The position numbers were made by a program, and so were the translations under genes. This document shows positions 1 through 64,000 of a stretch of 64,000 bases of DNA, one piece after another. The DNA lies in NCBI RefSeq assembly GCF_003752415.1, contig NZ_RKHG01000001.1:310001-374000 (forward strand), in the 5' to 3' direction. Source of the DNA: Luteococcus japonicus (lineage in GTDB: Bacteria; Actinomycetota; Actinomycetes; Propionibacteriales; Propionibacteriaceae). How positions within the stretch are numbered: the first letter of the stretch is position 1; every line of letters begins with the position of its first letter. The notes below the pieces were generated by a model that did not search any database, was not told the origin of the DNA, and saw only the letters and a program-made list of their open reading frames with translations.

Positions 1-2
1 AC

Positions 3-887
3 GCCGTCCTCGCGGAAGGGCAACGCCTTCTGATCGACCAGCCCGGCCGCCTTACCGGCGTCACCGTGATCGGTGTTGATGAGCACGTGTGGCGCCACAC
101 CCGCCGCGGCGACAAGTACGTCACCGTCGTCATCGACCTCACTCCCGTCAGCACAGGCACCGGCCCGAGTCGGTTGCTGGCGATGGTCGAAGGACGCTCG
201 AAAGACGCGTTCAAGACCTGGCTGTCACAGCAGCCCGAGGCTTGGCGCGACCAGGTGAGGATCGTGGCGATGGACGGTTTCACCGGCTTCAAGACCGCCG
301 CCACCGAAGAACTCCCCACCGCGACCACGGTGATGGACCCCTTCCACGTGATCCGACTGGCCGGCGATGCCCTGGATGTGTGTCGACGGCGGGTCCAGGT
401 CGAGTTGCACGGGTCTCGGGGCCGTAAGCATCATCCGCTCTACCAAGCACGGCGAACCCTTCACACCGGCGCCGATCTTTTGACTGACAAGCAGCAACGC
501 CGCTTGGGCGAGCTGTTCGCCGATGACCGCCACGTTGAGGTCGAGGCCACTTGGGGCGTCTACCAGCGCATGATCTCGGCCTACCGCACCCGCAGCCGCC
601 AGGAGGGGAAGAAGGTCATGACCAGCCTGATCGACGCGATCGGCACAGCGGTCCCCAGCAGCCTGGTCGAGGTCGCCAAGCTGGGCCGAACCCTGACCAA
701 GCGACGCGATGACGTCCTGGCGTTCTTCGACCACCACGGTTCCAGCAACGGCCCCACCGAGGCCATCAATGGCCGCCTCGAACACCTCCGAGGCACCGCG
801 CTCGGCTTCCACAACCTCACCCACTACATCGCCAGATCCCTGCTAGAAGCCGGAGGGTTCAGACCGGATCTACACCCTCGATTGTGA
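3..887 (+). CDS. ISL3-family transposase (5' end cut by window edge)
   Basis: Cuts and joins the ends of the surrounding insertion sequence. The frame is open to the window edge, so about 100-130 N-terminal residues (zinc finger and helix-turn-helix in this family) are missing from view. The RNase H-like DDE core is complete: first Asp in GVDEH, second Asp in VAMDGF, and the final Glu in GPTEAINGR, with the family-typical helical insertion between the last two. The stop codon sits inside the inverted repeat, usual for compact insertion sequences. No frameshift is seen, so this copy may be active if the left half is intact. Confidence 0.88.
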   Translation, partial: AVLAEGQRLLIDQPGRLTGVTVIGVDEHVWRHTRRGDKYVTVVIDLTPVSTGTGPSRLLAMVEGRSKDAFKTWLSQQPEAWRDQVRIVAMDGFTGFKTAATEELPTATTVMDPFHVIRLAGDALDVCRRRVQVELHGSRGRKHHPLYQARRTLHTGADLLTDKQQRRLGELFADDRHVEVEATWGVYQRMISAYRTRSRQEGKKVMTSLIDAIGTAVPSSLVEVAKLGRTLTKRRDDVLAFFDHHGSSNGPTEAINGRLEHLRGTALGFHNLTHYIARSLLEAGGFRPDLHPRL

Positions 888-895
888 AGAGCCCC
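881..895 (+). repeat. Right terminal inverted repeat of the ISL3 element
   Basis: Read outward on the minus strand the sequence is GGGGCTCTTCACAAT, matching the GGCTCTTC terminus of ISL3-family elements. It overlaps the transposase stop codon. Confidence 0.75.
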
Positions 896-897
896 TT

Positions 898-1563
898 ATG
901 CTGGTTGGTGCCTGCTCGTTTTTGATCTATGCAATCGTTGTCCTTCTTCGGGGGAAGCGTGTCTTTGGAGCTGGTAACCAGCCGGGCGCTCGGCTATCAC
1001 TCGGGGCCGTCAGTCGGGACTGGCTCCTGGTGGGGCCGTTTGTGGGGGCATCGTGCGTCCTGCTCTTTCATCGGGATGAGGTTGGCAATTCGGCGCTCCC
1101 TTGGGATGGTCCTCATGGAATGGCGCTTCTCATGCCATTCATCGCAAGTGTCATGCTTGCGCAAGAATCCCTCATCTGGCATTTGGGAAGGAGTCCCGAG
1201 GCTGCGCGGCGGTTGGGTTCGCGCGTGGTTCGCCTCGAGAGACTCTCCCAGACCTTCTGCGTTGCCACTTTTGGAATGGGCGATGTGGCCGGGGAGCGAG
1301 GCTGGCGGCGCTGGTTGATTTTGTCACTTACCATTGCAGGCGTCGCAGTGCTGGCGTTTCGCGCTGCGTCTGACAGTCCTAAGAGAATGTCTCCCGAGAT
1401 GAGGGAGTTCTTTGAAGGGGCGATACGGGCCCGTCCACCTCCGGACCACGCGCGCGGTGGCCACGCGCCCCGGTTGCCCCGATCGCTCCAGGGACAGCGG
1501 CGTCGAGCCAGTCCTGCAGCAGCATTCTGGCAAGGGCGACTAGACTTGACCTGCCCGACTTAG
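898..1563 (+). CDS. Hypothetical four-helix membrane protein, possibly 5'-truncated by the IS
   Basis: No family is recognised. The first ~160 residues hold four hydrophobic stretches (about residues 2-18, 43-58, 76-95 and 141-157) joined by short basic loops. The last ~45 residues are Arg/Pro-rich and low in complexity, so the true 3' end is uncertain. The ATG lies 2 bp after the insertion-sequence repeat and has no Shine-Dalgarno sequence because the IS end replaces it; the gene was probably cut at its 5' end by the insertion. The stretch from 896 to about 1400 is visibly lower in GC than its neighbours, suggesting acquired DNA. Confidence 0.45.
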   Translation: MLVGACSFLIYAIVVLLRGKRVFGAGNQPGARLSLGAVSRDWLLVGPFVGASCVLLFHRDEVGNSALPWDGPHGMALLMPFIASVMLAQESLIWHLGRSPEAARRLGSRVVRLERLSQTFCVATFGMGDVAGERGWRRWLILSLTIAGVAVLAFRAASDSPKRMSPEMREFFEGAIRARPPPDHARGGHAPRLPRSLQGQRRRASPAAAFWQGRLDLTCPT

Positions 1564-1579
1564 CGACCTTGGAGGAATC

Positions 1580-2644
1580 CTGACCAGCCCGCAGTACAGC
1601 CCGCGTGAACGCGACGGCCACCAGATCGGCCAGCGGAACGCCACCCGGCGCCTGAACATCCCGGCGTCCATCCCGATGGTCAACGTCCTGGGCCCCCGTG
1701 ACGACTTCCTGCGCCTGTTGGAGGCGGAGCTCGACGCGGACATCCTGGTGCGGGGCAATGAGGTGACCCTGACCGGAAGTGCCGCAGACATCGCGTTGGC
1801 GGCCGATGTGTTCACCGAGATGATCACCATCCTGCGCACCGGTCAGGGCCTGTCCCGGGAGACGGTGGAGCGGATCGTCGGCATGGAGCAGAGCGACCCG
1901 GAGACCAGCGCGGCGGAGGTGCTGACCCACAACATCCTGTCCACCCGTGGCAAGGCGATCCGCGCCAAGACGCTGAACCAGAAGCGCTATGTGGATGCCA
2001 TCGACGCCAACACCGTCACCTTCGGCATCGGGCCGGCGGGTACCGGCAAGACCTATCTTGCCGTGGCCAAGGCCGTGCAGGCGCTCAACCGGCACGAGGT
2101 CAATAGGATCATCCTGACCCGGCCGGCCATCGAGGCCGGCGAGCGGCTGGGCTTCCTGCCGGGAACGCTGAACGACAAGATCGACCCCTACCTCCGGCCG
2201 CTCTACGACGCGCTGCACGACATGATGGATCCCGAGGCCGTGCCGAAGCTGCTGACCGCCGGCACCATCGAGGTGGCCCCCCTTGCCTACATGCGTGGCC
2301 GCACCCTCAACGATGCGTTCATCATCCTGGACGAGGCGCAGAACACGTCGATGGAGCAGATGAAGATGTTCCTCACCCGCCTGGGCTTCAACTCCAGGAT
2401 CGTCGTCACCGGCGACATCACCCAGGTGGACCTTCCCTCGGGCCAGCAGTCCGGCCTGCGGGGCGTGCAGCAGATCCTCGACGGGATCAAGGACATCGCC
2501 TTCTGCAATCTCACCAACCGCGACGTCGTGCGGCACAAGCTCGTCGGGCGCATCGTCGCCGCCTACGACCAGTGGGAGTCCACCGACGAGGTGCAGCAGG
2601 CCTTCGACCGTCCCAACCGTGCCACCCGCAGGAGCATCCAGTGA
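1580..2644 (+). CDS. phoH: PhoH-like ATPase
   Basis: Cytoplasmic P-loop ATPase of the PhoH family, linked to RNA metabolism and usually found beside ybeY as here. Walker A GPAGTGKT lies near residue 152 and Walker B FIILDEAQN near residue 247, with an N-terminal RNA-binding-like domain. The first ATG in frame (1676) has no ribosome-binding site and would delete the conserved segment NATRRLNIPASIPM. Between the upstream in-frame stop (1547-1549) and that ATG, the only start-like codon is CTG at 1580, three bases after GGAGGA, so I place the start there (354 residues). It overlaps ybeY by four bases (GTGA). Confidence 0.9.
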   Translation: MTSPQYSPRERDGHQIGQRNATRRLNIPASIPMVNVLGPRDDFLRLLEAELDADILVRGNEVTLTGSAADIALAADVFTEMITILRTGQGLSRETVERIVGMEQSDPETSAAEVLTHNILSTRGKAIRAKTLNQKRYVDAIDANTVTFGIGPAGTGKTYLAVAKAVQALNRHEVNRIILTRPAIEAGERLGFLPGTLNDKIDPYLRPLYDALHDMMDPEAVPKLLTAGTIEVAPLAYMRGRTLNDAFIILDEAQNTSMEQMKMFLTRLGFNSRIVVTGDITQVDLPSGQQSGLRGVQQILDGIKDIAFCNLTNRDVVRHKLVGRIVAAYDQWESTDEVQQAFDRPNRATRRSIQ

Positions 2645-3096
2645 TCGACCTGAACAACGAGTCCGGCCATGTGGCCGACGAGCAGGGCCTGGTCCAGCTC
2701 GCCCACTTCGCCCTGGAGCAGCTGCGGATCCACCCGCAGAGTGACCTTTCGATCCTGCTGGTCGACGAGCCCACGATGAGCGCCTACCACGAGAGGTTCA
2801 TGGACCTGCCGGGCCCCACCGACGTGCTGAGCTTCCCGATGGACGAGCTGCGGGCCCCGGAGGATGACGAGGATTCCCCGCAGGGGCTGCTGGGCGACAT
2901 CGTGCTGTGTCCGGCCGTCACCGAGCGTCAGGCCGCGGAGAATGGCCGCCGACCCGAGGAGGAGGCCGAGTACCTGATGGTCCACGGCCTGCTGCACCTG
3001 TTGGGCCACGACCATGCCGAGCCGGAGGAGAAGGCCGTCATGTTCGGCCTGAACGACAAGATCATCGCCGCCTGGCAAGCCCACAAGGGAGCCTGA
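2641..3096 (+). CDS. ybeY: Endoribonuclease YbeY (rRNA maturation factor)
   Basis: Single-strand endoribonuclease needed for 16S rRNA 3'-end processing and ribosome quality control. The zinc site HGLLHLLGHDH (near residue 115) is intact, and PTDVLSFPMD is the other conserved block. The 151-residue length is normal. The GTG start overlaps the phoH stop as GTGA with AGGAG upstream, so the genes are translationally coupled. Together with phoH and era it forms the standard ribosome/RNA maintenance block of actinobacteria. Confidence 0.93.
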   Translation: MIDLNNESGHVADEQGLVQLAHFALEQLRIHPQSDLSILLVDEPTMSAYHERFMDLPGPTDVLSFPMDELRAPEDDEDSPQGLLGDIVLCPAVTERQAAENGRRPEEEAEYLMVHGLLHLLGHDHAEPEEKAVMFGLNDKIIAAWQAHKGA

Positions 3097-3101
3097 ACCA
3101 C

Positions 3102-4415
3102 GTGACCCAGAACAACTGGATCGAACTCGGCCTCGCGCTGCTGTGCACACTGCTCGCCTTCCTGCTGGCCGAGGCGGAGACAGCCATCACCCAGACCAGC
3201 AAGGGACGGGCGGAGCTGTTCGTCGACGATGAGCGCCCGGGTGCCCAACGCCTGCACAAGATCGCCGAGGATCCCGCCCCCTATGTGAACACCACCATGC
3301 TGCTGCGCACGGCCTTCGAGATCGTGGCCATCGTGCTGGTCTGCCAGGTCACCTTCCACCACGTACAGGGGATCTGGCCGCGGATGGGCATTGCCGCTGG
3401 CGGAATGACACTGGTCAGCTTCATCCTGTGGGGCGTGGCGCCCTTGACCATCGGACGGCAGCGCTCGGACAGCATCGCGCTGCGGGCCGCCGGCCCGGTG
3501 CAGATGCTCACCAGCCTGCTCGGTCCGCTGCCGCAGCTGATGATCCTGGTCGGGAATGCCCTGACCCCCGGCCGTGGATTCGCCGATGGACCGTTCAGCA
3601 CCGAGGCGGAGCTGCGTGACATGGTGGACCAGGCGGAGGCGAGCGACCTGATCGAGGCCAGCGAGTCGAAGATGATCCACTCGGTCTTCGAGCTGGGCGA
3701 CACCATCGTGCGTGAGGTGATGGTGCCCCGGCCGGACATGGTCTTCATCCATGCGGACAAGACCCTGCGCCAAGGGCTGTCGCTCGCGCTGCGCAGCGGA
3801 TTCAGCCGGATCCCCGTCGTCGGGGAGGGGCTGGACGACATCGTCGGCATGGTCTACCTCAAGGACATGGTCAAGCGCAGCTATGACAACCCCGATGCGG
3901 AGCGCACGGAGACGGTGGCCCAGCTGATGCGGACCGCGCACTTCTGCCCGGACTCCAAGCCGGCCAGTGACCTGATGCGCGAGATGCAGCGGGACCGCAA
4001 CCACGTCGTGGTCGTCGTCGACGAGTTCGGCGGCACGGCGGGTCTGGTCTCCATCGAGGACATCCTCGAGGAGATCGTCGGGGAGATCGTCGACGAGTAC
4101 GACGCGGAACCCACGCACACCGAGGAGCTCGAGCCCGGTGTCTTCCGGATCTCCGCCCGGTTGCCCATCGACGAGTTGGGTGACCTGTTCGGCCTGGAGC
4201 TGGATGACGAGGACGTCGACACCGTCGGCGGCCTGATGGCCAAGCAGCTCAACGTGGTGCCGATTCCCGGCAGCGTGGTGGACTGGGAGGGCCTGCGGAT
4301 CGAGGCGGAGAAGGCAGCGGGCCGCCGTCACCAGATCGACACCTGCCTCGTGCAGCGCACCCCCGAAGAAACCATCACCAGCAGTGACGAACGGATTGAG
4401 GAAGACCATGGCTGA
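3102..4415 (+). CDS. HemolysinC/CorC (CNNM) family membrane protein with CBS domains
   Basis: Probable magnesium or cobalt transport-associated membrane protein. The first ~145 residues form the CNNM transmembrane domain (helices near 4-27, 68-86, 95-118 and one more). A CBS pair follows at about 190-325 (EVMVPRPDM and EFGGTAGLVSIEDILEEIVG are the hallmark strings), then a CorC/HlyC C-terminal domain that may bind adenosine nucleotides. The GTG start five bases after the ybeY stop has GGGAG in front. The 3' end overlaps the era start by eight bases. It lies between ybeY and era in many actinobacteria; substrate specificity cannot be read from the sequence. Confidence 0.88.
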   Translation: MTQNNWIELGLALLCTLLAFLLAEAETAITQTSKGRAELFVDDERPGAQRLHKIAEDPAPYVNTTMLLRTAFEIVAIVLVCQVTFHHVQGIWPRMGIAAGGMTLVSFILWGVAPLTIGRQRSDSIALRAAGPVQMLTSLLGPLPQLMILVGNALTPGRGFADGPFSTEAELRDMVDQAEASDLIEASESKMIHSVFELGDTIVREVMVPRPDMVFIHADKTLRQGLSLALRSGFSRIPVVGEGLDDIVGMVYLKDMVKRSYDNPDAERTETVAQLMRTAHFCPDSKPASDLMREMQRDRNHVVVVVDEFGGTAGLVSIEDILEEIVGEIVDEYDAEPTHTEELEPGVFRISARLPIDELGDLFGLELDDEDVDTVGGLMAKQLNVVPIPGSVVDWEGLRIEAEKAAGRRHQIDTCLVQRTPEETITSSDERIEEDHG

Positions 4416-5433
4416 GCGCAGCAAGGATGCCCCGGACGTGGGCCGGATGCCCACGCTCGACGAGCTGATGAGCGACGACTTCGATCCGGAGACGGACATC
4501 GACTGGACCGGGGACAAGACCTTCAAGTCTGGTTTCGCCTGTTTGGTGGGCCGTCCCAATGCGGGCAAGTCCACCCTGACCAATGCCCTGGTGGGCTCGA
4601 AGATCGCCATCACCTCCTCCAAGCCGCAGACCACCCGCCACACGGTGCGCGGGATCGTCTCCCGGGAGGATGCGCAACTGGTGCTGATCGACACTCCCGG
4701 GCTGCACAAGCCACGTACCTTGCTGGGGCAGCGGCTGAACGACCTGGTGCGCGAGACCTGGACCGAGGTGGACGTCGTCGGTGTCTGCCTTCCGGCCAAC
4801 CAGCCGATCGGCCCCGGCGACACCTTCCTGGTGGGGGAGATCGCCAAGCTGCCCAAGAAGCCCAAGCTCGTCGCACTGGCCACCAAGACGGACCTGGTAA
4901 GCGGTGACGCGCTGCGCAAGCACCTGCTCGACATCCAGGGCCTGGAGGAGAAGCTGGGGATCCAGTGGGAGACCATCATCCCGTGTTCCTCCTACACCGG
5001 TGAGCAGGTCGACGTCGTCGCCGATGAGCTGGTCAAGTTGCTGCCCTACGGCCCGGCCTTCTACCTCGACGGGGAGATCACCGATGAGCCCACCGAGAGC
5101 CTGGTCAAGGAGCTGATCCGCGAGGCCGCGCTGGAGGGCGTTCGCGACGAGCTGCCGCACTCGATCACCGTCGAGATCGAGGAGATGGGTCTGCGCGAGG
5201 GCCGCCCCGAGGACCGGCCGCTGCTGGACATCTTCGCGTCGATGATCGTCGAGCGTGACTCCCAGAAGGGCATCATGATCGGCCACAAGGGGGAGCACCT
5301 CAAGGAGGTGGGCACCCGGGCCCGCCACCAGATCAGTGCCCTGCTCGGCACTCCGGTGCACCTGGACCTCAAGGTGAAGGTCCTCAAGGACTGGCAGCGG
5401 GACCCGAAGTTCCTGAACCGGTTGGGTTTCTGA
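4408..5433 (+). CDS. era: GTPase Era
   Basis: Ribosome-associated GTPase that binds the 3' end of 16S rRNA during 30S assembly. G1 GRPNAGKS is at 48-55, G3 DTPG at 95-98, and the C-terminal KH domain contains GIMIGHKGEHLKEVG. The G4 element reads TKTD (159-162) instead of NKxD. The N-terminal ~40 residues are an acidic extension seen in actinobacterial Era. The start chosen is the ATG preceded by GAGGAAG; a GTG 24 bases upstream is less likely. It overlaps the CorC-like gene, so it is co-translated with it, and a hairpin follows the stop. Confidence 0.94.
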   Translation: MAERSKDAPDVGRMPTLDELMSDDFDPETDIDWTGDKTFKSGFACLVGRPNAGKSTLTNALVGSKIAITSSKPQTTRHTVRGIVSREDAQLVLIDTPGLHKPRTLLGQRLNDLVRETWTEVDVVGVCLPANQPIGPGDTFLVGEIAKLPKKPKLVALATKTDLVSGDALRKHLLDIQGLEEKLGIQWETIIPCSSYTGEQVDVVADELVKLLPYGPAFYLDGEITDEPTESLVKELIREAALEGVRDELPHSITVEIEEMGLREGRPEDRPLLDIFASMIVERDSQKGIMIGHKGEHLKEVGTRARHQISALLGTPVHLDLKVKVLKDWQRDPKFLNRLGF

Positions 5434-5455
5434 CCGGCGACCATTCTGTGGCACG

Positions 5456-5478
5456 GCCCTCGCGTCTTCCGCGGGGGC
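5456..5478 (+). terminator. Hairpin after era
   Basis: Nine-base-pair stem GCCCTCGCG/CGCGGGGGC with one T-G pair and a 5-nt loop TCTTC. There is no T-run, common for actinobacterial terminators. Confidence 0.55.
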
Positions 5479-5495
5479 TGTGGCAGTCTCCCCGC

Positions 5496-6050
5496 ATGAG
5501 CCACGACGTCGTGACCGAGACCTTCCACAATGCCGGCGGGATCAAGACGGGGGCGCTGGTGCGGCGGATCCACCCGACCAGCCTGTCCACCCTGGTGTGC
5601 TTCAGCGAGCCCCACGGGCTGCACCACGTGGAGTGCCGCATCGAGTTCGACGACGAGGACCCTCGTCACTGGCGGCACTACGTGATCCACGACGAGCAGA
5701 GCTTCGTCGAGCGGGACCACGAACCGGGCGACCCGGCGGATACGGTGCCGAGCCATGCCGAGTTCCTGCTGGTCCGGGACCTGCTGCACAGCGGCGAGTC
5801 CGAGGTGTCCTTCACCATCCTGGAAGAGTCCACGGGCACCATGCGGGCGGCGCGATTGGTGCACGAGGCCGACGAGGTGGGCCTCTACGTCGATGGCAAG
5901 CTGACGAACCGGCACCGTGTGGTGGGTGAAGAAGTGATCGCCAGTGACTGGAATGGTGCGGGGTCGCGCGTGGTGGAGGACCTGGACGAGGTCTTCGCCG
6001 GGCTGGACGAACTGGTCTCCCTTCGCGTTCGCAACTTTCTCAAGGGCTGA
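5496..6050 (+). CDS. Conserved hypothetical protein of 184 residues
   Basis: I do not recognise the family. It is a soluble acidic protein without signal peptide or membrane segment. The composition is rich in His, Asp and Glu with a predicted beta-rich pattern (LSTLVCFSEPHGLHHVECRI, HYVIHDEQSFVE, SEVSFTILEES). The start is the ATG just after CTCCCCGC; an imperfect -10 (CAGTCT) ends 6 nt before it, so the message may be leaderless. It stands alone between the era hairpin and the leuA leader. Confidence 0.6.
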   Translation: MSHDVVTETFHNAGGIKTGALVRRIHPTSLSTLVCFSEPHGLHHVECRIEFDDEDPRHWRHYVIHDEQSFVERDHEPGDPADTVPSHAEFLLVRDLLHSGESEVSFTILEESTGTMRAARLVHEADEVGLYVDGKLTNRHRVVGEEVIASDWNGAGSRVVEDLDEVFAGLDELVSLRVRNFLKG

Positions 6051-6098
6051 CCGTTCCGGCATCCGGACAGAGATCCCACATGTCGACAACAAGCTGGC

Positions 6099-6104
6099 TA
6101 GAGT
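6099..6104 (+). promoter_or_regulatory. -10 hexamer of the leuA leader transcript
   Basis: TAGAGT lies 7 nt before the ATG of the leader peptide. The spacing implies that transcription starts at or next to that ATG, giving a leaderless leader-peptide mRNA. Confidence 0.6.
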
Positions 6105-6111
6105 GACGCGC

Positions 6112-6164
6112 ATGGCGTTCCCGAGGCACACCCTGCGCCCGCAGGCCCGACTGCTCCTTGTGTG

Positions 6165-6183
<19 letters not shown>
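6112..6183 (+). CDS. leuL: Leucine leader peptide
   Basis: A 23-residue ORF (MAFPRHTLRPQARLLLVCRS... with three consecutive Leu codons CTG CTC CTT, then Val) placed 78 bp before leuA. Ribosome pausing at the Leu run would report charged tRNA-Leu levels. Its last codons form the left arm of the perfect 11-bp stem downstream, so a ribosome finishing the peptide would open that stem, the geometry expected of ribosome-mediated attenuation. It has no Shine-Dalgarno sequence and a -10 box 7 nt upstream. Leader peptides before leuA or ilv genes are known in actinobacteria; this exact one is identified from sequence only. Confidence 0.75.
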
Positions 6184-8007
<1,824 letters not shown>

Positions 8008-8012
8008 GACAG

Positions 8013-8081
8013 GGCCTCGACAGGCTCGGCCGGCGTGGGGCGGACAGACCGCCCCACAGTCCCCGAGCTTGTCGAGGGGCC
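8013..8081. terminator. Nested palindrome between convergent leuA and uppS
   Basis: The outer arms are CCTCGACAGGCTCGG (8015-8029) and CCGAGCTTGTCGAGG (8063-8077); a perfect inner stem GTGGGGCGG/CCGCCCCAC (8035-8043, 8049-8057) has a 5-nt loop. It can fold as a strong hairpin from either strand and so serve both genes as a terminator. The outer 15-mer recurs elsewhere in the window as a dispersed repeat. Confidence 0.65.
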
Positions 8082-8891
8082 TCAGCCCTGCGACGCGGTG
8101 ACCTCATTCGGGATCGCACCACCGAAGCGCCGGTCCCGGTTCACGTACAGTTCGACGGCCTGCCACAGGTCGCGCCGGTCGAAGTCCGGCCACAGCTGGT
8201 TCAGGAAGACCATCTCCGCGTAGGCGGACTGCCACAGCAGGAAGTTGCTGGTGCGCTGCTCACCCGACGAGCGGACGAACAGGTCCACCTCGGGGATCTC
8301 CGGGCAGTACATGTGCTGCGCGATGGTCTTCTCGGTGATCCGGTCCGGGTCGATCTTGCCCTCCTTCGCCAGGCGCGCGATCTCCCGGACGCCGTCGGCG
8401 ATCTCCGCGCGGCCGCCGTAGTTGCAGCAGAACTGCAGCGTGAGCGTCGAGTTGTCCTTGCTCTGCTCCTCGGCGGCCTTGAGTTCCTTGATGACGCTCT
8501 TCCACAGCCGGGGCACCCGGCCGGCCCAGCGCACCCGCACCCCAAGCGCGTCGAACTCGTCGCGACGACGGTGGATCACGTCGCGGTTGAAGTTCATCAA
8601 CCAGCGCACCTCGTCGGGGGAACGCTTCCAGTTCTCCGTGCTGAAGGCATAGGCGCTCAGATAGGGGATTCCCATCTCGATCGCGCCCTCGATCACGTCG
8701 AAGAGGCTGGCCTCGCCGCGGTTGTGGCCGTCGGTGCGCTTGAGCCCGCGCTGCTTGGCCCAACGCCCGTTGCCGTCCATCACGATGGCGACGTGCTGCG
8801 GGAGCAGCTTCTTGTCGATCACCGGAGGCGTCGCACCCGACGGGTGGGCCGAGGGGGCCTTCTTCACGGGGAACTTGGATGAGGTAGCCAC
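8082..8891 (-). CDS. uppS: Isoprenyl (undecaprenyl/decaprenyl diphosphate) synthase
   Basis: Cis-prenyltransferase that makes the polyprenyl diphosphate carrier for cell-wall glycan synthesis. The catalytic Asp is in [12 protein letters not shown] (Asp39), and the substrate-binding block [14 protein letters not shown] near the C-terminus is intact. The length of 269 residues is usual for actinobacterial Z-decaprenyl diphosphate synthases, including the basic N-terminal extension. The GTG start has no clear ribosome-binding site but has TAGGCT 6 nt upstream, suggesting a leaderless message. It is convergent with leuA. Confidence 0.93.
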
Positions 8892-8897
8892 CCGTCG

Positions 8898-8903
8898 AGC
8901 CTA
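8898..8903 (-). promoter_or_regulatory. -10 hexamer of uppS
   Basis: On the minus strand TAGGCT is followed by six bases and then the GTG start, the spacing of a leaderless promoter. Confidence 0.5.
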
Positions 8904-8907
8904 GCGG

Positions 8908-9707
8908 TCACTCGGCGGCGGCGTCCTCCTGCGCCGAGTTCTGCATCGGTTCGCGCTGGACCACCTCGTGGGTGCCGGGCTGTTCCGGCTGGGCCCGCAT
9001 CAGCTCGGTGATCTCGGCGACGACTTGCGCTCCGGGTACGCCCCAGCCCTCGCGGTAGCCGTAGATCTGGGCCAGTCCCTCATGCCCCTGGGTGCCGGGC
9101 ATGATGTCGACGTCGCCCGGGCCGAGCAGCCCTGGATGGTCGACGCTGGCGGCCTCGGAGACCTTGAGCAGGTCCCGTCGCAGGGTCTGGACATAGCGGG
9201 CCAGCCGTTCGGCCTTGCTGCTGGGCGCCGATCGCCAGCATCGTCTCCCGGGCGACGTGCGCCATGTCCGCGTCCAGGGCGAAGGCAACGATGGCATTGT
9301 CCGGCAGACCCAGCTTCCCCGAGTCGATCCACACCACCCGGTCGGTCAGGTCCTTGGCGGCGAGATCTTGTAGACCTCGGTGAAGGCGACGCGGAAGGGG
9401 TAGGCGACGCTGTCGGAGAAGACCAGCGGTGCGGCGCGGTGCTGTGCTTGACCACCGGGTAGCTGGTGTTCTCCACGTCATTGTCGGTACCGAAGCCGAA
9501 GTAGTTGTTCTCGCCCTTGCTGGAGGCATAGACCGAGCGACGCTGGTCACGGCTGAAGGGGCGCTCCTCGTCGTTGCCGGTCACGATGTACTGCCGCAGC
9601 TCCGGGCCGATGGCCTCCAGTCCGTAGCGGGCGCGGGCGATGATGGGGAAGTTGCGACGCAGGGCGTGCTTGGTCTGGGCAAGGTCCTGTGCGGCTAGGG
9701 CGGCCAC
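8908..9707 (-). pseudogene. Decayed FMN-binding glutamate-synthase-family gene
   Basis: Fragments in three reading frames align in order with a glutamate-synthase-like flavoprotein of about 500 residues. The N-terminal part (NFPIIARARYGLEAIGPELR ... GENNYFGFGTDNDVE) ends near 9450. A short block, PLVFSDSVAYPFRVAFTEVY, follows in another frame (about 9370-9432). Next comes DRVVWIDSGKLGLPDNAIVA in a third frame, then LRRDLLKVSEAASVDHPGLL to the C-terminus. The catalytic middle (roughly 200 residues) and the Cys-rich stretch after the last barrel strand are deleted. At least three frameshifts and two deletions make function impossible. Assignment to the family is from remembered sequence similarity. 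Confidence 0.8.
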
Positions 9708-9871
9708 TGCGGCGGCGGCTCCGGCGCGGTCTTCTTCATGCTCATGCCACGATCCTCGCCCGGATTCGTGGGCCGTGGCCGGTGTGGTTCGCCCTCGGCG
9801 TGACCGCGGTGGAACAGTGTGTGAGTTCGTGTCCCTGGGGGAGCAACGAATTCACACATTGTCCGGCTAGG

Positions 9872-9877
9872 TAGGAT
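9872..9877 (+). promoter_or_regulatory. -10 hexamer of recO
   Basis: TAGGAT followed by six bases and the recO ATG, with no ribosome-binding site: a leaderless-type promoter. Confidence 0.5.
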
Positions 9878-9883
9878 TGCGGA

Positions 9884-10675
9884 ATGCCCACCTATCGTGA
9901 TGAAGCCGTCGTGCTGCGGACCCACAAGTTGGGTGAGGCAGACCGGATCATCACGATGCTCTCCCGGCAGAACGGCAAGGTCCGCGCGGTGGCCAGGGGA
10001 GTTCGCCGCACCTCGTCGAAGTTCGGCGGCAGGCTGGAACCCTTCAGCCACGTCGACATCCAGTTCGCCACCGGGCGAGCCCTGGACATCGTGGCGCAGG
10101 CGGAGAGCCTGCACGCCTTCGGGGAGCCCCTGCTGGGTGACTACGACGCCTTCTGCTGCGGCCAGGTGATGCTGGAGACGGCGGACCGGCTGGTGGCGGA
10201 GGAACGCGAACCCTCCCTGCAGCAGTACCGGCTGCTGGTCGGTGCACTGCGGGTGCTGGGTGAGGGGACCACCGACGGCCCACGCCCGGCGACGATGGTG
10301 CTGGACTCCTATCTGCTGCGCGCCCTGGCTGTGGCCGGTTACGCCCCGGCGCTGGATTCGTGTGCCCGGTGCGGTCTCGAGGGGCCCCACGAGTTCTTCA
10401 ACCCTGCGGCCGGCGGCATGGTCTGCGTCGGCTGCCGCCCGCCCGGCTCGGCCCGGCCGCGGCCCGAGACCATCGGCTACCTCCAGGCCCTGCTCACCGG
10501 GGACTGGGAACAGACGCGCGACGTGGACAGCCCCCGCCATCGGGAGGGCAGCGGCCTGGTGCAGGCCTTCGTTCAGTGGCACCTGGAGCGCGGATTGCGC
10601 TCCATGCCCTATGTGGATCGTCGGGGCGGACAGCCTCAGCAGTCCGAGCAGAGGCCGAACAACTCGATCTCGTGA
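9884..10675 (+). CDS. recO: DNA repair protein RecO
   Basis: Recombination mediator that anneals single strands and loads RecA in the RecFOR pathway. The N-terminal OB fold begins YRDEAVVLRTHKLGEADRII, and a zinc-binding loop with CARCG and CVGC lies near residues 163-187. Length of 263 residues is normal. Its 3' end overlaps the convergent zur gene by 40 bp, so the two messages are antisense to each other at their ends. The last ~20 residues (QPQQSEQRPNN...) read through the zur C-terminal coding region and are probably not conserved. Confidence 0.92.
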   Translation: MPTYRDEAVVLRTHKLGEADRIITMLSRQNGKVRAVARGVRRTSSKFGGRLEPFSHVDIQFATGRALDIVAQAESLHAFGEPLLGDYDAFCCGQVMLETADRLVAEEREPSLQQYRLLVGALRVLGEGTTDGPRPATMVLDSYLLRALAVAGYAPALDSCARCGLEGPHEFFNPAAGGMVCVGCRPPGSARPRPETIGYLQALLTGDWEQTRDVDSPRHREGSGLVQAFVQWHLERGLRSMPYVDRRGGQPQQSEQRPNNSIS

Positions 10676-11046
10676 CCCGCGTCACGGAAGCCGTGCTCGG
10701 TGGCGACGGTCTGGGCCCACTGCTCGACGAGCTTGGCGCTGATCTCGACCGTCCTGCCACACTCGCGGCAGACCAGGTGGTGGTGGTGCCCCTGCGAGCA
10801 CTGCCGGTAGACCATCTCGCCGTCGTCGGTGCGGATGCCGTCCACTTCGCCTGACTCGGCCATCGCCTGCAGGGTGCGATAGACGGTGGCCAGCCCGACG
10901 GAGTCGCCCGCCTCGCGGAGCTCCTCGTGGAGCTGCTGGGCGCTGCGGAAGCCGTCGATGTCGGTGAGCAGCGCCCGGATTGCCAGGCGCTGGCGGGTGA
11001 CCCGCTGGGCGGGGCGGCCCTTGGATGACGTGGTCTCAGTGCTCAT
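10636..11046 (-). CDS. zur: Zinc uptake regulator (Fur family)
   Basis: Zinc-dependent repressor. The winged helix covers about residues 10-83 (VTRQRLAIRALL, GLATVYRTLQAM). The HHHH cluster at 87-90, CREC at 93-96 and the terminal Cys pair 133/136 give the regulatory and structural zinc sites typical of Fur-family proteins. Being the last gene of a znuA-znuC-znuB operon makes Zur much more likely than Fur. The start is the ATG that overlaps the znuB end by 11 bases; an earlier in-frame start would add a low-complexity Thr-rich tract that is the antisense of nothing conserved. Confidence 0.9.
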   Translation of the reverse strand: MSTETTSSKGRPAQRVTRQRLAIRALLTDIDGFRSAQQLHEELREAGDSVGLATVYRTLQAMAESGEVDGIRTDDGEMVYRQCSQGHHHHLVCRECGRTVEISAKLVEQWAQTVATEHGFRDAGHEIELFGLCSDC

Positions 11047-12022
11047 CGAAGTGGTCTCCGTGGGGTGCGTGGCGGTGTCCGTCGTGCAGGTAGTCGACGT
11101 GGTCACCGTGCTGGATGGCGACGTGGTAGCCGTCGTGGCTGTGCGGTGGTTCCTCACAGATGACGTGGTCCTGTTCCTCGTGCTGCTCCTGCTCCTGACG
11201 TTCCAGGACCGCCAGCCGCCGGTGGCGCAGGGCCGTCAGCGGCCAGGTGAGCAGGAAGACGGCGATGGCGCAGACGACGATCGTGGCGCCCGAGGCGGTG
11301 TTCCAGTAGTAGGAGCCCACCGTGCCGCCGAAGGCGACCGTCGCGCCGAAGGCCATGGCACCGAAGAGGCAGGCGCGGAAGCTGATGAACAGGTTCTGCG
11401 CGGTGGCCACGGGGATCACCATCATCGCGCTGACCAGCAGCAGACCGACGGTGCGCATGCTCATGGTCACTGTCACCGCGGCCAGCACCACCACCAGCAG
11501 GTTGAGCCGGCGCACCCGCAGGCCGAGCACTCGGGAGAAGTCCTCGTCGGCGCTGACCGCGAAGAGCCTGGGCCACAGCCCGACGCAGAAGAGCACCACC
11601 AGGAGGGCGAGCACGGCCACCACCTGCACGTCCATGCTGCTCACCGTGGTGAGGGAGCCGAACAGGAATTGCGAGAGCGCGCCGGTGCCCTGGCCACCCA
11701 GGCCGGCCATCATCACGCCGGAGGCCAGACCACCGTAGAAGAGCACGGCCAGCCCGACGTCACCGGTGGCCCGGCCCTGTTGGCGCAGCAGCTCGACGGC
11801 GACCGCGCCCAGCACGCAGACGGTGATGGCCAGGGGCAGGGGAGCGGTGCCGGTCAGGAAGCTGAGTCCGACGCCCGCGACGGCGACGTGGCCCAGGCCG
11901 TCGCCCAACAGGCTGAGGCGGCGCTGGACGATGTAGGTGCCGATGGCCGGCGCCATCAGCCCGGACAGGAAGGCGGCCATCAGGGCGCGTTGCATCATCG
12001 GGAGACTGAGCATCTCGATCAT
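11036..12022 (-). CDS. znuB: Zinc ABC transporter permease
   Basis: Membrane permease of the high-affinity zinc (or manganese) importer of the cluster 9 family, with about eight transmembrane helices in the first 270 residues (from MMQRALMAAFLSGLMAPAIG to VVCAIAVFLLTWPLTALRHR). The C-terminal ~55 residues form a cytoplasmic His/Asp-rich tail containing at least ten histidines, a probable metal-binding appendage rather than part of the fold. The ATG overlaps the znuC stop by four bases (ATGA), and the end overlaps zur. Uptake specificity for zinc is inferred from zur in the operon and the His-rich loop of the binding protein. Confidence 0.92.
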   Translation of the reverse strand: MIEMLSLPMMQRALMAAFLSGLMAPAIGTYIVQRRLSLLGDGLGHVAVAGVGLSFLTGTAPLPLAITVCVLGAVAVELLRQQGRATGDVGLAVLFYGGLASGVMMAGLGGQGTGALSQFLFGSLTTVSSMDVQVVAVLALLVVLFCVGLWPRLFAVSADEDFSRVLGLRVRRLNLLVVVLAAVTVTMSMRTVGLLLVSAMMVIPVATAQNLFISFRACLFGAMAFGATVAFGGTVGSYYWNTASGATIVVCAIAVFLLTWPLTALRHRRLAVLERQEQEQHEEQDHVICEEPPHSHDGYHVAIQHGDHVDYLHDGHRHAPHGDHFDEH

Positions 12023-12825
12023 CGGTTCTCCCGGACGGGTCGGCGCTCGGCGAGCAGGTGTGGCGCGGGCAGGGGTGCCTCCGGCATGGGGGCGGTGACG
12101 TGGTGGTTGTCGGCCATGCCGACGCCGGCGCGCAGTGGCCCGTCGTGGATGACGCGGCCGGTCTGCAACACGATGGAGCGGTCGATCAGGTCTTCCATCG
12201 GCCCCAGGTCGTGCAGCACCACCAGAATGCCGAGCCCTTCTTCCTTGAGTTCGCGCAGCACGCGTGCCAGGGAGCGCTGGGTGGTCATGTCGAGCCCGGC
12301 CAGTGGTTCGTCGAGGACCAGCAGTTCGGGTTCGGTGCACAGGGCGCGTGCAATCAGGGCGCGCTGCTGCTGGCCGCCGGACAGGCGCAGGAAGGGTGCC
12401 TTGCGCAGCTCGGTCAGCTTCACCCTGGCCATGGCCTGGTCGATGGCCTCGCGGTCGGCTCGTCGCTGCGGAATGAAGGGCTTGCGGTGGCCCAGCCGGC
12501 CGGTGGCGACGACTTCACCGACGGTGGCATTGGCCAGTTGCAGGCTGCCGCGCTGCGGCACGTACCCCACTCGGTGCCACTGGTGGAAGCCGCGCAGCGG
12601 GGTGCCGAACAGTCGTCGTTCGCCGGAGGAGACGGGGGCCAGCCCGAGCAGGGTGCGCACCAGTGTTGTCTTGCCGGAGCCATTGCCGCCCAGCAGGGCG
12701 ATGGTCTCGCCGGGCATCACACGGGCGTTGACGCCGTGCAGGATCTCGTGGCCCTGCAGGGCGACGACGAGCTCGCGCCCCTCGATCAGGGGCACGGCGG
12801 TGGATGGGGGTTGGTTCACTTGCAT
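12019..12825 (-). CDS. znuC: Zinc ABC transporter ATP-binding protein
   Basis: ATPase that drives the zinc importer. Walker A GGNGSGKTT is at 46-54, the Q-loop is in GYVPQRGSL, the signature is LSGGQQQR and Walker B is LLVLDEP with the H-loop VLHDLG. The C-terminal ~25 residues form a Pro/His tail. It overlaps znuA by 10 bases and znuB by 4, so the transporter subunits are translated as one coupled unit. Confidence 0.94.
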   Translation of the reverse strand: MQVNQPPSTAVPLIEGRELVVALQGHEILHGVNARVMPGETIALLGGNGSGKTTLVRTLLGLAPVSSGERRLFGTPLRGFHQWHRVGYVPQRGSLQLANATVGEVVATGRLGHRKPFIPQRRADREAIDQAMARVKLTELRKAPFLRLSGGQQQRALIARALCTEPELLVLDEPLAGLDMTTQRSLARVLRELKEEGLGILVVLHDLGPMEDLIDRSIVLQTGRVIHDGPLRAGVGMADNHHVTAPMPEAPLPAPHLLAERRPVRENR

Positions 12826-13784
12826 CCGTTCGCGGTCTGGAGCGCGGCCAGGTTGGCGCGCTGTACGGAAATGTAGTCCTTGCCCTTGGACTGCTCGGTG
12901 ATGCCCTCCAGTGGGTCCAGCACGTCGGTCTTCAGCTTGAGGTCACCGGCGATGGCCTTGGCGTGGGCGGGGGAGACCAGGGTCTCGTAGAAGATGGTGG
13001 TCACGCCGTGCTCCTTGGCGAGCTTCTGCACCTCGGCGATCCGGGCCGGGGAAGGGTCGGACTCGGCGGCGAGGCCCGAGATGCCGATCTGGGTCAGTCC
13101 GTAGGCCTTGGCCAGGTAGCCGAAGGCGGCGTGGGAGGTGATGAACTCCTTGCGCTGACAGGTCTTCAGGCCGTCCTCGAAGGACTTGTCCAGCTGGGTC
13201 AGCTGGGCGGTGAGGTCCTCGCTCCGGGTCTTGAAGATGGCGGCGTGCTCGGCATCCACCTCGCCGAGCCTGCTGCTGACGGCCTGGGAGATCTTGACCA
13301 TGTTCTGGGGGTCCAACCAGACGTGCGGATCGGTGCCCCCGTGGTCGTGTTCGGCGTGCTCCTCGGCGCTCTCGCCCTCATGCTCATGTTCGTGCTCGCC
13401 GGCCTCGCTGCTGGCAGCCAGCGGGACGACGGTGCTCACGTCGACCACGTTCTTGGGCTGGGCCTGCTCGACGGCCTTGTCCACCGAGGCCTGGAAGCCC
13501 TTCTGGTAGACCACGACGTCGGCGCCGGACAGCGATGCCACCTGCTTGGCGGTGAGCTCCAGGTCGTGCGGTTCGGAACCCGGGGCCGTGAGGGTGGTGA
13601 CATCTGCCCGGTCCCCGGCCACCTGCTCGGCGACGTACTGCAGCGGGTAGAAGGCGGTGACCACCTTCAGCCGGTCGCCTTCTGCGCCTGTTCCAGCGTC
13701 CGTCGAGGAGGTGCCGCAGGCCGTGGTGGCGAGCAGGATTCCGGAGGCGACGAGGGCTGTGGCTGCACGAGCGAGGTGGTTCAT
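12816..13784 (-). CDS. znuA: Zinc ABC transporter substrate-binding lipoprotein
   Basis: Surface lipoprotein that captures zinc. The signal peptide ends at a lipobox ATTAC with lipidated Cys23. A His/Glu/Asp-rich loop (residues ~118-150, including HEHEHEG and HAEHDHGG) sits before the conserved DPHVWLDPQN, as in zinc-type cluster 9 binding proteins. The metal ligands expected are the His in EPHDLE, His of DPHVW, His of SHAAFGY and an acidic residue near the C-terminus. It is the first gene of the znuACB-zur operon. A Zur-like palindrome touches its start codon. Confidence 0.93.
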   Translation of the reverse strand: MNHLARAATALVASGILLATTACGTSSTDAGTGAEGDRLKVVTAFYPLQYVAEQVAGDRADVTTLTAPGSEPHDLELTAKQVASLSGADVVVYQKGFQASVDKAVEQAQPKNVVDVSTVVPLAASSEAGEHEHEHEGESAEEHAEHDHGGTDPHVWLDPQNMVKISQAVSSRLGEVDAEHAAIFKTRSEDLTAQLTQLDKSFEDGLKTCQRKEFITSHAAFGYLAKAYGLTQIGISGLAAESDPSPARIAEVQKLAKEHGVTTIFYETLVSPAHAKAIAGDLKLKTDVLDPLEGITEQSKGKDYISVQRANLAALQTANGCK

Positions 13785-13800
13785 GAGAATGATTCTCGCA
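13784..13800 (-). promoter_or_regulatory. Zur box at the znuA start
   Basis: The plus-strand sequence TGAGAATGATTCTCGCA contains the inverted repeat GAGAATgATTCTC, a good fit to actinobacterial Zur/Fur operators of the form TGAnAATnATTnTCA. It abuts the znuA ATG, and an upstream TCTAAT on the minus strand can serve as -10, so bound Zur would cover the promoter and start site. Confidence 0.75.
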
Positions 13801-14040
13801 TTAGATGAGAACAGTTCGCCAATTGACGTGCCCCAGGTGGGCAGGGAAGTCCCCCGGAGTCCCTGGACCGCTACATTTCCGGCATGACATCCGCGGTGCG
13901 CTGCCTCGCCCTGGCCCTCGTGGCCGGACTGGCCCCCTCTTCTCCCTGACGCTCCAGGATGCCGTCACGAGCGTCAGTGTGGTGCCGAACGGACCACACT
14001 CGAACCACCGGTCGACAGGGCAGTGATGGGAGGCAACGCC
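13801..14040. other. Intergenic, no supported gene
   Basis: The stretch between the znuA promoter and the disrupted membrane gene holds no convincing gene. A 21-codon frame starting at 13884 has a signal-like hydrophobic run (LALALVAGLAPS) but stops at once; it may be a remnant of an exported protein. Confidence 0.4.
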
Positions 14041-14314
14041 ATGCTGGCGTGCATGTGGTTCTACCTCCTGGCGCTGTGTGTGGTGCTCGGCCGACGGGTA
14101 CTGCTGGACTCTGACGAGGGCAAGCTCTCGCGGTGGCTCGTCACGGGGGCGGAGGCTCTGGGTGCTGCGGCGTTGCTTGACGGCAGTGGGGTGATGACGA
14201 ATGAGGCCCTGGCGATGGACGGGGGCGATGGACGGGGGAGCCGTGTGGGCGATCACGCTGGTGGGAAGCCTGCTCCTGGTCGAGATGGCGCATCCCCCCG
14301 GCGTCACCTCCTAG
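14041..14314 (+). pseudogene. Small membrane protein gene broken by a 13-bp tandem duplication
   Basis: GGGAGG precedes the ATG at 14041. The frame encodes MLACMWFYLLALCVVLGRR (first helix), an amphipathic middle and ALGAAALLD. At 14213-14238 the 13-mer CGATGGACGGGGG occurs twice in tandem, shifting the frame. Removing one copy joins the first part to AVWAITLVGSLLLVEMAHPP and a stop at 14314, restoring a second hydrophobic helix and a protein of about 86 residues. As written, translation runs to 14328 in a Gly/Arg/Pro-rich frame without a helix. The family is not recognised. Confidence 0.65.
14213..14238 (+). repeat. 13-bp tandem duplication
   Basis: Two exact adjacent copies of CGATGGACGGGGG. 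Because 13 is not a multiple of three, the duplication toggles the reading frame of the surrounding gene. Confidence 0.9.
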
Positions 14315-14317
14315 GCT
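14312..14317 (+). promoter_or_regulatory. -10 hexamer of the monooxygenase-fold gene
   Basis: TAGGCT followed by 7 nt and a GTG start; leaderless arrangement. The TAG is also the restored stop codon of the disrupted gene upstream. Confidence 0.5.
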
Positions 14318-14324
14318 GTCCGAC

Positions 14325-14633
14325 GTGATCGTGATCAACCGCTTCCGGGTCCCCGTCCACGAGCGCGACGGATTCCGCGCGCAGGCGGACGTCGCTGTCG
14401 AGCTCCTGCGCAGCCGCCCTGGCCTGCTGTCGCTGGACCTCGTGCTCAACCTCGACGACGAGGAGCTGTGGAGCCTGGTCACCCGCTGGGAGAACGTCGG
14501 GGCCTACCGCAACGCACTGGGTGGTTACGAGGCCAAGATGGCACTCACCCCGCTGCTCAGCCGCGTCGTCGACGAGCCCAGCGCCTACGCGGATCCGGAC
14601 GAGGTGGGTTGGAACCTTCCACGCAGTCTGTGA
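14325..14633 (+). CDS. Antibiotic biosynthesis monooxygenase (ABM) fold protein
   Basis: A 102-residue dimeric alpha/beta-barrel-type protein. The pattern VINRFRVPVHERDGFRAQAD, RPGLLSLDLVLN, WSLVTRWENVGAYRNAL is that of the ABM domain, found in heme-degrading and quinone monooxygenases and in many uncharacterised small proteins. No heme-ligand motif can be claimed. The GTG start has no ribosome-binding site but a -10 box 7 nt upstream. It is a single-gene unit before glyS. Confidence 0.75.
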   Translation: MIVINRFRVPVHERDGFRAQADVAVELLRSRPGLLSLDLVLNLDDEELWSLVTRWENVGAYRNALGGYEAKMALTPLLSRVVDEPSAYADPDEVGWNLPRSL

Positions 14634-14770
14634 CCGGCCCGCGTCGAGGGGCGGGAAGGCCGCACCGACCCGATAGGGTGGCCGCAGCGTGAACGCCCGC
14701 ACTGTGCGGTGCTGCGCGAAACCCGGCACCCTCCAGGCGTCGGGTCCAATGAGGACTTGGAGAAATTGAA

Positions 14771-16150
14771 GTGGCACCCAGCACACTCGACAACGTGATC
14801 AGCCTGTGCAAGCGACGGGGGTTCGTCTTCCCCTGTGGCGAGATCTACGGCGGCACCCGCGCCGCCTGGGACTACGGACCCCTGGGCGTGGAGCTCAAGG
14901 AGAACATCAAGAAGCAGTGGTGGCGCTACATGGTCACCGGCCGCGACGACGTCGCCGGCCTGGACAGCTCCATCATCCTGCCCAAGCAGGTCTGGGTCGC
15001 CTCGGGTCACGTCGGTGTCTTCACCGATCCGCTGACCGAGTGCCTGTCCTGCCACAAGCGTTTCCGCGCCGACCACCTCGAGGAGGACTTCGAGGCCAAG
15101 CACGGCCGGCTTCCGGAGAACCAGACCGAGGTCAACTGCCCCAACTGTGGCAACAAGGGCCAGTGGACCGAGCCCCGCGACTTCAACATGATGCTAAAGA
15201 CCCACCTGGGCGTCCTGGAGGACGAGTCCGGCCTGCACTACCTGCGCCCCGAGACCGCGCAGGGCATCTTCGTGAACTTCAAGAATGTCGTGCAGTCCAG
15301 CCGTCGCAAGCCGCCCTTCGGCATCGGCCAGATCGGCAAGAGCTTCCGCAACGAGATCACGCCCGGCAACTTCATCTTCCGCACCCGCGAGTTCGAGCAG
15401 ATGGAGATGGAGTTCTTCGTCAAGCCCGGCACCGACGAGGACTGGCACCAGTACTGGATTGACCAGCGCACCGACTGGTACGTCGGCCTGGGCATCGACC
15501 GCGACAACCTGCGTCACTACGAACACCCGCAGGAGAAGCTCTCCCACTACTCCAAGCGCACCGTCGACATCGAGTACAAGTTCGGCTTCGCCGGAAGCGA
15601 CTGGGGCGAGCTGGAGGGCATCGCGAACCGCACGGACTTCGACCTGAAGACCCACTCGGAGCACTCGGGCGTGGACCTGAGCTACTTCGACCAGGCCGCG
15701 GGCGAGAAGTACGTGCCCTACGTGATCGAGCCGGCCGCCGGTCTGACGCGTTCGCTGATGGCCTTCATGGTGGAGGCCTACACCGAGGACGAGGCCCCCA
15801 ACACCAAGGGTGGCGTGGACAAGCGGACCGTGCTGAAGCTGGACCACCGTCTGGCCCCGGTCAAGGCCGCCGTGCTGCCGCTGAGCCGCAACGAGGCCCT
15901 GTCGCCGAAGGCGCGTGACCTGGCCGCCCAGCTGCGCAAGAACTGGAATGTGGACTTCGACGACGCCCAGGCGATCGGCAAGCGTTACCGCCGTCAGGAC
16001 GAGATCGGTACCCCGTACTGCATCACCGTCGACTTCGACACCCTCGAGGACAATGCGGTCACCATCCGTGAGCGCGACACGATGCAGCAGGAGCGCGTCG
16101 CGCTCGACCAGGTGGAGGGCTACCTCGCCCAGCGCCTGATCGGCTGCTGA
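14771..16150 (+). CDS. glyS: Glycyl-tRNA synthetase (class II, dimeric type)
   Basis: Charges tRNA-Gly. Class II core with motif 2 ([20 protein letters not shown] near residue 190) and motif 3 ([10 protein letters not shown]) and a C-terminal anticodon-binding domain starting around residue 350. Two CxxC pairs (CLSCHKRF and CPNCGNKG, residues ~96 and ~122) form the zinc-binding insertion of actinobacterial enzymes. Length of 459 residues is usual. The GTG start follows GGAGAAATTGAA. A strong hairpin ends the unit. Confidence 0.95.
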
Positions 16151-16196
16151 GTCCCGAGGTCCAAGAGGCACGATCCCCGAGGCTCAGTCACGATCC

Positions 16197-16211
16197 CCGA
16201 GCCTGTCGAGG
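16197..16211 (+). repeat. Dispersed 15-bp repeat CCGAGCCTGTCGAGG
   Basis: Same 15-mer (as reverse complement CCTCGACAGGCTCGG) as at 8015-8029, and as at 39597-39611. A partial copy, CACGATCCCCGAGGCT, lies just upstream. Confidence 0.7.
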
Positions 16212-16216
16212 GGAGA

Positions 16217-16254
16217 CAACGGCGCCGCACCCCGAACAGGGTGCGGCGCCGTTG
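16217..16254. terminator. Bidirectional terminator after glyS
   Basis: Perfect 16-bp stem CAACGGCGCCGCACCC/GGGTGCGGCGCCGTTG with loop CGAACA, between convergent transcription units. Confidence 0.8.
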
Positions 16255-16267
16255 CGTCTGTGTCGGG

Positions 16268-16655
16268 TCAGGAACTGCTCGAGCCGGCCCAGGCGCTGCT
16301 CTGCTCCTTGCGTCGAATCAGGTCCAAGGCGATCACGGCCACCGGTCTGGACGGTGAGGTGCTTGTTGAACAGGGTGAACTGCTTGATCACCTCCGCGAA
16401 GCGGTTGCCGTCCGGGCCCAGCAGGTCAAAGGTGTCCCGGCCGAAGTTCGGGACGTCGTCGACGACCATCACCTGCGTGCCGTCCGGCTCCGCCACGGTC
16501 AGCTGGCGGGTGCCCATGATCGCACGGGACAGCCCGGAACCCTGGGTGAGGATCTGGCCCACGGGCTGGCCCTGGGCGTCGAAGATCTGGAAGTCATTGC
16601 GCAGGAAGCTGGTCACCTGGTCGATGACCAGCACGTCATGGTCGAGGAGGCTCAT
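16268..16655 (-). pseudogene. LURP-one-related protein with internal deletion
   Basis: The ATG overlaps the stop of the upstream oxidase gene (ATGA). The first ~100 residues (DVLVIDQVTSFLRNDFQIFD ... FAEVIKQFTLFNKHLTV) are the N-terminal half of a LURP-one/tubby-like domain. After HLTVQT the frame becomes low-complexity and runs through the downstream terminator to 16188. The alternative frame gives VAVIALDLIRRKEQSSAW and then a stop at 16268, which looks like the usual hydrophobic C-terminus of this family. About 70 residues between the halves appear to have been lost in an out-of-frame deletion. Function of bacterial LURP-one proteins is unknown. Confidence 0.6.
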
Positions 16656-17905
16656 GCCTCCATGGTGGCACCGGGACGGTCCAAGACCTGCTGGGTGATG
16701 TGGTCGGCAATCGGCATGGCGGAGGTGGCTGCTGGTGAGGGCGCATTGCAGACGTGCAGCATCCGTGGCGTCTGCAGGAAGTGGAAGTCCTCCACCATGC
16801 TCCCGTCGGCACGCACCGCCTGGGCACGGATGCCGGGCGGGTAGGGGCCCAGGTCCGCGGTGGTCAACGACGGGCAGTACTTCTGGACACGCTTGAGGTA
16901 GCTGGGCTTGACCAGCGAATCCCATTGCTCCTTCAATCCGGTGCCCAGCATGGTGCGTGCGAGCTTCCAGAAGCCCGGGAAGCGGACGAAGTCTGCAACA
17001 TCGCCCGGACTGACCGACAGCTTGGGATAGCCCTCTCGGGCGAATCCCATCACCGCATTCGGGCCCACCGTGACGCTGCCGTCCATCATCGGTGTCAGGT
17101 GGACACCGAGGAAGGGCAGGTCCGGGTCCGGCACCGGGTAGATCAGGGCATCGACGATGTGATGGTGCTGCGCGGCCAACTGGTAGTACTCGCCGCGGAA
17201 GGGCACCATCTGGAAGTCCGGCTCCAGCCCCGCCATCCGCGCCAACCGGTCCGCCTGGATACCACCGCACACCACGAGCTGACGGGCGTAGACACGCTCG
17301 GCCTGCTGGCCGTCGGGTCCGGCCAGGTCCACCGAGACCTCGCTGAGGGACTCGTGGATGCCCACGACGGGAGTGGCCAGCCGCACCTGCCCACCCAGTC
17401 CAGCGATCTTCTCGGCCATCTTCTGGCACACCTGGCGGTAGTCCACGATGCCGGTCTGCTTGACGACGATGGCCCCCAGCCCCACCACGTGCGGCTCTCG
17501 TCGGCGCAGCTCGTCGCCGTCGATCAACTCGACGTCCAGCTCGTTGCGCTGCGCCCGCTCGAACAGGGCGTGCATCCGCTCCACCTCCACCGGGGAGGTG
17601 GCGACGATCAGCTTGCCGGTGTTGCGGTAGGGGATGTCGTTCGCGTCGCAGAAGTCCCGCGTCCACTGGGCCCCCTGCTTGCAGAACAGGGCCTTCTTGG
17701 AGCCCGGTGTGTAGTACACGCCCGCGTGGATGACGCCCGAGTTGTGCCCGGTCTGGTGGGCGGCAACCGTCGCCTCCTTCTCCACCACCAGGACCGACGA
17801 TCCGGGACGCTTCTCCAACAGGGTCAGTGCAGTGGCCAGCCCGACGATGCCGCCGCCAACCACCAGGTGTTCCCACACGGCCGGGGTGCTCATGGGGGTG
17901 CTCAT
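16652..17905 (-). CDS. lhgO: L-2-hydroxyglutarate oxidase-like FAD enzyme
   Basis: FAD-dependent oxidase of the DAO/LhgO family that in E. coli converts L-2-hydroxyglutarate to 2-oxoglutarate. The dinucleotide fold HLVVGGGIVGLATAL begins near residue 13; conserved blocks TGHNSGVIHAGVYY, PFRGEYY, GVHLTPMMDGSVTVGPNA and SPAATSAMPIA are all present. Length of 417 residues is normal. The start ATG overlaps the upstream oxidoreductase stop by four bases. Lying in a nucleotide-sugar operon is odd for this enzyme, so a substrate other than 2-hydroxyglutarate is possible. Confidence 0.85.
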   Translation of the reverse strand: MSTPMSTPAVWEHLVVGGGIVGLATALTLLEKRPGSSVLVVEKEATVAAHQTGHNSGVIHAGVYYTPGSKKALFCKQGAQWTRDFCDANDIPYRNTGKLIVATSPVEVERMHALFERAQRNELDVELIDGDELRRREPHVVGLGAIVVKQTGIVDYRQVCQKMAEKIAGLGGQVRLATPVVGIHESLSEVSVDLAGPDGQQAERVYARQLVVCGGIQADRLARMAGLEPDFQMVPFRGEYYQLAAQHHHIVDALIYPVPDPDLPFLGVHLTPMMDGSVTVGPNAVMGFAREGYPKLSVSPGDVADFVRFPGFWKLARTMLGTGLKEQWDSLVKPSYLKRVQKYCPSLTTADLGPYPPGIRAQAVRADGSMVEDFHFLQTPRMLHVCNAPSPAATSAMPIADHITQQVLDRPGATMEA

Positions 17906-19209
17906 GCCCCGGCGACCGGGAACATGGCGTCCTGCTCTGCCCGCAGCTGGTCCGCCAGCCTGCCGTCGGGCACCTGCACGTCCCCGTAGGAGATGACCTC
18001 GTCCTTGGCGATGTCACGGGTCAGCACACAACCCTCGGCCAGGCCGAGGGGAAGCAGGTTCTCCGTGCGCTGGACCGAGGCCTTCTCACACACGCCGTAG
18101 TAGTCGTAGCCGCCCTTGGCGTCCAGCGCCTGTCCCGCCTTCAGGTCACGCTTGGCCATCGGGACCACCTCGACCCGCGGCCCATCGGGCAACGGCTTGA
18201 TGCAGGCATCACCCAGCAGCATCGCGCGGGCGATGGTGTTGGGCACCTCGAAGTGGCACAGGTGGTAGGGCGTGTAGAAGGGGTAGAGCGGTCCCTCGCC
18301 CAGCTTGTACAGGTTCAGGTAGTGCTGCTGCTTGGGGTCGTCATGGCTTGCCAGCACGTAGACGCCGGGCCCGGGCCTGGCCTTGACGACGTAGTCCACG
18401 GCGCCGCCCAGGGCCTGCAGCTCGTCGAGGTCGTACATCCCGGTCAGTTCGTCGACGTGGCCCTCGTGGTCGCGTCCCAGGCAGCCGCGTCGGTGCACGG
18501 ACAAGCCCGCCGCATTGGCCACCAGGGCCTGCTCGACGCTGACCTTGGTGCCGTCGGCGAAGGAGGTGACCATGTGGGGATCCTGGCCCCACTTGCGGGC
18601 GAAGCCCTCCTGGGTGGTGGGGTTGCGGTACTCGTCCTGCAGCCCCTTGATGTTGCCGGCCACCAGGGGCCGCAGGCCCAGCCCGCGCACGAAGCGGATC
18701 AGGTTCATCTGTACGCCGGGCTGGTCACCGTCCATGCCGGTGTACACGACGCCGGCAGCCTCGGCCCTGTGGCAGAGGATGCTGCCCAGGGTGGCATCCA
18801 CCTCGGCATTCATCAGCACCAGGTGCTTGCCGTTCTCGATCGCGGACAGGGCCAGTTCGGCGCCGAAGAAGACCGAGCCGGTGGCGTCCACCACCACGTC
18901 GACCTGGTCGGAGCCGGTCAGGGCCGTGTGGTCGTCGATGACGGCCACCTTTCCCCGTCGCGCGGCGTCGGAGACGGCCGAGGCATTGTCCGCGTCGATG
19001 ATGTCCCCGGCGGCGTAGCCGGCAAAGTCCAGCGCGGCGTGTGCCTTCTCACGAGAGCGGGCGAAGACGGCGGTGATCACCATGCCGGGCACGTCGTGGT
19101 GGATGTGGTGCATCATGCCGCGGGCCATGAAGCCGGGGCCGACGACGCCCACGCGGATGGGCTTGCGGGCCGTCTGGGCGCGCAGCAGCAGGTTGTCGGT
19201 GATGATCAT
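17902..19209 (-). CDS. NAD(P)-dependent oxidoreductase with C-terminal SAF domain
   Basis: Belongs to the group often annotated as homoserine-dehydrogenase-like SAF proteins. The N-terminal Rossmann fold begins IRVGVVGPGFMARGM (near residue 18), with VDVVVDATGSVFFGAELAL and GKHLVLMNAEVDATLG further on. The C-terminal SAF-like domain contains GYDYYGVCEKA and VLTRDIAKDEVISYGDVQ. The ATG chosen overlaps the stop of the epimerase gene (ATGA); a longer frame upstream is its antisense region. Homologues accompany sugar-nucleotide epimerases in several bacteria, but the reaction is not known to me. It would act between the 3,5-epimerase and the oxidase in the same operon. Confidence 0.8.
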   Translation of the reverse strand: MIITDNLLLRAQTARKPIRVGVVGPGFMARGMMHHIHHDVPGMVITAVFARSREKAHAALDFAGYAAGDIIDADNASAVSDAARRGKVAVIDDHTALTGSDQVDVVVDATGSVFFGAELALSAIENGKHLVLMNAEVDATLGSILCHRAEAAGVVYTGMDGDQPGVQMNLIRFVRGLGLRPLVAGNIKGLQDEYRNPTTQEGFARKWGQDPHMVTSFADGTKVSVEQALVANAAGLSVHRRGCLGRDHEGHVDELTGMYDLDELQALGGAVDYVVKARPGPGVYVLASHDDPKQQHYLNLYKLGEGPLYPFYTPYHLCHFEVPNTIARAMLLGDACIKPLPDGPRVEVVPMAKRDLKAGQALDAKGGYDYYGVCEKASVQRTENLLPLGLAEGCVLTRDIAKDEVISYGDVQVPDGRLADQLRAEQDAMFPVAGA

Positions 19210-19748
19210 GCGAAGGGCTTCCCGTCCCAGTCCGGCCAGGTGCGGTCCTTGTCGCTGATGACGGTGACCTCGCCGGGCCACTGCAGGTTGAAGGCCGGGT
19301 CATCCCAGCGCTGACCGCGTTCCAGTTCCGGCGCGTACCAGTCGGAGACCTGGTAGGTGACCAGGGTGTCGTCGCTCATCGTCAGGTAGCCGTGTCCGCA
19401 GTTGGCCGGGATCCACAGCGCCCGGTGGTTCTCCTCGGACAGCTCCACCATGGCATGGCTGCCGTAGGTGGGGGAGTCCTCGCGCAGGTCGAGGCAGCAG
19501 TCGACGATGGTGCCCTTGTGGCAGGTGACCAGCTTTCCCTCGGCGGAGGGGGCGATCTGGCGGTGCATGCCGCGCATGGTGCCCTTGGCGTGGTTGGTCG
19601 ACATGTTCGCCTGGACGAACTGCGTGGGCAGGCCGTGCTCGGCGAACTCCTTGGCGTCGAAGGTACGGGCGAAGAAGCCACGGTCATCGGTGAAGGGCGC
19701 GATGTCGATGATCCAGCAGCCGTCCACCTCGGTGGGGGTCCACTTCAT
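19206..19748 (-). CDS. dTDP-4-dehydrorhamnose 3,5-epimerase family protein
   Basis: Cupin-fold sugar epimerase of the RfbC type, 180 residues. The motif blocks DDRGFFARTF, FVQANMSTNHAKGTMRGMH (catalytic His in MRGMH), CHKGTIVDCCLDLREDSPTY and GHGYLTMSDDTLVTY are conserved. The substrate here is likely a CDP-linked 4-keto-6-deoxy sugar because the operon makes CDP-glucose rather than dTDP-glucose. Start two bases after the upstream stop, so coupled translation is likely. Confidence 0.85.
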   Translation of the reverse strand: MKWTPTEVDGCWIIDIAPFTDDRGFFARTFDAKEFAEHGLPTQFVQANMSTNHAKGTMRGMHRQIAPSAEGKLVTCHKGTIVDCCLDLREDSPTYGSHAMVELSEENHRALWIPANCGHGYLTMSDDTLVTYQVSDWYAPELERGQRWDDPAFNLQWPGEVTVISDKDRTWPDWDGKPFA

Positions 19749-19750
19749 GG

Positions 19751-20779
19751 TCAGAACTCCTTCTTGGTCCAGAACAGCTCGGGGGTGACCTGCTTGGTCT
19801 GGAGCAGGTACTCGATCTGCTTGAGGCGGGTGTGTCCGCGGCCGGTGAAGATCTCGGGAGTCAGCTGGATGACCCCGAAGACCTCGTGCAGCTGCTTGGC
19901 CCCGGCGGCCAGGTCCCAGTCCGTGGAGTAGCCCAGGGTGTCGGTGATCTTGTCGAAGTTCACCCGGTAGGAGCGGTTGTCCGCGCTCGGCTCCCCGAAG
20001 GTCAGCTCGCAGCCGGTGAACTCCTGCGCGACGGTCTCGGCGATCTGGCGGACGGTGTAGTTCTGGTCATTGGAGCCCACATTGAAGACCTCGGAGTGCA
20101 CCTTCTCCACCGGCGCATCCAGCACCGCACGGATGGCCTTGGCGATGTCCAGGCCGTGCACCATGGGACGCCAGGGCGTGCCGTCGGAGGTCATCGCGAT
20201 CTTGCCGGTGGTCCAGGCCAAACCGGACAGGTTGTTCAGCACGATGTCGAAGCGCTGGCGCGGGGAGGCGCCGTAGGCCGTCGAGTTGCGCAGTGCCGTG
20301 GGGTGGAAGCCGTCGTCGGCCATCGTCCACAGGTCCATCTCGGTGAGCACCTTGCACTTGGCATAGGCCGTCTGGGGGTTGACCTCGCTGGTCTCGTCGG
20401 CGACGCCCTCGGCCACGCCATAGGCGGAGCAGGAGGACATGTAGACGAAGCGCTCCACACCGGCCTGCTTGGCCATCTGCGCGACGTGCACCGAGCCCTT
20501 GTGGTTGATGTCGTAGGTGATGGGCCCGACGAGGTCGCCCGTCGGGTCATTGCTCAGCTCGGCCATCGCGACGACGGCGTCGAAGCCCTCGCAGTCCTCG
20601 ACGGTGAGCTCACGCATGTCCTTCTTGATGGTCCGGGGCGTCATGGACACGCCGTTGTAGAGCCATCCGAAGTTGTAGAAGCCGGTGTCCAGCCCCACCA
20701 CCTCGTGCCCCTCTGCTGCCAGGGTGGGTGCCAGCAGGCAGCCCAGGTAGCCGTCGGTTCCCGTCACCAGGATCTTCAT
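19751..20779 (-). CDS. NAD-dependent epimerase/dehydratase (extended SDR)
   Basis: Nucleotide-sugar-modifying short-chain dehydrogenase. The nucleotide-binding motif TGTDGYLG is near residue 7 and the catalytic triad is in SSCSAYG and the Tyr-Lys pair of TAYAKCK. The 342-residue length and VHGLDIAKAIRAVLDAP are typical. The ATG preceded by GAAGGA was preferred over a GTG 12 bases upstream. It may act as a 4,6-dehydratase or 4-epimerase on the CDP-sugar produced by the gene before it; the sequence does not decide which. Confidence 0.83.
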   Translation of the reverse strand: MKILVTGTDGYLGCLLAPTLAAEGHEVVGLDTGFYNFGWLYNGVSMTPRTIKKDMRELTVEDCEGFDAVVAMAELSNDPTGDLVGPITYDINHKGSVHVAQMAKQAGVERFVYMSSCSAYGVAEGVADETSEVNPQTAYAKCKVLTEMDLWTMADDGFHPTALRNSTAYGASPRQRFDIVLNNLSGLAWTTGKIAMTSDGTPWRPMVHGLDIAKAIRAVLDAPVEKVHSEVFNVGSNDQNYTVRQIAETVAQEFTGCELTFGEPSADNRSYRVNFDKITDTLGYSTDWDLAAGAKQLHEVFGVIQLTPEIFTGRGHTRLKQIEYLLQTKQVTPELFWTKKEF

Positions 20780-20784
20780 GTCCT

Positions 20785-21558
20785 TCACCACACCTTCCAG
20801 GGCGCGACGCCGTCGGCCCAGAGCTTCTCGAGTTTGTTGCGGTCCTGCAGCGTGTCCATCGGTTGCCAGAATCCTTCGTGCTTGTAGGCATTCAGCTGGC
20901 CGTCGAGGGCCAGCTTGCGCAGCGGTTCCTGCTCCCAGACCGTGGAGTCATCGGTGATGTAGTCAATGGCACCGGGCTCCAGCACGAAGTAGCCGCCGTT
21001 GATCCAGGCGCCGTCACCATCGGGCTTCTCCTGGAAGCTGGTGATGGTCGTCTCGCACTTGCCCAGGGTGATGGCGCCGAAGCGGCCCGGTGGCTGCACG
21101 ACGGTCATGGTGGCCAACTTGCCCTGCTTGCGGTGGAAGTCGATGGAGGCGGTGATGTCCACGTCGCTGACACCGTCGCCGTAGGTGAAGCAGAAGCTCT
21201 CGTCTCCGATGTAGTCACGCACCCGCAGCAGGCGGCCGCCGGTCATGGACTTGCCGCCGGTGTGCACCACGGTCACCTTCCACGGCAGCTCCGCACGCTT
21301 GTGGACCGTGCGCTCGCCGGTTGCCAGGTCGAAGGTGACATCGGCATATCGGACGGCGAAGTTGGCGAACCAGTCCTTGATGACGGTTCCCTTGTAGCCG
21401 GCGCACACGATGAATTCCTCGATGCCGTGTGCGGCGTACTCCTGCATGATGTGGAAGAGCACCGGACGCCCGCCAATTTCCACCATGGGTTTTGGCTTGG
21501 TGCCCGTTTCTTCACTGAGACGGGTCCCCAAACCCCCCGCCAACAAGACTGCCTTCAT
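20785..21558 (-). CDS. rfbF: Glucose-1-phosphate cytidylyltransferase
   Basis: Makes CDP-glucose from glucose 1-phosphate and CTP, the entry step for CDP-dideoxy and branched sugars. The signature [20 protein letters not shown] is at the N-terminus, with CAGYKG and YGDGVSDVD as the metal and substrate sites and [20 protein letters not shown] later. 257 residues is standard. It is the first gene of the minus-strand operon; the promoter must lie in the 197-bp divergent region shared with the glycosyltransferase. Confidence 0.92.
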
Positions 21559-21600
21559 GGTCAGATCCCCCGATCCTCGCGGCCTGTCACCGATACCGCG

Positions 21601-21707
21601 GTGACGTCACAGAGCCACCATATGCAAGGAAGGAGTCGGATTTCCCACACTGGTCCGGGCATGTGATGGACTGTTCCGTGTACACGGAGGTCCGGCCCAT
21701 GCCGGAC
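21601..21707. promoter_or_regulatory. Dyad-rich divergent control region
   Basis: Three symmetrical sites lie between rfbF and the glycosyltransferase gene: GTGACGTCAC (21601-21610), the perfect 12-mer CCGTGTACACGG (21676-21687), and around it GTCCGGGCATG (21653-21663) facing CATGCCGGAC (21698-21707) with one bulged base. The arrangement suggests one or more dimeric regulators serving both directions. Confidence 0.5.
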
Positions 21708-21755
21708 ATCGGAAGCACACAAGAACGTGTTTGACTAGGGAAAACAGGGGGATTC

Positions 21756-22745
21756 ATGGCCGCAGTCACGGTTGTCATGCCGACCTATCTGAGGCAGGAG
21801 TACCTGCCGCGGGCCATCGAGTCACTGCTGGCCCAAGAGTTCAAGGACTTCACAGCTTTGATCTGTGACAACGCGAATTCCGAAACCACACGCCGCTATG
21901 TGGAAAGCCTGCATGATGACCGGTTGGTCTATATTCCGCGCGAAAAAAATCTCGGCCTGGTGCGTAATTCGCTGAATGGATTCGAGGCGGCCCAGACGGA
22001 GTTCGTGACCAAGCTGGACGACGACGATGAATTCGAACCCACCTACCTGAAGCGTTGCGTGGAGGCGCTGCGGGCCCACCCGGAGGCAAGCTTCGCCTTC
22101 ACCGACATGCGGTGGATCGGCCCCAAGGGTGAACCCCTGGACGCGGTGCAGCAGCAGCAGGACGAGTCCCATGGTTTCGCCCAGCTGCACGAAGGCATCT
22201 ACCGGCCACTGAACACCTTGCTTGTGCACGGAGTGGTGGCCCTCAACGCCACGGTCCTGCGCACCTCGGCGGTGGACTGGGCAGCGCTACGGGAGGACAC
22301 CGAAACGGCCTTCGACCTGCACATCCTGCTGGAGGCAGCCCGCGGTGGGGCGGGGGCGTGGCACGTCGCCGAACGTCTGGTGCGCTACCGCGTGCACCCC
22401 ACCACGGACTCGGCCACCAACTACGCCCGCCAGCTGCGCGGCCGCCTGGTGGCGCTGGAGGATGCACTCCCGGACGCCGCGGCCTTCGACCGCCCAGCAC
22501 TGCACGCTGCGCTGCAGCAGACCGCGATGACCCTGGCCCGGGTAGAGCTCGTCAAGGGTCATCCCGGCGCCTCACGGGCAGCGCTTCGCCCCGTGCTGCG
22601 CGACGGTGTCAACCCGGCCATCGTCCGGCTGGCCGTGCTGGGTGCCCTGCCCGCCCGGGTGAGCCAAGGCCTGATGGAGCGCCGCGAGGCGCAGTGGCAG
22701 AAGCGTCACGGCATGGGGCCTGTCGACCCACCCAGGCCGAGCTGA
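21756..22745 (+). CDS. Family 2 glycosyltransferase
   Basis: Inverting GT-A glycosyltransferase. The nucleotide-sugar fold starts VTVVMPTYLRQEYLPRAIES, with CDNANSETTR and the metal-binding DxD-type run KLDDDDEFEP near residue 90. The C-terminal third is helical and Ala/Arg-rich without membrane segments, so the protein is soluble or peripheral. AGGGGG lies upstream of the ATG. Being divergent from a CDP-sugar operon makes it a good candidate for transferring that sugar. The first 100 codons are less GC-rich than the rest, hinting at transfer or a hybrid gene. Confidence 0.87.
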   Translation: MAAVTVVMPTYLRQEYLPRAIESLLAQEFKDFTALICDNANSETTRRYVESLHDDRLVYIPREKNLGLVRNSLNGFEAAQTEFVTKLDDDDEFEPTYLKRCVEALRAHPEASFAFTDMRWIGPKGEPLDAVQQQQDESHGFAQLHEGIYRPLNTLLVHGVVALNATVLRTSAVDWAALREDTETAFDLHILLEAARGGAGAWHVAERLVRYRVHPTTDSATNYARQLRGRLVALEDALPDAAAFDRPALHAALQQTAMTLARVELVKGHPGASRAALRPVLRDGVNPAIVRLAVLGALPARVSQGLMERREAQWQKRHGMGPVDPPRPS

Positions 22746-22760
22746 GTTCCTTGCGGTGGC

Positions 22761-23699
22761 TCAGATCTGGGTGGAGTAGACGAGCAGCTCCGAGCCCTCT
22801 TCACCGTCGTCGGGCGCAGCGAACATCGTCAGGCTGTCACCGTTGGCCTCGAATGCCACGGGGTTGCGGGTGACCACGTGCTTGTTGTTGCTGAAGACCT
22901 GGACGGGGACCTCGTTGATGAGGCTTCCGCTGCGGATGTCCAGCAGGGCGATGCCGCCGAGCTCGAAGGGCTTGCCGTCGGCGTCCTTCAGGCCGGTGAT
23001 GCCGGTGCAGATCATGGTGCCGGCACCGGAGTACTCGCAGTCCTGGTAGTCCACCATCGCCGACGGGTTGCTCATCTCGTCCACGAGCCGCCCCTTCTTG
23101 AAGGTCAGGAATTCGCGGCTGCCCCAGGTGACGGCGGCAATCTTGCGATGTTTGCGGTCGTTCACCACGCCACCCACGTGGTCGTCGGCACGGAACTCCT
23201 CGCGCACCCGGTAGGTGTCCGGGTCGATGGTGTAGACGATCGACTTGCTGTGCGGGCGGTACTCGGCCACCGGGACCCACACCTTGCGGCCGTCGAAGTC
23301 GATGCCACCGGGGTGGTAGATGTCGCCCTCGCCCAGCACGATGTCCTTGACCAGCTTGCCGTCGCGGGTGACGACGAAGACGTGTCCACGTCCCTTGCCC
23401 GCAGTGCGGTCCATGCCATCGACCGGTGCCGGGTGCTTCACGGTGGGTTCGAGGATCTCGACGCTGGAGATCCAGATGTGGTCGCCGACCACGCTCATGC
23501 CCTGCATGTGGAAGGTGTCGAAGTCCAGCTTGAGGCTGGCGGTCTGGGTCCACGCATTGCCGCGGGTGAGCTGCCCGACGGCGATGGCCTCGGGGTCGAG
23601 GCGGTCCTGGCCGGCGGTGGCCATCGGGGCCGCCGTCAATGTGGTGGCCGTCGCGACGACGGTGGCGAGGGCAAGACCAAGACGCTGGGAGCGCTTCAT
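22761..23699 (-). CDS. Secreted protein of unknown function (DUF6454-like)
   Basis: Exported protein with a Sec signal peptide (hydrophobic residues 8-25, likely cleavage after MATAG). The mature part has repeated beta-strand blocks (DTFHMQGMSVVGDHIWISSV, HPGGIDFDGRKVWVPVAEYR, VNDRKHRKIAAVTWGSREF) suggesting a six-bladed propeller. I tentatively relate it to DUF6454; no catalytic residues can be named. GGAG precedes the ATG. It is convergent with the glycosyltransferase with only 15 bp between them. Confidence 0.7.
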   Translation of the reverse strand: MKRSQRLGLALATVVATATTLTAAPMATAGQDRLDPEAIAVGQLTRGNAWTQTASLKLDFDTFHMQGMSVVGDHIWISSVEILEPTVKHPAPVDGMDRTAGKGRGHVFVVTRDGKLVKDIVLGEGDIYHPGGIDFDGRKVWVPVAEYRPHSKSIVYTIDPDTYRVREEFRADDHVGGVVNDRKHRKIAAVTWGSREFLTFKKGRLVDEMSNPSAMVDYQDCEYSGAGTMICTGITGLKDADGKPFELGGIALLDIRSGSLINEVPVQVFSNNKHVVTRNPVAFEANGDSLTMFAAPDDGEEGSELLVYSTQI

Positions 23700-23905
23700 G
23701 GGGGTACTCCATTCTTCGTGTGGGGTTCCATGAAGCTATGGCCGAGAGGTGAAGGGAATGGGGACGGGAATTGGCCCCAGTGGGCCATCCGCATGAATCC
23801 TCGTCCACGCTGGCTCACATGCACTCTGGCCTTTGACGTCTGCGGAGGCCTAGACTCACCACAGTTAGTTTTGCGCCGACAGGAATACGTCCAATGGAGG
23901 ATGCC

Positions 23906-26053
23906 GTGACAGCACAGGCCCAACTCGTTCTCGAGAACCCCACGACCTGTGTGGTGGTCGACAGTCCCGACGGTGCGCTGCCCCGCATCATCCACTGGGG
24001 TGCCGGCCTGGGCCCCCTCGACGAGAAGCTCGTCCGGGAACTGGTGGCCGCCCAGGCGCCCGTCCACATGCACAACGGCCAGCCCGACGAGGGATTCGCC
24101 CTGGCCCTGCTCCCCGAGCAGTGGCGTGGCTGGTACGGGCATCCCGGCATCAGCGGGTCCCGCGACGGCACGGCATGGGCACCCCGCTTCGTCGTCCAGC
24201 GGATCGAACTGGACGGCAAGCCGGTCAGCGGTTTCGTCGCGGCGGCCGAGGGAACCGTCGTCTGGCATGCCGTCGACGTGGACTGCGGCCTGGCGCTCGC
24301 CCTGACCCTGGAACTGACCCCCTCGGGACTGGTGCGCGCCCGCGCCGAGGTGACCAATACCGGTGAGGGTGGCTACCAGCTCGACGAGCTGCTGATCGCC
24401 ATGCCGGTTCCCGCCCGCGCCACCGAGATCCTCGACTTCGCCGGCCGCTGGGGCAAGGAGCGGGTGCCGCAACGTACCCCGCTGCATGTCGGAAGCCACT
24501 GGCGCGAGGGACGTCACGGCCGCACCGGTGCTGATTCGGCCTTCGTGCTGCACCTCGGAGAGCCAGGCTTCGGCTTCTCCTCCGGGGATGTCTGGGCGGT
24601 CCACACCGGCTGGAGCGGCAACCACGTCCACTATGCGGAGAAGAGCCTGATCGGCGACCAGGTGATCGGTGGCGGCGAGCTGCTGCTGCCCGGCGAGGTC
24701 GTGCTGGCAACGGGGGAGAGCTACACCAGTCCGTGGATCCACTTCAGCCACGGCACCGGACTCGACGCCGTCGCCCACCTCCACCACGACTACCTGCGCG
24801 CCACGCACCCCGTCGATCCCCAGCGTCCCGTCACCCTGAACGTCTGGGAGGCCGTCTACTTCGACCACGACGCGGACCGGCTCAAGGACCTGGCGCACCG
24901 TGCCGCGAAGCTCGGCATCGAGCGCTATGTGCTGGACGACGGCTGGTTCGGCTCTCGTCGCGACGACTTCTCCGGCCTGGGTGACTGGGTGGTCAGCACC
25001 GAGGTCTGGCCGCAGGGCCTGCATCCCCTGGTGGACGAGGTGACGGGTCTGGGCATGCAGTTCGGCCTGTGGTTCGAGCCCGAGATGGTCAACCCGGACT
25101 CGGACCTGGCCCGCGCCCATCCCGAATGGGTGATGCAGGTGCCCGGCCGCACCCCCTTGGAGGCCCGCCACCAGTGGGTGTTGAACCTGGGGATCCCAGG
25201 TGCCTATGCCCACGTCCGGGACCAGATGATGGCGCTGCTGGACGAGTACGACATCTCCTACATCAAGTGGGACCACAACCGTGACCTGTTGGATGCCGGC
25301 ACATCGCCCGACGGGCGCCCCGGTGTGCACGAGCAGACGCTGTCCTTCTACCGGCTGGTGGACGAGCTCAAGGCCGCCCACCCCGGCCTGGAGATCGAGT
25401 CCTGCAGCTCGGGTGGAGCCCGGATCGATCTCGAGGTGATGCAGCACTGTGACCGCGTCTGGGTCAGCGACAACATCGACCCCACGGACCGGCAGCAGAT
25501 GATGCGCTGGACCACCCAGCTGCTCCCACCCGAGATGCTCGGTTCGCACATCGCCTCGGGGGCCTCGCACACCACCGGCCGCCACCACGACATCAACTAC
25601 CGTGCGGCGACGGCGGTCTTCGGGCACCTGGGCGTCGAGTGGGACCTCGCGAAGGCCACCGACGAGGAACTGCGCCAGCTGGGGGAGTGGATCGCCTGGT
25701 ACAAGCAGCACCGCGGACTGCTCAATGCCGGACGGCTGGTGCGTGTGGATGTTCCCCAGGCCAGCGGGGGTGACGTCTTCCTGCATGGCGTCGTGGGGGA
25801 GGATGCTGCCATCTTCGCGTGGACCTCGTTGGTCACCACCGCCACCTGGAGCCTGGGTGCCATTCGGCTGCCTGGGCTGGATCCCGAGGCCACCTACCGG
25901 GTCGAGCACCTCGGTCTGACGGTGACGCAGGGGCCCGGCATGCACGCGGAGCCGGTGGAGATGACAGGGCGGATGCTGGCCACCGTCGGGCTGCGGGCTC
26001 CCGTGGTGCTTCCCGAGCGGACCAGGATCCTCACTGTGACGCGGGTGGAGTGA
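23906..26053 (+). CDS. galA: Alpha-galactosidase (GH36)
   Basis: Retaining glycosidase that releases galactose from melibiose, raffinose and related oligosaccharides, cytoplasmic (no signal peptide). The N-terminal beta-sandwich is followed by the TIM barrel; the nucleophile is Asp in YIKWDHNRD (near residue 455) and the acid/base is Asp in WVSDNIDPTDR (near 520). YVLDDGWFGSRRDD and FGLWFEPEMVNPDSDL are family hallmarks. The GTG with GGAGG five bases before it was chosen; an ATG four codons upstream is possible. It heads an operon with sugar ABC transporter genes. A TAGACT about 50 bp upstream may be the -10. Confidence 0.94.
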   Translation: MTAQAQLVLENPTTCVVVDSPDGALPRIIHWGAGLGPLDEKLVRELVAAQAPVHMHNGQPDEGFALALLPEQWRGWYGHPGISGSRDGTAWAPRFVVQRIELDGKPVSGFVAAAEGTVVWHAVDVDCGLALALTLELTPSGLVRARAEVTNTGEGGYQLDELLIAMPVPARATEILDFAGRWGKERVPQRTPLHVGSHWREGRHGRTGADSAFVLHLGEPGFGFSSGDVWAVHTGWSGNHVHYAEKSLIGDQVIGGGELLLPGEVVLATGESYTSPWIHFSHGTGLDAVAHLHHDYLRATHPVDPQRPVTLNVWEAVYFDHDADRLKDLAHRAAKLGIERYVLDDGWFGSRRDDFSGLGDWVVSTEVWPQGLHPLVDEVTGLGMQFGLWFEPEMVNPDSDLARAHPEWVMQVPGRTPLEARHQWVLNLGIPGAYAHVRDQMMALLDEYDISYIKWDHNRDLLDAGTSPDGRPGVHEQTLSFYRLVDELKAAHPGLEIESCSSGGARIDLEVMQHCDRVWVSDNIDPTDRQQMMRWTTQLLPPEMLGSHIASGASHTTGRHHDINYRAATAVFGHLGVEWDLAKATDEELRQLGEWIAWYKQHRGLLNAGRLVRVDVPQASGGDVFLHGVVGEDAAIFAWTSLVTTATWSLGAIRLPGLDPEATYRVEHLGLTVTQGPGMHAEPVEMTGRMLATVGLRAPVVLPERTRILTVTRVE

Positions 26054-26082
26054 TTGACGGAGGGTTAGTTCCATGATGAAAT

Positions 26083-26137
26083 GAAGCCATCGTCAGAGCT
26101 GACGATCCCTGTTGACGAAGGAGTCGACGATGGCTTC
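26083..26137 (+). promoter_or_regulatory. Alternative hairpins over the permease start codon
   Basis: Segment A, GAAGCCATCGTC (26083-26094), is a perfect complement of segment C, GACGATGGCTTC (26126-26137), which contains the start codon; pairing A-C also traps the AAGGAG ribosome-binding site in the loop. Overlapping segment ATCGTCAG (26089-26096) pairs perfectly with segment B, CTGACGAT (26099-26106). A-B and A-C are mutually exclusive, so the RNA can switch between a closed and an open start site. Confidence 0.6.
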
Positions 26138-27044
26138 GCCCCATCCCGCCCCACCCTCCGAACTGCGCCACTCGCGCCGCAAGGATGACACCGGCCTGGC
26201 GCTGGCATTCATCGCGCCAGCCCTGGTCGGTTTCCTGGTCTTCCTGCTGTGGCCCACGCTTCGTGGCATCTACCTCAGCTTCACCACGTTCAACCTGCTC
26301 ACCCCGCCGGAGTTCGTCGGCCTCGACAACTATGCGCGGATGTTCCACGACCCGATCTTCTGGAATGCCGCCATGGTCACCGTCGAGTACGTCGCGATCA
26401 ACATCGGCATCCAGACGGTGCTCGCGCTGCTGATCGCCGTCCTGATGGACCGGCTCACCAAGTCCACCTTCGTGCGCGGTGTGGTGCTGACGCCCTACCT
26501 TGTCTCCAATGTGGTGGCCGCCATGGTCTTCCTGTGGATCCTCGACTCCCAGCTGGGCATCTTCAACGAATTCCTGACCTGGGTCGGGGCGGACCGGATC
26601 CCCTTCCTCACCGACGAGAGGTGGGTGATCCCCACCATCGCCCTGATCAATGTGTGGCGTCACATGGGCTACACCGCACTGCTGATCTTCGCCGGTCTGC
26701 AGACGATCCCCCCGAGCGCCTACGAGGCCGCCAAGGTGGACGGCGCCAGCGAATGGAAGATGTTCTGGAAGATCACCATGCCGCTGCTGCGCCCCATCCT
26801 TGCGCTGGTGCTGATCATGACGGTGATCGGCTCCTTCCAGGTCTTCGACTCCGTCGCCGTCACCACCGGTGGCGGGCCCGTGAACTCCTCGCGGGTGCTG
26901 CAGCTCTACATCTACGACATGGCCTTCGGACGCTTCCAGTTCGGCTATGCCTCGGCCCTCTCGGTCGCCCTCCTGGTGATCCTGCTGGTCATCACCATCA
27001 TCCAGTACCGGCTCACCCGCGCCGGCCAGACCGACCTGAACTGA
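26130..27044 (+). CDS. Sugar ABC transporter permease (MalF-type)
   Basis: First permease subunit of a CUT1 oligosaccharide importer, 304 residues with six transmembrane helices (first at about 17-38). The cytoplasmic EAA loop reads YEAAKVDGASEWKMFWKITMP. The start codon ATG has AAGGAG six bases upstream and sits in a complementary RNA segment. Context (galA before, binding protein after, ROK regulator at the end) points to alpha-galactosides. No ATPase gene is in the operon, so a shared MsiK-like ATPase elsewhere is expected. Confidence 0.9.
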   Translation: MASPHPAPPSELRHSRRKDDTGLALAFIAPALVGFLVFLLWPTLRGIYLSFTTFNLLTPPEFVGLDNYARMFHDPIFWNAAMVTVEYVAINIGIQTVLALLIAVLMDRLTKSTFVRGVVLTPYLVSNVVAAMVFLWILDSQLGIFNEFLTWVGADRIPFLTDERWVIPTIALINVWRHMGYTALLIFAGLQTIPPSAYEAAKVDGASEWKMFWKITMPLLRPILALVLIMTVIGSFQVFDSVAVTTGGGPVNSSRVLQLYIYDMAFGRFQFGYASALSVALLVILLVITIIQYRLTRAGQTDLN

Positions 27045-27057
27045 GAGGAGTCAGAAC

Positions 27058-27937
27058 ATGTCCAAGTTCTCCTTCGGCAAGGTCCTCGCCTGGACGGCGA
27101 TGGCGCTGATCATCATTGCCTCGCTCTTCCCCTTCTACTGGATCCTGCGCACGGCCCTGAGCACCAACCCGTCGCTGGTCCAGCAGCCCACCAAACTGCT
27201 GCCCCCGGAGATGAGCCTCGACGGCTTCCGGCGCGTCTTCGGCACCCAGAGCGGCGACGCCGCGATCGCCGCCGGAGGATCGGGCCAAGAGATCAACTTC
27301 TGGGCCTACCTGCGCAACTCCGTGGTGGTCGCCACCCTGGTCACCGTCGGCCAGGTGCTCTTCTCCGCGATGGCCGCCTACGCCTTCAGCCGGCTGCAGT
27401 GGAAGGGCCGCTCCTTCTTCTACGGCCTCTTCCTGGCGGGCCTGATGGTCCCGACCATCTTCACCTTCCTGCCCAACTTCGTGCTGATCAAGCAGCTGGG
27501 ACTGTTGGACAGCGTCTTCGGCATCGCCTTGCCGAGCATGCTCATGACGCCCTTCGCGGTCTTCTTCCTGCGCCAGTTCTTCGCGAACATCCCCACGGAA
27601 CTGGAGGAGGCGGCGCTGTTTGGACGGCTCCAGCAAGATCCGAAACTTCTTCACCCTGATCCTGCCGATGAGCGCCGCACCCCTCGCGACGCTGTCGATC
27701 CTGACCTACATCGCCGCATGGAATGACTACTTCTGGCCCCTGATGGTCAGCTACACCGACAAGTCCCGGGTGCTGACCGTCGGTCTGGGGATCTTCCGGT
27801 CCCAGACGCCGCAGACGGGCCCCGACTGGGCCGGTCTGATGGCTGCCACCCTGGTGGCCGCGCTGCCGATGCTGCTGCTCTTCGCGGCCTTCGCCAAGCG
27901 CATCGTCAACTCCATCGGCTTCAGCGGAATCAAGTGA
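27058..27937 (+). pseudogene. Sugar ABC transporter permease (MalG-type), frameshifted
   Basis: Second permease subunit. The first frame runs from the ATG through five helices to IPTELEEAAL, then enters a wrong frame and stops at 27726. The correct continuation, DGSSKIRNFFTLILPMSAAP, lies one base out of phase and runs to 27937. One extra T in the TTT at 27619-27621 explains the shift exactly, and it falls in the EAA loop needed for contact with the ATPase. Either the importer is inactive or this is a sequencing error; the rest of both frames is fully conserved, which argues for a very recent event. Confidence 0.8.
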
Positions 27938-27947
27938 GGTGCCCACG

Positions 27948-29339
27948 ATGAACCCCAACAAGTACGGCAAGAAGCTGCTGGCCAGCGCCCTGGCCGCGGT
28001 CACCGCCTTTGGGTTGACGCTGTCCGGCTGCAGCAGCAGCTCCAGCGACGACGACACGACGATGTCCTCGTCGGCCAATGTCATCGACTACTGGCTGTGG
28101 GACTCCGCCCAGCAGCCCGGCTACCAGAAGTGTGCCGACGGCTTCGCCAAGGCCAATCCGGGGCTGAGCGTCAAGATCACCCAGATGGGCTGGGACGACT
28201 ACTGGAGCAAGCTGACCGCCGGCTTCGTGGCCGACCAGGCCCCCGACGTGTTCACCAACCACCTGGGCAAGTACGCCCAGTTCGTGGACCTCGGTGTGCT
28301 GCTGCCGCTGGATGACCTCGAGGCCACCAAGGACATCAACTCCGACGACTTCCAGGAGGGGCTCGGAGACCTGTGGAAGGGTCAGGACGGCAAGCGATAC
28401 GGCGCCCCGAAGGACTGGGACACCATCGGCTACTTCTACGACAAGTTGGTCACCGATGCCGCCGGCCTCACCACCGAGCAGCTGGGCAAGCTCACCTGGA
28501 ATCCCGACGACGGGGGGACCTTCGAGAAGGCCATCGCCCACCTCACCGTCGACGTGAACGGCAAGCGGGGTGACGAGCCCGGCTTCGACAAGGACAAGGT
28601 CAAGGTCTACGGACTGGCCAGCGACGGTGCCGGTGGCGGCAACTTCGGGCAGACCCAGTGGGGCGCCTATGCCGCCTCGCACGGTTGGGCTCCCACGGAC
28701 AAGAACCCGTGGGGCACGAAGTTCCGGATGGATGACCCCACCTTCCAGAAGACCGTGGCCTGGTACTACGGCCTGGCGGACAAGGGCTTCATGCCCAAGT
28801 ACGAGACCTTCGGCAAGGACACCGGCTCCTACGCCCAGTTCGCGGCCGGCAAGGCAGCGCTGGCCATGAACGGCTCCTGGATGATCTCCAGCTTCCAGGG
28901 GATGAAGGGGATCGACCTGCACGTCGCCCCCACTCCCATCGGACCCAGCGGCCACCGGGCCAGCCCCTTCAATGGTCTGGCCGACTCGGTGACGCGCTTC
29001 ACGGACAACCGGGAGGGTTCGGCCAAGTGGGTGGCCTACATGGCCAGCGACGAGTGCCAGAACATCATCGGCGCTTCCGGCGTGGTCTTCCCGGCCCGCA
29101 AGAAGGGGACCGAGATCTCCCTGGAGACCCGCAAGAAGGCCGGTCTGGACGTGAGCGCCTTCACCGAACACGTCGAGAAGGGCACCACACAGCAGCAGGT
29201 GGTGATCCAGAATGCCGCCGATGTCACCGCCCTGATGGAGCCCGAGTTCGACGCGCAGTTCATCGGATCACACTCCGCGGGTGACCTGACCAAGCTCAAT
29301 GAGCAGTTGAACACACTGTTCGAGATCACCGCCAAGTAG
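27948..29339 (+). CDS. Sugar ABC transporter substrate-binding lipoprotein
   Basis: CUT1-type extracellular solute-binding protein, 463 residues. The signal peptide ends in the lipobox LTLSGC with lipidated Cys28, followed by a Ser/Asp linker. The two-lobe fold shows NVIDYWLWDS, APDVFTNHLGKYAQF, YGAPKDWDTIGYFYDK and AMNGSWMISSF. It starts 10 bp after the frameshifted permease. Likely binds melibiose- or raffinose-type sugars given the operon. A GTG three codons upstream is an alternative start. Confidence 0.92.
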   Translation: MNPNKYGKKLLASALAAVTAFGLTLSGCSSSSSDDDTTMSSSANVIDYWLWDSAQQPGYQKCADGFAKANPGLSVKITQMGWDDYWSKLTAGFVADQAPDVFTNHLGKYAQFVDLGVLLPLDDLEATKDINSDDFQEGLGDLWKGQDGKRYGAPKDWDTIGYFYDKLVTDAAGLTTEQLGKLTWNPDDGGTFEKAIAHLTVDVNGKRGDEPGFDKDKVKVYGLASDGAGGGNFGQTQWGAYAASHGWAPTDKNPWGTKFRMDDPTFQKTVAWYYGLADKGFMPKYETFGKDTGSYAQFAAGKAALAMNGSWMISSFQGMKGIDLHVAPTPIGPSGHRASPFNGLADSVTRFTDNREGSAKWVAYMASDECQNIIGASGVVFPARKKGTEISLETRKKAGLDVSAFTEHVEKGTTQQQVVIQNAADVTALMEPEFDAQFIGSHSAGDLTKLNEQLNTLFEITAK

Positions 29340-29342
29340 TCT
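29337..29342 (+). promoter_or_regulatory. -10 hexamer of the ROK regulator gene
   Basis: TAGTCT starts with the TAG stop codon of the binding-protein gene, followed by 6 nt and the GTG start. It would let the regulator be transcribed separately as a leaderless message. Confidence 0.5.
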
Positions 29343-29348
29343 GCGTCC

Positions 29349-30386
29349 GTGAACGATCTCGACGGCCTCGACCCGACCTCGCGGCGCGTGGCCCTGGCGG
29401 TGCTCCGCCAGGGCCCGGTCTCGCGGGCCGACCTGTGCGGGATGCTCGGGCTGTCTGCGCCCAGCCTTACCCGGCTGACCAAGCCGCTGCTGGCCAGCGG
29501 CCTGCTCAAGCAGGGGGATCCGGTGGCCCCGACCACCACGGGCCGTCCCGCGCTGCCGCTGGACGTGGCAGCGGAGCGGGCCCACTTCGTGGGGGCCAAG
29601 TTCATCCCGGGAGAGCTTCACCTGGTGCTCACGGACCTCAAGGGACGCGTCCTCGAGCGTCGGACGGCGACGGGTGACTACTCCTCGCCCGAGGTGGCGG
29701 TCCGGGAACTTGCCACCGAGCTGCGGCGCCTGACGACGACGGATCCCGCCGGGATCGGGGTCAGCCTCGGTGCCAGCGTCACAGAGGCCGGCGAGGTGCA
29801 GGGTGTCTGGTTCATGGGGTGGCCCTCGGTCGCCCTGCAGGGGATGGTCGCACAAGCGTGTGGGCTGCCGTGTGTCGTGGAGAACGACGTGAACGCCTTC
29901 ACCCTGGCCGAGCACTGGTTCGGCTTTGGGCGTGGCAGCCGGGACTTCGCCGTGCTGACGATCGGCGCGGGTGTCGGGCTGGGCCTGGTCTGCGGCGACG
30001 AATTGGTCCGCGGCCACGAGGGGAGGGCCGGCATGATCGGCGCCCTGACCCTGGCAGACGGACGGCGCGTGCACGAGGTGGTGGAGACCAGCCACGTCGA
30101 GGCCCGCCTGTCCGAGGCGGGGGACGAGGGCCGTGATGCCATCCTCGACGACGTCGCCCAGGCCATCGGCCAGATGGTGGGACAGGCATGCCTGGTCAGC
30201 GCCCCGGAGCGGGTCCTGGTCTCCGGCGAGGGCGCGGCGCTGCTCCTCGGACACGAGGAGGCGCTGCGCGACGGGCTGGCCCGCTATGCGGACCTGCCCG
30301 CCGACGCGCTGCGCATCGAGGCGCTGGGCTTCGACGAGTGGGCGCGCGGATCGGCCGCGATGGCGATCCGCGCCCACCTCACCTGA
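29349..30386 (+). CDS. ROK-family transcriptional regulator
   Basis: DNA-binding regulator of sugar uptake. The N-terminal winged helix (VSRADLCGMLGLSAPSLTRL, residues ~24-43) precedes a ROK sugar-kinase-like domain with VENDVNAFTLAEHWFGFG and AVLTIGAGVGLGLV. The usual ROK zinc motif (CxCGxxGC) is not present. The GTG start lacks a ribosome-binding site. Placement at the end of the galA-permease-binding protein operon suggests it senses an alpha-galactoside or galactose and controls that operon. Its end overlaps the convergent carboxylase gene by 8 bp. Confidence 0.88.
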   Translation: MNDLDGLDPTSRRVALAVLRQGPVSRADLCGMLGLSAPSLTRLTKPLLASGLLKQGDPVAPTTTGRPALPLDVAAERAHFVGAKFIPGELHLVLTDLKGRVLERRTATGDYSSPEVAVRELATELRRLTTTDPAGIGVSLGASVTEAGEVQGVWFMGWPSVALQGMVAQACGLPCVVENDVNAFTLAEHWFGFGRGSRDFAVLTIGAGVGLGLVCGDELVRGHEGRAGMIGALTLADGRRVHEVVETSHVEARLSEAGDEGRDAILDDVAQAIGQMVGQACLVSAPERVLVSGEGAALLLGHEEALRDGLARYADLPADALRIEALGFDEWARGSAAMAIRAHLT

Positions 30387-33300
30387 GCTTGCTGCGCAGG
30401 ATCTCGATGATCCGGGGGCGAAGCGTCGACACGCTGACCACCTCGTCGATGGATCCCACCTCCACCGCGCGGTGCACATTGTGCACGGCGTCGAACTCCC
30501 CGGCGACGGTGGAGATCATCTCGGCGCGCACCTCTTCCCGCAGTTCCGCGAGCTCCGCCTGCAGCGGCACCTTGCCGGCCTCGTCGGCCTGCGCGATGCG
30601 CTGCTTGAGCTCCACCAGACGAGCATCCGCCTCGACGCGTCGGGACACGTCACGGGCGAAGACGACGGCGGCCGCGGGGGCCCCGCCGATCACCGAGGCG
30701 TAGGAGCCCTCCAGCGCCAGGACCGTCATGTCGTCGTTCAGCGCCTTGGAGAAGACCACGAAGGCGCCGCCGTGGTAACGGCTGATCACGATGAAGACGA
30801 TCGGGCCTTCGAAGTTGACCATCGCCCGGCCGATCTCGGCGCCGTACTCCAACTGCAGGTTGCGCATGGACTCCGGGGAGCCGTCGAAGCCGGACAGGTT
30901 GGCCAGCACCACCACGGGGCGGTTGCCGGAGGCCGCATTGATGGCGCGGGCGGTCTTCTTGGAGGAGCGGGGGAACAGGGTGCCACCGGTGAAGGAGTCC
31001 GGGCCGTCGGCCGGGAGGTAGCCGGCCCGGGGCGTGGGCTTGGACTCGATGCCGATCAGGGTGCTCGGCAGGCCACCGATGGTGGTGTCGAAGACCACGG
31101 AGGTGTCTGCATTGGCCATCGTCGCCCACCGTTCCAGCGGCTCATGGTCGGCGTCCGCGACGGCCCGCATCACGGTGCGGATGTCGAAGGGCTTCTTGCG
31201 TTCCGGGTTCTTGTCCGTGCTGAAGATCTCCGCCACGGTGGCGAAGTCGCTTCCCTCACAGGAGTGCGGGGTGGTGCCGACGTCGCGGCCGTCCTCGTCC
31301 TGGGTGGGGATCTCCCGAGGGCGTGACTCGCCGGGCGCGACGTAGCTGTGCTCGTAGTGACGCATCAGGACCTGCTGGGCGCCGGCCAGGTCGCTGGCCC
31401 AGTACTGGGCCTGGCCATTGGGGCCCATGATCCGGTCGTAGCCGCCGATGCCGTGGTTGTCCTCGGCGGAGACACCACCGGAGAAGTCCAGCGACTGCTT
31501 GCCGGTGAGCACCATCGCGCTGTCCGGGGTCATCACCAGGATGCCCTTGGTGTGCATCAGCATGGTGGCCTCGGCATTCCAATAGGGCTGGGCACCGACA
31601 TTGATGCCCGCGACGATCACATTGATCTCGCCGCCGTCCTGGGTGAAGTTCACGATCCGGCGCAGGGCGTGGGCCACGGCGTCCATGTTCTCCGTGCCGG
31701 ACTCCATCGAGATCCGCGCCCCGGAGGACAGGGTGAACCAGTCGACGGGCAGCTGCTCGCGTTCGGCCAGGTCGATGGCGGCGACGATCCGGTCCGCCTC
31801 CGCGCCGCCGATGGAGCCCAGCGACTTCAGTGGGTCTCCGAAGAGCACGATCCGGCGCACGCCCTCGGGGTGGATGGGCGTGGGGGTGGAGACGTCGGCG
31901 ACGATGATGCCGGCCGTGTTGAGGCCGTGCTCGCGATTGACCGGCACCAGGGCGCCGGACTCGTCGAGGTCCAGCTCGACGGCCGTGCCGCGTGAACTCG
32001 ACACCAGGCCGAAGAGCTCGTAGGGATAGACCAGGCCGCGGCGACGGGCGCGCAGCACCTTCTCGTCGTAGGCGCTGACCGGGGCCAGCGGGTCGGTGGC
32101 CGGGTCCTGGATCTGGAAGCGGACGCCGAAACCCGGCTGCAGGCTGAAACGCACCACCGTCGGGACCGGCGGGGTTCCGGGAGTGCGGGTCACCGTGGCC
32201 TGGATCCTGACCTCGGTGATGCCGGCGTCGGCTGTGAGCGGTGCCAGGGTGCGCTCCAGCTGACGAAGGTTGCGCAGGTCGACGTCGTGCTCGCCCCAGA
32301 TGTGGATCCAGACGTGGTTGTGGTCCAGCTCGCCCTTGCGGGCACCGGCGCGGGCGCGACGGATGGCGTCGGTGGCATTGATCAGGGCCCGCTCCAGGTG
32401 CGGCATGCCCGTGACCTTGCCGTCCTCGTCGCGCAGGATGGACAGGCGCCTGACCTGGGCGAGGGCGACCAGCCTCACGTCGTCGGCATTGGTGGTGGCT
32501 GTGGCCTTCAGCAGCACGGTGCTGCCCGGGGCCTCGAGGCGTTCCAGGTCGAAGTTCGCCAGTCGCCACAGGTTGAGCTGGCGGCCGACCATCGGGTGGT
32601 GACCGCGCTGGATGCGCTCCTCCGTGAGGCCCGCGGAGCCGGGGCGCAATGTCAGGTACTCGACGCTTCCCTCGTGCAGGGGCAGGACACTGACCACCAG
32701 GCGACGCAGGCCGGTGACGAAGGCCATCTGGTCGGCTCGTGCGATGAGTTCGGCGGCGAGTGCGTCACCCGTCGTGGCTTCCTCTGCCGTCAGGTACAGA
32801 TCGAGAACGGCGTCCTGGCCGTCCGAGCGCTCCGTGACCAGCGACGCGATCACGGACTCCAGCGAGGACCCCGGACGGAATTCCTCCAGGGCAGCGATCA
32901 CCGAGACCAGTCGCGTGGGCTGCTCGTCGATCACGTAGTCGGCGGTGACCACGCCGTGGCCCTCGACGGTGCTCTCGGTCAGGTTCGTGAGGTCGTGCCC
33001 GCGGTAGTGGCGCTGGGTGAGGATGCCGAGCAGTGGCTCCTCGGCCGTGGCGCGGCGGGTGGGGTCGACGCCCAGGAAGCCGACCAGGCGGTCCGGGGCG
33101 GAGACGAGTTCCTCCGCCACGGCCTGACGGGTCGGGCCTTCGGGCAGGGCGTGCAGGTGGCCGAGCAGCTCGGGCACCTGGGCCAGGGCTGTGGCCTGCT
33201 GCGCATCCAGGGCCGGCTTGTCGAACCAGGCGAAGCGGATGCTCCTGGCCAGGTCTCCGATCCGCGGGAAACGACGCTGGGTGGCAATGACCAGACGGTC

Positions 33301-35898
33301 CAGGATGGCGCGGGTCTCGGCTCCGGCCTCTCGGGGACGGTCCATGGCCGCCCACTGCTGGAGGATCCCGGTGACCACCTGGAGAGCCGGTGTCCAGCGC
33401 TGCTGGAGCAGGAAGAGCCGGAAGACAGCCTCCTCGAGGTCTTCCGTGTGGTCCAGGCCGGCGACGCCGTAGTGGGCCATCACGGCAGTGAGGCGGTCGG
33501 CGAACTCCTCGGGCAACTGCTCGCGTTCCACGTCGAGGCTGTGCAGGTAGCGCTGGAAGAACTCCCGGGTGGTGTGCACCCGGTCGGCGGTACGCCCCGG
33601 AGCGTCATCGGCGTGGGTGCGGTCCGGCTGGTTGCGGTGCAGCTCGACGACGTCGGCGAAGACAGCCAGTAGACGGGCCTCTGCGGCGACGGTCTGCTCG
33701 TCGGCGGTGCGCAGATCCAGGTATCGGGTCAGTGGCACTGCCGGGTCGTCCGGGTCGGTGTCGAAGCCGAGCACCACCTGACGCAGGGCGGTCCGGGCGG
33801 TGTCGGGGCAGTTGATCGCCGCGGCATCGGCGGGCAGGTCCAGTGCGACGCCCGTGTCCTGGGGCGTCTCGTCGCTGGGTTCGGCCAGCGGTTCCAGACG
33901 GGCCAGAGGAGCGCCGGTCTCCACCTGGGTGCCGGCGCGCACGGCGATCTCCTTGACGCGGGCCGCGAAGGGGGCGGTGATGATGGTCTCCATCTTCATG
34001 GACTCCAGCACCAGGACGCGGTCACCGGCGTTGACCACGGCGCCCTCCTGGACGGGGGTGGCGACGACCAGGGCGGGGGCCTGACTGCGCAGCACGCCGC
34101 CCTCGTCGCGGCTGACGCGATGGGTCTGGCCATCGACCTCGAGGGTCTGCACCGGGCCGGGGGCGCCGAGCAGGACCCGGTGGACCCGCTCGCCGATCAC
34201 GAGGCGGGCCGTGAACTCGTCCTGCCGGGTGAACTCGGCCACGACTGTGGGGGCATCACCGCTGCTGCCCAGCCGGACCTCGAACTCGTGCGGGCCCATC
34301 CGCAAGACCTGCACGTGATGGGTGGTGCCGCGCAGCTTCAGTTCCGCCGGGCGCCCGAGCTCGTGGTTGGCCAGCGGGCGGCCGCGGCGCGCGGTGTCGA
34401 GGAATCGGGCACGCTCGACGTTCTCGGCGGCGAGGTAGGCCTCGATGCCGGCAACCACCAGGGCGGCGCCCGAGTGGGTGCTGCGCTGCAGGCCACCGGC
34501 TGCACGGGTGCGGTCGATCCAGCCGGTGTCGGCCCAACCGTCGGGGCCCGTGCCGTCGACCACGGCGGGCTGGTCGAGCAGTTCCAGGATGAAGGACTTG
34601 TTCGTCGTGCCGCCGTCGATGACCACCTGGGTGTCGGCCATGGCGCGGCGCAGGCGGCCGAGGGCTTCGGTGCGGGTTGAGCCGTAGGCGATGATCTTGG
34701 CGATCATGGAGTCGAAGTCGGCGGGGATGGTGTCTCCGGCCTCGACTCCGGTGTCGACGCGGATGCCCGGCCCCTGGGGCAGGACCAGGTGCTGGATCAG
34801 GCCCGGTGCTGGGGCGAAGTCACGGTCGGGGTCCTCGGCATTGAGCCTGGCCTCGATGGCATGGCCGATCTCGGCGGGCTTGTCACCGGTGAGGGTGCCG
34901 CCGATGGCCACGCGCAGCTGCAGCTTGACCAGGTCGGTACGGGTGGTCACCTCGGTGATCGGGTGCTCCACCTGCAGCCGGGTGTTCACCTCGAGGAAGG
35001 CGAACAACTCGTCGGTGGGTTGGTAGAGGAATTCGACGGTGCAGGCGCCCCGGTAGCCGACGCGGACCGCGAGTCGTTCGGCGCTGGCCTTGACCTCGGC
35101 GGCCTTCTCCGGGCTGAGCAGGGGAGACGCGGACTCCTCGATGACCTTCTGGTTGCGGCGCTGCACGGTGCAGTCACGCACACCAAGGGCCCAGGCGTTC
35201 TGGCCGTCGCTGATCACCTGCACCTCGATGTGCCGGGCGCCGGTGACCAGGCTCTCCAGGAAGACGGTGCCGGAACCGAAGGCGCGTTCGGCCTCGCCGC
35301 GGGTGCGGTCGAAGACATCGGTGAGGTCTGCGTCGCAGGTCACCTTCTGGATGCCACGGCCGCCACCGCCGGCGGTGGCCTTCAGCATCAGGGGGTAGCC
35401 GATCCGGTTGGCCACCGAGAGCGCATCATCGAGGGTGTCGACGGCGCCCTGGCTCCACGGCGCGACGGGGACTCCTACCTCCTCGGCGATCAGCTTCGAG
35501 CCAATCTTGTCGCCCAGCTGGCGCATGGCCTCGGCGCTCGGCCCGACGAAGGTGATGCCGAGCTTGGTGCAAAGGTCCGCGAAGGCGGGATCCTCGGCGA
35601 CGAAGCCCCAGCCGACCCATGCGGCGTCGGCGCGGGTCTGGACCAGGGCCTGCTCAAGCCTGGCCATGTCGATGTAGGGGCGGGTGCCAGCCGGTCCGAG
35701 GTCGTGGGCGATGTCCGCCTCCCGGACGAACATGGCATGGGCCTCGCCGGTGGTGTGCAGGGCAATGACCTCGATGGCCGGCCGCTCGGGGTGCTCCGCG
35801 TTGAGCTCCCGCACCGCGTGGATCAGGCGCATCGCGGCCTCGCCGCGGTTGATGATGGCGAGGCGGTGGATGCTGGTGGCCTGGGTCGGGATGCTCAT
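30379..35898 (-). CDS. Fused multidomain acyl-CoA carboxylase
   Basis: A single 1,839-residue chain carrying all activities of a biotin-dependent acyl-CoA carboxylase. Residues ~10-470 are biotin carboxylase (ATP-grasp GGGGRGIQKV; EVNTRLQVEHPITE). The biotinyl domain has VLESMKMET with the biotin-accepting Lys near 634. A long helical central region (about 700-1250) follows, then the two halves of the carboxyltransferase (VYPYELFG, GGAEADRI, SGARISMESG, DFSGGVSAEDNHG, RPVVVLANLSGF). The architecture resembles eukaryotic acetyl-CoA carboxylase and occurs in some actinobacteria, where most species use separate AccA/AccD subunits. AAAGGA precedes the ATG. Whether acetyl- or propionyl-CoA is preferred is not evident. 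Confidence 0.9.
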   Translation of the reverse strand: MSIPTQATSIHRLAIINRGEAAMRLIHAVRELNAEHPERPAIEVIALHTTGEAHAMFVREADIAHDLGPAGTRPYIDMARLEQALVQTRADAAWVGWGFVAEDPAFADLCTKLGITFVGPSAEAMRQLGDKIGSKLIAEEVGVPVAPWSQGAVDTLDDALSVANRIGYPLMLKATAGGGGRGIQKVTCDADLTDVFDRTRGEAERAFGSGTVFLESLVTGARHIEVQVISDGQNAWALGVRDCTVQRRNQKVIEESASPLLSPEKAAEVKASAERLAVRVGYRGACTVEFLYQPTDELFAFLEVNTRLQVEHPITEVTTRTDLVKLQLRVAIGGTLTGDKPAEIGHAIEARLNAEDPDRDFAPAPGLIQHLVLPQGPGIRVDTGVEAGDTIPADFDSMIAKIIAYGSTRTEALGRLRRAMADTQVVIDGGTTNKSFILELLDQPAVVDGTGPDGWADTGWIDRTRAAGGLQRSTHSGAALVVAGIEAYLAAENVERARFLDTARRGRPLANHELGRPAELKLRGTTHHVQVLRMGPHEFEVRLGSSGDAPTVVAEFTRQDEFTARLVIGERVHRVLLGAPGPVQTLEVDGQTHRVSRDEGGVLRSQAPALVVATPVQEGAVVNAGDRVLVLESMKMETIITAPFAARVKEIAVRAGTQVETGAPLARLEPLAEPSDETPQDTGVALDLPADAAAINCPDTARTALRQVVLGFDTDPDDPAVPLTRYLDLRTADEQTVAAEARLLAVFADVVELHRNQPDRTHADDAPGRTADRVHTTREFFQRYLHSLDVEREQLPEEFADRLTAVMAHYGVAGLDHTEDLEEAVFRLFLLQQRWTPALQVVTGILQQWAAMDRPREAGAETRAILDRLVIATQRRFPRIGDLARSIRFAWFDKPALDAQQATALAQVPELLGHLHALPEGPTRQAVAEELVSAPDRLVGFLGVDPTRRATAEEPLLGILTQRHYRGHDLTNLTESTVEGHGVVTADYVIDEQPTRLVSVIAALEEFRPGSSLESVIASLVTERSDGQDAVLDLYLTAEEATTGDALAAELIARADQMAFVTGLRRLVVSVLPLHEGSVEYLTLRPGSAGLTEERIQRGHHPMVGRQLNLWRLANFDLERLEAPGSTVLLKATATTNADDVRLVALAQVRRLSILRDEDGKVTGMPHLERALINATDAIRRARAGARKGELDHNHVWIHIWGEHDVDLRNLRQLERTLAPLTADAGITEVRIQATVTRTPGTPPVPTVVRFSLQPGFGVRFQIQDPATDPLAPVSAYDEKVLRARRRGLVYPYELFGLVSSSRGTAVELDLDESGALVPVNREHGLNTAGIIVADVSTPTPIHPEGVRRIVLFGDPLKSLGSIGGAEADRIVAAIDLAEREQLPVDWFTLSSGARISMESGTENMDAVAHALRRIVNFTQDGGEINVIVAGINVGAQPYWNAEATMLMHTKGILVMTPDSAMVLTGKQSLDFSGGVSAEDNHGIGGYDRIMGPNGQAQYWASDLAGAQQVLMRHYEHSYVAPGESRPREIPTQDEDGRDVGTTPHSCEGSDFATVAEIFSTDKNPERKKPFDIRTVMRAVADADHEPLERWATMANADTSVVFDTTIGGLPSTLIGIESKPTPRAGYLPADGPDSFTGGTLFPRSSKKTARAINAASGNRPVVVLANLSGFDGSPESMRNLQLEYGAEIGRAMVNFEGPIVFIVISRYHGGAFVVFSKALNDDMTVLALEGSYASVIGGAPAAAVVFARDVSRRVEADARLVELKQRIAQADEAGKVPLQAELAELREEVRAEMISTVAGEFDAVHNVHRAVEVGSIDEVVSVSTLRPRIIEILRSKLR

Positions 35899-36005
35899 GC
35901 GCGCAGTCGTCCTTTGTCGTGGGATTGCCGTTCATGGCGACGCTAGTCCTGTGGGCCACCACAATGCGGCAACGATTTGCGCAGAGTCCCGAGGGTCTCC
36001 TTGGT

Positions 36006-36125
36006 GGGATTCCTACAAATGGGATTCCTGCAGATGGGATTCCTACAGATGGGATTCCTGCAGATGGGATTCCTGCAGATGGGATTCCTGCAGATGGGAT
36101 TCCTGCAGATGGGATTCCTACAGAT
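36006..36125. repeat. 15-bp minisatellite, eight units
   Basis: Eight head-to-tail copies of GGGATTCCTGCAGAT with only G/A changes: units 1, 3 and 8 have CTACA in place of CTGCA. Five units contain CTGCAG. The array fills most of the gap between the carboxylase and tetR genes and includes the tetR stop codon. Confidence 0.95.
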
Positions 36126-36702
36126 GGGGCTCGGTGGTCAGCCATCCATGACGCAGCATGCGGCCGAGTCGGGGTTCGGGATTCGAGGGCTGTGCCGCAG
36201 TGGCCCAGGTGGTTGCCAGGACGGACAGGAAGAGGTCACGGCCCGTGATCTCGCTCCGTGCCTGTCCGGCCTCCTGGACGGGCGCCAGGAAGCTCGACGT
36301 CGTCTCGATCACCCGTTCGCAGGTGGTTCCGAGCGGGGTGCCGGTGGCGTCGAGTGCCGCGCGCAGTGGAGCTGGGAGCCCTTCATAGGCACGCATCCAT
36401 CCGGCGATGGCATCCAACCATTCGTCCAGGGCGCGCTGCGGATCATGGTCCTGGTGGGTGATTCGTTGGGCCTCGCGGGCCAGGTCGGGGCGGTGTTCCT
36501 CGAGGACGGCGGCGACGAGGTCCTCGCGGGTGGGGAAGTGGCGGTACAAGGTTCCAGCGCCGACGCCGGCGGCCTTGGCGATGGCGTCGAGCGGGGCCTC
36601 GAGTCCATTCTGGGCGAAGGCGGCACGGGCGGCATCGATGATCTTTGCTCGGTTGCGTTGCACATCGCGTCGTGGGGCGCGCGTGGTGGCGTCGGCGTTC
36701 AA
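36118..36702 (-). CDS. TetR-family transcriptional regulator
   Basis: Repressor of 194 residues. The N-terminal helix-turn-helix reads AKIIDAARAAFAQNGLEAPL and GVGAGTLYRHFPTREDLVAA. The C-terminal ligand domain ends WATAAQPSNPEPRLGRML. I chose the TTG start because GGGAGG lies five bases before it; a longer frame from 36765 would be translated through a strong palindromic operator. The stop codon is created by a CTGTAG variant inside the last minisatellite unit. The likely target is the divergent, now broken flavin reductase gene and its own promoter. Confidence 0.83.
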   Translation of the reverse strand: MNADATTRAPRRDVQRNRAKIIDAARAAFAQNGLEAPLDAIAKAAGVGAGTLYRHFPTREDLVAAVLEEHRPDLAREAQRITHQDHDPQRALDEWLDAIAGWMRAYEGLPAPLRAALDATGTPLGTTCERVIETTSSFLAPVQEAGQARSEITGRDLFLSVLATTWATAAQPSNPEPRLGRMLRHGWLTTEPHL

Positions 36703-36723
36703 GAGGCCCTCCCGGTTGAAATA

Positions 36724-36764
36724 TGGAGACACTCTCCGTATCGTTGATGCGGAGAAGGTCTCCA
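36724..36764. promoter_or_regulatory. Palindromic operator for the TetR protein
   Basis: Two 19-nt arms, TGGAGACACTCTCCGTATC and GATGCGGAGAAGGTCTCCA, match as inverted repeats at 16 of 19 positions around GTT. The site lies exactly between tetR and the divergent gene start, as expected for an autoregulatory TetR operator. Confidence 0.75.
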
Positions 36765-36766
36765 CA

Positions 36767-37552
36767 TCATAGCCGGAAGGTCACCATGCACTCCGATCCC
36801 ACCCCACAGCTCCTGCGGAAGGCCTTTCGGAGCGTGCCCACCGGCGTCGTGCTGGTCGCGGCCGAACGCGCGGACCAACCGGTGGGGAAGACCTGGACCA
36901 CGAGATCGCGTCGGATGGGGGCGTTCTCACGGTCGGCGCGCTCCAGGGCTGCCGGGAGGGCGCCGATGGACAAGTCCGTGCCGTAGCAAGGGGTGCCGGG
37001 CTGCTGACGCCACGACTCGGCCAGGGTGCCGGCGTCATGCGCCGTGAAGCCGGTGGCCTCCACGAGCTCCATCGCGACCTTCTTGTCCTCTTCGCGGTCT
37101 GCGGCCACGGGAAGTGCGAGGCGTTCGGGGTCGCCACTGGGGCGTCCGTTGCTGGCCAAGGAGGCGGAGCCGATGCAGTTCCACGCCTTGACCACGGGGC
37201 GTCCCAGCTGTTCGCCCACCCACACGCTCTCGACGGTGTCGGCTGGCACAAAGCCCTCACCATCGCGTTGCGGGTAGAAGTTGGAGGTGTCGACGACGGT
37301 CGTTCGCTCCGGCAAGGAGGCAACCAGCGGCGCCAGCTTCGGGATGGCGCTCAGCGGCACCGAGAGCACGAGCACGTCCACATCCTTCGCTGCCTCCTCT
37401 GCCGTGCCGGCAACTGCCCCGCTGGTGAGCAGCTCCGCCTCGATGGTCTCAGGACCGCGCGAGTTGGCGACTGTGACGCGGTGACCCGCGGCGCTGAGCT
37501 TGCGCACGAGGCTGGCGCCGATGTTTCCGGTTCCGATGATGCCGATCTTCAT
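36767..37552 (-). CDS. NAD(P)/F420-binding oxidoreductase with altered C-terminus
   Basis: Small Rossmann-fold reductase of the NADPH:F420 oxidoreductase-like group. The N-terminus KIGIIGTGNIGASLVRKLSA binds the dinucleotide; NSRGPETI, VVDTSNFYPQRDG, VKAWNCIGS and LPVAADREEDKKVAMELVE are conserved. The last ~36 residues (after DLVVQVF) are encoded by the antisense of the flavin reductase fragment, so a deletion fused the 3' ends of two convergent genes. The missing native tail is probably short, and the enzyme may still fold. Confidence 0.75.
   Translation of the reverse strand: MKIGIIGTGNIGASLVRKLSAAGHRVTVANSRGPETIEAELLTSGAVAGTAEEAAKDVDVLVLSVPLSAIPKLAPLVASLPERTTVVDTSNFYPQRDGEGFVPADTVESVWVGEQLGRPVVKAWNCIGSASLASNGRPSGDPERLALPVAADREEDKKVAMELVEATGFTAHDAGTLAESWRQQPGTPCYGTDLSIGALPAALERADRENAPIRRDLVVQVFPTGWSARSAATSTTPVGTLRKAFRRSCGVGSECMVTFRL
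36786..36888 (+). pseudogene. Flavin reductase gene fragment (5' end only)
   Basis: GGAAGG precedes an ATG whose frame encodes LLRKAFRSVPTGVVLVAAE, the N-terminus of a flavin-reductase-like (HpaC-type) domain. After about 34 residues the homology ends abruptly and the frame continues through the antisense of the opposite oxidoreductase gene to a stop at 36986. About 130 residues are missing. The promoter and TetR operator upstream are intact, so this was probably the target of that regulator. Confidence 0.65.
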
Positions 37553-37689
37553 GCGAAGTCATTCCTAGGGGGTGGGCGATGGGGAAGCCGTGAAGAGTTC
37601 CCACATCGAGACTATCCACTTCGAGCCTGCCACGTCCGGCAAGGCATCGGCAGATTCCGCCTCAGGCGGTCATGCGGTGGCGTCGGCGC

Positions 37690-38211
37690 TCACCCGTTCC
37701 AGCCACTTCGACCCCCGAGCTGTCCCTTCGACCCCCGTGCACGGGGGTCAGAGCAGCATGGAGGGGGTCGGAGCAGTAGTGCGGGCAATCCCAGCAGGCA
37801 CAGCCCGCTGGCGGCGTAGAGGGGCAGACCCCAAGGGGAGTGGGCTGCACCGGTGGTCAGGTAGGTGTCGGCGAGCGCCATTCCCGGGCCGACCGAGGCG
37901 AGCCAGTGGGCGGGCGCGGCCAGGACGCCCAGCAGCAGGAAGGAGATTGCATCGGCTCAAGGGTCTCGACGGTGCCGTCGCCAACACGCCCTCAGGGCGG
38001 CCCTCGCGAGTGCGATTCCCTGCCCGGAGATGCCCAAGACCACCGCGACCTCCAATGATTCGCCCGCGGCGGCCACCTCTTGATGGATCTGCGCAAGGGA
38101 ACGTCCCGGAACCGTGGCCAGCGGGTTGGGCACAAGGTTATGCACGACGGACCACAAGGCCAGCAGTACGATCCCAGTGCATCCGACCATGGGGGTCTTG
38201 CAAGCTCTCAT
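37690..38211 (-). pseudogene. Membrane protein gene with in-frame TGA
   Basis: A 174-codon frame begins at the ATG at 38211 (helix GIVLLALWSVVHNLVP), continues through AAGESLEVAVVLGISGQGIA to RRHRRDP, meets TGA at 37957-37959, then goes on in the same frame with FLLLGVLAAPAHWLASVG and GLPLYAASGLCLLGLPALLL before the next stop. The restored protein has about four hydrophobic segments. A single nonsense change (for example CGA to TGA) would explain it. No family is recognised, and the start has no strong ribosome-binding site. Confidence 0.55.
37730..37749. repeat. Perfect 20-bp palindrome
   Basis: GACCCCCGTGCACGGGGGTC reads the same on both strands. Nearby direct repeats TTCGACCCCCG and GGGGGTC(A/G)GAGCAG surround it. 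It could be a cruciform or a binding site near the end of the broken membrane gene. Confidence 0.7.
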
Positions 38212-38385
38212 GATTCGACGCTGGGCGAGGGCCGGCCGTGCTGGATCAGCCTGTGGACCCTGAGCCATCCGTCTGCTGTCCAGCTGAGGCCGCGCGTAGC
38301 GTGATGCGGTTATGTCAGGGCTCGCAACTACAGTTGGTCCGGCCATCACCCTGGTGGACACAGCCCATTTCTTGAAAGCGAGCCC

Positions 38386-39540
38386 GTGAGCGTCTATCCG
38401 CCCCTTCGCCTGTCGGCACCCAGCAGGACCGATGCCGTCGTCGTCGACACGCCCGTGGTCCTGGCTCCGATGGCCGGCATCACCAACCGCGCCTTCCGGC
38501 AGTTGTGCGCCGAACAGGGCGCAGGTCTGTACGTGTGCGAGATGCTCACCAGCCGCGGCATCGTCATCCAGGACCGCAAGACCCAGAAGATGCTCGGCTT
38601 TGCGCCCAATGAGGTGGTGCGCAGCGTCCAGACCTATGGTGTTGATCCGGAGATGGTGGCCCGCGCCACCCACGTCCTGTGTGACCAGTACGGCGTGAAC
38701 CACGTGGACCTGAACTTCGGCTGCCCGGTGCCGAAGGTGACCCGTAAGGGTGGCGGCGGAGCACTTCCGTGGAAGCAGGACCGCTTCCGCGCCATCCTGC
38801 GGGCCGTGGTCAAGGCGGCCGACAGCTACGGCGTCCCGGTGACGATGAAGACCCGCAAGGGCATCGACGACGACCACCTGTACTACCTCGACGCGGGACG
38901 CATCGCCCAGCAGGAGGGCGTCGCCGCCATCTGCCTGCATGCCCGCACCGTGGGTGGGGCCTACTCCGGACAGGCCGACTGGGACGCGATCGCCCGCCTG
39001 GTGGAGCACGTCGACATCCCGGTACTGGGCAATGGCGACATCTGGGAGGCCAGTGACGCGATGCGGATGATGGCCCAGACCGGTGCCGCCGGCGTCGAGG
39101 TGGGCCGCGGCTGCCTGGGCCGGCCGTGGCTCTTCCGCGACCTTGCCGACGCCTTCGCGGGCCGCGAGACCCAGCACAAGCCGACGCTGGGTGAGGTGGC
39201 GGCCATGGTGCGCCGCCACGGTGAACTCCTGGCTGAGATCATGGGCGAGAAGTACGGCCTGACCGATCTGCGCAAGCACATGGCCTGGTACTTCAAGGGC
39301 TTCCCGGTGGGTGGTGACCTGCGGCACCAGCTGGCGATGATCAGTGACTTCGAGACCTTCGATGCCCTGCTCGCCCAGCTGGACCACGAGGCGCCCTTCC
39401 CGGAGATGGAGCTGGGCAAGCCCCGTGGCCGGCAGGGGACCCCGCGGGCCAAGGTGATCCTGCCCTACGGCTGGTACGACGACACGAACGGCCTGGACCT
39501 CGAACTCGACGAGGACGACGCCGCAGGTTCGGGAGGCTGA
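38386..39540 (+). CDS. dusB: tRNA-dihydrouridine synthase
   Basis: FMN-dependent reductase that converts uridine to dihydrouridine in tRNA D-loops. The barrel starts VVLAPMAGITNRAFRQLC; VDLNFGCPVPKVTRKGGGGA holds the catalytic Cys, and VTMKTRKGID, ICLHARTVGGAYSG and VPVLGNGDI-type strands bind FMN. 384 residues with a C-terminal helical domain fits the DusB group. The GTG start follows GAAAGCGAG. It is followed eight bases later by dgt, probably in one operon leading toward dnaG, a common actinobacterial order. Confidence 0.93.
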   Translation: MSVYPPLRLSAPSRTDAVVVDTPVVLAPMAGITNRAFRQLCAEQGAGLYVCEMLTSRGIVIQDRKTQKMLGFAPNEVVRSVQTYGVDPEMVARATHVLCDQYGVNHVDLNFGCPVPKVTRKGGGGALPWKQDRFRAILRAVVKAADSYGVPVTMKTRKGIDDDHLYYLDAGRIAQQEGVAAICLHARTVGGAYSGQADWDAIARLVEHVDIPVLGNGDIWEASDAMRMMAQTGAAGVEVGRGCLGRPWLFRDLADAFAGRETQHKPTLGEVAAMVRRHGELLAEIMGEKYGLTDLRKHMAWYFKGFPVGGDLRHQLAMISDFETFDALLAQLDHEAPFPEMELGKPRGRQGTPRAKVILPYGWYDDTNGLDLELDEDDAAGSGG

Positions 39541-39547
39541 CAGACGC

Positions 39548-40711
39548 ATGTGCACCGACGATCCCACCAGGGCCGCTGAGCAGGCCTCCACGGTCACCGA
39601 GCCTGTCGAGGTGATGCCCCGGGCCAAGGCCTGGGCCACCACCATGCACGGGCACGAGGGCGATGACTTCATCCAGGCCCATACGGACTCCCATGCCCGG
39701 ATGGGGACTGGTCCCGTGCTGGGCCGGGAGTCCCGGGAGGAACGTGAGGCCATGCTGCTGCGGCCGGGCGCGACCCTCGCCAGGGGGGCGGGGGACCGAG
39801 TCATCACCGAGGAACCAGACTCGGAACGCACCTGCTTCGAGCGCGACCGCGACCGGATCGTCCACTCCCCGGCCTTCCGACGGCTGGCCGGCAAGACCCA
39901 AGTGGTCGTCTACCCGACCGACCACCAGCGCACTCGTCTCACCCACGCCATCGAGGTGGCCCAGGTGGCCACCTCCATCGCTCGCGGCTTGGGGGCCAAT
40001 GTGTCATTGGCCGACGCGATCGCACTGGGACACGACTGCGGCCACGGGCCGGGCGGACATGCCTCCGAGGATGCCTTCGACGCCTTCATCCCCGAGGGCT
40101 ATGACCATGGCCCGTGGGGAGCCGACGTCGTCCTGACCGGCCTGAACCTCTGCTCCCAGACCCTCGACGGGATCCGCAATCACTCGTGGAGCCGCCCCGC
40201 ACCGGCAACCATCGAGGGGGAGATCGTCAGCTGGAGCGACCGAATCGCCTACTGCGCGCACGACCTGGAGGACGCGATCCACGCCGGCATCGTCGCGCTG
40301 GAGGACTTGCCGAAGGACGTCGCCGCCATCGCGGGAATCGGCCGTCGGGCGCAGTTGGGTACCTTCATCCGGGCTGTGGTTCGCACCACGAATGCCACGG
40401 GAAGCGTCGGGATGGACCCGGAGACCGCCCGCGCCCTGGCCAGTCTGCGGCGCTTCAACTACGAGCGGATCTACACCCGACCGGACTCGGTGGCCCAGTC
40501 GCACGCCGTCGTCGAGGTGCTGCACGGTTTGGTCGAAGCCTATGTGAAGCGTCCGGAGCTGATGCCTCAGGACTATCGCTGGGACGACGTCATCCGTGGA
40601 GCCGTCACCTATGTGGGTGGCATGACGGACCGTTTCGCGTTCGACCAGGCCGAGCACCTGCTGGGGTGGAGCAAGGACCGCCTGCCCCGCGGCATCGGCC
40701 GGGGCATCTGA
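39548..40711 (+). CDS. dgt: Deoxyguanosinetriphosphate triphosphohydrolase-like protein
   Basis: HD-superfamily hydrolase that removes triphosphate from dNTPs. Metal ligands are in RTRLTHAIEVAQ and IALGHDCGHGPGGHASEDAF; a further Asp is in SWSDRIAYCAHDLEDA. The first ~50 codons are unlike the family: they include the dispersed 15-bp repeat (encoding EPVEV), so the true start may be one of the ATG codons near 39613, 39643 or 39691. The conserved region begins REEREAMLLRPGATLARGAG. It links dus with dnaG, as in other actinobacteria. Confidence 0.88.
   Translation: MCTDDPTRAAEQASTVTEPVEVMPRAKAWATTMHGHEGDDFIQAHTDSHARMGTGPVLGRESREEREAMLLRPGATLARGAGDRVITEEPDSERTCFERDRDRIVHSPAFRRLAGKTQVVVYPTDHQRTRLTHAIEVAQVATSIARGLGANVSLADAIALGHDCGHGPGGHASEDAFDAFIPEGYDHGPWGADVVLTGLNLCSQTLDGIRNHSWSRPAPATIEGEIVSWSDRIAYCAHDLEDAIHAGIVALEDLPKDVAAIAGIGRRAQLGTFIRAVVRTTNATGSVGMDPETARALASLRRFNYERIYTRPDSVAQSHAVVEVLHGLVEAYVKRPELMPQDYRWDDVIRGAVTYVGGMTDRFAFDQAEHLLGWSKDRLPRGIGRGI
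39597..39611 (+). repeat. Dispersed 15-bp repeat inside the dgt 5' region
   Basis: CCGAGCCTGTCGAGG, identical to the copy after glyS and to the reverse complement of the left arm after leuA. Here it lies in the frame of the annotated dgt N-terminus. Confidence 0.7.
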
Positions 40712-40813
40712 GGCTCGACCACCACTTGACCCGCCGCGTGTTGCACCGGTGTGGTTCGCACTAGCGTGGAGCCTGCACGGGAGGCCCGTGCAGGCTGCGC
40801 ACGGGGGGTGAGG

Positions 40814-41296
40814 ATGGCCGAAGCCAAGAAGAAGCCGGTGGATCCGACGCTGGTCATCGTGCTGCTCGTCTGTGTCATCGTCGGCATGGTCCAGGGCGCG
40901 CGCGGCGTGGTCCGAGGGGCCTCCGCCGGATGGTACCGGGCCAGCGCCGTGGCCGTCGAGAATGTCGAGACCTTCACCGGGAGCCTGCGGGTCAGCACGT
41001 CGGCCTGCAAGGACACCGCCGGGCTGGACCAGGTGCGCTACCAGGTGGAGGACCGTACGGGCCGCGAGGTGTCCCGCCAGGAGGACGCGTTCGTGGCAGG
41101 GCGAGCCCGTCAGGAGGCCAGTGTCGGCAAGAACCTTCCGGCTGGCAGGTACACGGTGACGGTCAGCTGCCTCAGCGACGGCAAGCCCACCGGACAGGCC
41201 GAGAGCACGAACGTCACGGTCGGCAAGAACTCCAAGAACTCCAAGGCCTCCACAGAGGGCCGACGCCCCAGCGGTCTGCCCCACACCGGAAACTGA
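40814..41296 (+). CDS. Membrane-anchored hypothetical protein ending in LPHTG
   Basis: 160 residues: a cytoplasmic Lys-rich start (MAEAKKKPVDP), one transmembrane helix (TLVIVLLVCVIVGMVQG, about residues 13-30) and an extracytoplasmic beta-rich domain with two Cys (ACKD and VSCL) that could form a disulfide. The C-terminus is Lys/Ser-rich and ends SGLPHTGN. The pentapeptide fits the LPxTG sortase pattern but lacks the following hydrophobic helix and charged tail. GGGGTGAGG lies before the ATG. No family is recognised. It is convergent with fetB, with only one base between the two genes. Confidence 0.65.
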   Translation: MAEAKKKPVDPTLVIVLLVCVIVGMVQGARGVVRGASAGWYRASAVAVENVETFTGSLRVSTSACKDTAGLDQVRYQVEDRTGREVSRQEDAFVAGRARQEASVGKNLPAGRYTVTVSCLSDGKPTGQAESTNVTVGKNSKNSKASTEGRRPSGLPHTGN

Positions 41297-41297
41297 C

Positions 41298-42056
41298 TCA
41301 CACGTGAAGGCGCTCCCGCAGGTCTGCGGGCAGCAGGAGGCCCCGCTGCATCAGCTCATTGGCCATCACGACGGTGACGCTCTGACCGGCCATGATCCCC
41401 ACCAGCACGAGTACCTGCGCGGCCCCGGCCTGGAGGGCGGAGCCACCGCCGAGCAGCACGCCGACGAAGGCGCCGGGCAGGGTCACCAGTCCCACGGTGC
41501 GCGTCGTGTCGAGGTTGGGCACCAGAGCCTCGCGGGCGGTGCTCTCGGTGACCAGTTTGATGGCCTCGGGCCGCTGCAGGCCGATGGACAGTGCCGCCTC
41601 ATAGCCGGGGAAGTTCTCCCGCAGACAGGCGAACTGGCGCCGGCCGAAGAGCGTGTGGGCGGTCATCATGTTCCCAATCACGATGCCCGCGATCGGCACC
41701 AGCGCCGCACCACTGAAGGGCGAGGTACCGGTGCCGAAGATGATTGCCAGTACCGGCACGACGCCGCAGAGCATCGCCAGTGCCGTCCACGGCCAGGCAT
41801 TGCCGGCGGCGGTCCGCTTGACGGTGGTGCGCACGGCGACGGCGAACATCAGCAGGCAGAAGAGGCTCGCAGCCCACAGGTGTTGGAGGCAGAAGACGAT
41901 CACGACCGAGACGGCCGCCAGTTGCAGTGCGGCACGGGAGGCCGCCACCACCACATCGCCTTCCTGCTTGTAGCCGCCGCGAAGTGAGCTGAGCACGGCC
42001 ACTGTCACCAGCAGCACCAGGGCGAGGCCCAGCTGCCAGTCAAGGTTCACGATCAC
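41298..42056 (-). CDS. fetB: ABC transporter permease, FetB/YbbM family
   Basis: Polytopic membrane protein of 252 residues (UPF0014 family) that in E. coli works with FetA in iron export. Seven hydrophobic segments are visible, and the signature TAHTLFGRRQ plus VRTTVKRTAAGN and LVTLPGAFVGVLLGGGSALQAGA are conserved. The partner ATPase FetA is not next to it, which is unusual. The GTG start has TAGAAT six bases upstream and no ribosome-binding site. It is divergent from dnaG. Confidence 0.85.
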   Translation of the reverse strand: MIVNLDWQLGLALVLLVTVAVLSSLRGGYKQEGDVVVAASRAALQLAAVSVVIVFCLQHLWAASLFCLLMFAVAVRTTVKRTAAGNAWPWTALAMLCGVVPVLAIIFGTGTSPFSGAALVPIAGIVIGNMMTAHTLFGRRQFACLRENFPGYEAALSIGLQRPEAIKLVTESTAREALVPNLDTTRTVGLVTLPGAFVGVLLGGGSALQAGAAQVLVLVGIMAGQSVTVVMANELMQRGLLLPADLRERLHV

Positions 42057-42062
42057 CGGACC

Positions 42063-42068
42063 ATTCTA
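42063..42068 (-). promoter_or_regulatory. -10 hexamer of fetB
   Basis: On the minus strand TAGAAT is followed by 6 nt and the GTG start of fetB, a leaderless arrangement. Confidence 0.5.
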
Positions 42069-42095
42069 GGGGTCGGGGCCCTCGTCTGGCCGGGA

Positions 42096-42101
42096 TAGGA
42101 T
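42096..42101 (+). promoter_or_regulatory. -10 hexamer of dnaG
   Basis: TAGGAT followed by 7 nt and the dnaG ATG at 42109. The spacing supports this ATG rather than the one at 42100, which overlaps the hexamer. Confidence 0.5.
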
Positions 42102-42108
42102 GCCTGCC

Positions 42109-43983
42109 ATGGCTGGGAGGATCAACGACGAGGACATTGCGCTGGTCCGGGAACGCGCCCGCATCGACGACGTCGTGAGTTCCCATGTCACCCTCAAACC
42201 GGCCGGTGGCGGCTCCCTGAAGGGCCTGTGCCCCTTCCACGACGAGAAGACCCCCAGCTTCCAGGTCACTCCCGCCCGCGGCTTCTACTACTGCTTCGGA
42301 TGCGGTGAGGGTGGCGATTCCATCACCTTCCTGCAGAAGGTCAGCAACCTGTCCTTCACCGAGTCCGTCCAGCAACTGGCGGACCGCACGGGCGTCCAGT
42401 TGCGCATCAGCGATGACGGGGGTCCGCGTCATGAGCCGGGTCTGCGGGTTCGGATCATGGAGGCCAACAGTGCCGCTTCCGAGTTCTACTCGCGCCAGCT
42501 GCTGGCGCCGGGAGCACTGGCCGCGCGGCAGATGCTGGACGGACGCGGTTTCGACCGTGCGGCAGCGGAGCACTTCGGCGTCGGGTATGCCCCGCGTGGT
42601 GGTCGCGACCTGAAGAACCACCTGAACCGGCTGGGATTCAAGGATGCCGAGCTGGTCAAGGCCGGACTCATCCGGGAACACGGCCACGACTTCTTCCAGG
42701 GGCGCGTGCTGTGGCCCATCCGTGACTCCGGGTCCGCGGTGCTCGGCTTCGGGGCTCGCAAGCTCTTCGACGATGACCGGATGCCCGCCAAGTACCTGAA
42801 CACCCCGGAGACCCCGGTCTACAAGAAGTCCCACGTCCTCTACGGGCTGGACCTTGCCAGGCGCCAGATCGGCAAGAAGTCCCAGGCCGTCGTCGTCGAG
42901 GGTTACACCGACGTGATGGCGGCGCACCTGTCGGGGGTGGACACCGCGGTCGCCTCCTGCGGTACGGCCTTCGGTGACGACCACGCGCGGATGCTGCAGC
43001 GGCTGATGGGCAACCAGGGCGCCTTCTCCGGCGAGGTCATTTTCACCTTCGACGGTGACCAGGCCGGGCAGAATGCCGCGCTCAAGGTCTTCAGCGGCGA
43101 CCAGAACTTCATCGCCCAGACCTATGTCGCCATCGAACCCTCCGGGCTGGACCCGTGTGACCTGCGCCTGCAGCAGGGCGAGGCCGCGGTGCGGGAACTC
43201 GTCGGACGACGGGTCCCGCTGTACCGCTTCGTGATGGAGAACACCCTCAAGGGCTATGACCTGGACCGGGTGGACGGCCGGCTGCAGGCCTTGCGTGCTG
43301 CGGCACCCCTGGTCAGCTCCATTCGTGACACCTCCCTCGTCAACGGCTACCTGCGCGAGCTCGCCTCGATGCTGGGTATGGACGTGGACGAGGTGCGCTC
43401 CGAGGTCACCAGGGCGGCGCGTCGCAAGGCCAATGAGAAGAGCGAGCCCCGGCATCGCACACCCGTGGTGGACGAGCCCGTGGAGCCGCAGTCACAGCCG
43501 GCCCAGGGCCTGCCCTGGCCGGACCCAGCCGACCGGGCACTGGGAGTGGAGCGCGGCACGTTGAAGTTGATGCTGCAGCACCCGACCTTGTTCGACACCG
43601 CCTGGGACGGGGTGCAGCCTGACGACTTCACCCACCCCGCCTACCGAGCCGTCTTCGAGTCGATCCTGCGGGTGCCGTGGCAGCCCGACCGCTGGGCGGA
43701 CAAGGTGCAGGAGGCCACCACCGACGAGGTGGCGCGGCAACTGGAGATCGCCCTGCTCGTCGAACCCGTGCTGAGGACGCCGGACGAGGCCTACGCCACC
43801 TCCTATGCGGCACGTGTCCAGCTGCTGCGCATCGACCGCGACATCAAGGACCTGAAGTCCCGGCTGCAGCGCACCAATCCGGTGGACCAGGCCAGCGAGC
43901 ACAAGCAGATGTTCTCCGCCCTCCTGGAGCTGGAGGTGCGCCGCAAGCAGCTGCAGCTCGTCTCCCTCGGCGCCCCCGACTGA
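42109..43983 (+). CDS. dnaG: DNA primase
   Basis: Makes RNA primers for replication. The zinc-binding CHC2 domain has CPFHDEKTPSF and YYCFGCGEGGDSITF (residues ~40-65). The RNA polymerase core with TOPRIM contains VVVEGYTDVMAAH and FTFDGDQAGQNAAL. The C-terminal ~150 residues form the DnaB-helicase-interacting domain. 624 residues is normal for actinobacteria. The start was chosen by the -10 spacing; an ATG three codons upstream overlaps the putative -10. The upstream genes dus and dgt complete a conserved neighbourhood. Confidence 0.94.
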   Translation: MAGRINDEDIALVRERARIDDVVSSHVTLKPAGGGSLKGLCPFHDEKTPSFQVTPARGFYYCFGCGEGGDSITFLQKVSNLSFTESVQQLADRTGVQLRISDDGGPRHEPGLRVRIMEANSAASEFYSRQLLAPGALAARQMLDGRGFDRAAAEHFGVGYAPRGGRDLKNHLNRLGFKDAELVKAGLIREHGHDFFQGRVLWPIRDSGSAVLGFGARKLFDDDRMPAKYLNTPETPVYKKSHVLYGLDLARRQIGKKSQAVVVEGYTDVMAAHLSGVDTAVASCGTAFGDDHARMLQRLMGNQGAFSGEVIFTFDGDQAGQNAALKVFSGDQNFIAQTYVAIEPSGLDPCDLRLQQGEAAVRELVGRRVPLYRFVMENTLKGYDLDRVDGRLQALRAAAPLVSSIRDTSLVNGYLRELASMLGMDVDEVRSEVTRAARRKANEKSEPRHRTPVVDEPVEPQSQPAQGLPWPDPADRALGVERGTLKLMLQHPTLFDTAWDGVQPDDFTHPAYRAVFESILRVPWQPDRWADKVQEATTDEVARQLEIALLVEPVLRTPDEAYATSYAARVQLLRIDRDIKDLKSRLQRTNPVDQASEHKQMFSALLELEVRRKQLQLVSLGAPD

Positions 43984-44016
43984 ACCCGGGAATCTCCACG
44001 CTCACACGGATGCCCG

Positions 44017-44054
44017 ATTCGGACAGTGTGTGCACAAGTAGGTGTTGTCCGAAT
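44017..44054. promoter_or_regulatory. Inverted repeat between dnaG and the sigma factor gene
   Basis: ATTCGGACA (44017-44025) and TGTCCGAAT (44046-44054) are perfect 9-bp complements separated by 20 nt, about 60 nt before the sigma factor start. The spacing of two helical turns fits a regulator dimer or a loop in the 5' leader. Confidence 0.5.
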
Positions 44055-44116
44055 GCGGACTCCACATTGGCCAGCTGCCTGGCTCGGCGACGCACCGAGC
44101 GCGCAAGGCTCGGGCC

Positions 44117-44983
44117 ATGGGATTCAATGTGATGAGCGATCGTGACCTGCCCGACGTCCTCAACGCCGAGCAGGAGGTGGAGTTGTGCCACGCAATCGAG
44201 GCGGGGGTCGTTGCTGGGGCGGCACTGGCCGGAATGATGCCGTGGCCACGGCACGCGACGCGCGCCGAGCTGGTGGTCCTCGTGCAGCAGGGCCGCACGG
44301 CATGGGAGGAGTTCATCCTGGCCAACCTCAAGATGGTGGCGATGCTTGCCGGGGGAGCGGCCCGCCGCAGTCAGGTCAACCACGAGGAACTCTTCCAGGA
44401 AGGCTGTCTGGGCCTCGCCCAGGCCCTGATGCGCTTCGACGCCTCGCAGGGAGTGCGCTTCTCCACCTACGGCCTGCCCTGGGTCCGCAACAGTGTGCTC
44501 ACCCACCTGGCGCGTCGCGGCGGCCAGTCCGATTCGCCGGTCTGGCGAGCGCGGCAGGCCAGGGCCCTCAGGAGACGTCAGACGGAACTGGAATCTGGTG
44601 CCGGTCATCCGGTCAGCCTTGCGGAGGCGGCGGCCAGCATGGGCCGGGATGCCGCCTGGGCCCGGCTGATGACCTCAGACGGCCAACGGCTGCCGCTGGA
44701 GGATGCGCACCTGCTGCGGGAAGCAATCGTGCCGTCGGCCAGTGAATGCCTGGAGGCAACATTGTTCGAAAGGCCCGCGTGGCTGGCCGATCTGGGAAGC
44801 CAGGAAGCCACGGTGATCGCCCTGCGCTACGGGCTGGACGACGGGATCGAACGCGAGTACCCGCAGGTTGCCCGACGGATGGGCTGCTCCGTGAGCACCG
44901 TGCGTCGCCTGGAGCGACGGGCCCTGCAGCGGGCGAGGACACTGGTGAGCGTCACGGGGGAGGCGCTGCCTGTGGCCGCGTGA
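44117..44983 (+). CDS. RNA polymerase sigma factor, sigma-70 family
   Basis: Alternative sigma factor of about 289 residues. A short region 1.2 (LNAEQEVELCHAIEAG) leads into region 2: AWEEFILANLKMVAMLAGGA, FQEGCLGLAQALMRFDASQG and the -10-recognising RFSTYGLPWVRNSVLTHLAR. A weak region 3 follows, and region 4 has a helix-turn-helix VARRMGCSVSTVRRLERRAL. It is shorter and more divergent than primary sigma factors, so a group 2/3 stress or developmental factor is likely. The start is uncertain (ATG 44117 or 44132). It lies just after dnaG, the place of rpoD in the classic macromolecular synthesis operon. Confidence 0.82.
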   Translation: MGFNVMSDRDLPDVLNAEQEVELCHAIEAGVVAGAALAGMMPWPRHATRAELVVLVQQGRTAWEEFILANLKMVAMLAGGAARRSQVNHEELFQEGCLGLAQALMRFDASQGVRFSTYGLPWVRNSVLTHLARRGGQSDSPVWRARQARALRRRQTELESGAGHPVSLAEAAASMGRDAAWARLMTSDGQRLPLEDAHLLREAIVPSASECLEATLFERPAWLADLGSQEATVIALRYGLDDGIEREYPQVARRMGCSVSTVRRLERRALQRARTLVSVTGEALPVAA

Positions 44984-44985
44984 GG

Positions 44986-46089
44986 TCAGCTGCAGCCCTG
45001 CCCGAGGCCCTTCCACCGTGCCATGGCCTCATCCTTTGCGGCACCGTCCAGCAGTTCGGGCAGGCCCTTGGTGATCCGGGCGGGGGCGAAGTCCGTCGTG
45101 GGAGCTCCTTGTCCGCCCGGGACCGTGACCGTGAGGACGCCGGTGGCGCGGGTCTGCTCGGCACCGCTGCCGAAGACGAAGTTGCCCATGCCATACGCAA
45201 TGGCCGTGTTGCCCCGTGTGCCGGTGGTCTGCAGGATGTGCGCGTGACTGCCGATCACCACGTCGGCCCCGGCCTCGGCGAGCCGTCTGGACGTCTCCTG
45301 CTGGCGTTCGGTGGGGCACTGGACCAGCTCGCTGCCCGAGTGCAGGTAGACGACGATCGCATCGTCGGAGCTGGCGGCTCGCGCCTGTCGGACTGCGTCG
45401 AGCAGCTTGGTGAAGCCCTCTTCGTCCTTGACCTTCGCCAGGCCCCGCTTGCCCGGCGCGGCCTTCCAGTCCAGATGGGCGTCGAGCACGTCCGTGGCGC
45501 CGAAGACCACCACCTTGCGGCCCTTGACCTCGGTGGTCCAGGGTGCCCAGGCCTCGGCGTCGTCCTTGCCCAGTCCCACCATCGGCACGGGGGAGTCCTG
45601 CTTGACCTCGAGCATCCGCCGCATGCCTTCGTCACCGAAGTCCATGGTGTGGTTGTTGGCGGCGGTGACGACGTCGACGCCCTCATTCTTGAGGCTGTCC
45701 AGGATCTTCGGGGTGGTGGCGAAGGTGAAGGGCTTGGGCTGCGGGCTGAGGCCGGCAAGGTCGTCGGCGACGACGGTCTCCAGGTTGATCATCGCCAGGT
45801 CTGCGGCGGCCAGCACCTTGCCGGTCTCGCCGAGGCCTTCCTCATTGATCCGGCCGGCACTCTTGTGGGCCTGCACGTCGCCCGCGAAGGCGAGGGTGAT
45901 CTGTGGGGCCTTGCCACTGCGCACCCAGGGTGCGGGCACACCGGCGGCGATCTCGGGGGAGGAGTCATCTGGGGTGAGGGCCTTGACCAACGAGGAGAGT
46001 GCCCAGACCAGCAGGACCAACAGTGCCAGTACCAGCGCCAGTGCCGCCCGGCGTCGTCGGCGGTAGACGGGGCTGTTGTCCCACTGCAT
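44986..46089 (-). CDS. CapA-family membrane-anchored metallophosphatase-like protein
   Basis: Protein related to CapA/PgsA of poly-gamma-glutamate capsule synthesis, 367 residues. It has a basic N-terminus, one transmembrane helix (ALALVLALLVLLVWALSSLV) and an outer calcineurin-like domain: ITLAFAGDVQ, INLETVVADD, ANNHTMDFGDEG, GSHAHILQTTG and AYGMGNFVFGS. AGGAG before the ATG decides the start. No capB/capC ligase genes are nearby, so polyglutamate synthesis is not implied; many actinobacteria carry solitary CapA-like proteins. It is convergent with the sigma factor gene. Confidence 0.85.
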   Translation of the reverse strand: MQWDNSPVYRRRRRAALALVLALLVLLVWALSSLVKALTPDDSSPEIAAGVPAPWVRSGKAPQITLAFAGDVQAHKSAGRINEEGLGETGKVLAAADLAMINLETVVADDLAGLSPQPKPFTFATTPKILDSLKNEGVDVVTAANNHTMDFGDEGMRRMLEVKQDSPVPMVGLGKDDAEAWAPWTTEVKGRKVVVFGATDVLDAHLDWKAAPGKRGLAKVKDEEGFTKLLDAVRQARAASSDDAIVVYLHSGSELVQCPTERQQETSRRLAEAGADVVIGSHAHILQTTGTRGNTAIAYGMGNFVFGSGAEQTRATGVLTVTVPGGQGAPTTDFAPARITKGLPELLDGAAKDEAMARWKGLGQGCS

Positions 46090-46112
46090 CGTTGCTCTCC
46101 TGGGGTCAATCC

Positions 46113-46137
46113 TGTGCTGAGCACACGCTATTGCGTG
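46113..46137. promoter_or_regulatory. Two adjoining dyads between capA-like and aldehyde dehydrogenase genes
   Basis: TGTGCTGAGCACA (5-bp arms) and CACGCTATTGCGTG (5-bp arms, loop TATT) lie next to each other in the divergent intergenic region, possible operator sites. Confidence 0.3.
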
Positions 46138-46235
46138 CACACACTCCGGCGGGGGTGACTCGCCAGAAGTGGTGTGGCGGTTTTGGTTGAACCGTCTACC
46201 GTGGTGCGCACCAAGTTCCACAACGAGGAGGACCC

Positions 46236-47627
46236 ATGGGATACGCGACAACCAATCCGTTCACCGGAGACGTGGAGAAGACCTTCGAGACGGCCACCAC
46301 GGAACAGATCGAGGCGGCCATCACACTGGCGGACCAGGCCTTCCAGACCTGGCGCGACAAGCCCGTTGCGGAGCGCGTGCAGGTGCTCCAGAAGGCCGCC
46401 GACCTGCTGCGTGCGGACGTGCGTGGCTTCGCCAGCATCCTGACCAAAGAGATGGGCAAGCTGATCGGCGAGGCCGAGGCCGAGGTCAACCTGTGCATCG
46501 GCATGCTGGAGTACTACGTCGCCAATGCCGAGGAGCAGCTGGCGCCTCGAACCCTGCCGGCCAAGGGCTTCGACCAGGGCGACGTGGTGATCCACCACGA
46601 GCCGCTGGGCGTGCTCTATGCCGTGGAGCCGTGGAACTTCCCCTTCTACCAGGTGATCCGCATCGGTGCGCCGCAGTTCAGTGCCGGCAACTCCATCGTG
46701 CTCAAGCATGCGTCCAATGTGCCGCAGTCGGCCTTGGCGATGGAGAAGCTCTTCCGCGACGCCGGAGCCCCCGAAGGATTGCTGGTCAACGTTTTCGCCT
46801 CGCATGAGGCCGCCGAGCAGATGCTGTCGGATCCTCGGGTGCGCGGGGTCGCCCTGACCGGTTCCGAGGGTGCCGGCGCCTCGGTGGCCGCCACGGCCGC
46901 CAAGCACCTCACGAAGTCCACCTTGGAGCTGGGCGGTGCCGACGCCTTCATCGTCCTCGACGACGCCGAGGTGGACAAGGCCGTGAAGTGGGCCGTCTTC
47001 GGCAGACACTGGAATGCCGGACAGGTCTGCTGCTCGTCCAAGCGCGTGATCGTCGTGGACGGCGTCTACGACGACTTCCTGGCCAAGTACCGGCAGGGGG
47101 TGGCCGAGCTGGTTGCCGGCGACCCGATGGCCGAGGAGACCACGCTTGCCCCACTGTCCTCCCAGGCTGCCGCCGATGACCTGGCGAAGCTGGTGGAGCA
47201 GGCTCGCGGGGAGGGCTGCACGGTGGAGGAGGTGGGCGATCCGGTACCCGAGCAGGGAGCCTTCTTCCAGCCCACGATCATCACCGACATCCCGGAGGGC
47301 TCCAAGACCTCCCAGCAGGAGTTCTTCGGTCCTGTCTCGCAGATCTACCGGGCCAAGGATGCCGACGACGCGGTGCGGATCGCCAATGCCTCGCCCTTCG
47401 GCCTGGGCGGTTCGGTCTTCACCACCGACGAGGAGGAGGGCAGGGCGCTGGCCCGTCGCCTGGACACCGGCATGGTCTACATCAACCAGCCGACCGGGGT
47501 GAAGGCAGACATTCCCTTCGGCGGGACCAAGCGCTCCGGATATGGCCGGGAGCTGGTGGACCTGGGCCTGCTGGAGTTCGTCAATGACAAGGTTGTTGTG
47601 GTCAGCGACATCGACGGCAGCTTCTGA
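46236..47627 (+). CDS. gabD: NAD(P)-dependent succinate-semialdehyde dehydrogenase
   Basis: Oxidises succinate semialdehyde (or a related aldehyde) to the acid. The catalytic Glu is in LELGGADAF (near 230) and the nucleophilic Cys in NAGQVCCSSKR (near 265); VEPWNFPFYQV and TGSEGAGASV bind the cofactor. The 463-residue length and sequence fit the GabD/Sad short type. GAGGAGG precedes the ATG. It is followed by two terminators and stands alone, so no pathway partner is visible. Confidence 0.88.
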   Translation: MGYATTNPFTGDVEKTFETATTEQIEAAITLADQAFQTWRDKPVAERVQVLQKAADLLRADVRGFASILTKEMGKLIGEAEAEVNLCIGMLEYYVANAEEQLAPRTLPAKGFDQGDVVIHHEPLGVLYAVEPWNFPFYQVIRIGAPQFSAGNSIVLKHASNVPQSALAMEKLFRDAGAPEGLLVNVFASHEAAEQMLSDPRVRGVALTGSEGAGASVAATAAKHLTKSTLELGGADAFIVLDDAEVDKAVKWAVFGRHWNAGQVCCSSKRVIVVDGVYDDFLAKYRQGVAELVAGDPMAEETTLAPLSSQAAADDLAKLVEQARGEGCTVEEVGDPVPEQGAFFQPTIITDIPEGSKTSQQEFFGPVSQIYRAKDADDAVRIANASPFGLGGSVFTTDEEEGRALARRLDTGMVYINQPTGVKADIPFGGTKRSGYGRELVDLGLLEFVNDKVVVVSDIDGSF

Positions 47628-47651
47628 TCGCAGCCGGCAGGTGACTGCGTG

Positions 47652-47684
47652 GGGGAGCCCGGATCACGGCGATTCGGGCTCCCC
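47652..47684 (+). terminator. Terminator after the aldehyde dehydrogenase gene
   Basis: Perfect 10-bp stem GGGGAGCCCG/CGGGCTCCCC followed by TTCG. Confidence 0.7.
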
Positions 47685-47720
47685 TTCGCCATGGCAGGGC
47701 CCTCGGCCTGGGTCACGAAT

Positions 47721-47760
47721 AAGCCCGCCTCCCCAGTGTTTGCACTGGTGAGGCGGGCTT
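47721..47760. terminator. Strong terminator before tRNA-Asn
   Basis: Stem AAGCCCGCCTC/GAGGCGGGCTT with an inner CCAGTG/CACTGG stem, then TCGTTT on the plus strand and an A-rich flank that gives T residues on the minus strand. It can end both the dehydrogenase message and the tRNA transcript. Confidence 0.8.
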
Positions 47761-47767
47761 TCGTTTG

Positions 47768-47840
47768 CTCCCCGGACTGGACTCGAACCAGTAACCCTCT
47801 GATTAACAGTCAGATGCTCTGCCAATTGAGCTACCAGGGA
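47768..47840 (-). tRNA. tRNA-Asn (GTT)
   Basis: Cloverleaf on the minus strand: acceptor TCCCTGG/CCGGGGA, D-stem GCTC/GAGC, anticodon stem TCTGA/TCAGA with loop CTGTTAA (anticodon GTT), T-stem ACTGG/CCAGT with loop TTCGAGT, discriminator G. CCA is not encoded. 73 nt. Confidence 0.97.
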
Positions 47841-47879
47841 TCAGCGCCGTGCGCGAGATGAAACATTACACAACTTTGC

Positions 47880-48395
47880 TCAGAAGTCATAATCGGCGCG
47901 GAGACGGGCCAAGGCCTCGTCGGCAAGGGCCTTCGTCGTCGGATCCGTGAGCTTTGCTCCCCGCACGGCATTCACCTGCCAGTACAGACGCGGCTGCTCC
48001 TCGCCGAGGTCCCGGCGGGCCGTGATGGAGATGCTGCCGCCTCCCGGCACGTCGAACTGGTCCTCGACGGCGATGGAGGCCTGCACTCGCTCCCGGAAGA
48101 CCTGTGGGAAGGCTCCGGGCTCGGTGAGCTGCACGGCGTCACGCGAACCATCGTTGAGACGCCAGTGGATCTCCTCGCGCTCGGACTTCCAGCCGCCGCT
48201 GCGCACCTGGTGCCAGCCGACGCTGCGCCACTGCCCGTCGGCGAGCCGATAGACGAAGCGGTGCGCAAAGGCCAGCAACTCTGCCCGGGGCCCCGTGGCA
48301 TGGGCCAGCAGCTTGCCCGGCAGGCCCGTCGCCTCCTTGAGCTCGGTCAGCAGGGTGGCATCGGGACGGTTGTCGCGGCGACGAAGGAAGGCCAT
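47880..48395 (-). CDS. Conserved hypothetical actinobacterial protein
   Basis: 171 residues, soluble, no signal peptide. The basic N-terminus MAFLRRRDNRPD is followed by an alpha/beta pattern (VYRLADGQWRSVGWHQVRSG, EEIHWRLNDGS, SISITARRDLGEEQPRLYWQ). I do not recognise a domain. A second ATG three codons upstream (48404) is an alternative start. The protein seems to be an ordinary housekeeping-type actinobacterial conserved gene next to tRNA-Asn. Confidence 0.6.
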   Translation of the reverse strand: MAFLRRRDNRPDATLLTELKEATGLPGKLLAHATGPRAELLAFAHRFVYRLADGQWRSVGWHQVRSGGWKSEREEIHWRLNDGSRDAVQLTEPGAFPQVFRERVQASIAVEDQFDVPGGGSISITARRDLGEEQPRLYWQVNAVRGAKLTDPTTKALADEALARLRADYDF

Positions 48396-48432
48396 GACGC
48401 CCATTGTGCCCGGTCCCGAAAGTCCTGCGGTC

Positions 48433-48852
48433 TCAGAAGCGGACCAGCGGGTCAGGTGTGGGGCGACGGATGATGGCGAAGACACCGGTTGCCGTGGCCA
48501 CCGGATCGTCAGAGCCTTCGACCGTGACGGTGCCGTCGGCATAGGCCAGGCTTCGGCCCAGCTTGCGCACAACCGCCGAGGCCACCAGCGTGTCGCCGAT
48601 CCGTCCGGCGCGAAGGTAGTTCACGGTCATCGACGAGGTCACGGCCATCTTGTCCGCAGGCAGGCCAAGGATCACATTGCCGCCCATCACGGCGTCCAGC
48701 ATTGCGGCCAGCACACCGCCATGGATGCCGCCGCCCAGATTGGCGTGGTGGGCCATGGTGGCGCAGCGCACCACCTCACCGTCCCAGACCATGTCGTTGT
48801 GCGTGCGGAAAGGAGCCACCATGCGTTCAGTCACAGGGGGATTGTCCCTCAT
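48433..48852 (-). CDS. Hotdog-fold thioesterase (PaaI family)
   Basis: Probable acyl-CoA thioesterase, 139 residues. The PaaI-like signature HHANLGGGIHGGVLAAMLDAVMGG, the substrate strand TVNYLRAGRIGDTLVASAVV and the C-terminal strands are present. The ATG overlaps the stop of the SulP gene (ATGA), which decides the start and couples the two genes. The acyl substrate cannot be read from sequence. Confidence 0.8.
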   Translation of the reverse strand: MRDNPPVTERMVAPFRTHNDMVWDGEVVRCATMAHHANLGGGIHGGVLAAMLDAVMGGNVILGLPADKMAVTSSMTVNYLRAGRIGDTLVASAVVRKLGRSLAYADGTVTVEGSDDPVATATGVFAIIRRPTPDPLVRF

Positions 48853-50579
48853 CGGGAAGCCCGGCACGTAGCCACGGCCCGGGCCAGGGCCTCGGAGAGC
48901 AGCCGGGTCTGGTGGTCCTGGTCCAAGGCGCCGGTGACGGTCGCCGTACGCACCTGGGCCTGCGTCATGCCCTGTACCACCACCGGAATCTCCCGCCGCT
49001 TCAAGGTACGGATGGCCGTCTTCAAGGCCTGGGCACCCGACGCGTCCAGCACATTGGTGCGGTGGAAACGGATGATCACCACGTCGACATCCTCCACCGC
49101 TGTCACCTCGTCGACGAAGCGCGCGGCATTTCCGTAGAACAGGGCTCCGTCGACGCGGTAGATGGCAATCCGGTCACGCAGGTCCTCGTCCTGGGCAGAG
49201 AGGTCCACCAGGCCCTCCCTGGTACTGGCCGGCAGCTGCTGTCGTCGCACCACCGTGTAGGCGGCCATGTGGCGCAGGCTCATCACCGCAGCCATTCCGA
49301 CACCGGCCAGCACCGCCGAGACCAGGTCCAGCGCGACGGTGGCGCCGAAGGTGATCAGGAAGGTGTTGCGGTCTGCGTGGGTTGCCTTCGCGATGCGTCG
49401 ATAGGCCTTCCAACTGACCATTCGGGAGGCCACCATCACCAACACCCCACCCAGTGCGGCCATCGGGATGCGGGCCACCAGGGGCCCCAGCCCCACCATG
49501 ATCAGCAGCAGTACCAGGGCGTGCGCCACCGACGCCAGCCGGGTGCGCCCACCGGTGCGGACATTCACCGCGGTGCGGGCGATGGCCCCGGTGGCCGGGA
49601 GCCCACCGAAGAGTCCGACGGCCATGTTCGCCAGGCCTTGGCCCATCAGTTCCCGGTCCGGATTGGTCCGGGTCAGCTGGGGAGCCATCCCGTCCGCCAC
49701 GCGGGCACTGAGCAGGGATTCCAGCGCCGCCAGCGCGGCCACGGCCATCGCCGGCGTGACCAGCGCGGACACCACCTGGGGGCTGAGGGTCGGCAGGCTG
49801 GGCATGGGCAGGCTGTGGGGGAGGTTCCCGATCCGGGCCACGTCGAGTCCGAGCAGTTCGACGCCCACCGTGGCCAGCACGATGGAGATCAGCGCGATGG
49901 GGAGCTTCGGTGCCAGTCTCTGGCCCAGCACGTGCACCAACATCACGAAGGCGGCCACGGCCAGGGCTCGCCAGGCCACGGTCCAGTCCGCATGCACGGC
50001 GGTCAACCAGGCAGACACCAGGGTGGACTCGGCGGTAGCCTTGTCGGCGTCCAGCAGCAGGGGCACCTGCTGCAGCGCGATGATGACGCCGATGCCCATG
50101 GTGAAGCCCTCGATGACGGGGAAGGGCAACAGGTCCACGGTGCGCCCCAGGCCCGTGACGGCCAGCACCACCAGGATGATGCCCGCCAGGAGTGCGAGGG
50201 TGGGCACGGCACCCAGTCCGTAGGTGTGGATCACGGGGAGCAGGACCACGGTCATCGCCCCGGTGGGCCCGGAGACCTGGAGATGGCTACCGCCGAAGAC
50301 CGCCGCCACCAGGCCGGCGATGATGGCCGTGGCCAGGCCCGCGGCCGCCCCGGCCCCCGAGGCCACGCCGAAGCCCAGCGCCAGGGGGAGTGCCACCACG
50401 CCGACGGTCAGGCCGGCCAGCAGGTCTCGTCGCCAGCTCCCACGCAGTCCCGCATAGTCGGAGGGGCGGGGCCAGAGGTCCTTGGCCTCGGCCACGCGGG
50501 TGCCGGCACTGCGCAGCCCGGAATGGAGCGCCTCCCGCGGACTCTTGTGGTGGGGTTGGATCCGATGGTCCTGCGGCAC
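48849..50579 (-). CDS. SulP-family anion transporter with STAS domain
   Basis: Inner-membrane anion transporter of 576 residues. The transmembrane region (about residues 48-425) includes GLTVGVVALPLALGFGVASG, GPTGAMTVVLLPVI and FPVIEGFTMGIGVIIALQQV. The cytoplasmic STAS domain (about 445-560) has YRVDGALFYGNAARF and NVLDASGAQALKT. SulP proteins carry sulfate, bicarbonate or dicarboxylates; no carbonic anhydrase or sulfate-assimilation gene is adjacent to choose between them. GAGGAG precedes the GTG start. Confidence 0.9.
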   Translation of the reverse strand: MPQDHRIQPHHKSPREALHSGLRSAGTRVAEAKDLWPRPSDYAGLRGSWRRDLLAGLTVGVVALPLALGFGVASGAGAAAGLATAIIAGLVAAVFGGSHLQVSGPTGAMTVVLLPVIHTYGLGAVPTLALLAGIILVVLAVTGLGRTVDLLPFPVIEGFTMGIGVIIALQQVPLLLDADKATAESTLVSAWLTAVHADWTVAWRALAVAAFVMLVHVLGQRLAPKLPIALISIVLATVGVELLGLDVARIGNLPHSLPMPSLPTLSPQVVSALVTPAMAVAALAALESLLSARVADGMAPQLTRTNPDRELMGQGLANMAVGLFGGLPATGAIARTAVNVRTGGRTRLASVAHALVLLLIMVGLGPLVARIPMAALGGVLVMVASRMVSWKAYRRIAKATHADRNTFLITFGATVALDLVSAVLAGVGMAAVMSLRHMAAYTVVRRQQLPASTREGLVDLSAQDEDLRDRIAIYRVDGALFYGNAARFVDEVTAVEDVDVVIIRFHRTNVLDASGAQALKTAIRTLKRREIPVVVQGMTQAQVRTATVTGALDQDHQTRLLSEALARAVATCRASR

Positions 50580-50623
50580 GCCTGCATCTCCTCTTTTTCG
50601 ACTCCCCAGTGTAGACGTCGGGG

Positions 50624-51007
50624 TCAGCGGGCGCGTCGGGAGGTAGCCGGATCCGCTCCGATCAGCCGCTCGATCTCCCGCCGGTCCTTCTTCGTGGGAC
50701 GCCCCGCTCCCCGGTCGCGTCGCGCCACCGGCCCGGCCAGGAGGTACTCGGGCTTCGCCGGGGTCCTGTCGATGTAGCAGGTGCGGGCCACCGGTGCCCC
50801 GACGCGCTTCTGGATGGTCTGCGTCACCTCGTAGCGGCGCTCCCAGCCCGGTTCGCGCACTGTGACGACGTCACCGGGGACCACTGAATGGGCGGGCTTC
50901 ACCGGGGCATCGTTCAGGCGCACGTGACCACCGTCCACTGCCTTGTTGGCGGCCGACCTGGTCTTGTACAGGCGTACCGACCACAGCCACACGTCGAGTC
51001 TGGTCAT
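50624..51007 (-). CDS. S4-domain RNA-binding protein (Hsp15-like)
   Basis: 127-residue protein with an N-terminal S4 domain (MTRLDVWLWSVRLYKTRSAA, GHVRLNDAPVKPAHSVVPGD) and a basic tail (GRPTKKDRREIERLIG). Hsp15 family members bind 50S subunits carrying stalled nascent chains. The ATG is taken at the start of the S4 domain because upstream sequence in the frame is antisense to the kinase gene. It lies 10 bp after the fructosamine kinase gene and is probably co-transcribed. Confidence 0.88.
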   Translation of the reverse strand: MTRLDVWLWSVRLYKTRSAANKAVDGGHVRLNDAPVKPAHSVVPGDVVTVREPGWERRYEVTQTIQKRVGAPVARTCYIDRTPAKPEYLLAGPVARRDRGAGRPTKKDRREIERLIGADPATSRRAR

Positions 51008-51017
51008 GGGCCAGAGC

Positions 51018-51773
51018 CTAGGCGAAGTGCTGCGCGACGCGCTGCGCCCGAGCCCCGTAGGAGCCGCCGAACAGGACGGCGTGCACCAGCAGCGGGTGCA
51101 ACTGGTGCAAGGCAGTGCGCTCACGCCACCCGTCGGCGGGGGAGCAGGCCTCCTGCCAGGCAGCCTGGATCCGCTCGAGGTGGGGTGCTCCGAAGAGGTC
51201 CAGCATCGCCAGGTCCGTCTCCGCGTGGCCACCGTGTGCGGCCGCATCCACCAGCACCGCCCCTTGCCTGGTGAACACCACATTGCCGGCCCACAGGTCC
51301 CCGTGGATCCGGCTGGGCGGCTGTTGGTCGTCGAAGTCCCCGGACATGAGGCGTTCGCAGACCCGCTCGACGGCTCGCATCCCCTCATCCGACAGCGAGC
51401 CGGCCCGGTGGGCCGTGCGCGCGAAGGGCAGGACCCGCGCGCTCGCGTAGAAGGTCCCGAACTGTTCCAGCCGGGGCATCGGCAGGTGCAAGCCCGCAAG
51501 GTAACCGTCGCCTTCCCAGCCGGGTGGCGGTGCACCGAAGGCCTCGGCACTGGCCAGGTGTGTCCTGGCCAGTGCAGCTCCGAAGGCCTCGGCCATGGCA
51601 GCGGTGGGGGTCACTGGGACCAGGCGGCGCTCGACCAGTTCCTCGTCGCGGACCTCCAGCACCTCCACCACCCGGGCGCCACCCGCCTCGGCCAGCCAGC
51701 GCAGACCGCAGGCCTCCCAGCGGAGCTCACCGGCAGGCCCGGCGCCCCGGTGCTTGGTGAAGTTCTCACCCAT
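51018..51773 (-). CDS. Fructosamine kinase family protein
   Basis: Phosphorylates ketoamine-modified (glycated) amines, a protein-repair or salvage step. 251 residues with the kinase catalytic loop SRIHGDLWAGNVVF and the metal motif AAHGGHAETDLAMLDLF. The N-terminus FTKHRGAG matches the family's ATP-lid region. Starts four bases before the preceding protease gene ends its spacer, so the genes protease-kinase-S4 appear to form one unit. Confidence 0.88.
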   Translation of the reverse strand: MGENFTKHRGAGPAGELRWEACGLRWLAEAGGARVVEVLEVRDEELVERRLVPVTPTAAMAEAFGAALARTHLASAEAFGAPPPGWEGDGYLAGLHLPMPRLEQFGTFYASARVLPFARTAHRAGSLSDEGMRAVERVCERLMSGDFDDQQPPSRIHGDLWAGNVVFTRQGAVLVDAAAHGGHAETDLAMLDLFGAPHLERIQAAWQEACSPADGWRERTALHQLHPLLVHAVLFGGSYGARAQRVAQHFA

Positions 51774-51776
51774 GGC

Positions 51777-52988
51777 TCAGCAGGAGCGCGGCGCTTCGGT
51801 GTCGGTGACGTCCTTGACCACCCAACGGCCCGGGGCAGAACTGAGCGTCACCCGCTGGTGGTGCACCCGGCAGGCCTTGCCCGGCCCCTCCATCTGGACG
51901 GTCCACAGCAGCGTGTCGGTGAACTGGTCCGCAATCTCCAGGTTGTCCACATTGGCGGCTCCGGCCTTCGCTCCCTTGAAGGAGGCGATGAACTTGTCCG
52001 CCGTCCCGTGCTTCTTCTGCAGCGACGGATCCAGCCCCTGCCAGGCCACCTGCTTGCCGGTGAAGCCCGTCTCGTCGGTCTCCGTGGGGTAGGACAGTCC
52101 CCACAGGTACCGGGTCAGGGCCGTCTTGATGGACGGGGCGTCCGGATGGATGGAGGTCATCGACGGCGGCCCGGACTCCACGCACTTGGCGAGCTTCTGG
52201 GGCTTGGCGGAGCCGGCCTGCTTGATCACCGTGCTGATCGCCTGCGCGGGAACAGCGTGCTGCTCACCGGCTCCGTCGTCGGTGGTGGACAGCTCCATGG
52301 CAACCACCTTGCCCGCGGCATCCAGCAGGGGAGCGCCGGAGACCCCGGGCTGGGCATTGGCGTCATGGCTGACCAGCCCGGACAGGGAGTTCTCTGCGAC
52401 GGTGGCCTGCTGGTCGAGGGCCTTCACGGTGCCCTTGGCCTGATGGGCGTCGCGTCCGGTCGGCAGGCCGAGCATCCGGACCGGCGACGAGGGCTGGGGG
52501 TCCTTGGCGGAGACCGGGAGGGGAGCGCCGGTGAGCTTTCCGCCGTCGCCGGTGGGAAGGACCTTCACCACGGCGACACCGGTGGCGGCATCGCGTTCCA
52601 GCAGTGCGCCGCGCACCACGCCGGAGGCGCTGTGCACGCTGATGGAGGAGGCCTTGTCGAACAGGTGTCCGGAGGTCACCACCGTGTCCGGCCCCACGAA
52701 GAAGCCCGTGCCCTGGGTCATGGCCGTGCAGTTGTTGACCTGGATCCTGACCAGGGCTGACGCGTCCTTGCCGGCCAATGGCGTGGCCGAGGCCGGCGGA
52801 GCGACGGGTGTGGGCGGCGGCGTCGGTGTCGGGCTGGTTGAGGCCGTGGAGGACCCCTGCGCGGATGGGCTGGCGCTGGCCTGCGCCGAGCCTTCGGTGG
52901 TGGCCTGTTCCGTCTCCCCGCCGCCACTGCACCCTGCGACGGCCAGTGCGCATGCGAGCGTGATGATTCCTGTTCCCCGAGAAGTCAT
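51777..52988 (-). CDS. Trypsin-like serine protease, lipoprotein
   Basis: Exported lipoprotein: signal peptide ends at AVAGC (Cys20), followed by a Ser/Thr/Pro-rich spacer of ~50 residues. The protease domain has the triad His in VVTSGHLF, Asp in ERDAATGVAVVKV and Ser in PGVSGAPLLDAAG (GVSGAP instead of GDSGGP). A separate C-terminal domain (about 270-403) with two Cys resembles small secreted domains found in actinobacterial cell-surface proteins. The target is unknown. It likely acts at the cell surface. Confidence 0.82.
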   Translation of the reverse strand: MTSRGTGIITLACALAVAGCSGGGETEQATTEGSAQASASPSAQGSSTASTSPTPTPPPTPVAPPASATPLAGKDASALVRIQVNNCTAMTQGTGFFVGPDTVVTSGHLFDKASSISVHSASGVVRGALLERDAATGVAVVKVLPTGDGGKLTGAPLPVSAKDPQPSSPVRMLGLPTGRDAHQAKGTVKALDQQATVAENSLSGLVSHDANAQPGVSGAPLLDAAGKVVAMELSTTDDGAGEQHAVPAQAISTVIKQAGSAKPQKLAKCVESGPPSMTSIHPDAPSIKTALTRYLWGLSYPTETDETGFTGKQVAWQGLDPSLQKKHGTADKFIASFKGAKAGAANVDNLEIADQFTDTLLWTVQMEGPGKACRVHHQRVTLSSAPGRWVVKDVTDTEAPRSC

Positions 52989-53034
52989 GCCCTCACCCTG
53001 CCATGCGTCGACGATGAATTTCCATGCACGCGAC

Positions 53035-53064
53035 GGCGCCCGCCCCCCCAGGGGAGCGGGCGCC
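53035..53064 (-). terminator. Terminator of the envelope-stress operon
   Basis: Stem GGCGCCCGC/GCGGGCGCC (9 bp) with an inner C-run facing GGGG, 18 bp after the stop of the last gene of the minus-strand operon. Confidence 0.65.
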
Positions 53065-53081
53065 GCACCGGACGCATCAGG

Positions 53082-53747
53082 TCAGCCCTGCTTGACCTGC
53101 TTGGCCGAGTCCTTGGCCTCCTCGGCAACCTGCTGCGAGGCGTTCTTGGCCTGGGAAGCCACGTCGTCCCTCGCGGACGAGGCCTCCTCCTTCACGTTGG
53201 AAGCGGCCTGGCCGGCGGTCTGCTTGACGGACTCGACGGCCTCCTGTGCCGGCTGCTGGAGCGCCCCAGCGGCATCCTTGGCGAAGTCCTTGGCCTGTTC
53301 CACATAGGGCTGGGCCTGGTCCTTGGCCTGCTCGACGTAGCGCTTCTCGGCGCGGGTGGCCGGCATCATCCCACCCACCAGGGCCCCGAGGCCGAAGGCG
53401 ACCAGTCCGGCCGCCAGCGGGTTGCCCCGGGTGTTGCGCTTGACGGCGTTGGGGGCGTCCTGCACGTTCTGGCGAACCCCGGAAGCGGCCTCCTGCGCGC
53501 GGCCACGCACGTCATCCACCTTGTCGCCGGCCTGGCCGGCGATGCCCTGGTCCAGGTAGTCGTCCTCGGAGCCGAAGACCTTCTCCTTGACCTGGCCCAC
53601 CTTGTCCTGAACCGACTCCTTGGCCTTGTCCACCTGGTTCTGGGCGATGTTCTTCGGGCTGGCATTGTCTGCCAGGGCGTTCACGTCGTCGCTCAGGTTG
53701 GCGCGGGTGCGTTCGATGTCCTGGCGGATCTCGTCGGGATTGCTCAT
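53082..53747 (-). CDS. DUF3618-type protein with LEA-like helical repeats
   Basis: 221 residues. The N-terminus PDEIRQDIERTRANLSDDVNAL is the DUF3618 signature. A hydrophobic stretch, PLAAGLVAFGLGALVGGMMP (about 108-127), is followed by Ala/Lys/Glu/Gln-rich heptads (YVEQAKD, VKQTAGQAASNVKEEASS) that predict long amphipathic helices like late-embryogenesis-abundant proteins. The ATG overlaps the stop of the holin-like gene. The three-gene operon is typical of actinobacterial envelope-stress loci. Confidence 0.8.
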   Translation of the reverse strand: MSNPDEIRQDIERTRANLSDDVNALADNASPKNIAQNQVDKAKESVQDKVGQVKEKVFGSEDDYLDQGIAGQAGDKVDDVRGRAQEAASGVRQNVQDAPNAVKRNTRGNPLAAGLVAFGLGALVGGMMPATRAEKRYVEQAKDQAQPYVEQAKDFAKDAAGALQQPAQEAVESVKQTAGQAASNVKEEASSARDDVASQAKNASQQVAEEAKDSAKQVKQG

Positions 53748-54187
53748 CGGTTCTTCTCCTCATTGCCCTTGAGGGCATCCGGAATCTGCTTGGCTGTCTG
53801 GGTGGTCTGCGGGATGCCGTCGACATCCTTGAGGGACTTCTTGCCTGCGCTGGCCAGCACGGCCGCGACGATGGCCCACAACACGGCCAGGATCAGGCCG
53901 GACCAGCCGAGCGCCGGGTGGTCGTGGTTGCCGATCCAGATCGCCAGGGTCCACCAGGCGGCGAGGCTCAGGAAGGTCAGCGCCAGGTGCGCCGTGATAC
54001 CGGCGCCACCGAGCATGCCCGCACCCTTGCCGGCCTTGCCGGCATCCTGCTTGAGCTCGGCCTTGGCCAGCTCGAGCTCCTGGCGCACCAAGGTGCTGAA
54101 GTTGCGGCTCAGGTCGCCGACGATGTCGCCGATCGAGCGGCCGTCGTCGTGGCTGGTCGGTTCCTGCGGGACGTGCGCGCCCGTCAT
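53744..54187 (-). CDS. Phage-holin-superfamily (Actino-holin/YqjE-like) membrane protein
   Basis: 147 residues with a cytoplasmic helix (SRNFSTLVRQELELAKAELKQ) and two transmembrane helices (AHLALTFLSLAAWWTLAIWI and WSGLILAVLWAIVAAVLASA). It belongs to the PF07332-like family and, despite the name, is not a phage gene here. It overlaps both neighbours by four bases (ATGA), so stoichiometric production with the helical proteins is likely. Confidence 0.83.
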   Translation of the reverse strand: MTGAHVPQEPTSHDDGRSIGDIVGDLSRNFSTLVRQELELAKAELKQDAGKAGKGAGMLGGAGITAHLALTFLSLAAWWTLAIWIGNHDHPALGWSGLILAVLWAIVAAVLASAGKKSLKDVDGIPQTTQTAKQIPDALKGNEEKNR

Positions 54188-54852
54188 CGCAGACCACCAT
54201 CGAGGTCATGGCCCGGGAGGGGACGCTCGTAGGTCTCCACGCGCTCGTAGGTCTCCACACGGGGACGCTCGTAGGTCTCGACGCGCGGACGGCCTGCCAG
54301 CTGCTGCACCTGCTCCTGGTCCTGCGCGAGGTCGCGCTGACCGCGGGCCAGGCGCCCCACCAGGAGACCGGCGCCGGCAGCGACGGCAAGGAAGGTGGTG
54401 GGCTTGCGGGCGGCGAAGCGGCGCACCTCCAGGAGGACGTCGTCCGGCTCCTTGTCGCCGAGCCAGCTCGCGAGCTTGTCGCCGCGGCCCGCCAGGTCGC
54501 CGGCGAGCTGCGCCACCGGGCCGTTGGCGGAGGACTCGCCGGTCATCTGCTGGAGCTCATGGCTGAGGTTGCGCACCGTGCTGGCCAGGGCGCTCTGCCC
54601 CTCGGATGCGTGGCCGCGGACCTCGCCCAAGGTGGTGTCGATGAGGCCGCGGACCTGGTCGCGGGCCTCGGTGACCACCTGCTCGGCCTCGGCACGAGCC
54701 TGGCCGGCCACCTGCTGGGTGGCCTGGGCGGCCTGGTCCTTGACCTCGGAGGCCTGCGCCGTGGCGTCCTGGCCCACCTTGCGGGCCTCTTCGCGGGCCT
54801 GGTCTGAGGTCTTCTGCTGGTTCACGTGACTCTTGTTCTTGGACTGGGTCAC
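54184..54852 (-). CDS. Coiled-coil membrane-associated protein with C-terminal RVETYER repeats
   Basis: 222 residues, first gene of the operon. An Ala/Gln/Glu-rich helical region (residues 1-130) resembles apolipoprotein/LEA repeats. A hydrophobic segment (TTFLAVAAGAGLLVGRLA) near 151-168 may insert in the membrane. The C-terminus carries three tandem copies of a RVETYERP unit. The GTG start has TAGACA six bases upstream, close to the leaderless pattern. DUF3618-holin-helical protein sets are common in actinobacteria and respond to osmotic or desiccation stress; that role is inference. Confidence 0.72.
   Translation of the reverse strand: MTQSKNKSHVNQQKTSDQAREEARKVGQDATAQASEVKDQAAQATQQVAGQARAEAEQVVTEARDQVRGLIDTTLGEVRGHASEGQSALASTVRNLSHELQQMTGESSANGPVAQLAGDLAGRGDKLASWLGDKEPDDVLLEVRRFAARKPTTFLAVAAGAGLLVGRLARGQRDLAQDQEQVQQLAGRPRVETYERPRVETYERVETYERPLPGHDLDGGLR
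54221..54287 (-). repeat. Three tandem ~20-bp coding repeats
   Basis: GGACGCTCGTAGGTCTCCAC and two near-copies encode repeated RVETYER(P) at the C-terminus of the coiled-coil protein. Unit length varies (18-27 nt), so copy-number change can occur in frame. Confidence 0.7.
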
Positions 54853-54945
54853 GCTTCTTGTCTACGGTCTGGACGGGCCGAGCCGCCACAGTTTCGGCCA
54901 GATCACCTCCTTGGGGGTGGGCGCTTTTCGCCGTCAGCAGAGGGT

Positions 54946-54951
54946 TAGGGT
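54946..54951 (+). promoter_or_regulatory. -10 hexamer of the 69-residue protein gene
   Basis: TAGGGT followed by GGGCCCC (7 nt) and an ATG: leaderless arrangement. Confidence 0.5.
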
Positions 54952-54958
54952 GGGCCCC

Positions 54959-55168
54959 ATGGCAGACAACGTCCACTTCAAGTTCGAGAGTGTTGCAAGA
55001 GCGCGGGAAGCGATGGTCGCGGCCATGGAGCGGGATCTGTCCGCTGTGGTGGAGGAGAGCGATGGGACGGCCCTCGTCCGTGTTCCCCGTGCCCAGCTTC
55101 TGGAGGCGGAGGTGCTGCTGATGCGCCATGGCGGCCATCGGGTCCAGGACGACGAGGCGCAGGGCTGA
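54959..55168 (+). CDS. Small hypothetical protein (69 residues)
   Basis: No recognised domain. Single soluble alpha/beta unit: ADNVHFKFESVARAREAMVA, then SDGTALVRVPRAQLLEAEVL and a short tail. The fold pattern beta-alpha-beta-alpha suggests a ferredoxin-like or ACT-like unit. A good -10 box 7 nt before the ATG and coding-like third-position GC support reality. It is divergent from the stress operon. Confidence 0.6.
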   Translation: MADNVHFKFESVARAREAMVAAMERDLSAVVEESDGTALVRVPRAQLLEAEVLLMRHGGHRVQDDEAQG

Positions 55169-55250
55169 CCCTCCGGGGCAATCCGCGCCAACCCCTGTGT
55201 CACGGGACTCTCACTGCGGTAGTCCAGTGGTCCATCGGAGGAGGTTGGAC

Positions 55251-56156
55251 GTGGACATCGCCGTCAAGGCCCTGTCGCTGGTGGCGGTCATCGTCATCGG
55301 CAACCTGATCAAGAGGCTCGGATGGGTCAGCACCCAGGACTTCGGGGCCTTCGCCAAGATCGTGCTGCGGATCACCCTGCCGTGTGCGCTGATCACCTCC
55401 TTCAACGACTACGACATGCCCGTCTCCCTACTGGGCCTGGCCCTGGCCGGCATCCTGGTCAACCTCGTGCTGCAGGTGGCGGGCTTCCTGCTGGAGGCGC
55501 GGCATGGGCGTCGCAGCCAGGCCTTCGCAGTGCTCAACCTGCCCAGTTTCAACATGGGCGCCTTCGCCACGCCCTACCTCGCCGGCTTCATGGGGCCGGC
55601 CACAGTGGTCCACGCAAGCCTGTTCGACGCCGGCAACGCGATCGCCGCGGCGGGCTACGGCTATGCCTGGGGCACGGGGCGGGCCGACGAGTCCCGCCGC
55701 ACCACCACCACCAGCTTCCTGCGGACCATATCCAGCTCGGTGATCTTCGACGTCTACCTGGTCCTGATCGGGATGCAGCTGATGGACCTGCGCTTCCCGG
55801 CTGCCGTGATCACCTTCACCTCCACCGTGGGAGCGGCCATCACCTTCCTGGCCATGCTGATGATCGGGATCGGGCTGGAGATCCGCCTGGAGCGCAGCCA
55901 GTACCGGCAGGCCGCGCGTTACCTGGCGGTGAGGTACCTGTTGTGTGCCGCGATGGCGACGGTGGTCTGGCAGCTGCCCATCCCGGACGAGCACCGCCTG
56001 TTGCTGGTCATCGTGCTGTTCGCACCCATTGCCGCGATGAGCCCCGGGTTCACCGCCGAGATCGGCTCGGACGTGCAGCTGAGCACGCTCATGACCAGCA
56101 TCAGCATCCTGGTGGGCATCGTGGCGATGCCGTTGTTGGTGCTGCTGCTGGGCTGA
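55251..56156 (+). CDS. AEC-family transporter
   Basis: Auxin-efflux-carrier-type permease, 301 residues with about ten transmembrane helices, including LPCALITSFNDYDMPVSLLG, FNMGAFATPYLAGFMG and AIAAMSPGFTAEIGSDVQLS near the conserved cross-over region. Bacterial members export or import malate, malonate or amino acids; the substrate here is not evident. The GTG start lies six bases after GGAGGAGG, which excludes the longer upstream frame. It is convergent with otsA. Confidence 0.86.
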   Translation: MDIAVKALSLVAVIVIGNLIKRLGWVSTQDFGAFAKIVLRITLPCALITSFNDYDMPVSLLGLALAGILVNLVLQVAGFLLEARHGRRSQAFAVLNLPSFNMGAFATPYLAGFMGPATVVHASLFDAGNAIAAAGYGYAWGTGRADESRRTTTTSFLRTISSSVIFDVYLVLIGMQLMDLRFPAAVITFTSTVGAAITFLAMLMIGIGLEIRLERSQYRQAARYLAVRYLLCAAMATVVWQLPIPDEHRLLLVIVLFAPIAAMSPGFTAEIGSDVQLSTLMTSISILVGIVAMPLLVLLLG

Positions 56157-56170
56157 GGCGGAAGAGCGGT

Positions 56171-57577
56171 TCAGGCTCCCAGATCGCGCAGGAAGTCGTT
56201 GGCCCAGTCGTCGATCTGGTGCGCGAAGACCTGATGGCGCAGGGCGCGCATCCGGCGTGAGCGCGCAGCCCGGGAGTCCGTCGTGGCGCGCAGGATGGTC
56301 TCCTTCATCCCGTTCAGGTCGTGCGGATTGCAGTGGTAGGCCTGCTTGAGCTCCTTGGCAGCGCCCGCGAACTCGCTCAGCACCAGGGCGGCATCATCGC
56401 TCTCGTGACACGCGACGTATTCCTTGGCCACCAGGTTCATCCCGTCACGCAGCGGGGTGACCACCATCACGTCGGCGATGGAGTACATCGCGGCCATGGA
56501 GGTGCGGGGGTATGACTCATGCCGGTAGACGATTGCGGGATTGCCGATCTCACCCACCTGGGAGTTGATCCTGCCCACCAACAGGTCAATGTCGTCGCGC
56601 AGCTTGCGGTATTCCTCGACGCGTTCCCGCGACGGGGTCGCGACCTGCAGGAAGACGGTCTCGTTCGGGTCCAGTTGGCCGTCACGGAAGAGCTCGCCGA
56701 AGGCACGGATCCGCTGTCGTAGTCCCTTGGTGTAGTCGAGCCGGTCGACGCCCAGGAATATGGTCTTCGGATTTCCAAGGTCCTCGCGCAGCTTGGCCGC
56801 CTCGGCCTTGACCTCGGGGTCATCGGCCAGCGCCTTGAAGCCGTCGGCGTCGATGGAGATGGGGTATGCCCTGGCCAGGACCGTGCGGCCGTCCGGGGCG
56901 ATGATGGTGTCCCGGCTCGCCTTGACCCCGGACAGGCGCTTGGCGAGCCGGATGAAGTTGGCCGCTCCACCGGGCAGCTGGAAGCCGATCAGGTCGGCGC
57001 CCAGGAGCCCCTCGATGAGCTGGCGACGCCAGGGGAGCTGCTGGAAGAGCTCCTGCGGCGGGAAGGGGATGTGCAGGAAGAAGCCGATCCGCAGGTCTGG
57101 CCGCAGTTCGCGTAGCATCGCGGGCGCCAGGTGCAGCTGGTAGTCCTGCACCCACACCGTCGCACCATCCGCAGCCACCTCGGCAGCGGCCTGGGCGAAG
57201 CGACGGTTGACGTCGCGGTAGGTGTCCCACCACTCGCGGTGGAACTTCGGGGGAGCCACCACGTCGTGGTAGAGGGGCCACAGGGTGGCATTGCTGAAGC
57301 CCTCGTAGAACTCCTCCACGTCCTGGGTGGACAGTGGCACGGGGACGATCCGGTATCCCTCGTGCTCGAAGCCATCGATGGTCTCGTCCGGGGCGCCATG
57401 CCACCCGATCCAGGCGCCGCCCTTGCGCTTCATGACCGGTTCCAGGGCCGTCACCAGACCTCCGGGGGAGGTGCGCCAGACCGGTTCCCCGTCAGGCCCG
57501 GTCTTGCGGTCCACGGGGAGGCGGTTGGCCACCACCAGGAAGTCGGCTCGGATGGGGGTGCTGGACTGCTCTGGCAT
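56171..57577 (-). CDS. otsA: Trehalose-6-phosphate synthase
   Basis: GT20 enzyme that joins UDP- (or ADP-) glucose and glucose 6-phosphate, cytoplasmic. The N-terminus holds VANRLPV and SPGGLVTAL; WVQDYQLHLAPAMLR, FLHIPFPP and FLGVDRLDYTKGL form the active site, with TPLRDGMNLVAKEYVA near the C-terminus. 468 residues is typical. AGGAAG precedes the ATG. It is divergent from otsB across a 112-bp region with a dyad, so both steps of trehalose synthesis are probably co-regulated. Confidence 0.95.
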   Translation of the reverse strand: MPEQSSTPIRADFLVVANRLPVDRKTGPDGEPVWRTSPGGLVTALEPVMKRKGGAWIGWHGAPDETIDGFEHEGYRIVPVPLSTQDVEEFYEGFSNATLWPLYHDVVAPPKFHREWWDTYRDVNRRFAQAAAEVAADGATVWVQDYQLHLAPAMLRELRPDLRIGFFLHIPFPPQELFQQLPWRRQLIEGLLGADLIGFQLPGGAANFIRLAKRLSGVKASRDTIIAPDGRTVLARAYPISIDADGFKALADDPEVKAEAAKLREDLGNPKTIFLGVDRLDYTKGLRQRIRAFGELFRDGQLDPNETVFLQVATPSRERVEEYRKLRDDIDLLVGRINSQVGEIGNPAIVYRHESYPRTSMAAMYSIADVMVVTPLRDGMNLVAKEYVACHESDDAALVLSEFAGAAKELKQAYHCNPHDLNGMKETILRATTDSRAARSRRMRALRHQVFAHQIDDWANDFLRDLGA

Positions 57578-57601
57578 GTGTCTCTTCCTTCTACGACGAA
57601 G

Positions 57602-57624
57602 TTCGATACCCCGAGACTATCGAA
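57602..57624. promoter_or_regulatory. Dyad between otsA and otsB
   Basis: TTCGAT and ATCGAA face each other over 11 nt, flanked by AGTTCG copies at 57600-57605 and 57630-57635. It is a possible shared operator. Confidence 0.4.
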
Positions 57625-57689
57625 ACCGAGTTCGTACACCCTCACCGTGCGGGGTGGGACGTGCCGTCCGGACATGGCAGGGTTGGGGC

Positions 57690-58583
57690 ATGAGCCATCA
57701 CGAAACGCTCGAGATCCCAGCCCAGGGCACCTGGCGGGCCATCACACCAGCCGGGGCGCAGGCACTGGGGACCGTGGCAGCCGATCCCGACGGGACGCTG
57801 CTGGTCAGCGACTTCGACGGCACGCTGGCACCCATCGTCCCCAACCCCGAGGACTCACGGCTGGACCCGCGCTCCGGCGAGGCCTTCGCGGGGCTGGCCC
57901 GTCGCGTGGGGAAGGTGGCCGTGGTCACCGGGCGCGAGGCCGAGGTGGCGCGTCGCCTGGGAGGCTTCGAACAGCTCGAGGGCTTCGAGTCGCTGGTCCT
58001 TCTCGGCCAGTACGGGCTGGAGGAGTGGGATGCCTCGACCGGTGAGGTCCGTGTGCCCGAAGCCCCGCAGTCCGTGCGGGAGGCGCTCGCCGAGCTGGCG
58101 GACCTCCTGGCCGACCCTAGACTTCCGGACTTCTGCGCGGGCGCCCATCTGGAGGACAAGGGCCGCGCCATCGGCGTCCACACCCGCCGGGCCGCCGACC
58201 CTGCAGCATGCCTGTCCTGGTTGCAGGCCCCTCTTGCCGAGGTGGCGAACAGGCATGGGCTGGTGCTGGAGCCGGGCCGCAATGTGGTGGAGCTGCGCAG
58301 TTCGTCGGTCAACAAGGGCGATGCCATCCGGACACTGGTGGAGCGCTTCAGGCCACGCGTCGTGGTGATGATGGGTGATGACCTGGGGGACCTGGCGGCC
58401 TTCGAGGCCGTCGAATCCCTGTCCGCGCAGGGAATTGTGGGAATCCGCGTGGTGGCCGGTTCGGCGGAGCAGCCTGTGGTCGCGCGCCAGGCAGACGTCT
58501 TGTGTGGCGGGCCGGAAGGAGTGGCCTCCTGGATGGAGGACCTGCTGGCCGCGCTGCCGTCAACAAGTGAGGATTCGCGCTAG
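57690..58583 (+). CDS. otsB: Trehalose-6-phosphate phosphatase
   Basis: HAD-superfamily phosphatase that releases trehalose, 297 residues. Motif I SDFDGTLAPI (nucleophile Asp near 41), motif II VVTGREAE, motif III Lys in SSVNKGDAI and motif IV MMGDDLGDLAAF are all present. The ATG has an imperfect -10 (CAGGGT) six bases upstream and no ribosome-binding site. With divergent otsA it completes the OtsAB pathway, used by actinobacteria for osmotic and desiccation protection. It ends 24 bp before tRNA-Met. Confidence 0.92.
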   Translation: MSHHETLEIPAQGTWRAITPAGAQALGTVAADPDGTLLVSDFDGTLAPIVPNPEDSRLDPRSGEAFAGLARRVGKVAVVTGREAEVARRLGGFEQLEGFESLVLLGQYGLEEWDASTGEVRVPEAPQSVREALAELADLLADPRLPDFCAGAHLEDKGRAIGVHTRRAADPAACLSWLQAPLAEVANRHGLVLEPGRNVVELRSSSVNKGDAIRTLVERFRPRVVVMMGDDLGDLAAFEAVESLSAQGIVGIRVVAGSAEQPVVARQADVLCGGPEGVASWMEDLLAALPSTSEDSR

Positions 58584-58607
58584 TGTTCTGGGGTCAGTCG
58601 GCGGCAG

Positions 58608-58681
58608 GGGGCGTTAGCTCAGCCGGTTAGAGCAGGGGACTCATAATCCCTGGGTCGCGGGTTCGAGCCCCGCACGCCCCA
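58608..58681 (+). tRNA. tRNA-Met (CAT), elongator type
   Basis: Cloverleaf: acceptor GGGGCGT/ACGCCCC, D-stem GCTC/GAGC, anticodon stem GGGGA/TCCCT with loop CTCATAA (anticodon CAT), T-stem GCGGG/CCCGC with loop TTCGAGC, discriminator A. The CTCATAA loop favours elongator Met over lysidine-modified Ile, but this cannot be settled from sequence alone. CCA is not fully encoded (CCC follows). Confidence 0.93.
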
Positions 58682-60314
58682 CCCAAAGTGCCTTACGGGA
58701 ACACGCGACATCAGTAGATGTGGAGTGTTCCCGTTTGGCGTTCTTGCCTCCGGTGGGCCCGCGTATCTCGGTGATGATCGTCTTGAACGGTTCCGCGAGG
58801 CGTGGGCGTAGTTGCTCGTCCTCGGTGATCTCCAGTCGCGTGTAGAAGGCCTGGTTCGCGAGTCTTCGGTTCCCGTCGTCGGAGTGCGCGTAGGCGTGGT
58901 GGGCGTCGGTGAGGAGCCGTAGGGAGTCATGAAGGAACGCCCGTGCCCCGGAATGGTGCTCGTCGTGCTCGCTGAGGCGTTGCTCGATGTCGGCGAGGCC
59001 CGCGCGGAGGCGGTCTTGGTGCCGCTTCAGCGTGGGCAGGTCGATGGCGTCGGCGAAGTGCGCGGCCAGCAGCTTGTCGCTCTCTGCTTCGAGACGTGCC
59101 CGGTTGGTGGTGAGGTCGGCGAACTCCTGATCCCGGCCAGTGCTCTGCTCATCGAACGCGGCATCGACTTCGGCGGCGAGGTGTCGGTAGTCGTCCTCGC
59201 TGATCGTGATGTCCCTGTAGGAGTCTTCGACGAGCCGTTCGGCGACCTGGACGGGTACGGCTCGACGGGTGCAGGTGGTTCTCTTGGCGGCGCGGCCGGA
59301 GCAGATGAAGTAGGCGTAGGTGGTGCCGCGCGGGTTAGTGGCGAAGTCCAGCAGCATCCGCGACCCGCACGACCCGCAGTGCAGTAGACCTTTCAGGTGG
59401 TGTGCGTGCTGGACGTGCCGCGTCATCTTGGCGTTGCGCGCCTTGAGTAGCGATTGCACCTGGTCGAACAGCGCGGGCTCGATCAGCGGCTCGTGCGCGC
59501 CGGGATGCACGGCTCCTTTGTAGCGGATGACGCCTGCGTAGTACGGGTTGGTGAGCAGCTTGTAGAGCGTGTTCTTCCCCAACGGCTTCGACGGCCGCTT
59601 CGGCGACGGCACCGTCGTCAGACCGCGTGCAGTGAGGTCACCCAACAGGCCGGTGACCGAGGTCTCGCCCTTGGCGTAGGTCTCGAACGCCCACCGAACG
59701 AGTGGTGCTCGCTCGGGATCGACCTCGACCGTCCTGACTTCGCGGCCAGCCTCGTCGGTGCGGCGGACGTTGAGGTAGCCGACCGGTGCGCGCATGGGTG
59801 TGCCGCCCTGCGCGAGCTTCTGCGTGAGGCCCTTGGTGACTTCGGTGGCGAGGTTACGGCTGTAGAACTCCGCGATGGATGACATGATGCCGTGCACCAG
59901 CATCCCCGACGGGGTTTGGTCGATCGATTCGGTAGCCGACACGAGCGTCACCCCCGCAGAGAGAAGTGCTTGGTGGATCGCCACGTCGTCGGCGCGGTTG
60001 CGTGCGAGCCGGTCGAGCTTGTGCACGAGGCAGAACGTCACCCGGGTTGCGGTGATGAATGCGAGCATCTCCTTGAGCCCGTCACGATCCGCCGACCGCG
60101 CCGACTCTCCAGCGTCGATGAACTCGCGCACGACCCGTGCGCCCAGTTCAGCGGCCTTCCGCGCGTTGGCCTCGCGCTGCGCGGGGATCGAGAAGCCTTC
60201 GTCGGTGCCGCCGCGCTCGGCCTGCTCGCGGGTCGAGACACGCAGGTAGGACACCGCGAGCAATACCGGTGCCTTCGTCTCGATGCTGGCGGGATTGACG
60301 ATCGCGGTGCTCAT
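58641..60314 (-). CDS. Large serine recombinase (recombinase family integrase)
   Basis: Site-specific recombinase of 557 residues. The resolvase domain has SYLRVSTREQAE with nucleophile Ser27 and KLDRLARNRADD; the recombinase domain begins KLAQGGTPMRAPVGYLNVRR; a zinc ribbon has CGSCGSRM and CSGRAAKRTTC; a coiled-coil follows (about 410-490). AAGGAG precedes the ATG, which overlaps the upstream small gene by four bases. The last ~14 residues (GRAGLEPATQGL) are encoded antisense to tRNA-Met, so the native C-terminus was set by the integration junction. Confidence 0.9.
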   Translation of the reverse strand: MSTAIVNPASIETKAPVLLAVSYLRVSTREQAERGGTDEGFSIPAQREANARKAAELGARVVREFIDAGESARSADRDGLKEMLAFITATRVTFCLVHKLDRLARNRADDVAIHQALLSAGVTLVSATESIDQTPSGMLVHGIMSSIAEFYSRNLATEVTKGLTQKLAQGGTPMRAPVGYLNVRRTDEAGREVRTVEVDPERAPLVRWAFETYAKGETSVTGLLGDLTARGLTTVPSPKRPSKPLGKNTLYKLLTNPYYAGVIRYKGAVHPGAHEPLIEPALFDQVQSLLKARNAKMTRHVQHAHHLKGLLHCGSCGSRMLLDFATNPRGTTYAYFICSGRAAKRTTCTRRAVPVQVAERLVEDSYRDITISEDDYRHLAAEVDAAFDEQSTGRDQEFADLTTNRARLEAESDKLLAAHFADAIDLPTLKRHQDRLRAGLADIEQRLSEHDEHHSGARAFLHDSLRLLTDAHHAYAHSDDGNRRLANQAFYTRLEITEDEQLRPRLAEPFKTIITEIRGPTGGKNAKREHSTSTDVACSRKALWVGRAGLEPATQGL

Positions 60315-60559
60315 GGCGGGTCTCCTTGCGGGATTGGTGCTTGCTCTCGATTCTCTCGCGCACCCCTGACAAACCGAAGGGCTGGAGGTGACTCGGCGAG
60401 ATCGTCGGGCAGCCGGAGCCCGTAGGGGTCGGGCTCGCCAGCGACCCACGCCCGGTGCCGCACCTCGGCGATCCCGAGTACCCACTGGATGAGCTTGCCC
60501 AGGTCAGGCTCATCCCGCCGCGTCACCCGCAGCCGCAGATTTCTCGTCTCGCCAGCCAT
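60311..60559 (-). CDS. Small hypothetical protein coupled to the recombinase
   Basis: 82 residues, Arg-rich: TRNLRLRVTRRDEPDLGKLI then QWVLGIAEVRHRAWVAGEPD. The stop overlaps the recombinase ATG by four bases (ATGA), arguing for coupled translation. No known domain is recognised; a recombination directionality factor or DNA-binding accessory role would fit the position but is a guess. A GTG nine codons upstream is an alternative start and lies within a palindrome. Confidence 0.5.
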   Translation of the reverse strand: MAGETRNLRLRVTRRDEPDLGKLIQWVLGIAEVRHRAWVAGEPDPYGLRLPDDLAESPPALRFVRGARENREQAPIPQGDPP

Positions 60560-60562
60560 GAA

Positions 60563-60684
60563 GGACAGGTGCACGCCTGTCCGCACGATGCACGAAATCG
60601 TGCTTCACGATCGTTCCTCACAGAGAGGACACGCCTCTTGCACATCGAGGATTTGCCACTTACGTCGGTGACGAAACCGACGTA
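60563..60684. promoter_or_regulatory. Three palindromes between the recombinase and Zn-finger genes
   Basis: GGACAGGTGCACGCCTGTCC (60563-60582), GCACGAAATCGTGC (60590-60603) and TACGTCGGT...ACCGACGTA (60661-60684, 6-nt centre) are all perfect in their arms. They occupy the divergent promoter region and are likely operators or part of the att/regulatory region of the element. Confidence 0.55.
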
Positions 60685-60693
60685 TCGTAGAAC

Positions 60694-61410
60694 ATGGCTC
60701 TCAAACGCTACGACTCCGACGAGGCGGAGTTCGATGCCCGCTACCAGCGATGGCTTGCCGCCCTCGAATCCGGCGACGAAGCCGAACTCCTCGAAGCCAC
60801 GATCGCGATCCCCACACTGAACAGCCAGGTACTCGACCGGTTCTTCGCCGTCGAGAGCGACGAGCTCGAGAGGCCTGGGCAACGGGCGATGGAGCAGCGC
60901 CTGATCGTCCTCCTCAGCGAGCTTCGCCCACACGAAGCGGCACGCATCCGTGAACTACACAAGGCCAGGCAACGGCGTCTTGACCGCACGACCCGAGTCG
61001 GACGCATTGTGGAGCTGCCCACGAGGTGCGCGCGCTGCCGCAGCAAGCTCAGGGATGTGAAGCCGACGGGCAGGCCCCGGATCTACTGCTCGCCAGCCTG
61101 CCGCAAGGCCGCGTACGAAGACCGCCGCGCCCACCGCGACGGAGCAGTCAAGGTCCAGGTCGTGGAGCGCGTTGTCACCGAAGTCAGAGAGCGCCGTGTC
61201 GATGTGCCACACCCGCGAATCGACTGCATCAAGTCGGTACTGGCCGATGACGACGCGATGATTCGGGTGATCTGGACGCTCGCCGTCCTAGTGCAAGATC
61301 GCAGCCGCAAGGAGTACGACCCGGACCAACCGAGGTTCGAGCGGCTCCGCCAACACGCAAGGAGCCTGTACGAAGCCCTCGAAGACCGCATGGGCAGCGA
61401 TCAGTCGTAG
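60694..61410 (+). CDS. Hypothetical protein with Cys4-type zinc finger
   Basis: 238 residues, soluble, highly charged. A Cys4 motif CARCRSKL...GRPRIYCSPACRKAA (about residues 110-140) resembles zinc fingers in actinobacterial mobile-element and MerR-like proteins. The N-terminal ~100 residues are helical (ELLEATIAIPTLNSQVLDRF, RIRELHKARQRRLDRTTRVG). It is the first gene after the divergent palindromes and may be the element's regulator. TATCGT five bases before the ATG may be the -10. Confidence 0.6.
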   Translation: MALKRYDSDEAEFDARYQRWLAALESGDEAELLEATIAIPTLNSQVLDRFFAVESDELERPGQRAMEQRLIVLLSELRPHEAARIRELHKARQRRLDRTTRVGRIVELPTRCARCRSKLRDVKPTGRPRIYCSPACRKAAYEDRRAHRDGAVKVQVVERVVTEVRERRVDVPHPRIDCIKSVLADDDAMIRVIWTLAVLVQDRSRKEYDPDQPRFERLRQHARSLYEALEDRMGSDQS

Positions 61411-61460
61411 GACTGCTCGCCGGGCCTGCGTGTTCCCCGTGGCGTGTCGGTGGCCCCGGA

Positions 61461-61466
61461 TACGAT
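61461..61466 (+). promoter_or_regulatory. -10 hexamer of the methyltransferase gene
   Basis: TACGAT followed by 6 nt and GTG at 61473; the GGGAGA between them could alternatively serve as ribosome-binding site for ATG 61479. Confidence 0.4.
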
Positions 61467-61472
61467 GGGAGA

Positions 61473-62954
61473 GTGTTGATGGCGGACCTGCTGAGTGTCG
61501 CCGAGAGCGAGCGTGTCGCCGCCCTCGGTGGGCTTGATTCGCGCACGCAGAGCGAGCTTGGGCAGTTCTTCACGCCCGCAGTCGCCGCGCAGTTGATCGC
61601 TTCAATTCCCCGCCTGCCCGAGAGCGGGACGTTGCGTGTGCTCGACCCTGGTGCAGGCTCAGGTGTGCTTGCCGCAGCGCTCGTCAGCCGCGCCCTCACA
61701 GAACAGGCAGAGCTGTCGATTGAGATCGTCGCGGTTGAGCGCGACCCTCTCGTCCTGCCAAGCCTCCGGGCAACGCTGACGGCATGTGAGCAAGCGGGTG
61801 GTGGCCGAGTCCACGCCAAGGCAGTCGAAGCGGACTTCATTCTCGACTCCGTCGGCCTGGATGCTTCACTCCACCTCGACGGCCAGTTCGATCTCGTGAT
61901 CGAGAACCCTCCGTACGGGAAGTTGGCGGTGTCGAGCGCGCATCGGACTGCCATGCGTGCCGCCGGTGTCGATGCGCCGAACCTGTACGCCGCCTTCCTC
62001 TCCCTGTCCGTGGCGGCACTTCGGGAAGGTGGGCAGGTGGTGGCGATCACTCCCCGCTCGTTCTTCAACGGCCCGTACTTCGGCGCGTTTCGTGCCCACC
62101 TGCTTGACTCGATCGCTCTCGATCGAGTGCACGTTTTCGATTCCCGCTCCACGGTGTTCGCCGACACCGGCGTCCTTCAAGAGAACGTGATCTTCGCTGG
62201 AACGCGCGGCGCGACCCCGGGTGTTGTCGAGCTTTCCGTCAGCCGTGACCACACCGACGATGTCTCAACCCGTGCAGTCGCGTACGAGCAGGTGGTCTTC
62301 CCCAATGACCCCAACCGATTCATCCGCCTTGCGACCGACGCCGACGACACGGCTGTCGCCGAGGTTGTGCTTTCGCAGCCGTGTTCCCTGACCGATCTCG
62401 GTGTGCAGGTTTCCACGGGCCGCGTGGTGGATTTCCGTTCCCGTCACGCGCTGAGTTCCGTCGAGCAGCCGGACGCCGTACCGCTGGTCTATCCGGGCAA
62501 TCTTCGATACGGCGGCGTGGTGTGGCCGAGAGAGATTCGCAAGCCGCAGTGGTTCCATCCGGCCGACGAGAAGGATCGTGGGATGCTCCTGCCGGAGGGC
62601 TGGTATGCGATCGTCAAGCGGTTCAGCGCGAAGGAAGAACGCCGACGAATCGTTGCTTCGGTCTGGTCGCCACTGGACAACCCCGGTGAGGTGGCGTTCG
62701 AGAACCACCTCAACGTCTTCCACATCGCCGGGCACGGCATAGACGAGGACCTTGCCAAAGGAATCGCCGTCTGGCTCAACTCGTCGGTCATCGACAAGTT
62801 CTTCCGCACCTTCTCCGGTCACACACAGGTCAATGCCACCGACCTTCGAACCCTCCGGTTCCCCACCGCCGACACACTGCGCGACCTGGGACGCAACTCC
62901 GTCGCGTCCCAGCTGGAGGTTGACTCCCTGGTCAAGGAGCTGATCGCCGCATGA
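61473..62954 (+). CDS. N6-adenine DNA methyltransferase (PstI/BsuBI type)
   Basis: Protective methylase of a type II restriction-modification system, 493 residues. The SAM site is GQFFTP (30-35) and VLDPGAGSGVL (57-67); the catalytic motif IV is NPPYGKL (NPPY at 145-148). The C-terminal half is the target-recognition domain, with WNHLNVFH-like strings typical of gamma-class methylases (ENHLNVFHIAG). The last four bases overlap the nuclease ATG. The nuclease family partner indicates CTGCAG as the likely target. Start may be ATG 61479. Confidence 0.88.
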   Translation: MLMADLLSVAESERVAALGGLDSRTQSELGQFFTPAVAAQLIASIPRLPESGTLRVLDPGAGSGVLAAALVSRALTEQAELSIEIVAVERDPLVLPSLRATLTACEQAGGGRVHAKAVEADFILDSVGLDASLHLDGQFDLVIENPPYGKLAVSSAHRTAMRAAGVDAPNLYAAFLSLSVAALREGGQVVAITPRSFFNGPYFGAFRAHLLDSIALDRVHVFDSRSTVFADTGVLQENVIFAGTRGATPGVVELSVSRDHTDDVSTRAVAYEQVVFPNDPNRFIRLATDADDTAVAEVVLSQPCSLTDLGVQVSTGRVVDFRSRHALSSVEQPDAVPLVYPGNLRYGGVVWPREIRKPQWFHPADEKDRGMLLPEGWYAIVKRFSAKEERRRIVASVWSPLDNPGEVAFENHLNVFHIAGHGIDEDLAKGIAVWLNSSVIDKFFRTFSGHTQVNATDLRTLRFPTADTLRDLGRNSVASQLEVDSLVKELIAA

Positions 62955-63910
62955 ACGAGCTGAACGACGCCGCGCATGAGCGCGCGGAGGATGCTCGGAT
63001 CATTCTTGAAACGCTCGGCATGGATGCCGAGCGCAGCAACGAGCGATCAGCGCTCGTGCTGCTGGCGCTCCTGAAACTCACACCCTCCGAGTCCTGGACC
63101 GAAGCTGCCAACCCGATGCTTGGCACGCGCGCGATCATGGACTTCATCCGCGACGAGTACGGCAAGGACTACGCGCCGAACACCCGTGAGACGGTTCGGC
63201 GGTTCACGCTGCATCAGTTTGTGGAGGCACAGCTCGTGGTGCAGAACCCCGACCAGCCGCAACGCCCAGTCAACTCGCCAAAGTGGAACTACCAAGTCAC
63301 AGCCGAAGCGCTGGACGTTCTGCGCACCTACGACACCGACGCGTGGCCGCCCGCTGTCGATCGGTACCTCGCTGAGCTACCGGGCCTCAAGGCCCGGTAC
63401 GCGGCGGCGCGCGAGATGGATCGCATCCCGCTCACCCTCCCCGATGGATCGGTCTTCACCCTTACGCCGGGCGGCCAGAACGTCCTTCTCAAGGCGATGG
63501 TCGAGGACTTCTGCCCGCGCTTCACCCCCGGTGGACAGGTCCTCTACATCGGCGACGCAGGCGACAAGTGGGCGCTCTTCGAACGCGATACCCTCGCGTC
63601 GCTCAACGTAAAGGTCGACGAGCACGGCAAGATGCCCGACCTCGTCATCTACCTACTAGACCGCAACTGGCTCGTCCTCCTCGAAGCAGCCAGCTCTCAC
63701 GGCCCAGTCGACTCCAAGAGACAAGCCGAACTTGCTGACCTCTTCGCAGACTCAACAGCAGGTCTCGTCTACGTCTCCTGTTTCCCCGACCGAGCCGAGT
63801 TCCGCAAGTACGTTGACAAGATCGCCTGGGAATCAGAAGTCTGGTGCGCCGACCATCCCACGCACATGATCCACTACAACGGTGAACGCTTCCTCGGGCC
63901 ATACGAATGA
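62951..63910 (+). CDS. BsuBI/PstI-family type II restriction endonuclease
   Basis: Cuts unmodified DNA; PstI and BsuBI recognise CTGCAG. 319 residues. The helical N-terminal half leads to the nuclease core: YIGDAGDKWALFE, then MPDLVIYLLDRNWLVLLEAA with SSHGPVDSKRQAEL supplying the Asp, Glu and Lys catalytic residues. Overlap with the methylase by four bases means both are made from one message. Lower GC and codon use agree with the recombinase segment, so the pair likely arrived with it. Confidence 0.9.
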   Translation: MNELNDAAHERAEDARIILETLGMDAERSNERSALVLLALLKLTPSESWTEAANPMLGTRAIMDFIRDEYGKDYAPNTRETVRRFTLHQFVEAQLVVQNPDQPQRPVNSPKWNYQVTAEALDVLRTYDTDAWPPAVDRYLAELPGLKARYAAAREMDRIPLTLPDGSVFTLTPGGQNVLLKAMVEDFCPRFTPGGQVLYIGDAGDKWALFERDTLASLNVKVDEHGKMPDLVIYLLDRNWLVLLEAASSHGPVDSKRQAELADLFADSTAGLVYVSCFPDRAEFRKYVDKIAWESEVWCADHPTHMIHYNGERFLGPYE

Positions 63911-63949
63911 GTAAGGTAGCCGTCAAACTGGGATGGAACCGGAGTAGTC

Positions 63950-64000
63950 ATGGTTGATCGTAGGATGACCTTGCCTACGTCGGATGAAGTTGTGGCCGCC
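63950..64000 (+). CDS. Start of an unidentified gene (cut by window end)
   Basis: GGAG five bases before an ATG that opens a frame to the window edge (MVDRRMTLPTSDEVVAA). Seventeen codons are too few to identify it. It follows the restriction endonuclease by 39 bp and may belong to the same segment. Confidence 0.45.
   Translation, partial: MVDRRMTLPTSDEVVAA

Follow-up and report, generated by a model that had tools for sequence, protein, structure and literature searches.

Read-through RNA of the IS10 and IS50 transposase genes folds back and hides the start of the gene, whereas the native transposase mRNA does not. For phage T4 gene e and I-TevI, the sections of the reports drawn on here describe long upstream transcripts that form a helix hiding the SD and/or the AUG, and a promoter in the region of the left arm from which RNA without the left arm is made (PMC3014915, PMC2988022). 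In I-TevI, according to the same sections, an operator covers the promoter that gives rise to transcripts missing part of the hairpin (PMC3014915, PMC2988022). A narrow literature search turned up no published example from a bacterial sugar operon. Among regulators of the ROK family, RokB of Streptomyces is given, in the portion of the paper cited, a novH site of the form TTTGTTC-11X-GAACAAA (PMC4856308). The spacer between galA and permA described here appears to combine ordinary gene control with one unusual, unproven twist.

The genome consists of a single contig of 3.45 Mb, from which one window (the whole 64-kb stretch of DNA that was analysed) was taken. For comparison within the genus, Propionibacteriaceae bacterium UBA4569 (locus L004) was treated as the same-genus genome G001 and was the sole other genome of the genus compared. 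In the window, galA (GH36) is followed in the same orientation by permA, permB and the genes of a solute-binding protein and a ROK repressor; the galA stop is at 26053 and the permA start at 26130:

23894 to 26053, plus strand: galA, GH36 alpha-galactosidase (Pfam Melibiase, 1e-116, and Glyco_hydro_36N), with a TGA stop at 26051-26053
26130 to 27044, plus strand: permA, first ABC-transporter permease (Pfam BPD_transp_1, 6e-19), its start aligning with the GTG start in L004
27058 to 27937, plus strand: permB, the second permease gene, interrupted by a frameshift (by tblastn, an intact relative aligns to it as two segments in different frames)
27939 to 29339, plus strand: solute-binding protein (Pfam SBP_bac_8, 2e-24)
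29349 to 30386, plus strand: ROK-family repressor (Pfam ROK, 2e-18; top NCBIfam match NagC, under the cut-off), syntenic in relatives

The galA start is likely the GTG at 23906, judging by an SD of GGAGGA. The permB frameshift lies near 27593-27619 and is either a sequencing error or a real break; both pieces align to a single 316-aa permease that is intact in a relative. The ROK gene at 29349 lies directly 3' of the transporter genes, so that repressor and putative targets are linked, and it also follows the transporter genes in L002, L003, L004, L005, L012 and L038. None was seen in the family loci L008 and L013. In a second set of loci, most of them fetched by ROK or permA search, the gene was present in 24 of 24. 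Orthologues of permA (E <= 1e-100) were found in 43 of 198 family genomes, including this genome and the same-genus genome. Outside the window, a second galA copy (G000:C1:1773629-1775763) is broken by 2 TGA and 1 TAG codons, has an operator-like element upstream, and shares 80% DNA identity with galA over 1733 aligned bases. About 8 kb from it lies a paralogue of the ROK gene (G000:C1:1783449-1784540; 61% identical). In genus g22, which holds the next ROK relatives, galactokinase-like genes were recognised by reading the sequence in 6 of 7 loci, and no palindrome common to these ROK loci was seen by eye. Elsewhere in the window, 36005-36128 is a tandem repeat (period 15, 8.3 copies, 95% matches) within listed ORFs on both strands.

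A preliminary description of the spacer had reported that a 12-nt segment is perfectly complementary to the permA start region, that the ribosome-binding site lies in the resulting loop, and that the same upstream segment has a second, 8-nt complement. All three were found as reported. The segment GAAGCCATCGTC at 26083-26094 is the reverse complement of 26126-26137, with the ATG at 26130 inside; the SD, GAAGGAG at 26117-26123, is within the loop; and the 8-nt complement at 26099-26106 makes 26089-26106 a perfect 8-bp dyad, ATCGTCAG-AG-CTGACGAT. The elements of the foldings are:

26083 to 26094, plus strand: left arm of the long helix, of which the first half, 26083-26088, lies upstream of the putative transcription start
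26126 to 26137, plus strand: right arm of the long helix, including the ATG at 26130-26132
26089 to 26106, no strand assigned: 18-bp palindrome, putative 5'-terminal hairpin of the transporter mRNA
26111 to 26128, plus strand: small hairpin GTTGAC-GAAGGA-GTCGAC whose loop contains the SD, predicted mean pairing 0.97-0.99 for RNA starts at 26087-26091

A 12-nt complement of the start region arose in 2 of 20,000 shuffled spacers, or in 5 of 20,000 when the palindrome was held fixed. We also screened 648 starts of ORFs of at least 150 aa with an SD-like motif, from the window and 80 related loci (L001 and L082-L115 left out); permA was the only one with a complement of at least 10 nt, and the next best had 9 nt. 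Fold z-scores were -3.9 for the 55-nt RNA and -4.0 for the 117-nt RNA. The statistics of the complementarity were weaker against the whole 64 kb than locally, 8 inverted-repeat seeds of 12 nt (loop 3-60) being seen, from 4 places, against 1.0 expected in Markov sequence. Part of the significance is lost because a choice among an estimated 55 or so gene starts had been open to the preliminary description.

The spacer also holds a candidate operator, which the preliminary description had not noted; an element of this kind was first recognised in the galA upstream regions. A symmetric 21-bp motif was learned from 33 upstream regions of relatives (21 of galA and 12 of permA), with the window excluded; most of the loci had been picked because they carried a ROK gene or permA, no region was obtained from L163, and L175 yielded no galA region, its galA being cut off. 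The consensus from relatives only was TTAnTTTCGTnACGAAAnTAA. Within this training set, 16 of the 21 galA regions and 8 of the 12 permA regions contained a site scoring at least 13; among 660 shuffled regions, 1 did. Two candidates in the window ranked high:

26065 to 26085, no strand assigned: candidate ROK operator TTAGTTCCATGATGAAATGAA, rank 1 of 63,980 positions, 7 of 10 dyad positions
23865 to 23885, no strand assigned: candidate ROK operator TTAGTTTTGCGCCGACAGGAA before galA, rank 3 of 63,980 positions with the relatives-only motif

When the motif was built from galA sites only, 26065 and 23865 again ranked first and third; with permA sites only, they ranked first and sixth. The galA candidate lies 8 nt after TAGACT, a -10-like hexamer (23851-23856). 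The element upstream of the broken galA copy ranked first in its 5 kb, and a common motif was found before several targets (26065, 23865 and the broken copy). As background, 5 positions in 518 kb of 43 other loci scored at least as high as 26065, and some of these may be real sites. In L012, the operator was found before permA and, with 3 mismatches, before galA. The best score in the L004 spacer was -11.1, stretches over its 2 unread bases being unscorable. A search pattern that had been widened to fit the site in the window matches there with 0 mismatch, which proves nothing. The motif comparison gives good support to 26065-26085 as an operator; the ROK protein encoded at 29349 probably has its operator here, and is the likely binder of both 26065-26085 and 23865-23885.

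The candidate operator overlaps a promoter-like sequence, TTGACG-N17-TGAAAT:

26054 to 26059, plus strand: -35-like TTGACG, directly after the galA stop
26077 to 26082, plus strand: -10-like TGAAAT of the extended type (TGA in front), without the A at position 2

This was the best match of the spacer to TTGACA-N16-18-TATAAT (9 of 12 positions), and 56 of 2000 shuffles equalled it. A stricter promoter scan of 23600-26300 found no promoter, and no terminator-like site was found on the plus strand of the same interval. If the promoter is used, RNA would start near 26089, the first base of the palindrome and a position inside the long helix. Control of the transporter genes by a ROK operator and a separate promoter is likely.

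Predicted folding depended on the origin of the transcript. In RNA that begins at or before 26083, as read-through RNA does, the 12-bp helix had a mean pairing of 0.89. In RNA starting at 26087-26091 that helix was gone, and the palindrome hairpin formed at 0.92-0.94 (0.86 when the RNA was extended at its 3' end). Opening the permA start region was predicted to cost 18.5-21.1 kcal/mol for starts at 26083 or upstream (21.1 in read-through RNA) and 12.8 kcal/mol for starts at 26087-26091, compared to 10.6-13.4 kcal/mol at five further gene starts of the window; of 40 window positions taken at random, 15 had a cost of at least 21.0. The start would be hidden by the helix in upstream-initiated RNA, but the AUG was also paired in the internal RNA (unpaired 0.06 in read-through and 0.08 in internal RNA). 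The SD was unpaired at 0.61 in read-through versus 0.85 in internal RNA, and mean openness from SD to start was 0.30 versus 0.37. Only the opening cost differed strongly, because the AUG was paired in both RNAs and the SD was mostly open even in the read-through RNA. When the upstream part was subjected to dinucleotide shuffling, 7 of 400 sequences gave as strong a read-through block. Because the 12-bp helix dominates read-through RNA and the palindrome dominates RNA starting at 26087-26091, the start point would select the folding without a ligand. The models suggest that the two RNA shapes are probably selected by the RNA start point and not by a sensed chemical.

We consider it about evenly balanced that the galA-permA spacer serves the transporter genes as an internal promoter under ROK control, with the folding set by the transcript start. 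In the mechanism that we infer from the operator match, the complementarity and the predicted foldings, the ROK repressor would bind 26065-26085, over the -10 region, as well as the site before galA; with ROK sites at both places, hydrolysis and uptake would be under one regulator but expressed from separate promoters. Sugar would remove the repressor, and transporter mRNA would start near 26089. The 5' end of this mRNA would fold as the 18-nt palindrome hairpin, and the second, small hairpin would display the SD in its loop, so that permA could be translated. Read-through RNA from galA would carry the whole left arm, form the 12-bp helix over the ATG, and give poor translation of permA, a block that modelling suggests is like that of T4 gene e and I-TevI. 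In the most far-reaching version, the repressor-controlled promoter would lie within the start-codon hairpin of the operon itself, and the uptake genes would be translated mainly from RNA directly controlled by the repressor and barely from transcripts leaking out of the hydrolase gene; this last part is tentative, and we regard it as rather unlikely.

Relatives were examined for both the helix and the block. The long helix was found in none of 26 permA orthologues, hand-picked from a larger number listed, in which the longest complement over the start was 0-7 nt. In L004, permA is 82% identical and the SD block GACGAAGGAGTCGA is retained; the long helix is broken. By alignment, its palindrome core is CGTCGNNGCCGAC versus CGTCAGAGCTGAC here, giving the core GTC(A/G)NNGC(T/C)GAC with a symmetric A-T to G-C change, as seen in one genome with 2 bases unread. 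The block was assessed in nine relatives, at loci with an operator or operator-like site and with RNA starts set by rule about 3 nt after the site. It was equalled by 35 of 100 shuffles in L003, 3 in L164, 24 in L165, 1 in L171, 6 in L172, 77 in L175, 46 in L012, 66 in L173 and 7 in L002. This spread indicates that the read-through block is not general, and L164, L171 and L172 count little more than once because their spacers are very similar. By eye, GACATATC in the promoter region of the L171 and L172 permA spacer (G024, G035) is able to base-pair with GGTATGTC immediately ahead of the start, a layout in another genus that resembles the read-through arrangement here. An SD in a hexaloop closed by GAC/GTC was observed at 26113-26126 and in L004, L024, L026, L045, L046, L058, L061, L069 and L076. 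The next outward pair was standard in 9 of these 10 loci, with five pair types; the loci were picked by the GAC/GTC core and not by the outer pair. There may be a small conserved SD-presenting hairpin at the permA start.

These results allow more than one explanation. The preliminary description had read the two mutually exclusive foldings as a riboswitch, attenuator or protein-gated switch, while recognising no known riboswitch class. The latter statement agrees with our search of 23500-30800, in which no Rfam family reached its gathering score (five matches up to E = 10, none near it). Two foldings do exist on paper, one of them over the start codon, and the fold is strong (z of -4); gating by ligand or protein is not supported. 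Besides the Rfam result, the leader did not prove conserved or covarying when relatives were checked, the long complement being absent from all 26 orthologues and the helix broken in L004, and transcript origin alone separated the foldings in prediction. We consider such an RNA switch very improbable. The preliminary description had also offered that the 18-bp palindrome itself is the operator of the ROK protein. Our comparison of spacers at first pointed the same way, since the palindromes of L003 and L097 stop 26-27 nt short of the start and the one here stops 23 nt short of it; in this survey of relatives' spacers, L007, L105 and L106 were dropped for want of a start, and the choice of start was doubtful for L025 and L078. 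The palindrome was rejected as the ROK operator because the family motif placed the operator at 26065-26085, which ranked first, whereas the palindrome scored very low (-26.0 to -7.6 in two registers). On the minus strand, 26106-26089, the palindrome followed by GGCTTCATTT scored as terminator-like, probably by chance.

The palindrome could instead be the DNA operator of a second regulator, for example a TetR-type dimer, occupying +1 to +18 of the transporter promoter. Its perfect 8-bp dyad was reached by 35 of 5000 shuffled spacers, and L004 retains GTC-R-N4-Y-GAC with the symmetric change and the 2 unread bases noted above. However, the genome has no further copy at up to 2 mismatches (14 other places at 3 mismatches), and matches at up to 1 mismatch were present in 11 of 198 family genomes, its own included; we regard this explanation as improbable. 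A more serious possibility, although still well short of an even one, is that the operator and internal promoter are real and the 12-bp helix is incidental, a start-proximal palindrome having happened to extend with nothing depending on the helix. The lack of the helix in the 26 orthologues and in the one same-genus genome compared would fit this, as would the pairing of the AUG in both RNAs and the choice among gene starts that weakens the statistics. In contrast, the complement is the longest of 648 gene starts by 3 nt, and the opening cost is about 21 kcal/mol versus 10.6-13.4 kcal/mol for the five other starts in the window.

Under the preferred reading, a ROK-controlled internal promoter with folding set by transcript start, the apparent riboswitch may be a by-product of promoter placement. 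The analysis also predicts the operator motif of a ROK regulator linked to galA in Propionibacteriaceae. Should the read-through block be real, the helix would act as an insulator made of RNA within a bacterial operon, and the logic of phage T4 lysozyme would here serve as an insulator between two genes of that one operon.

IS10 and IS50 are mobile elements, whereas the present locus is an operon. Like NagC, Mlc and RokB, its regulator has a helix-turn-helix and a ROK domain, is encoded beside sugar genes and would have an AT-rich inverted-repeat operator; the operator predicted here is TTAnTTTC-N5-GAAAnTAA, however, and the NCBIfam NagC and Mlc matches are far below their cut-offs. Compared to T4 gene e and I-TevI, the system here belongs to a bacterial operon for sugar use, its ROK operator is a prediction, and the transcription start and translation are predicted as well. 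The helix is not conserved here; for close relatives of T4, by contrast, leaders of this kind are predicted in the sections of the T4 reports cited (PMC3014915, PMC2988022). The parallel with I-TevI, as those sections describe it, is close because there too an operator overlaps a promoter of this kind.
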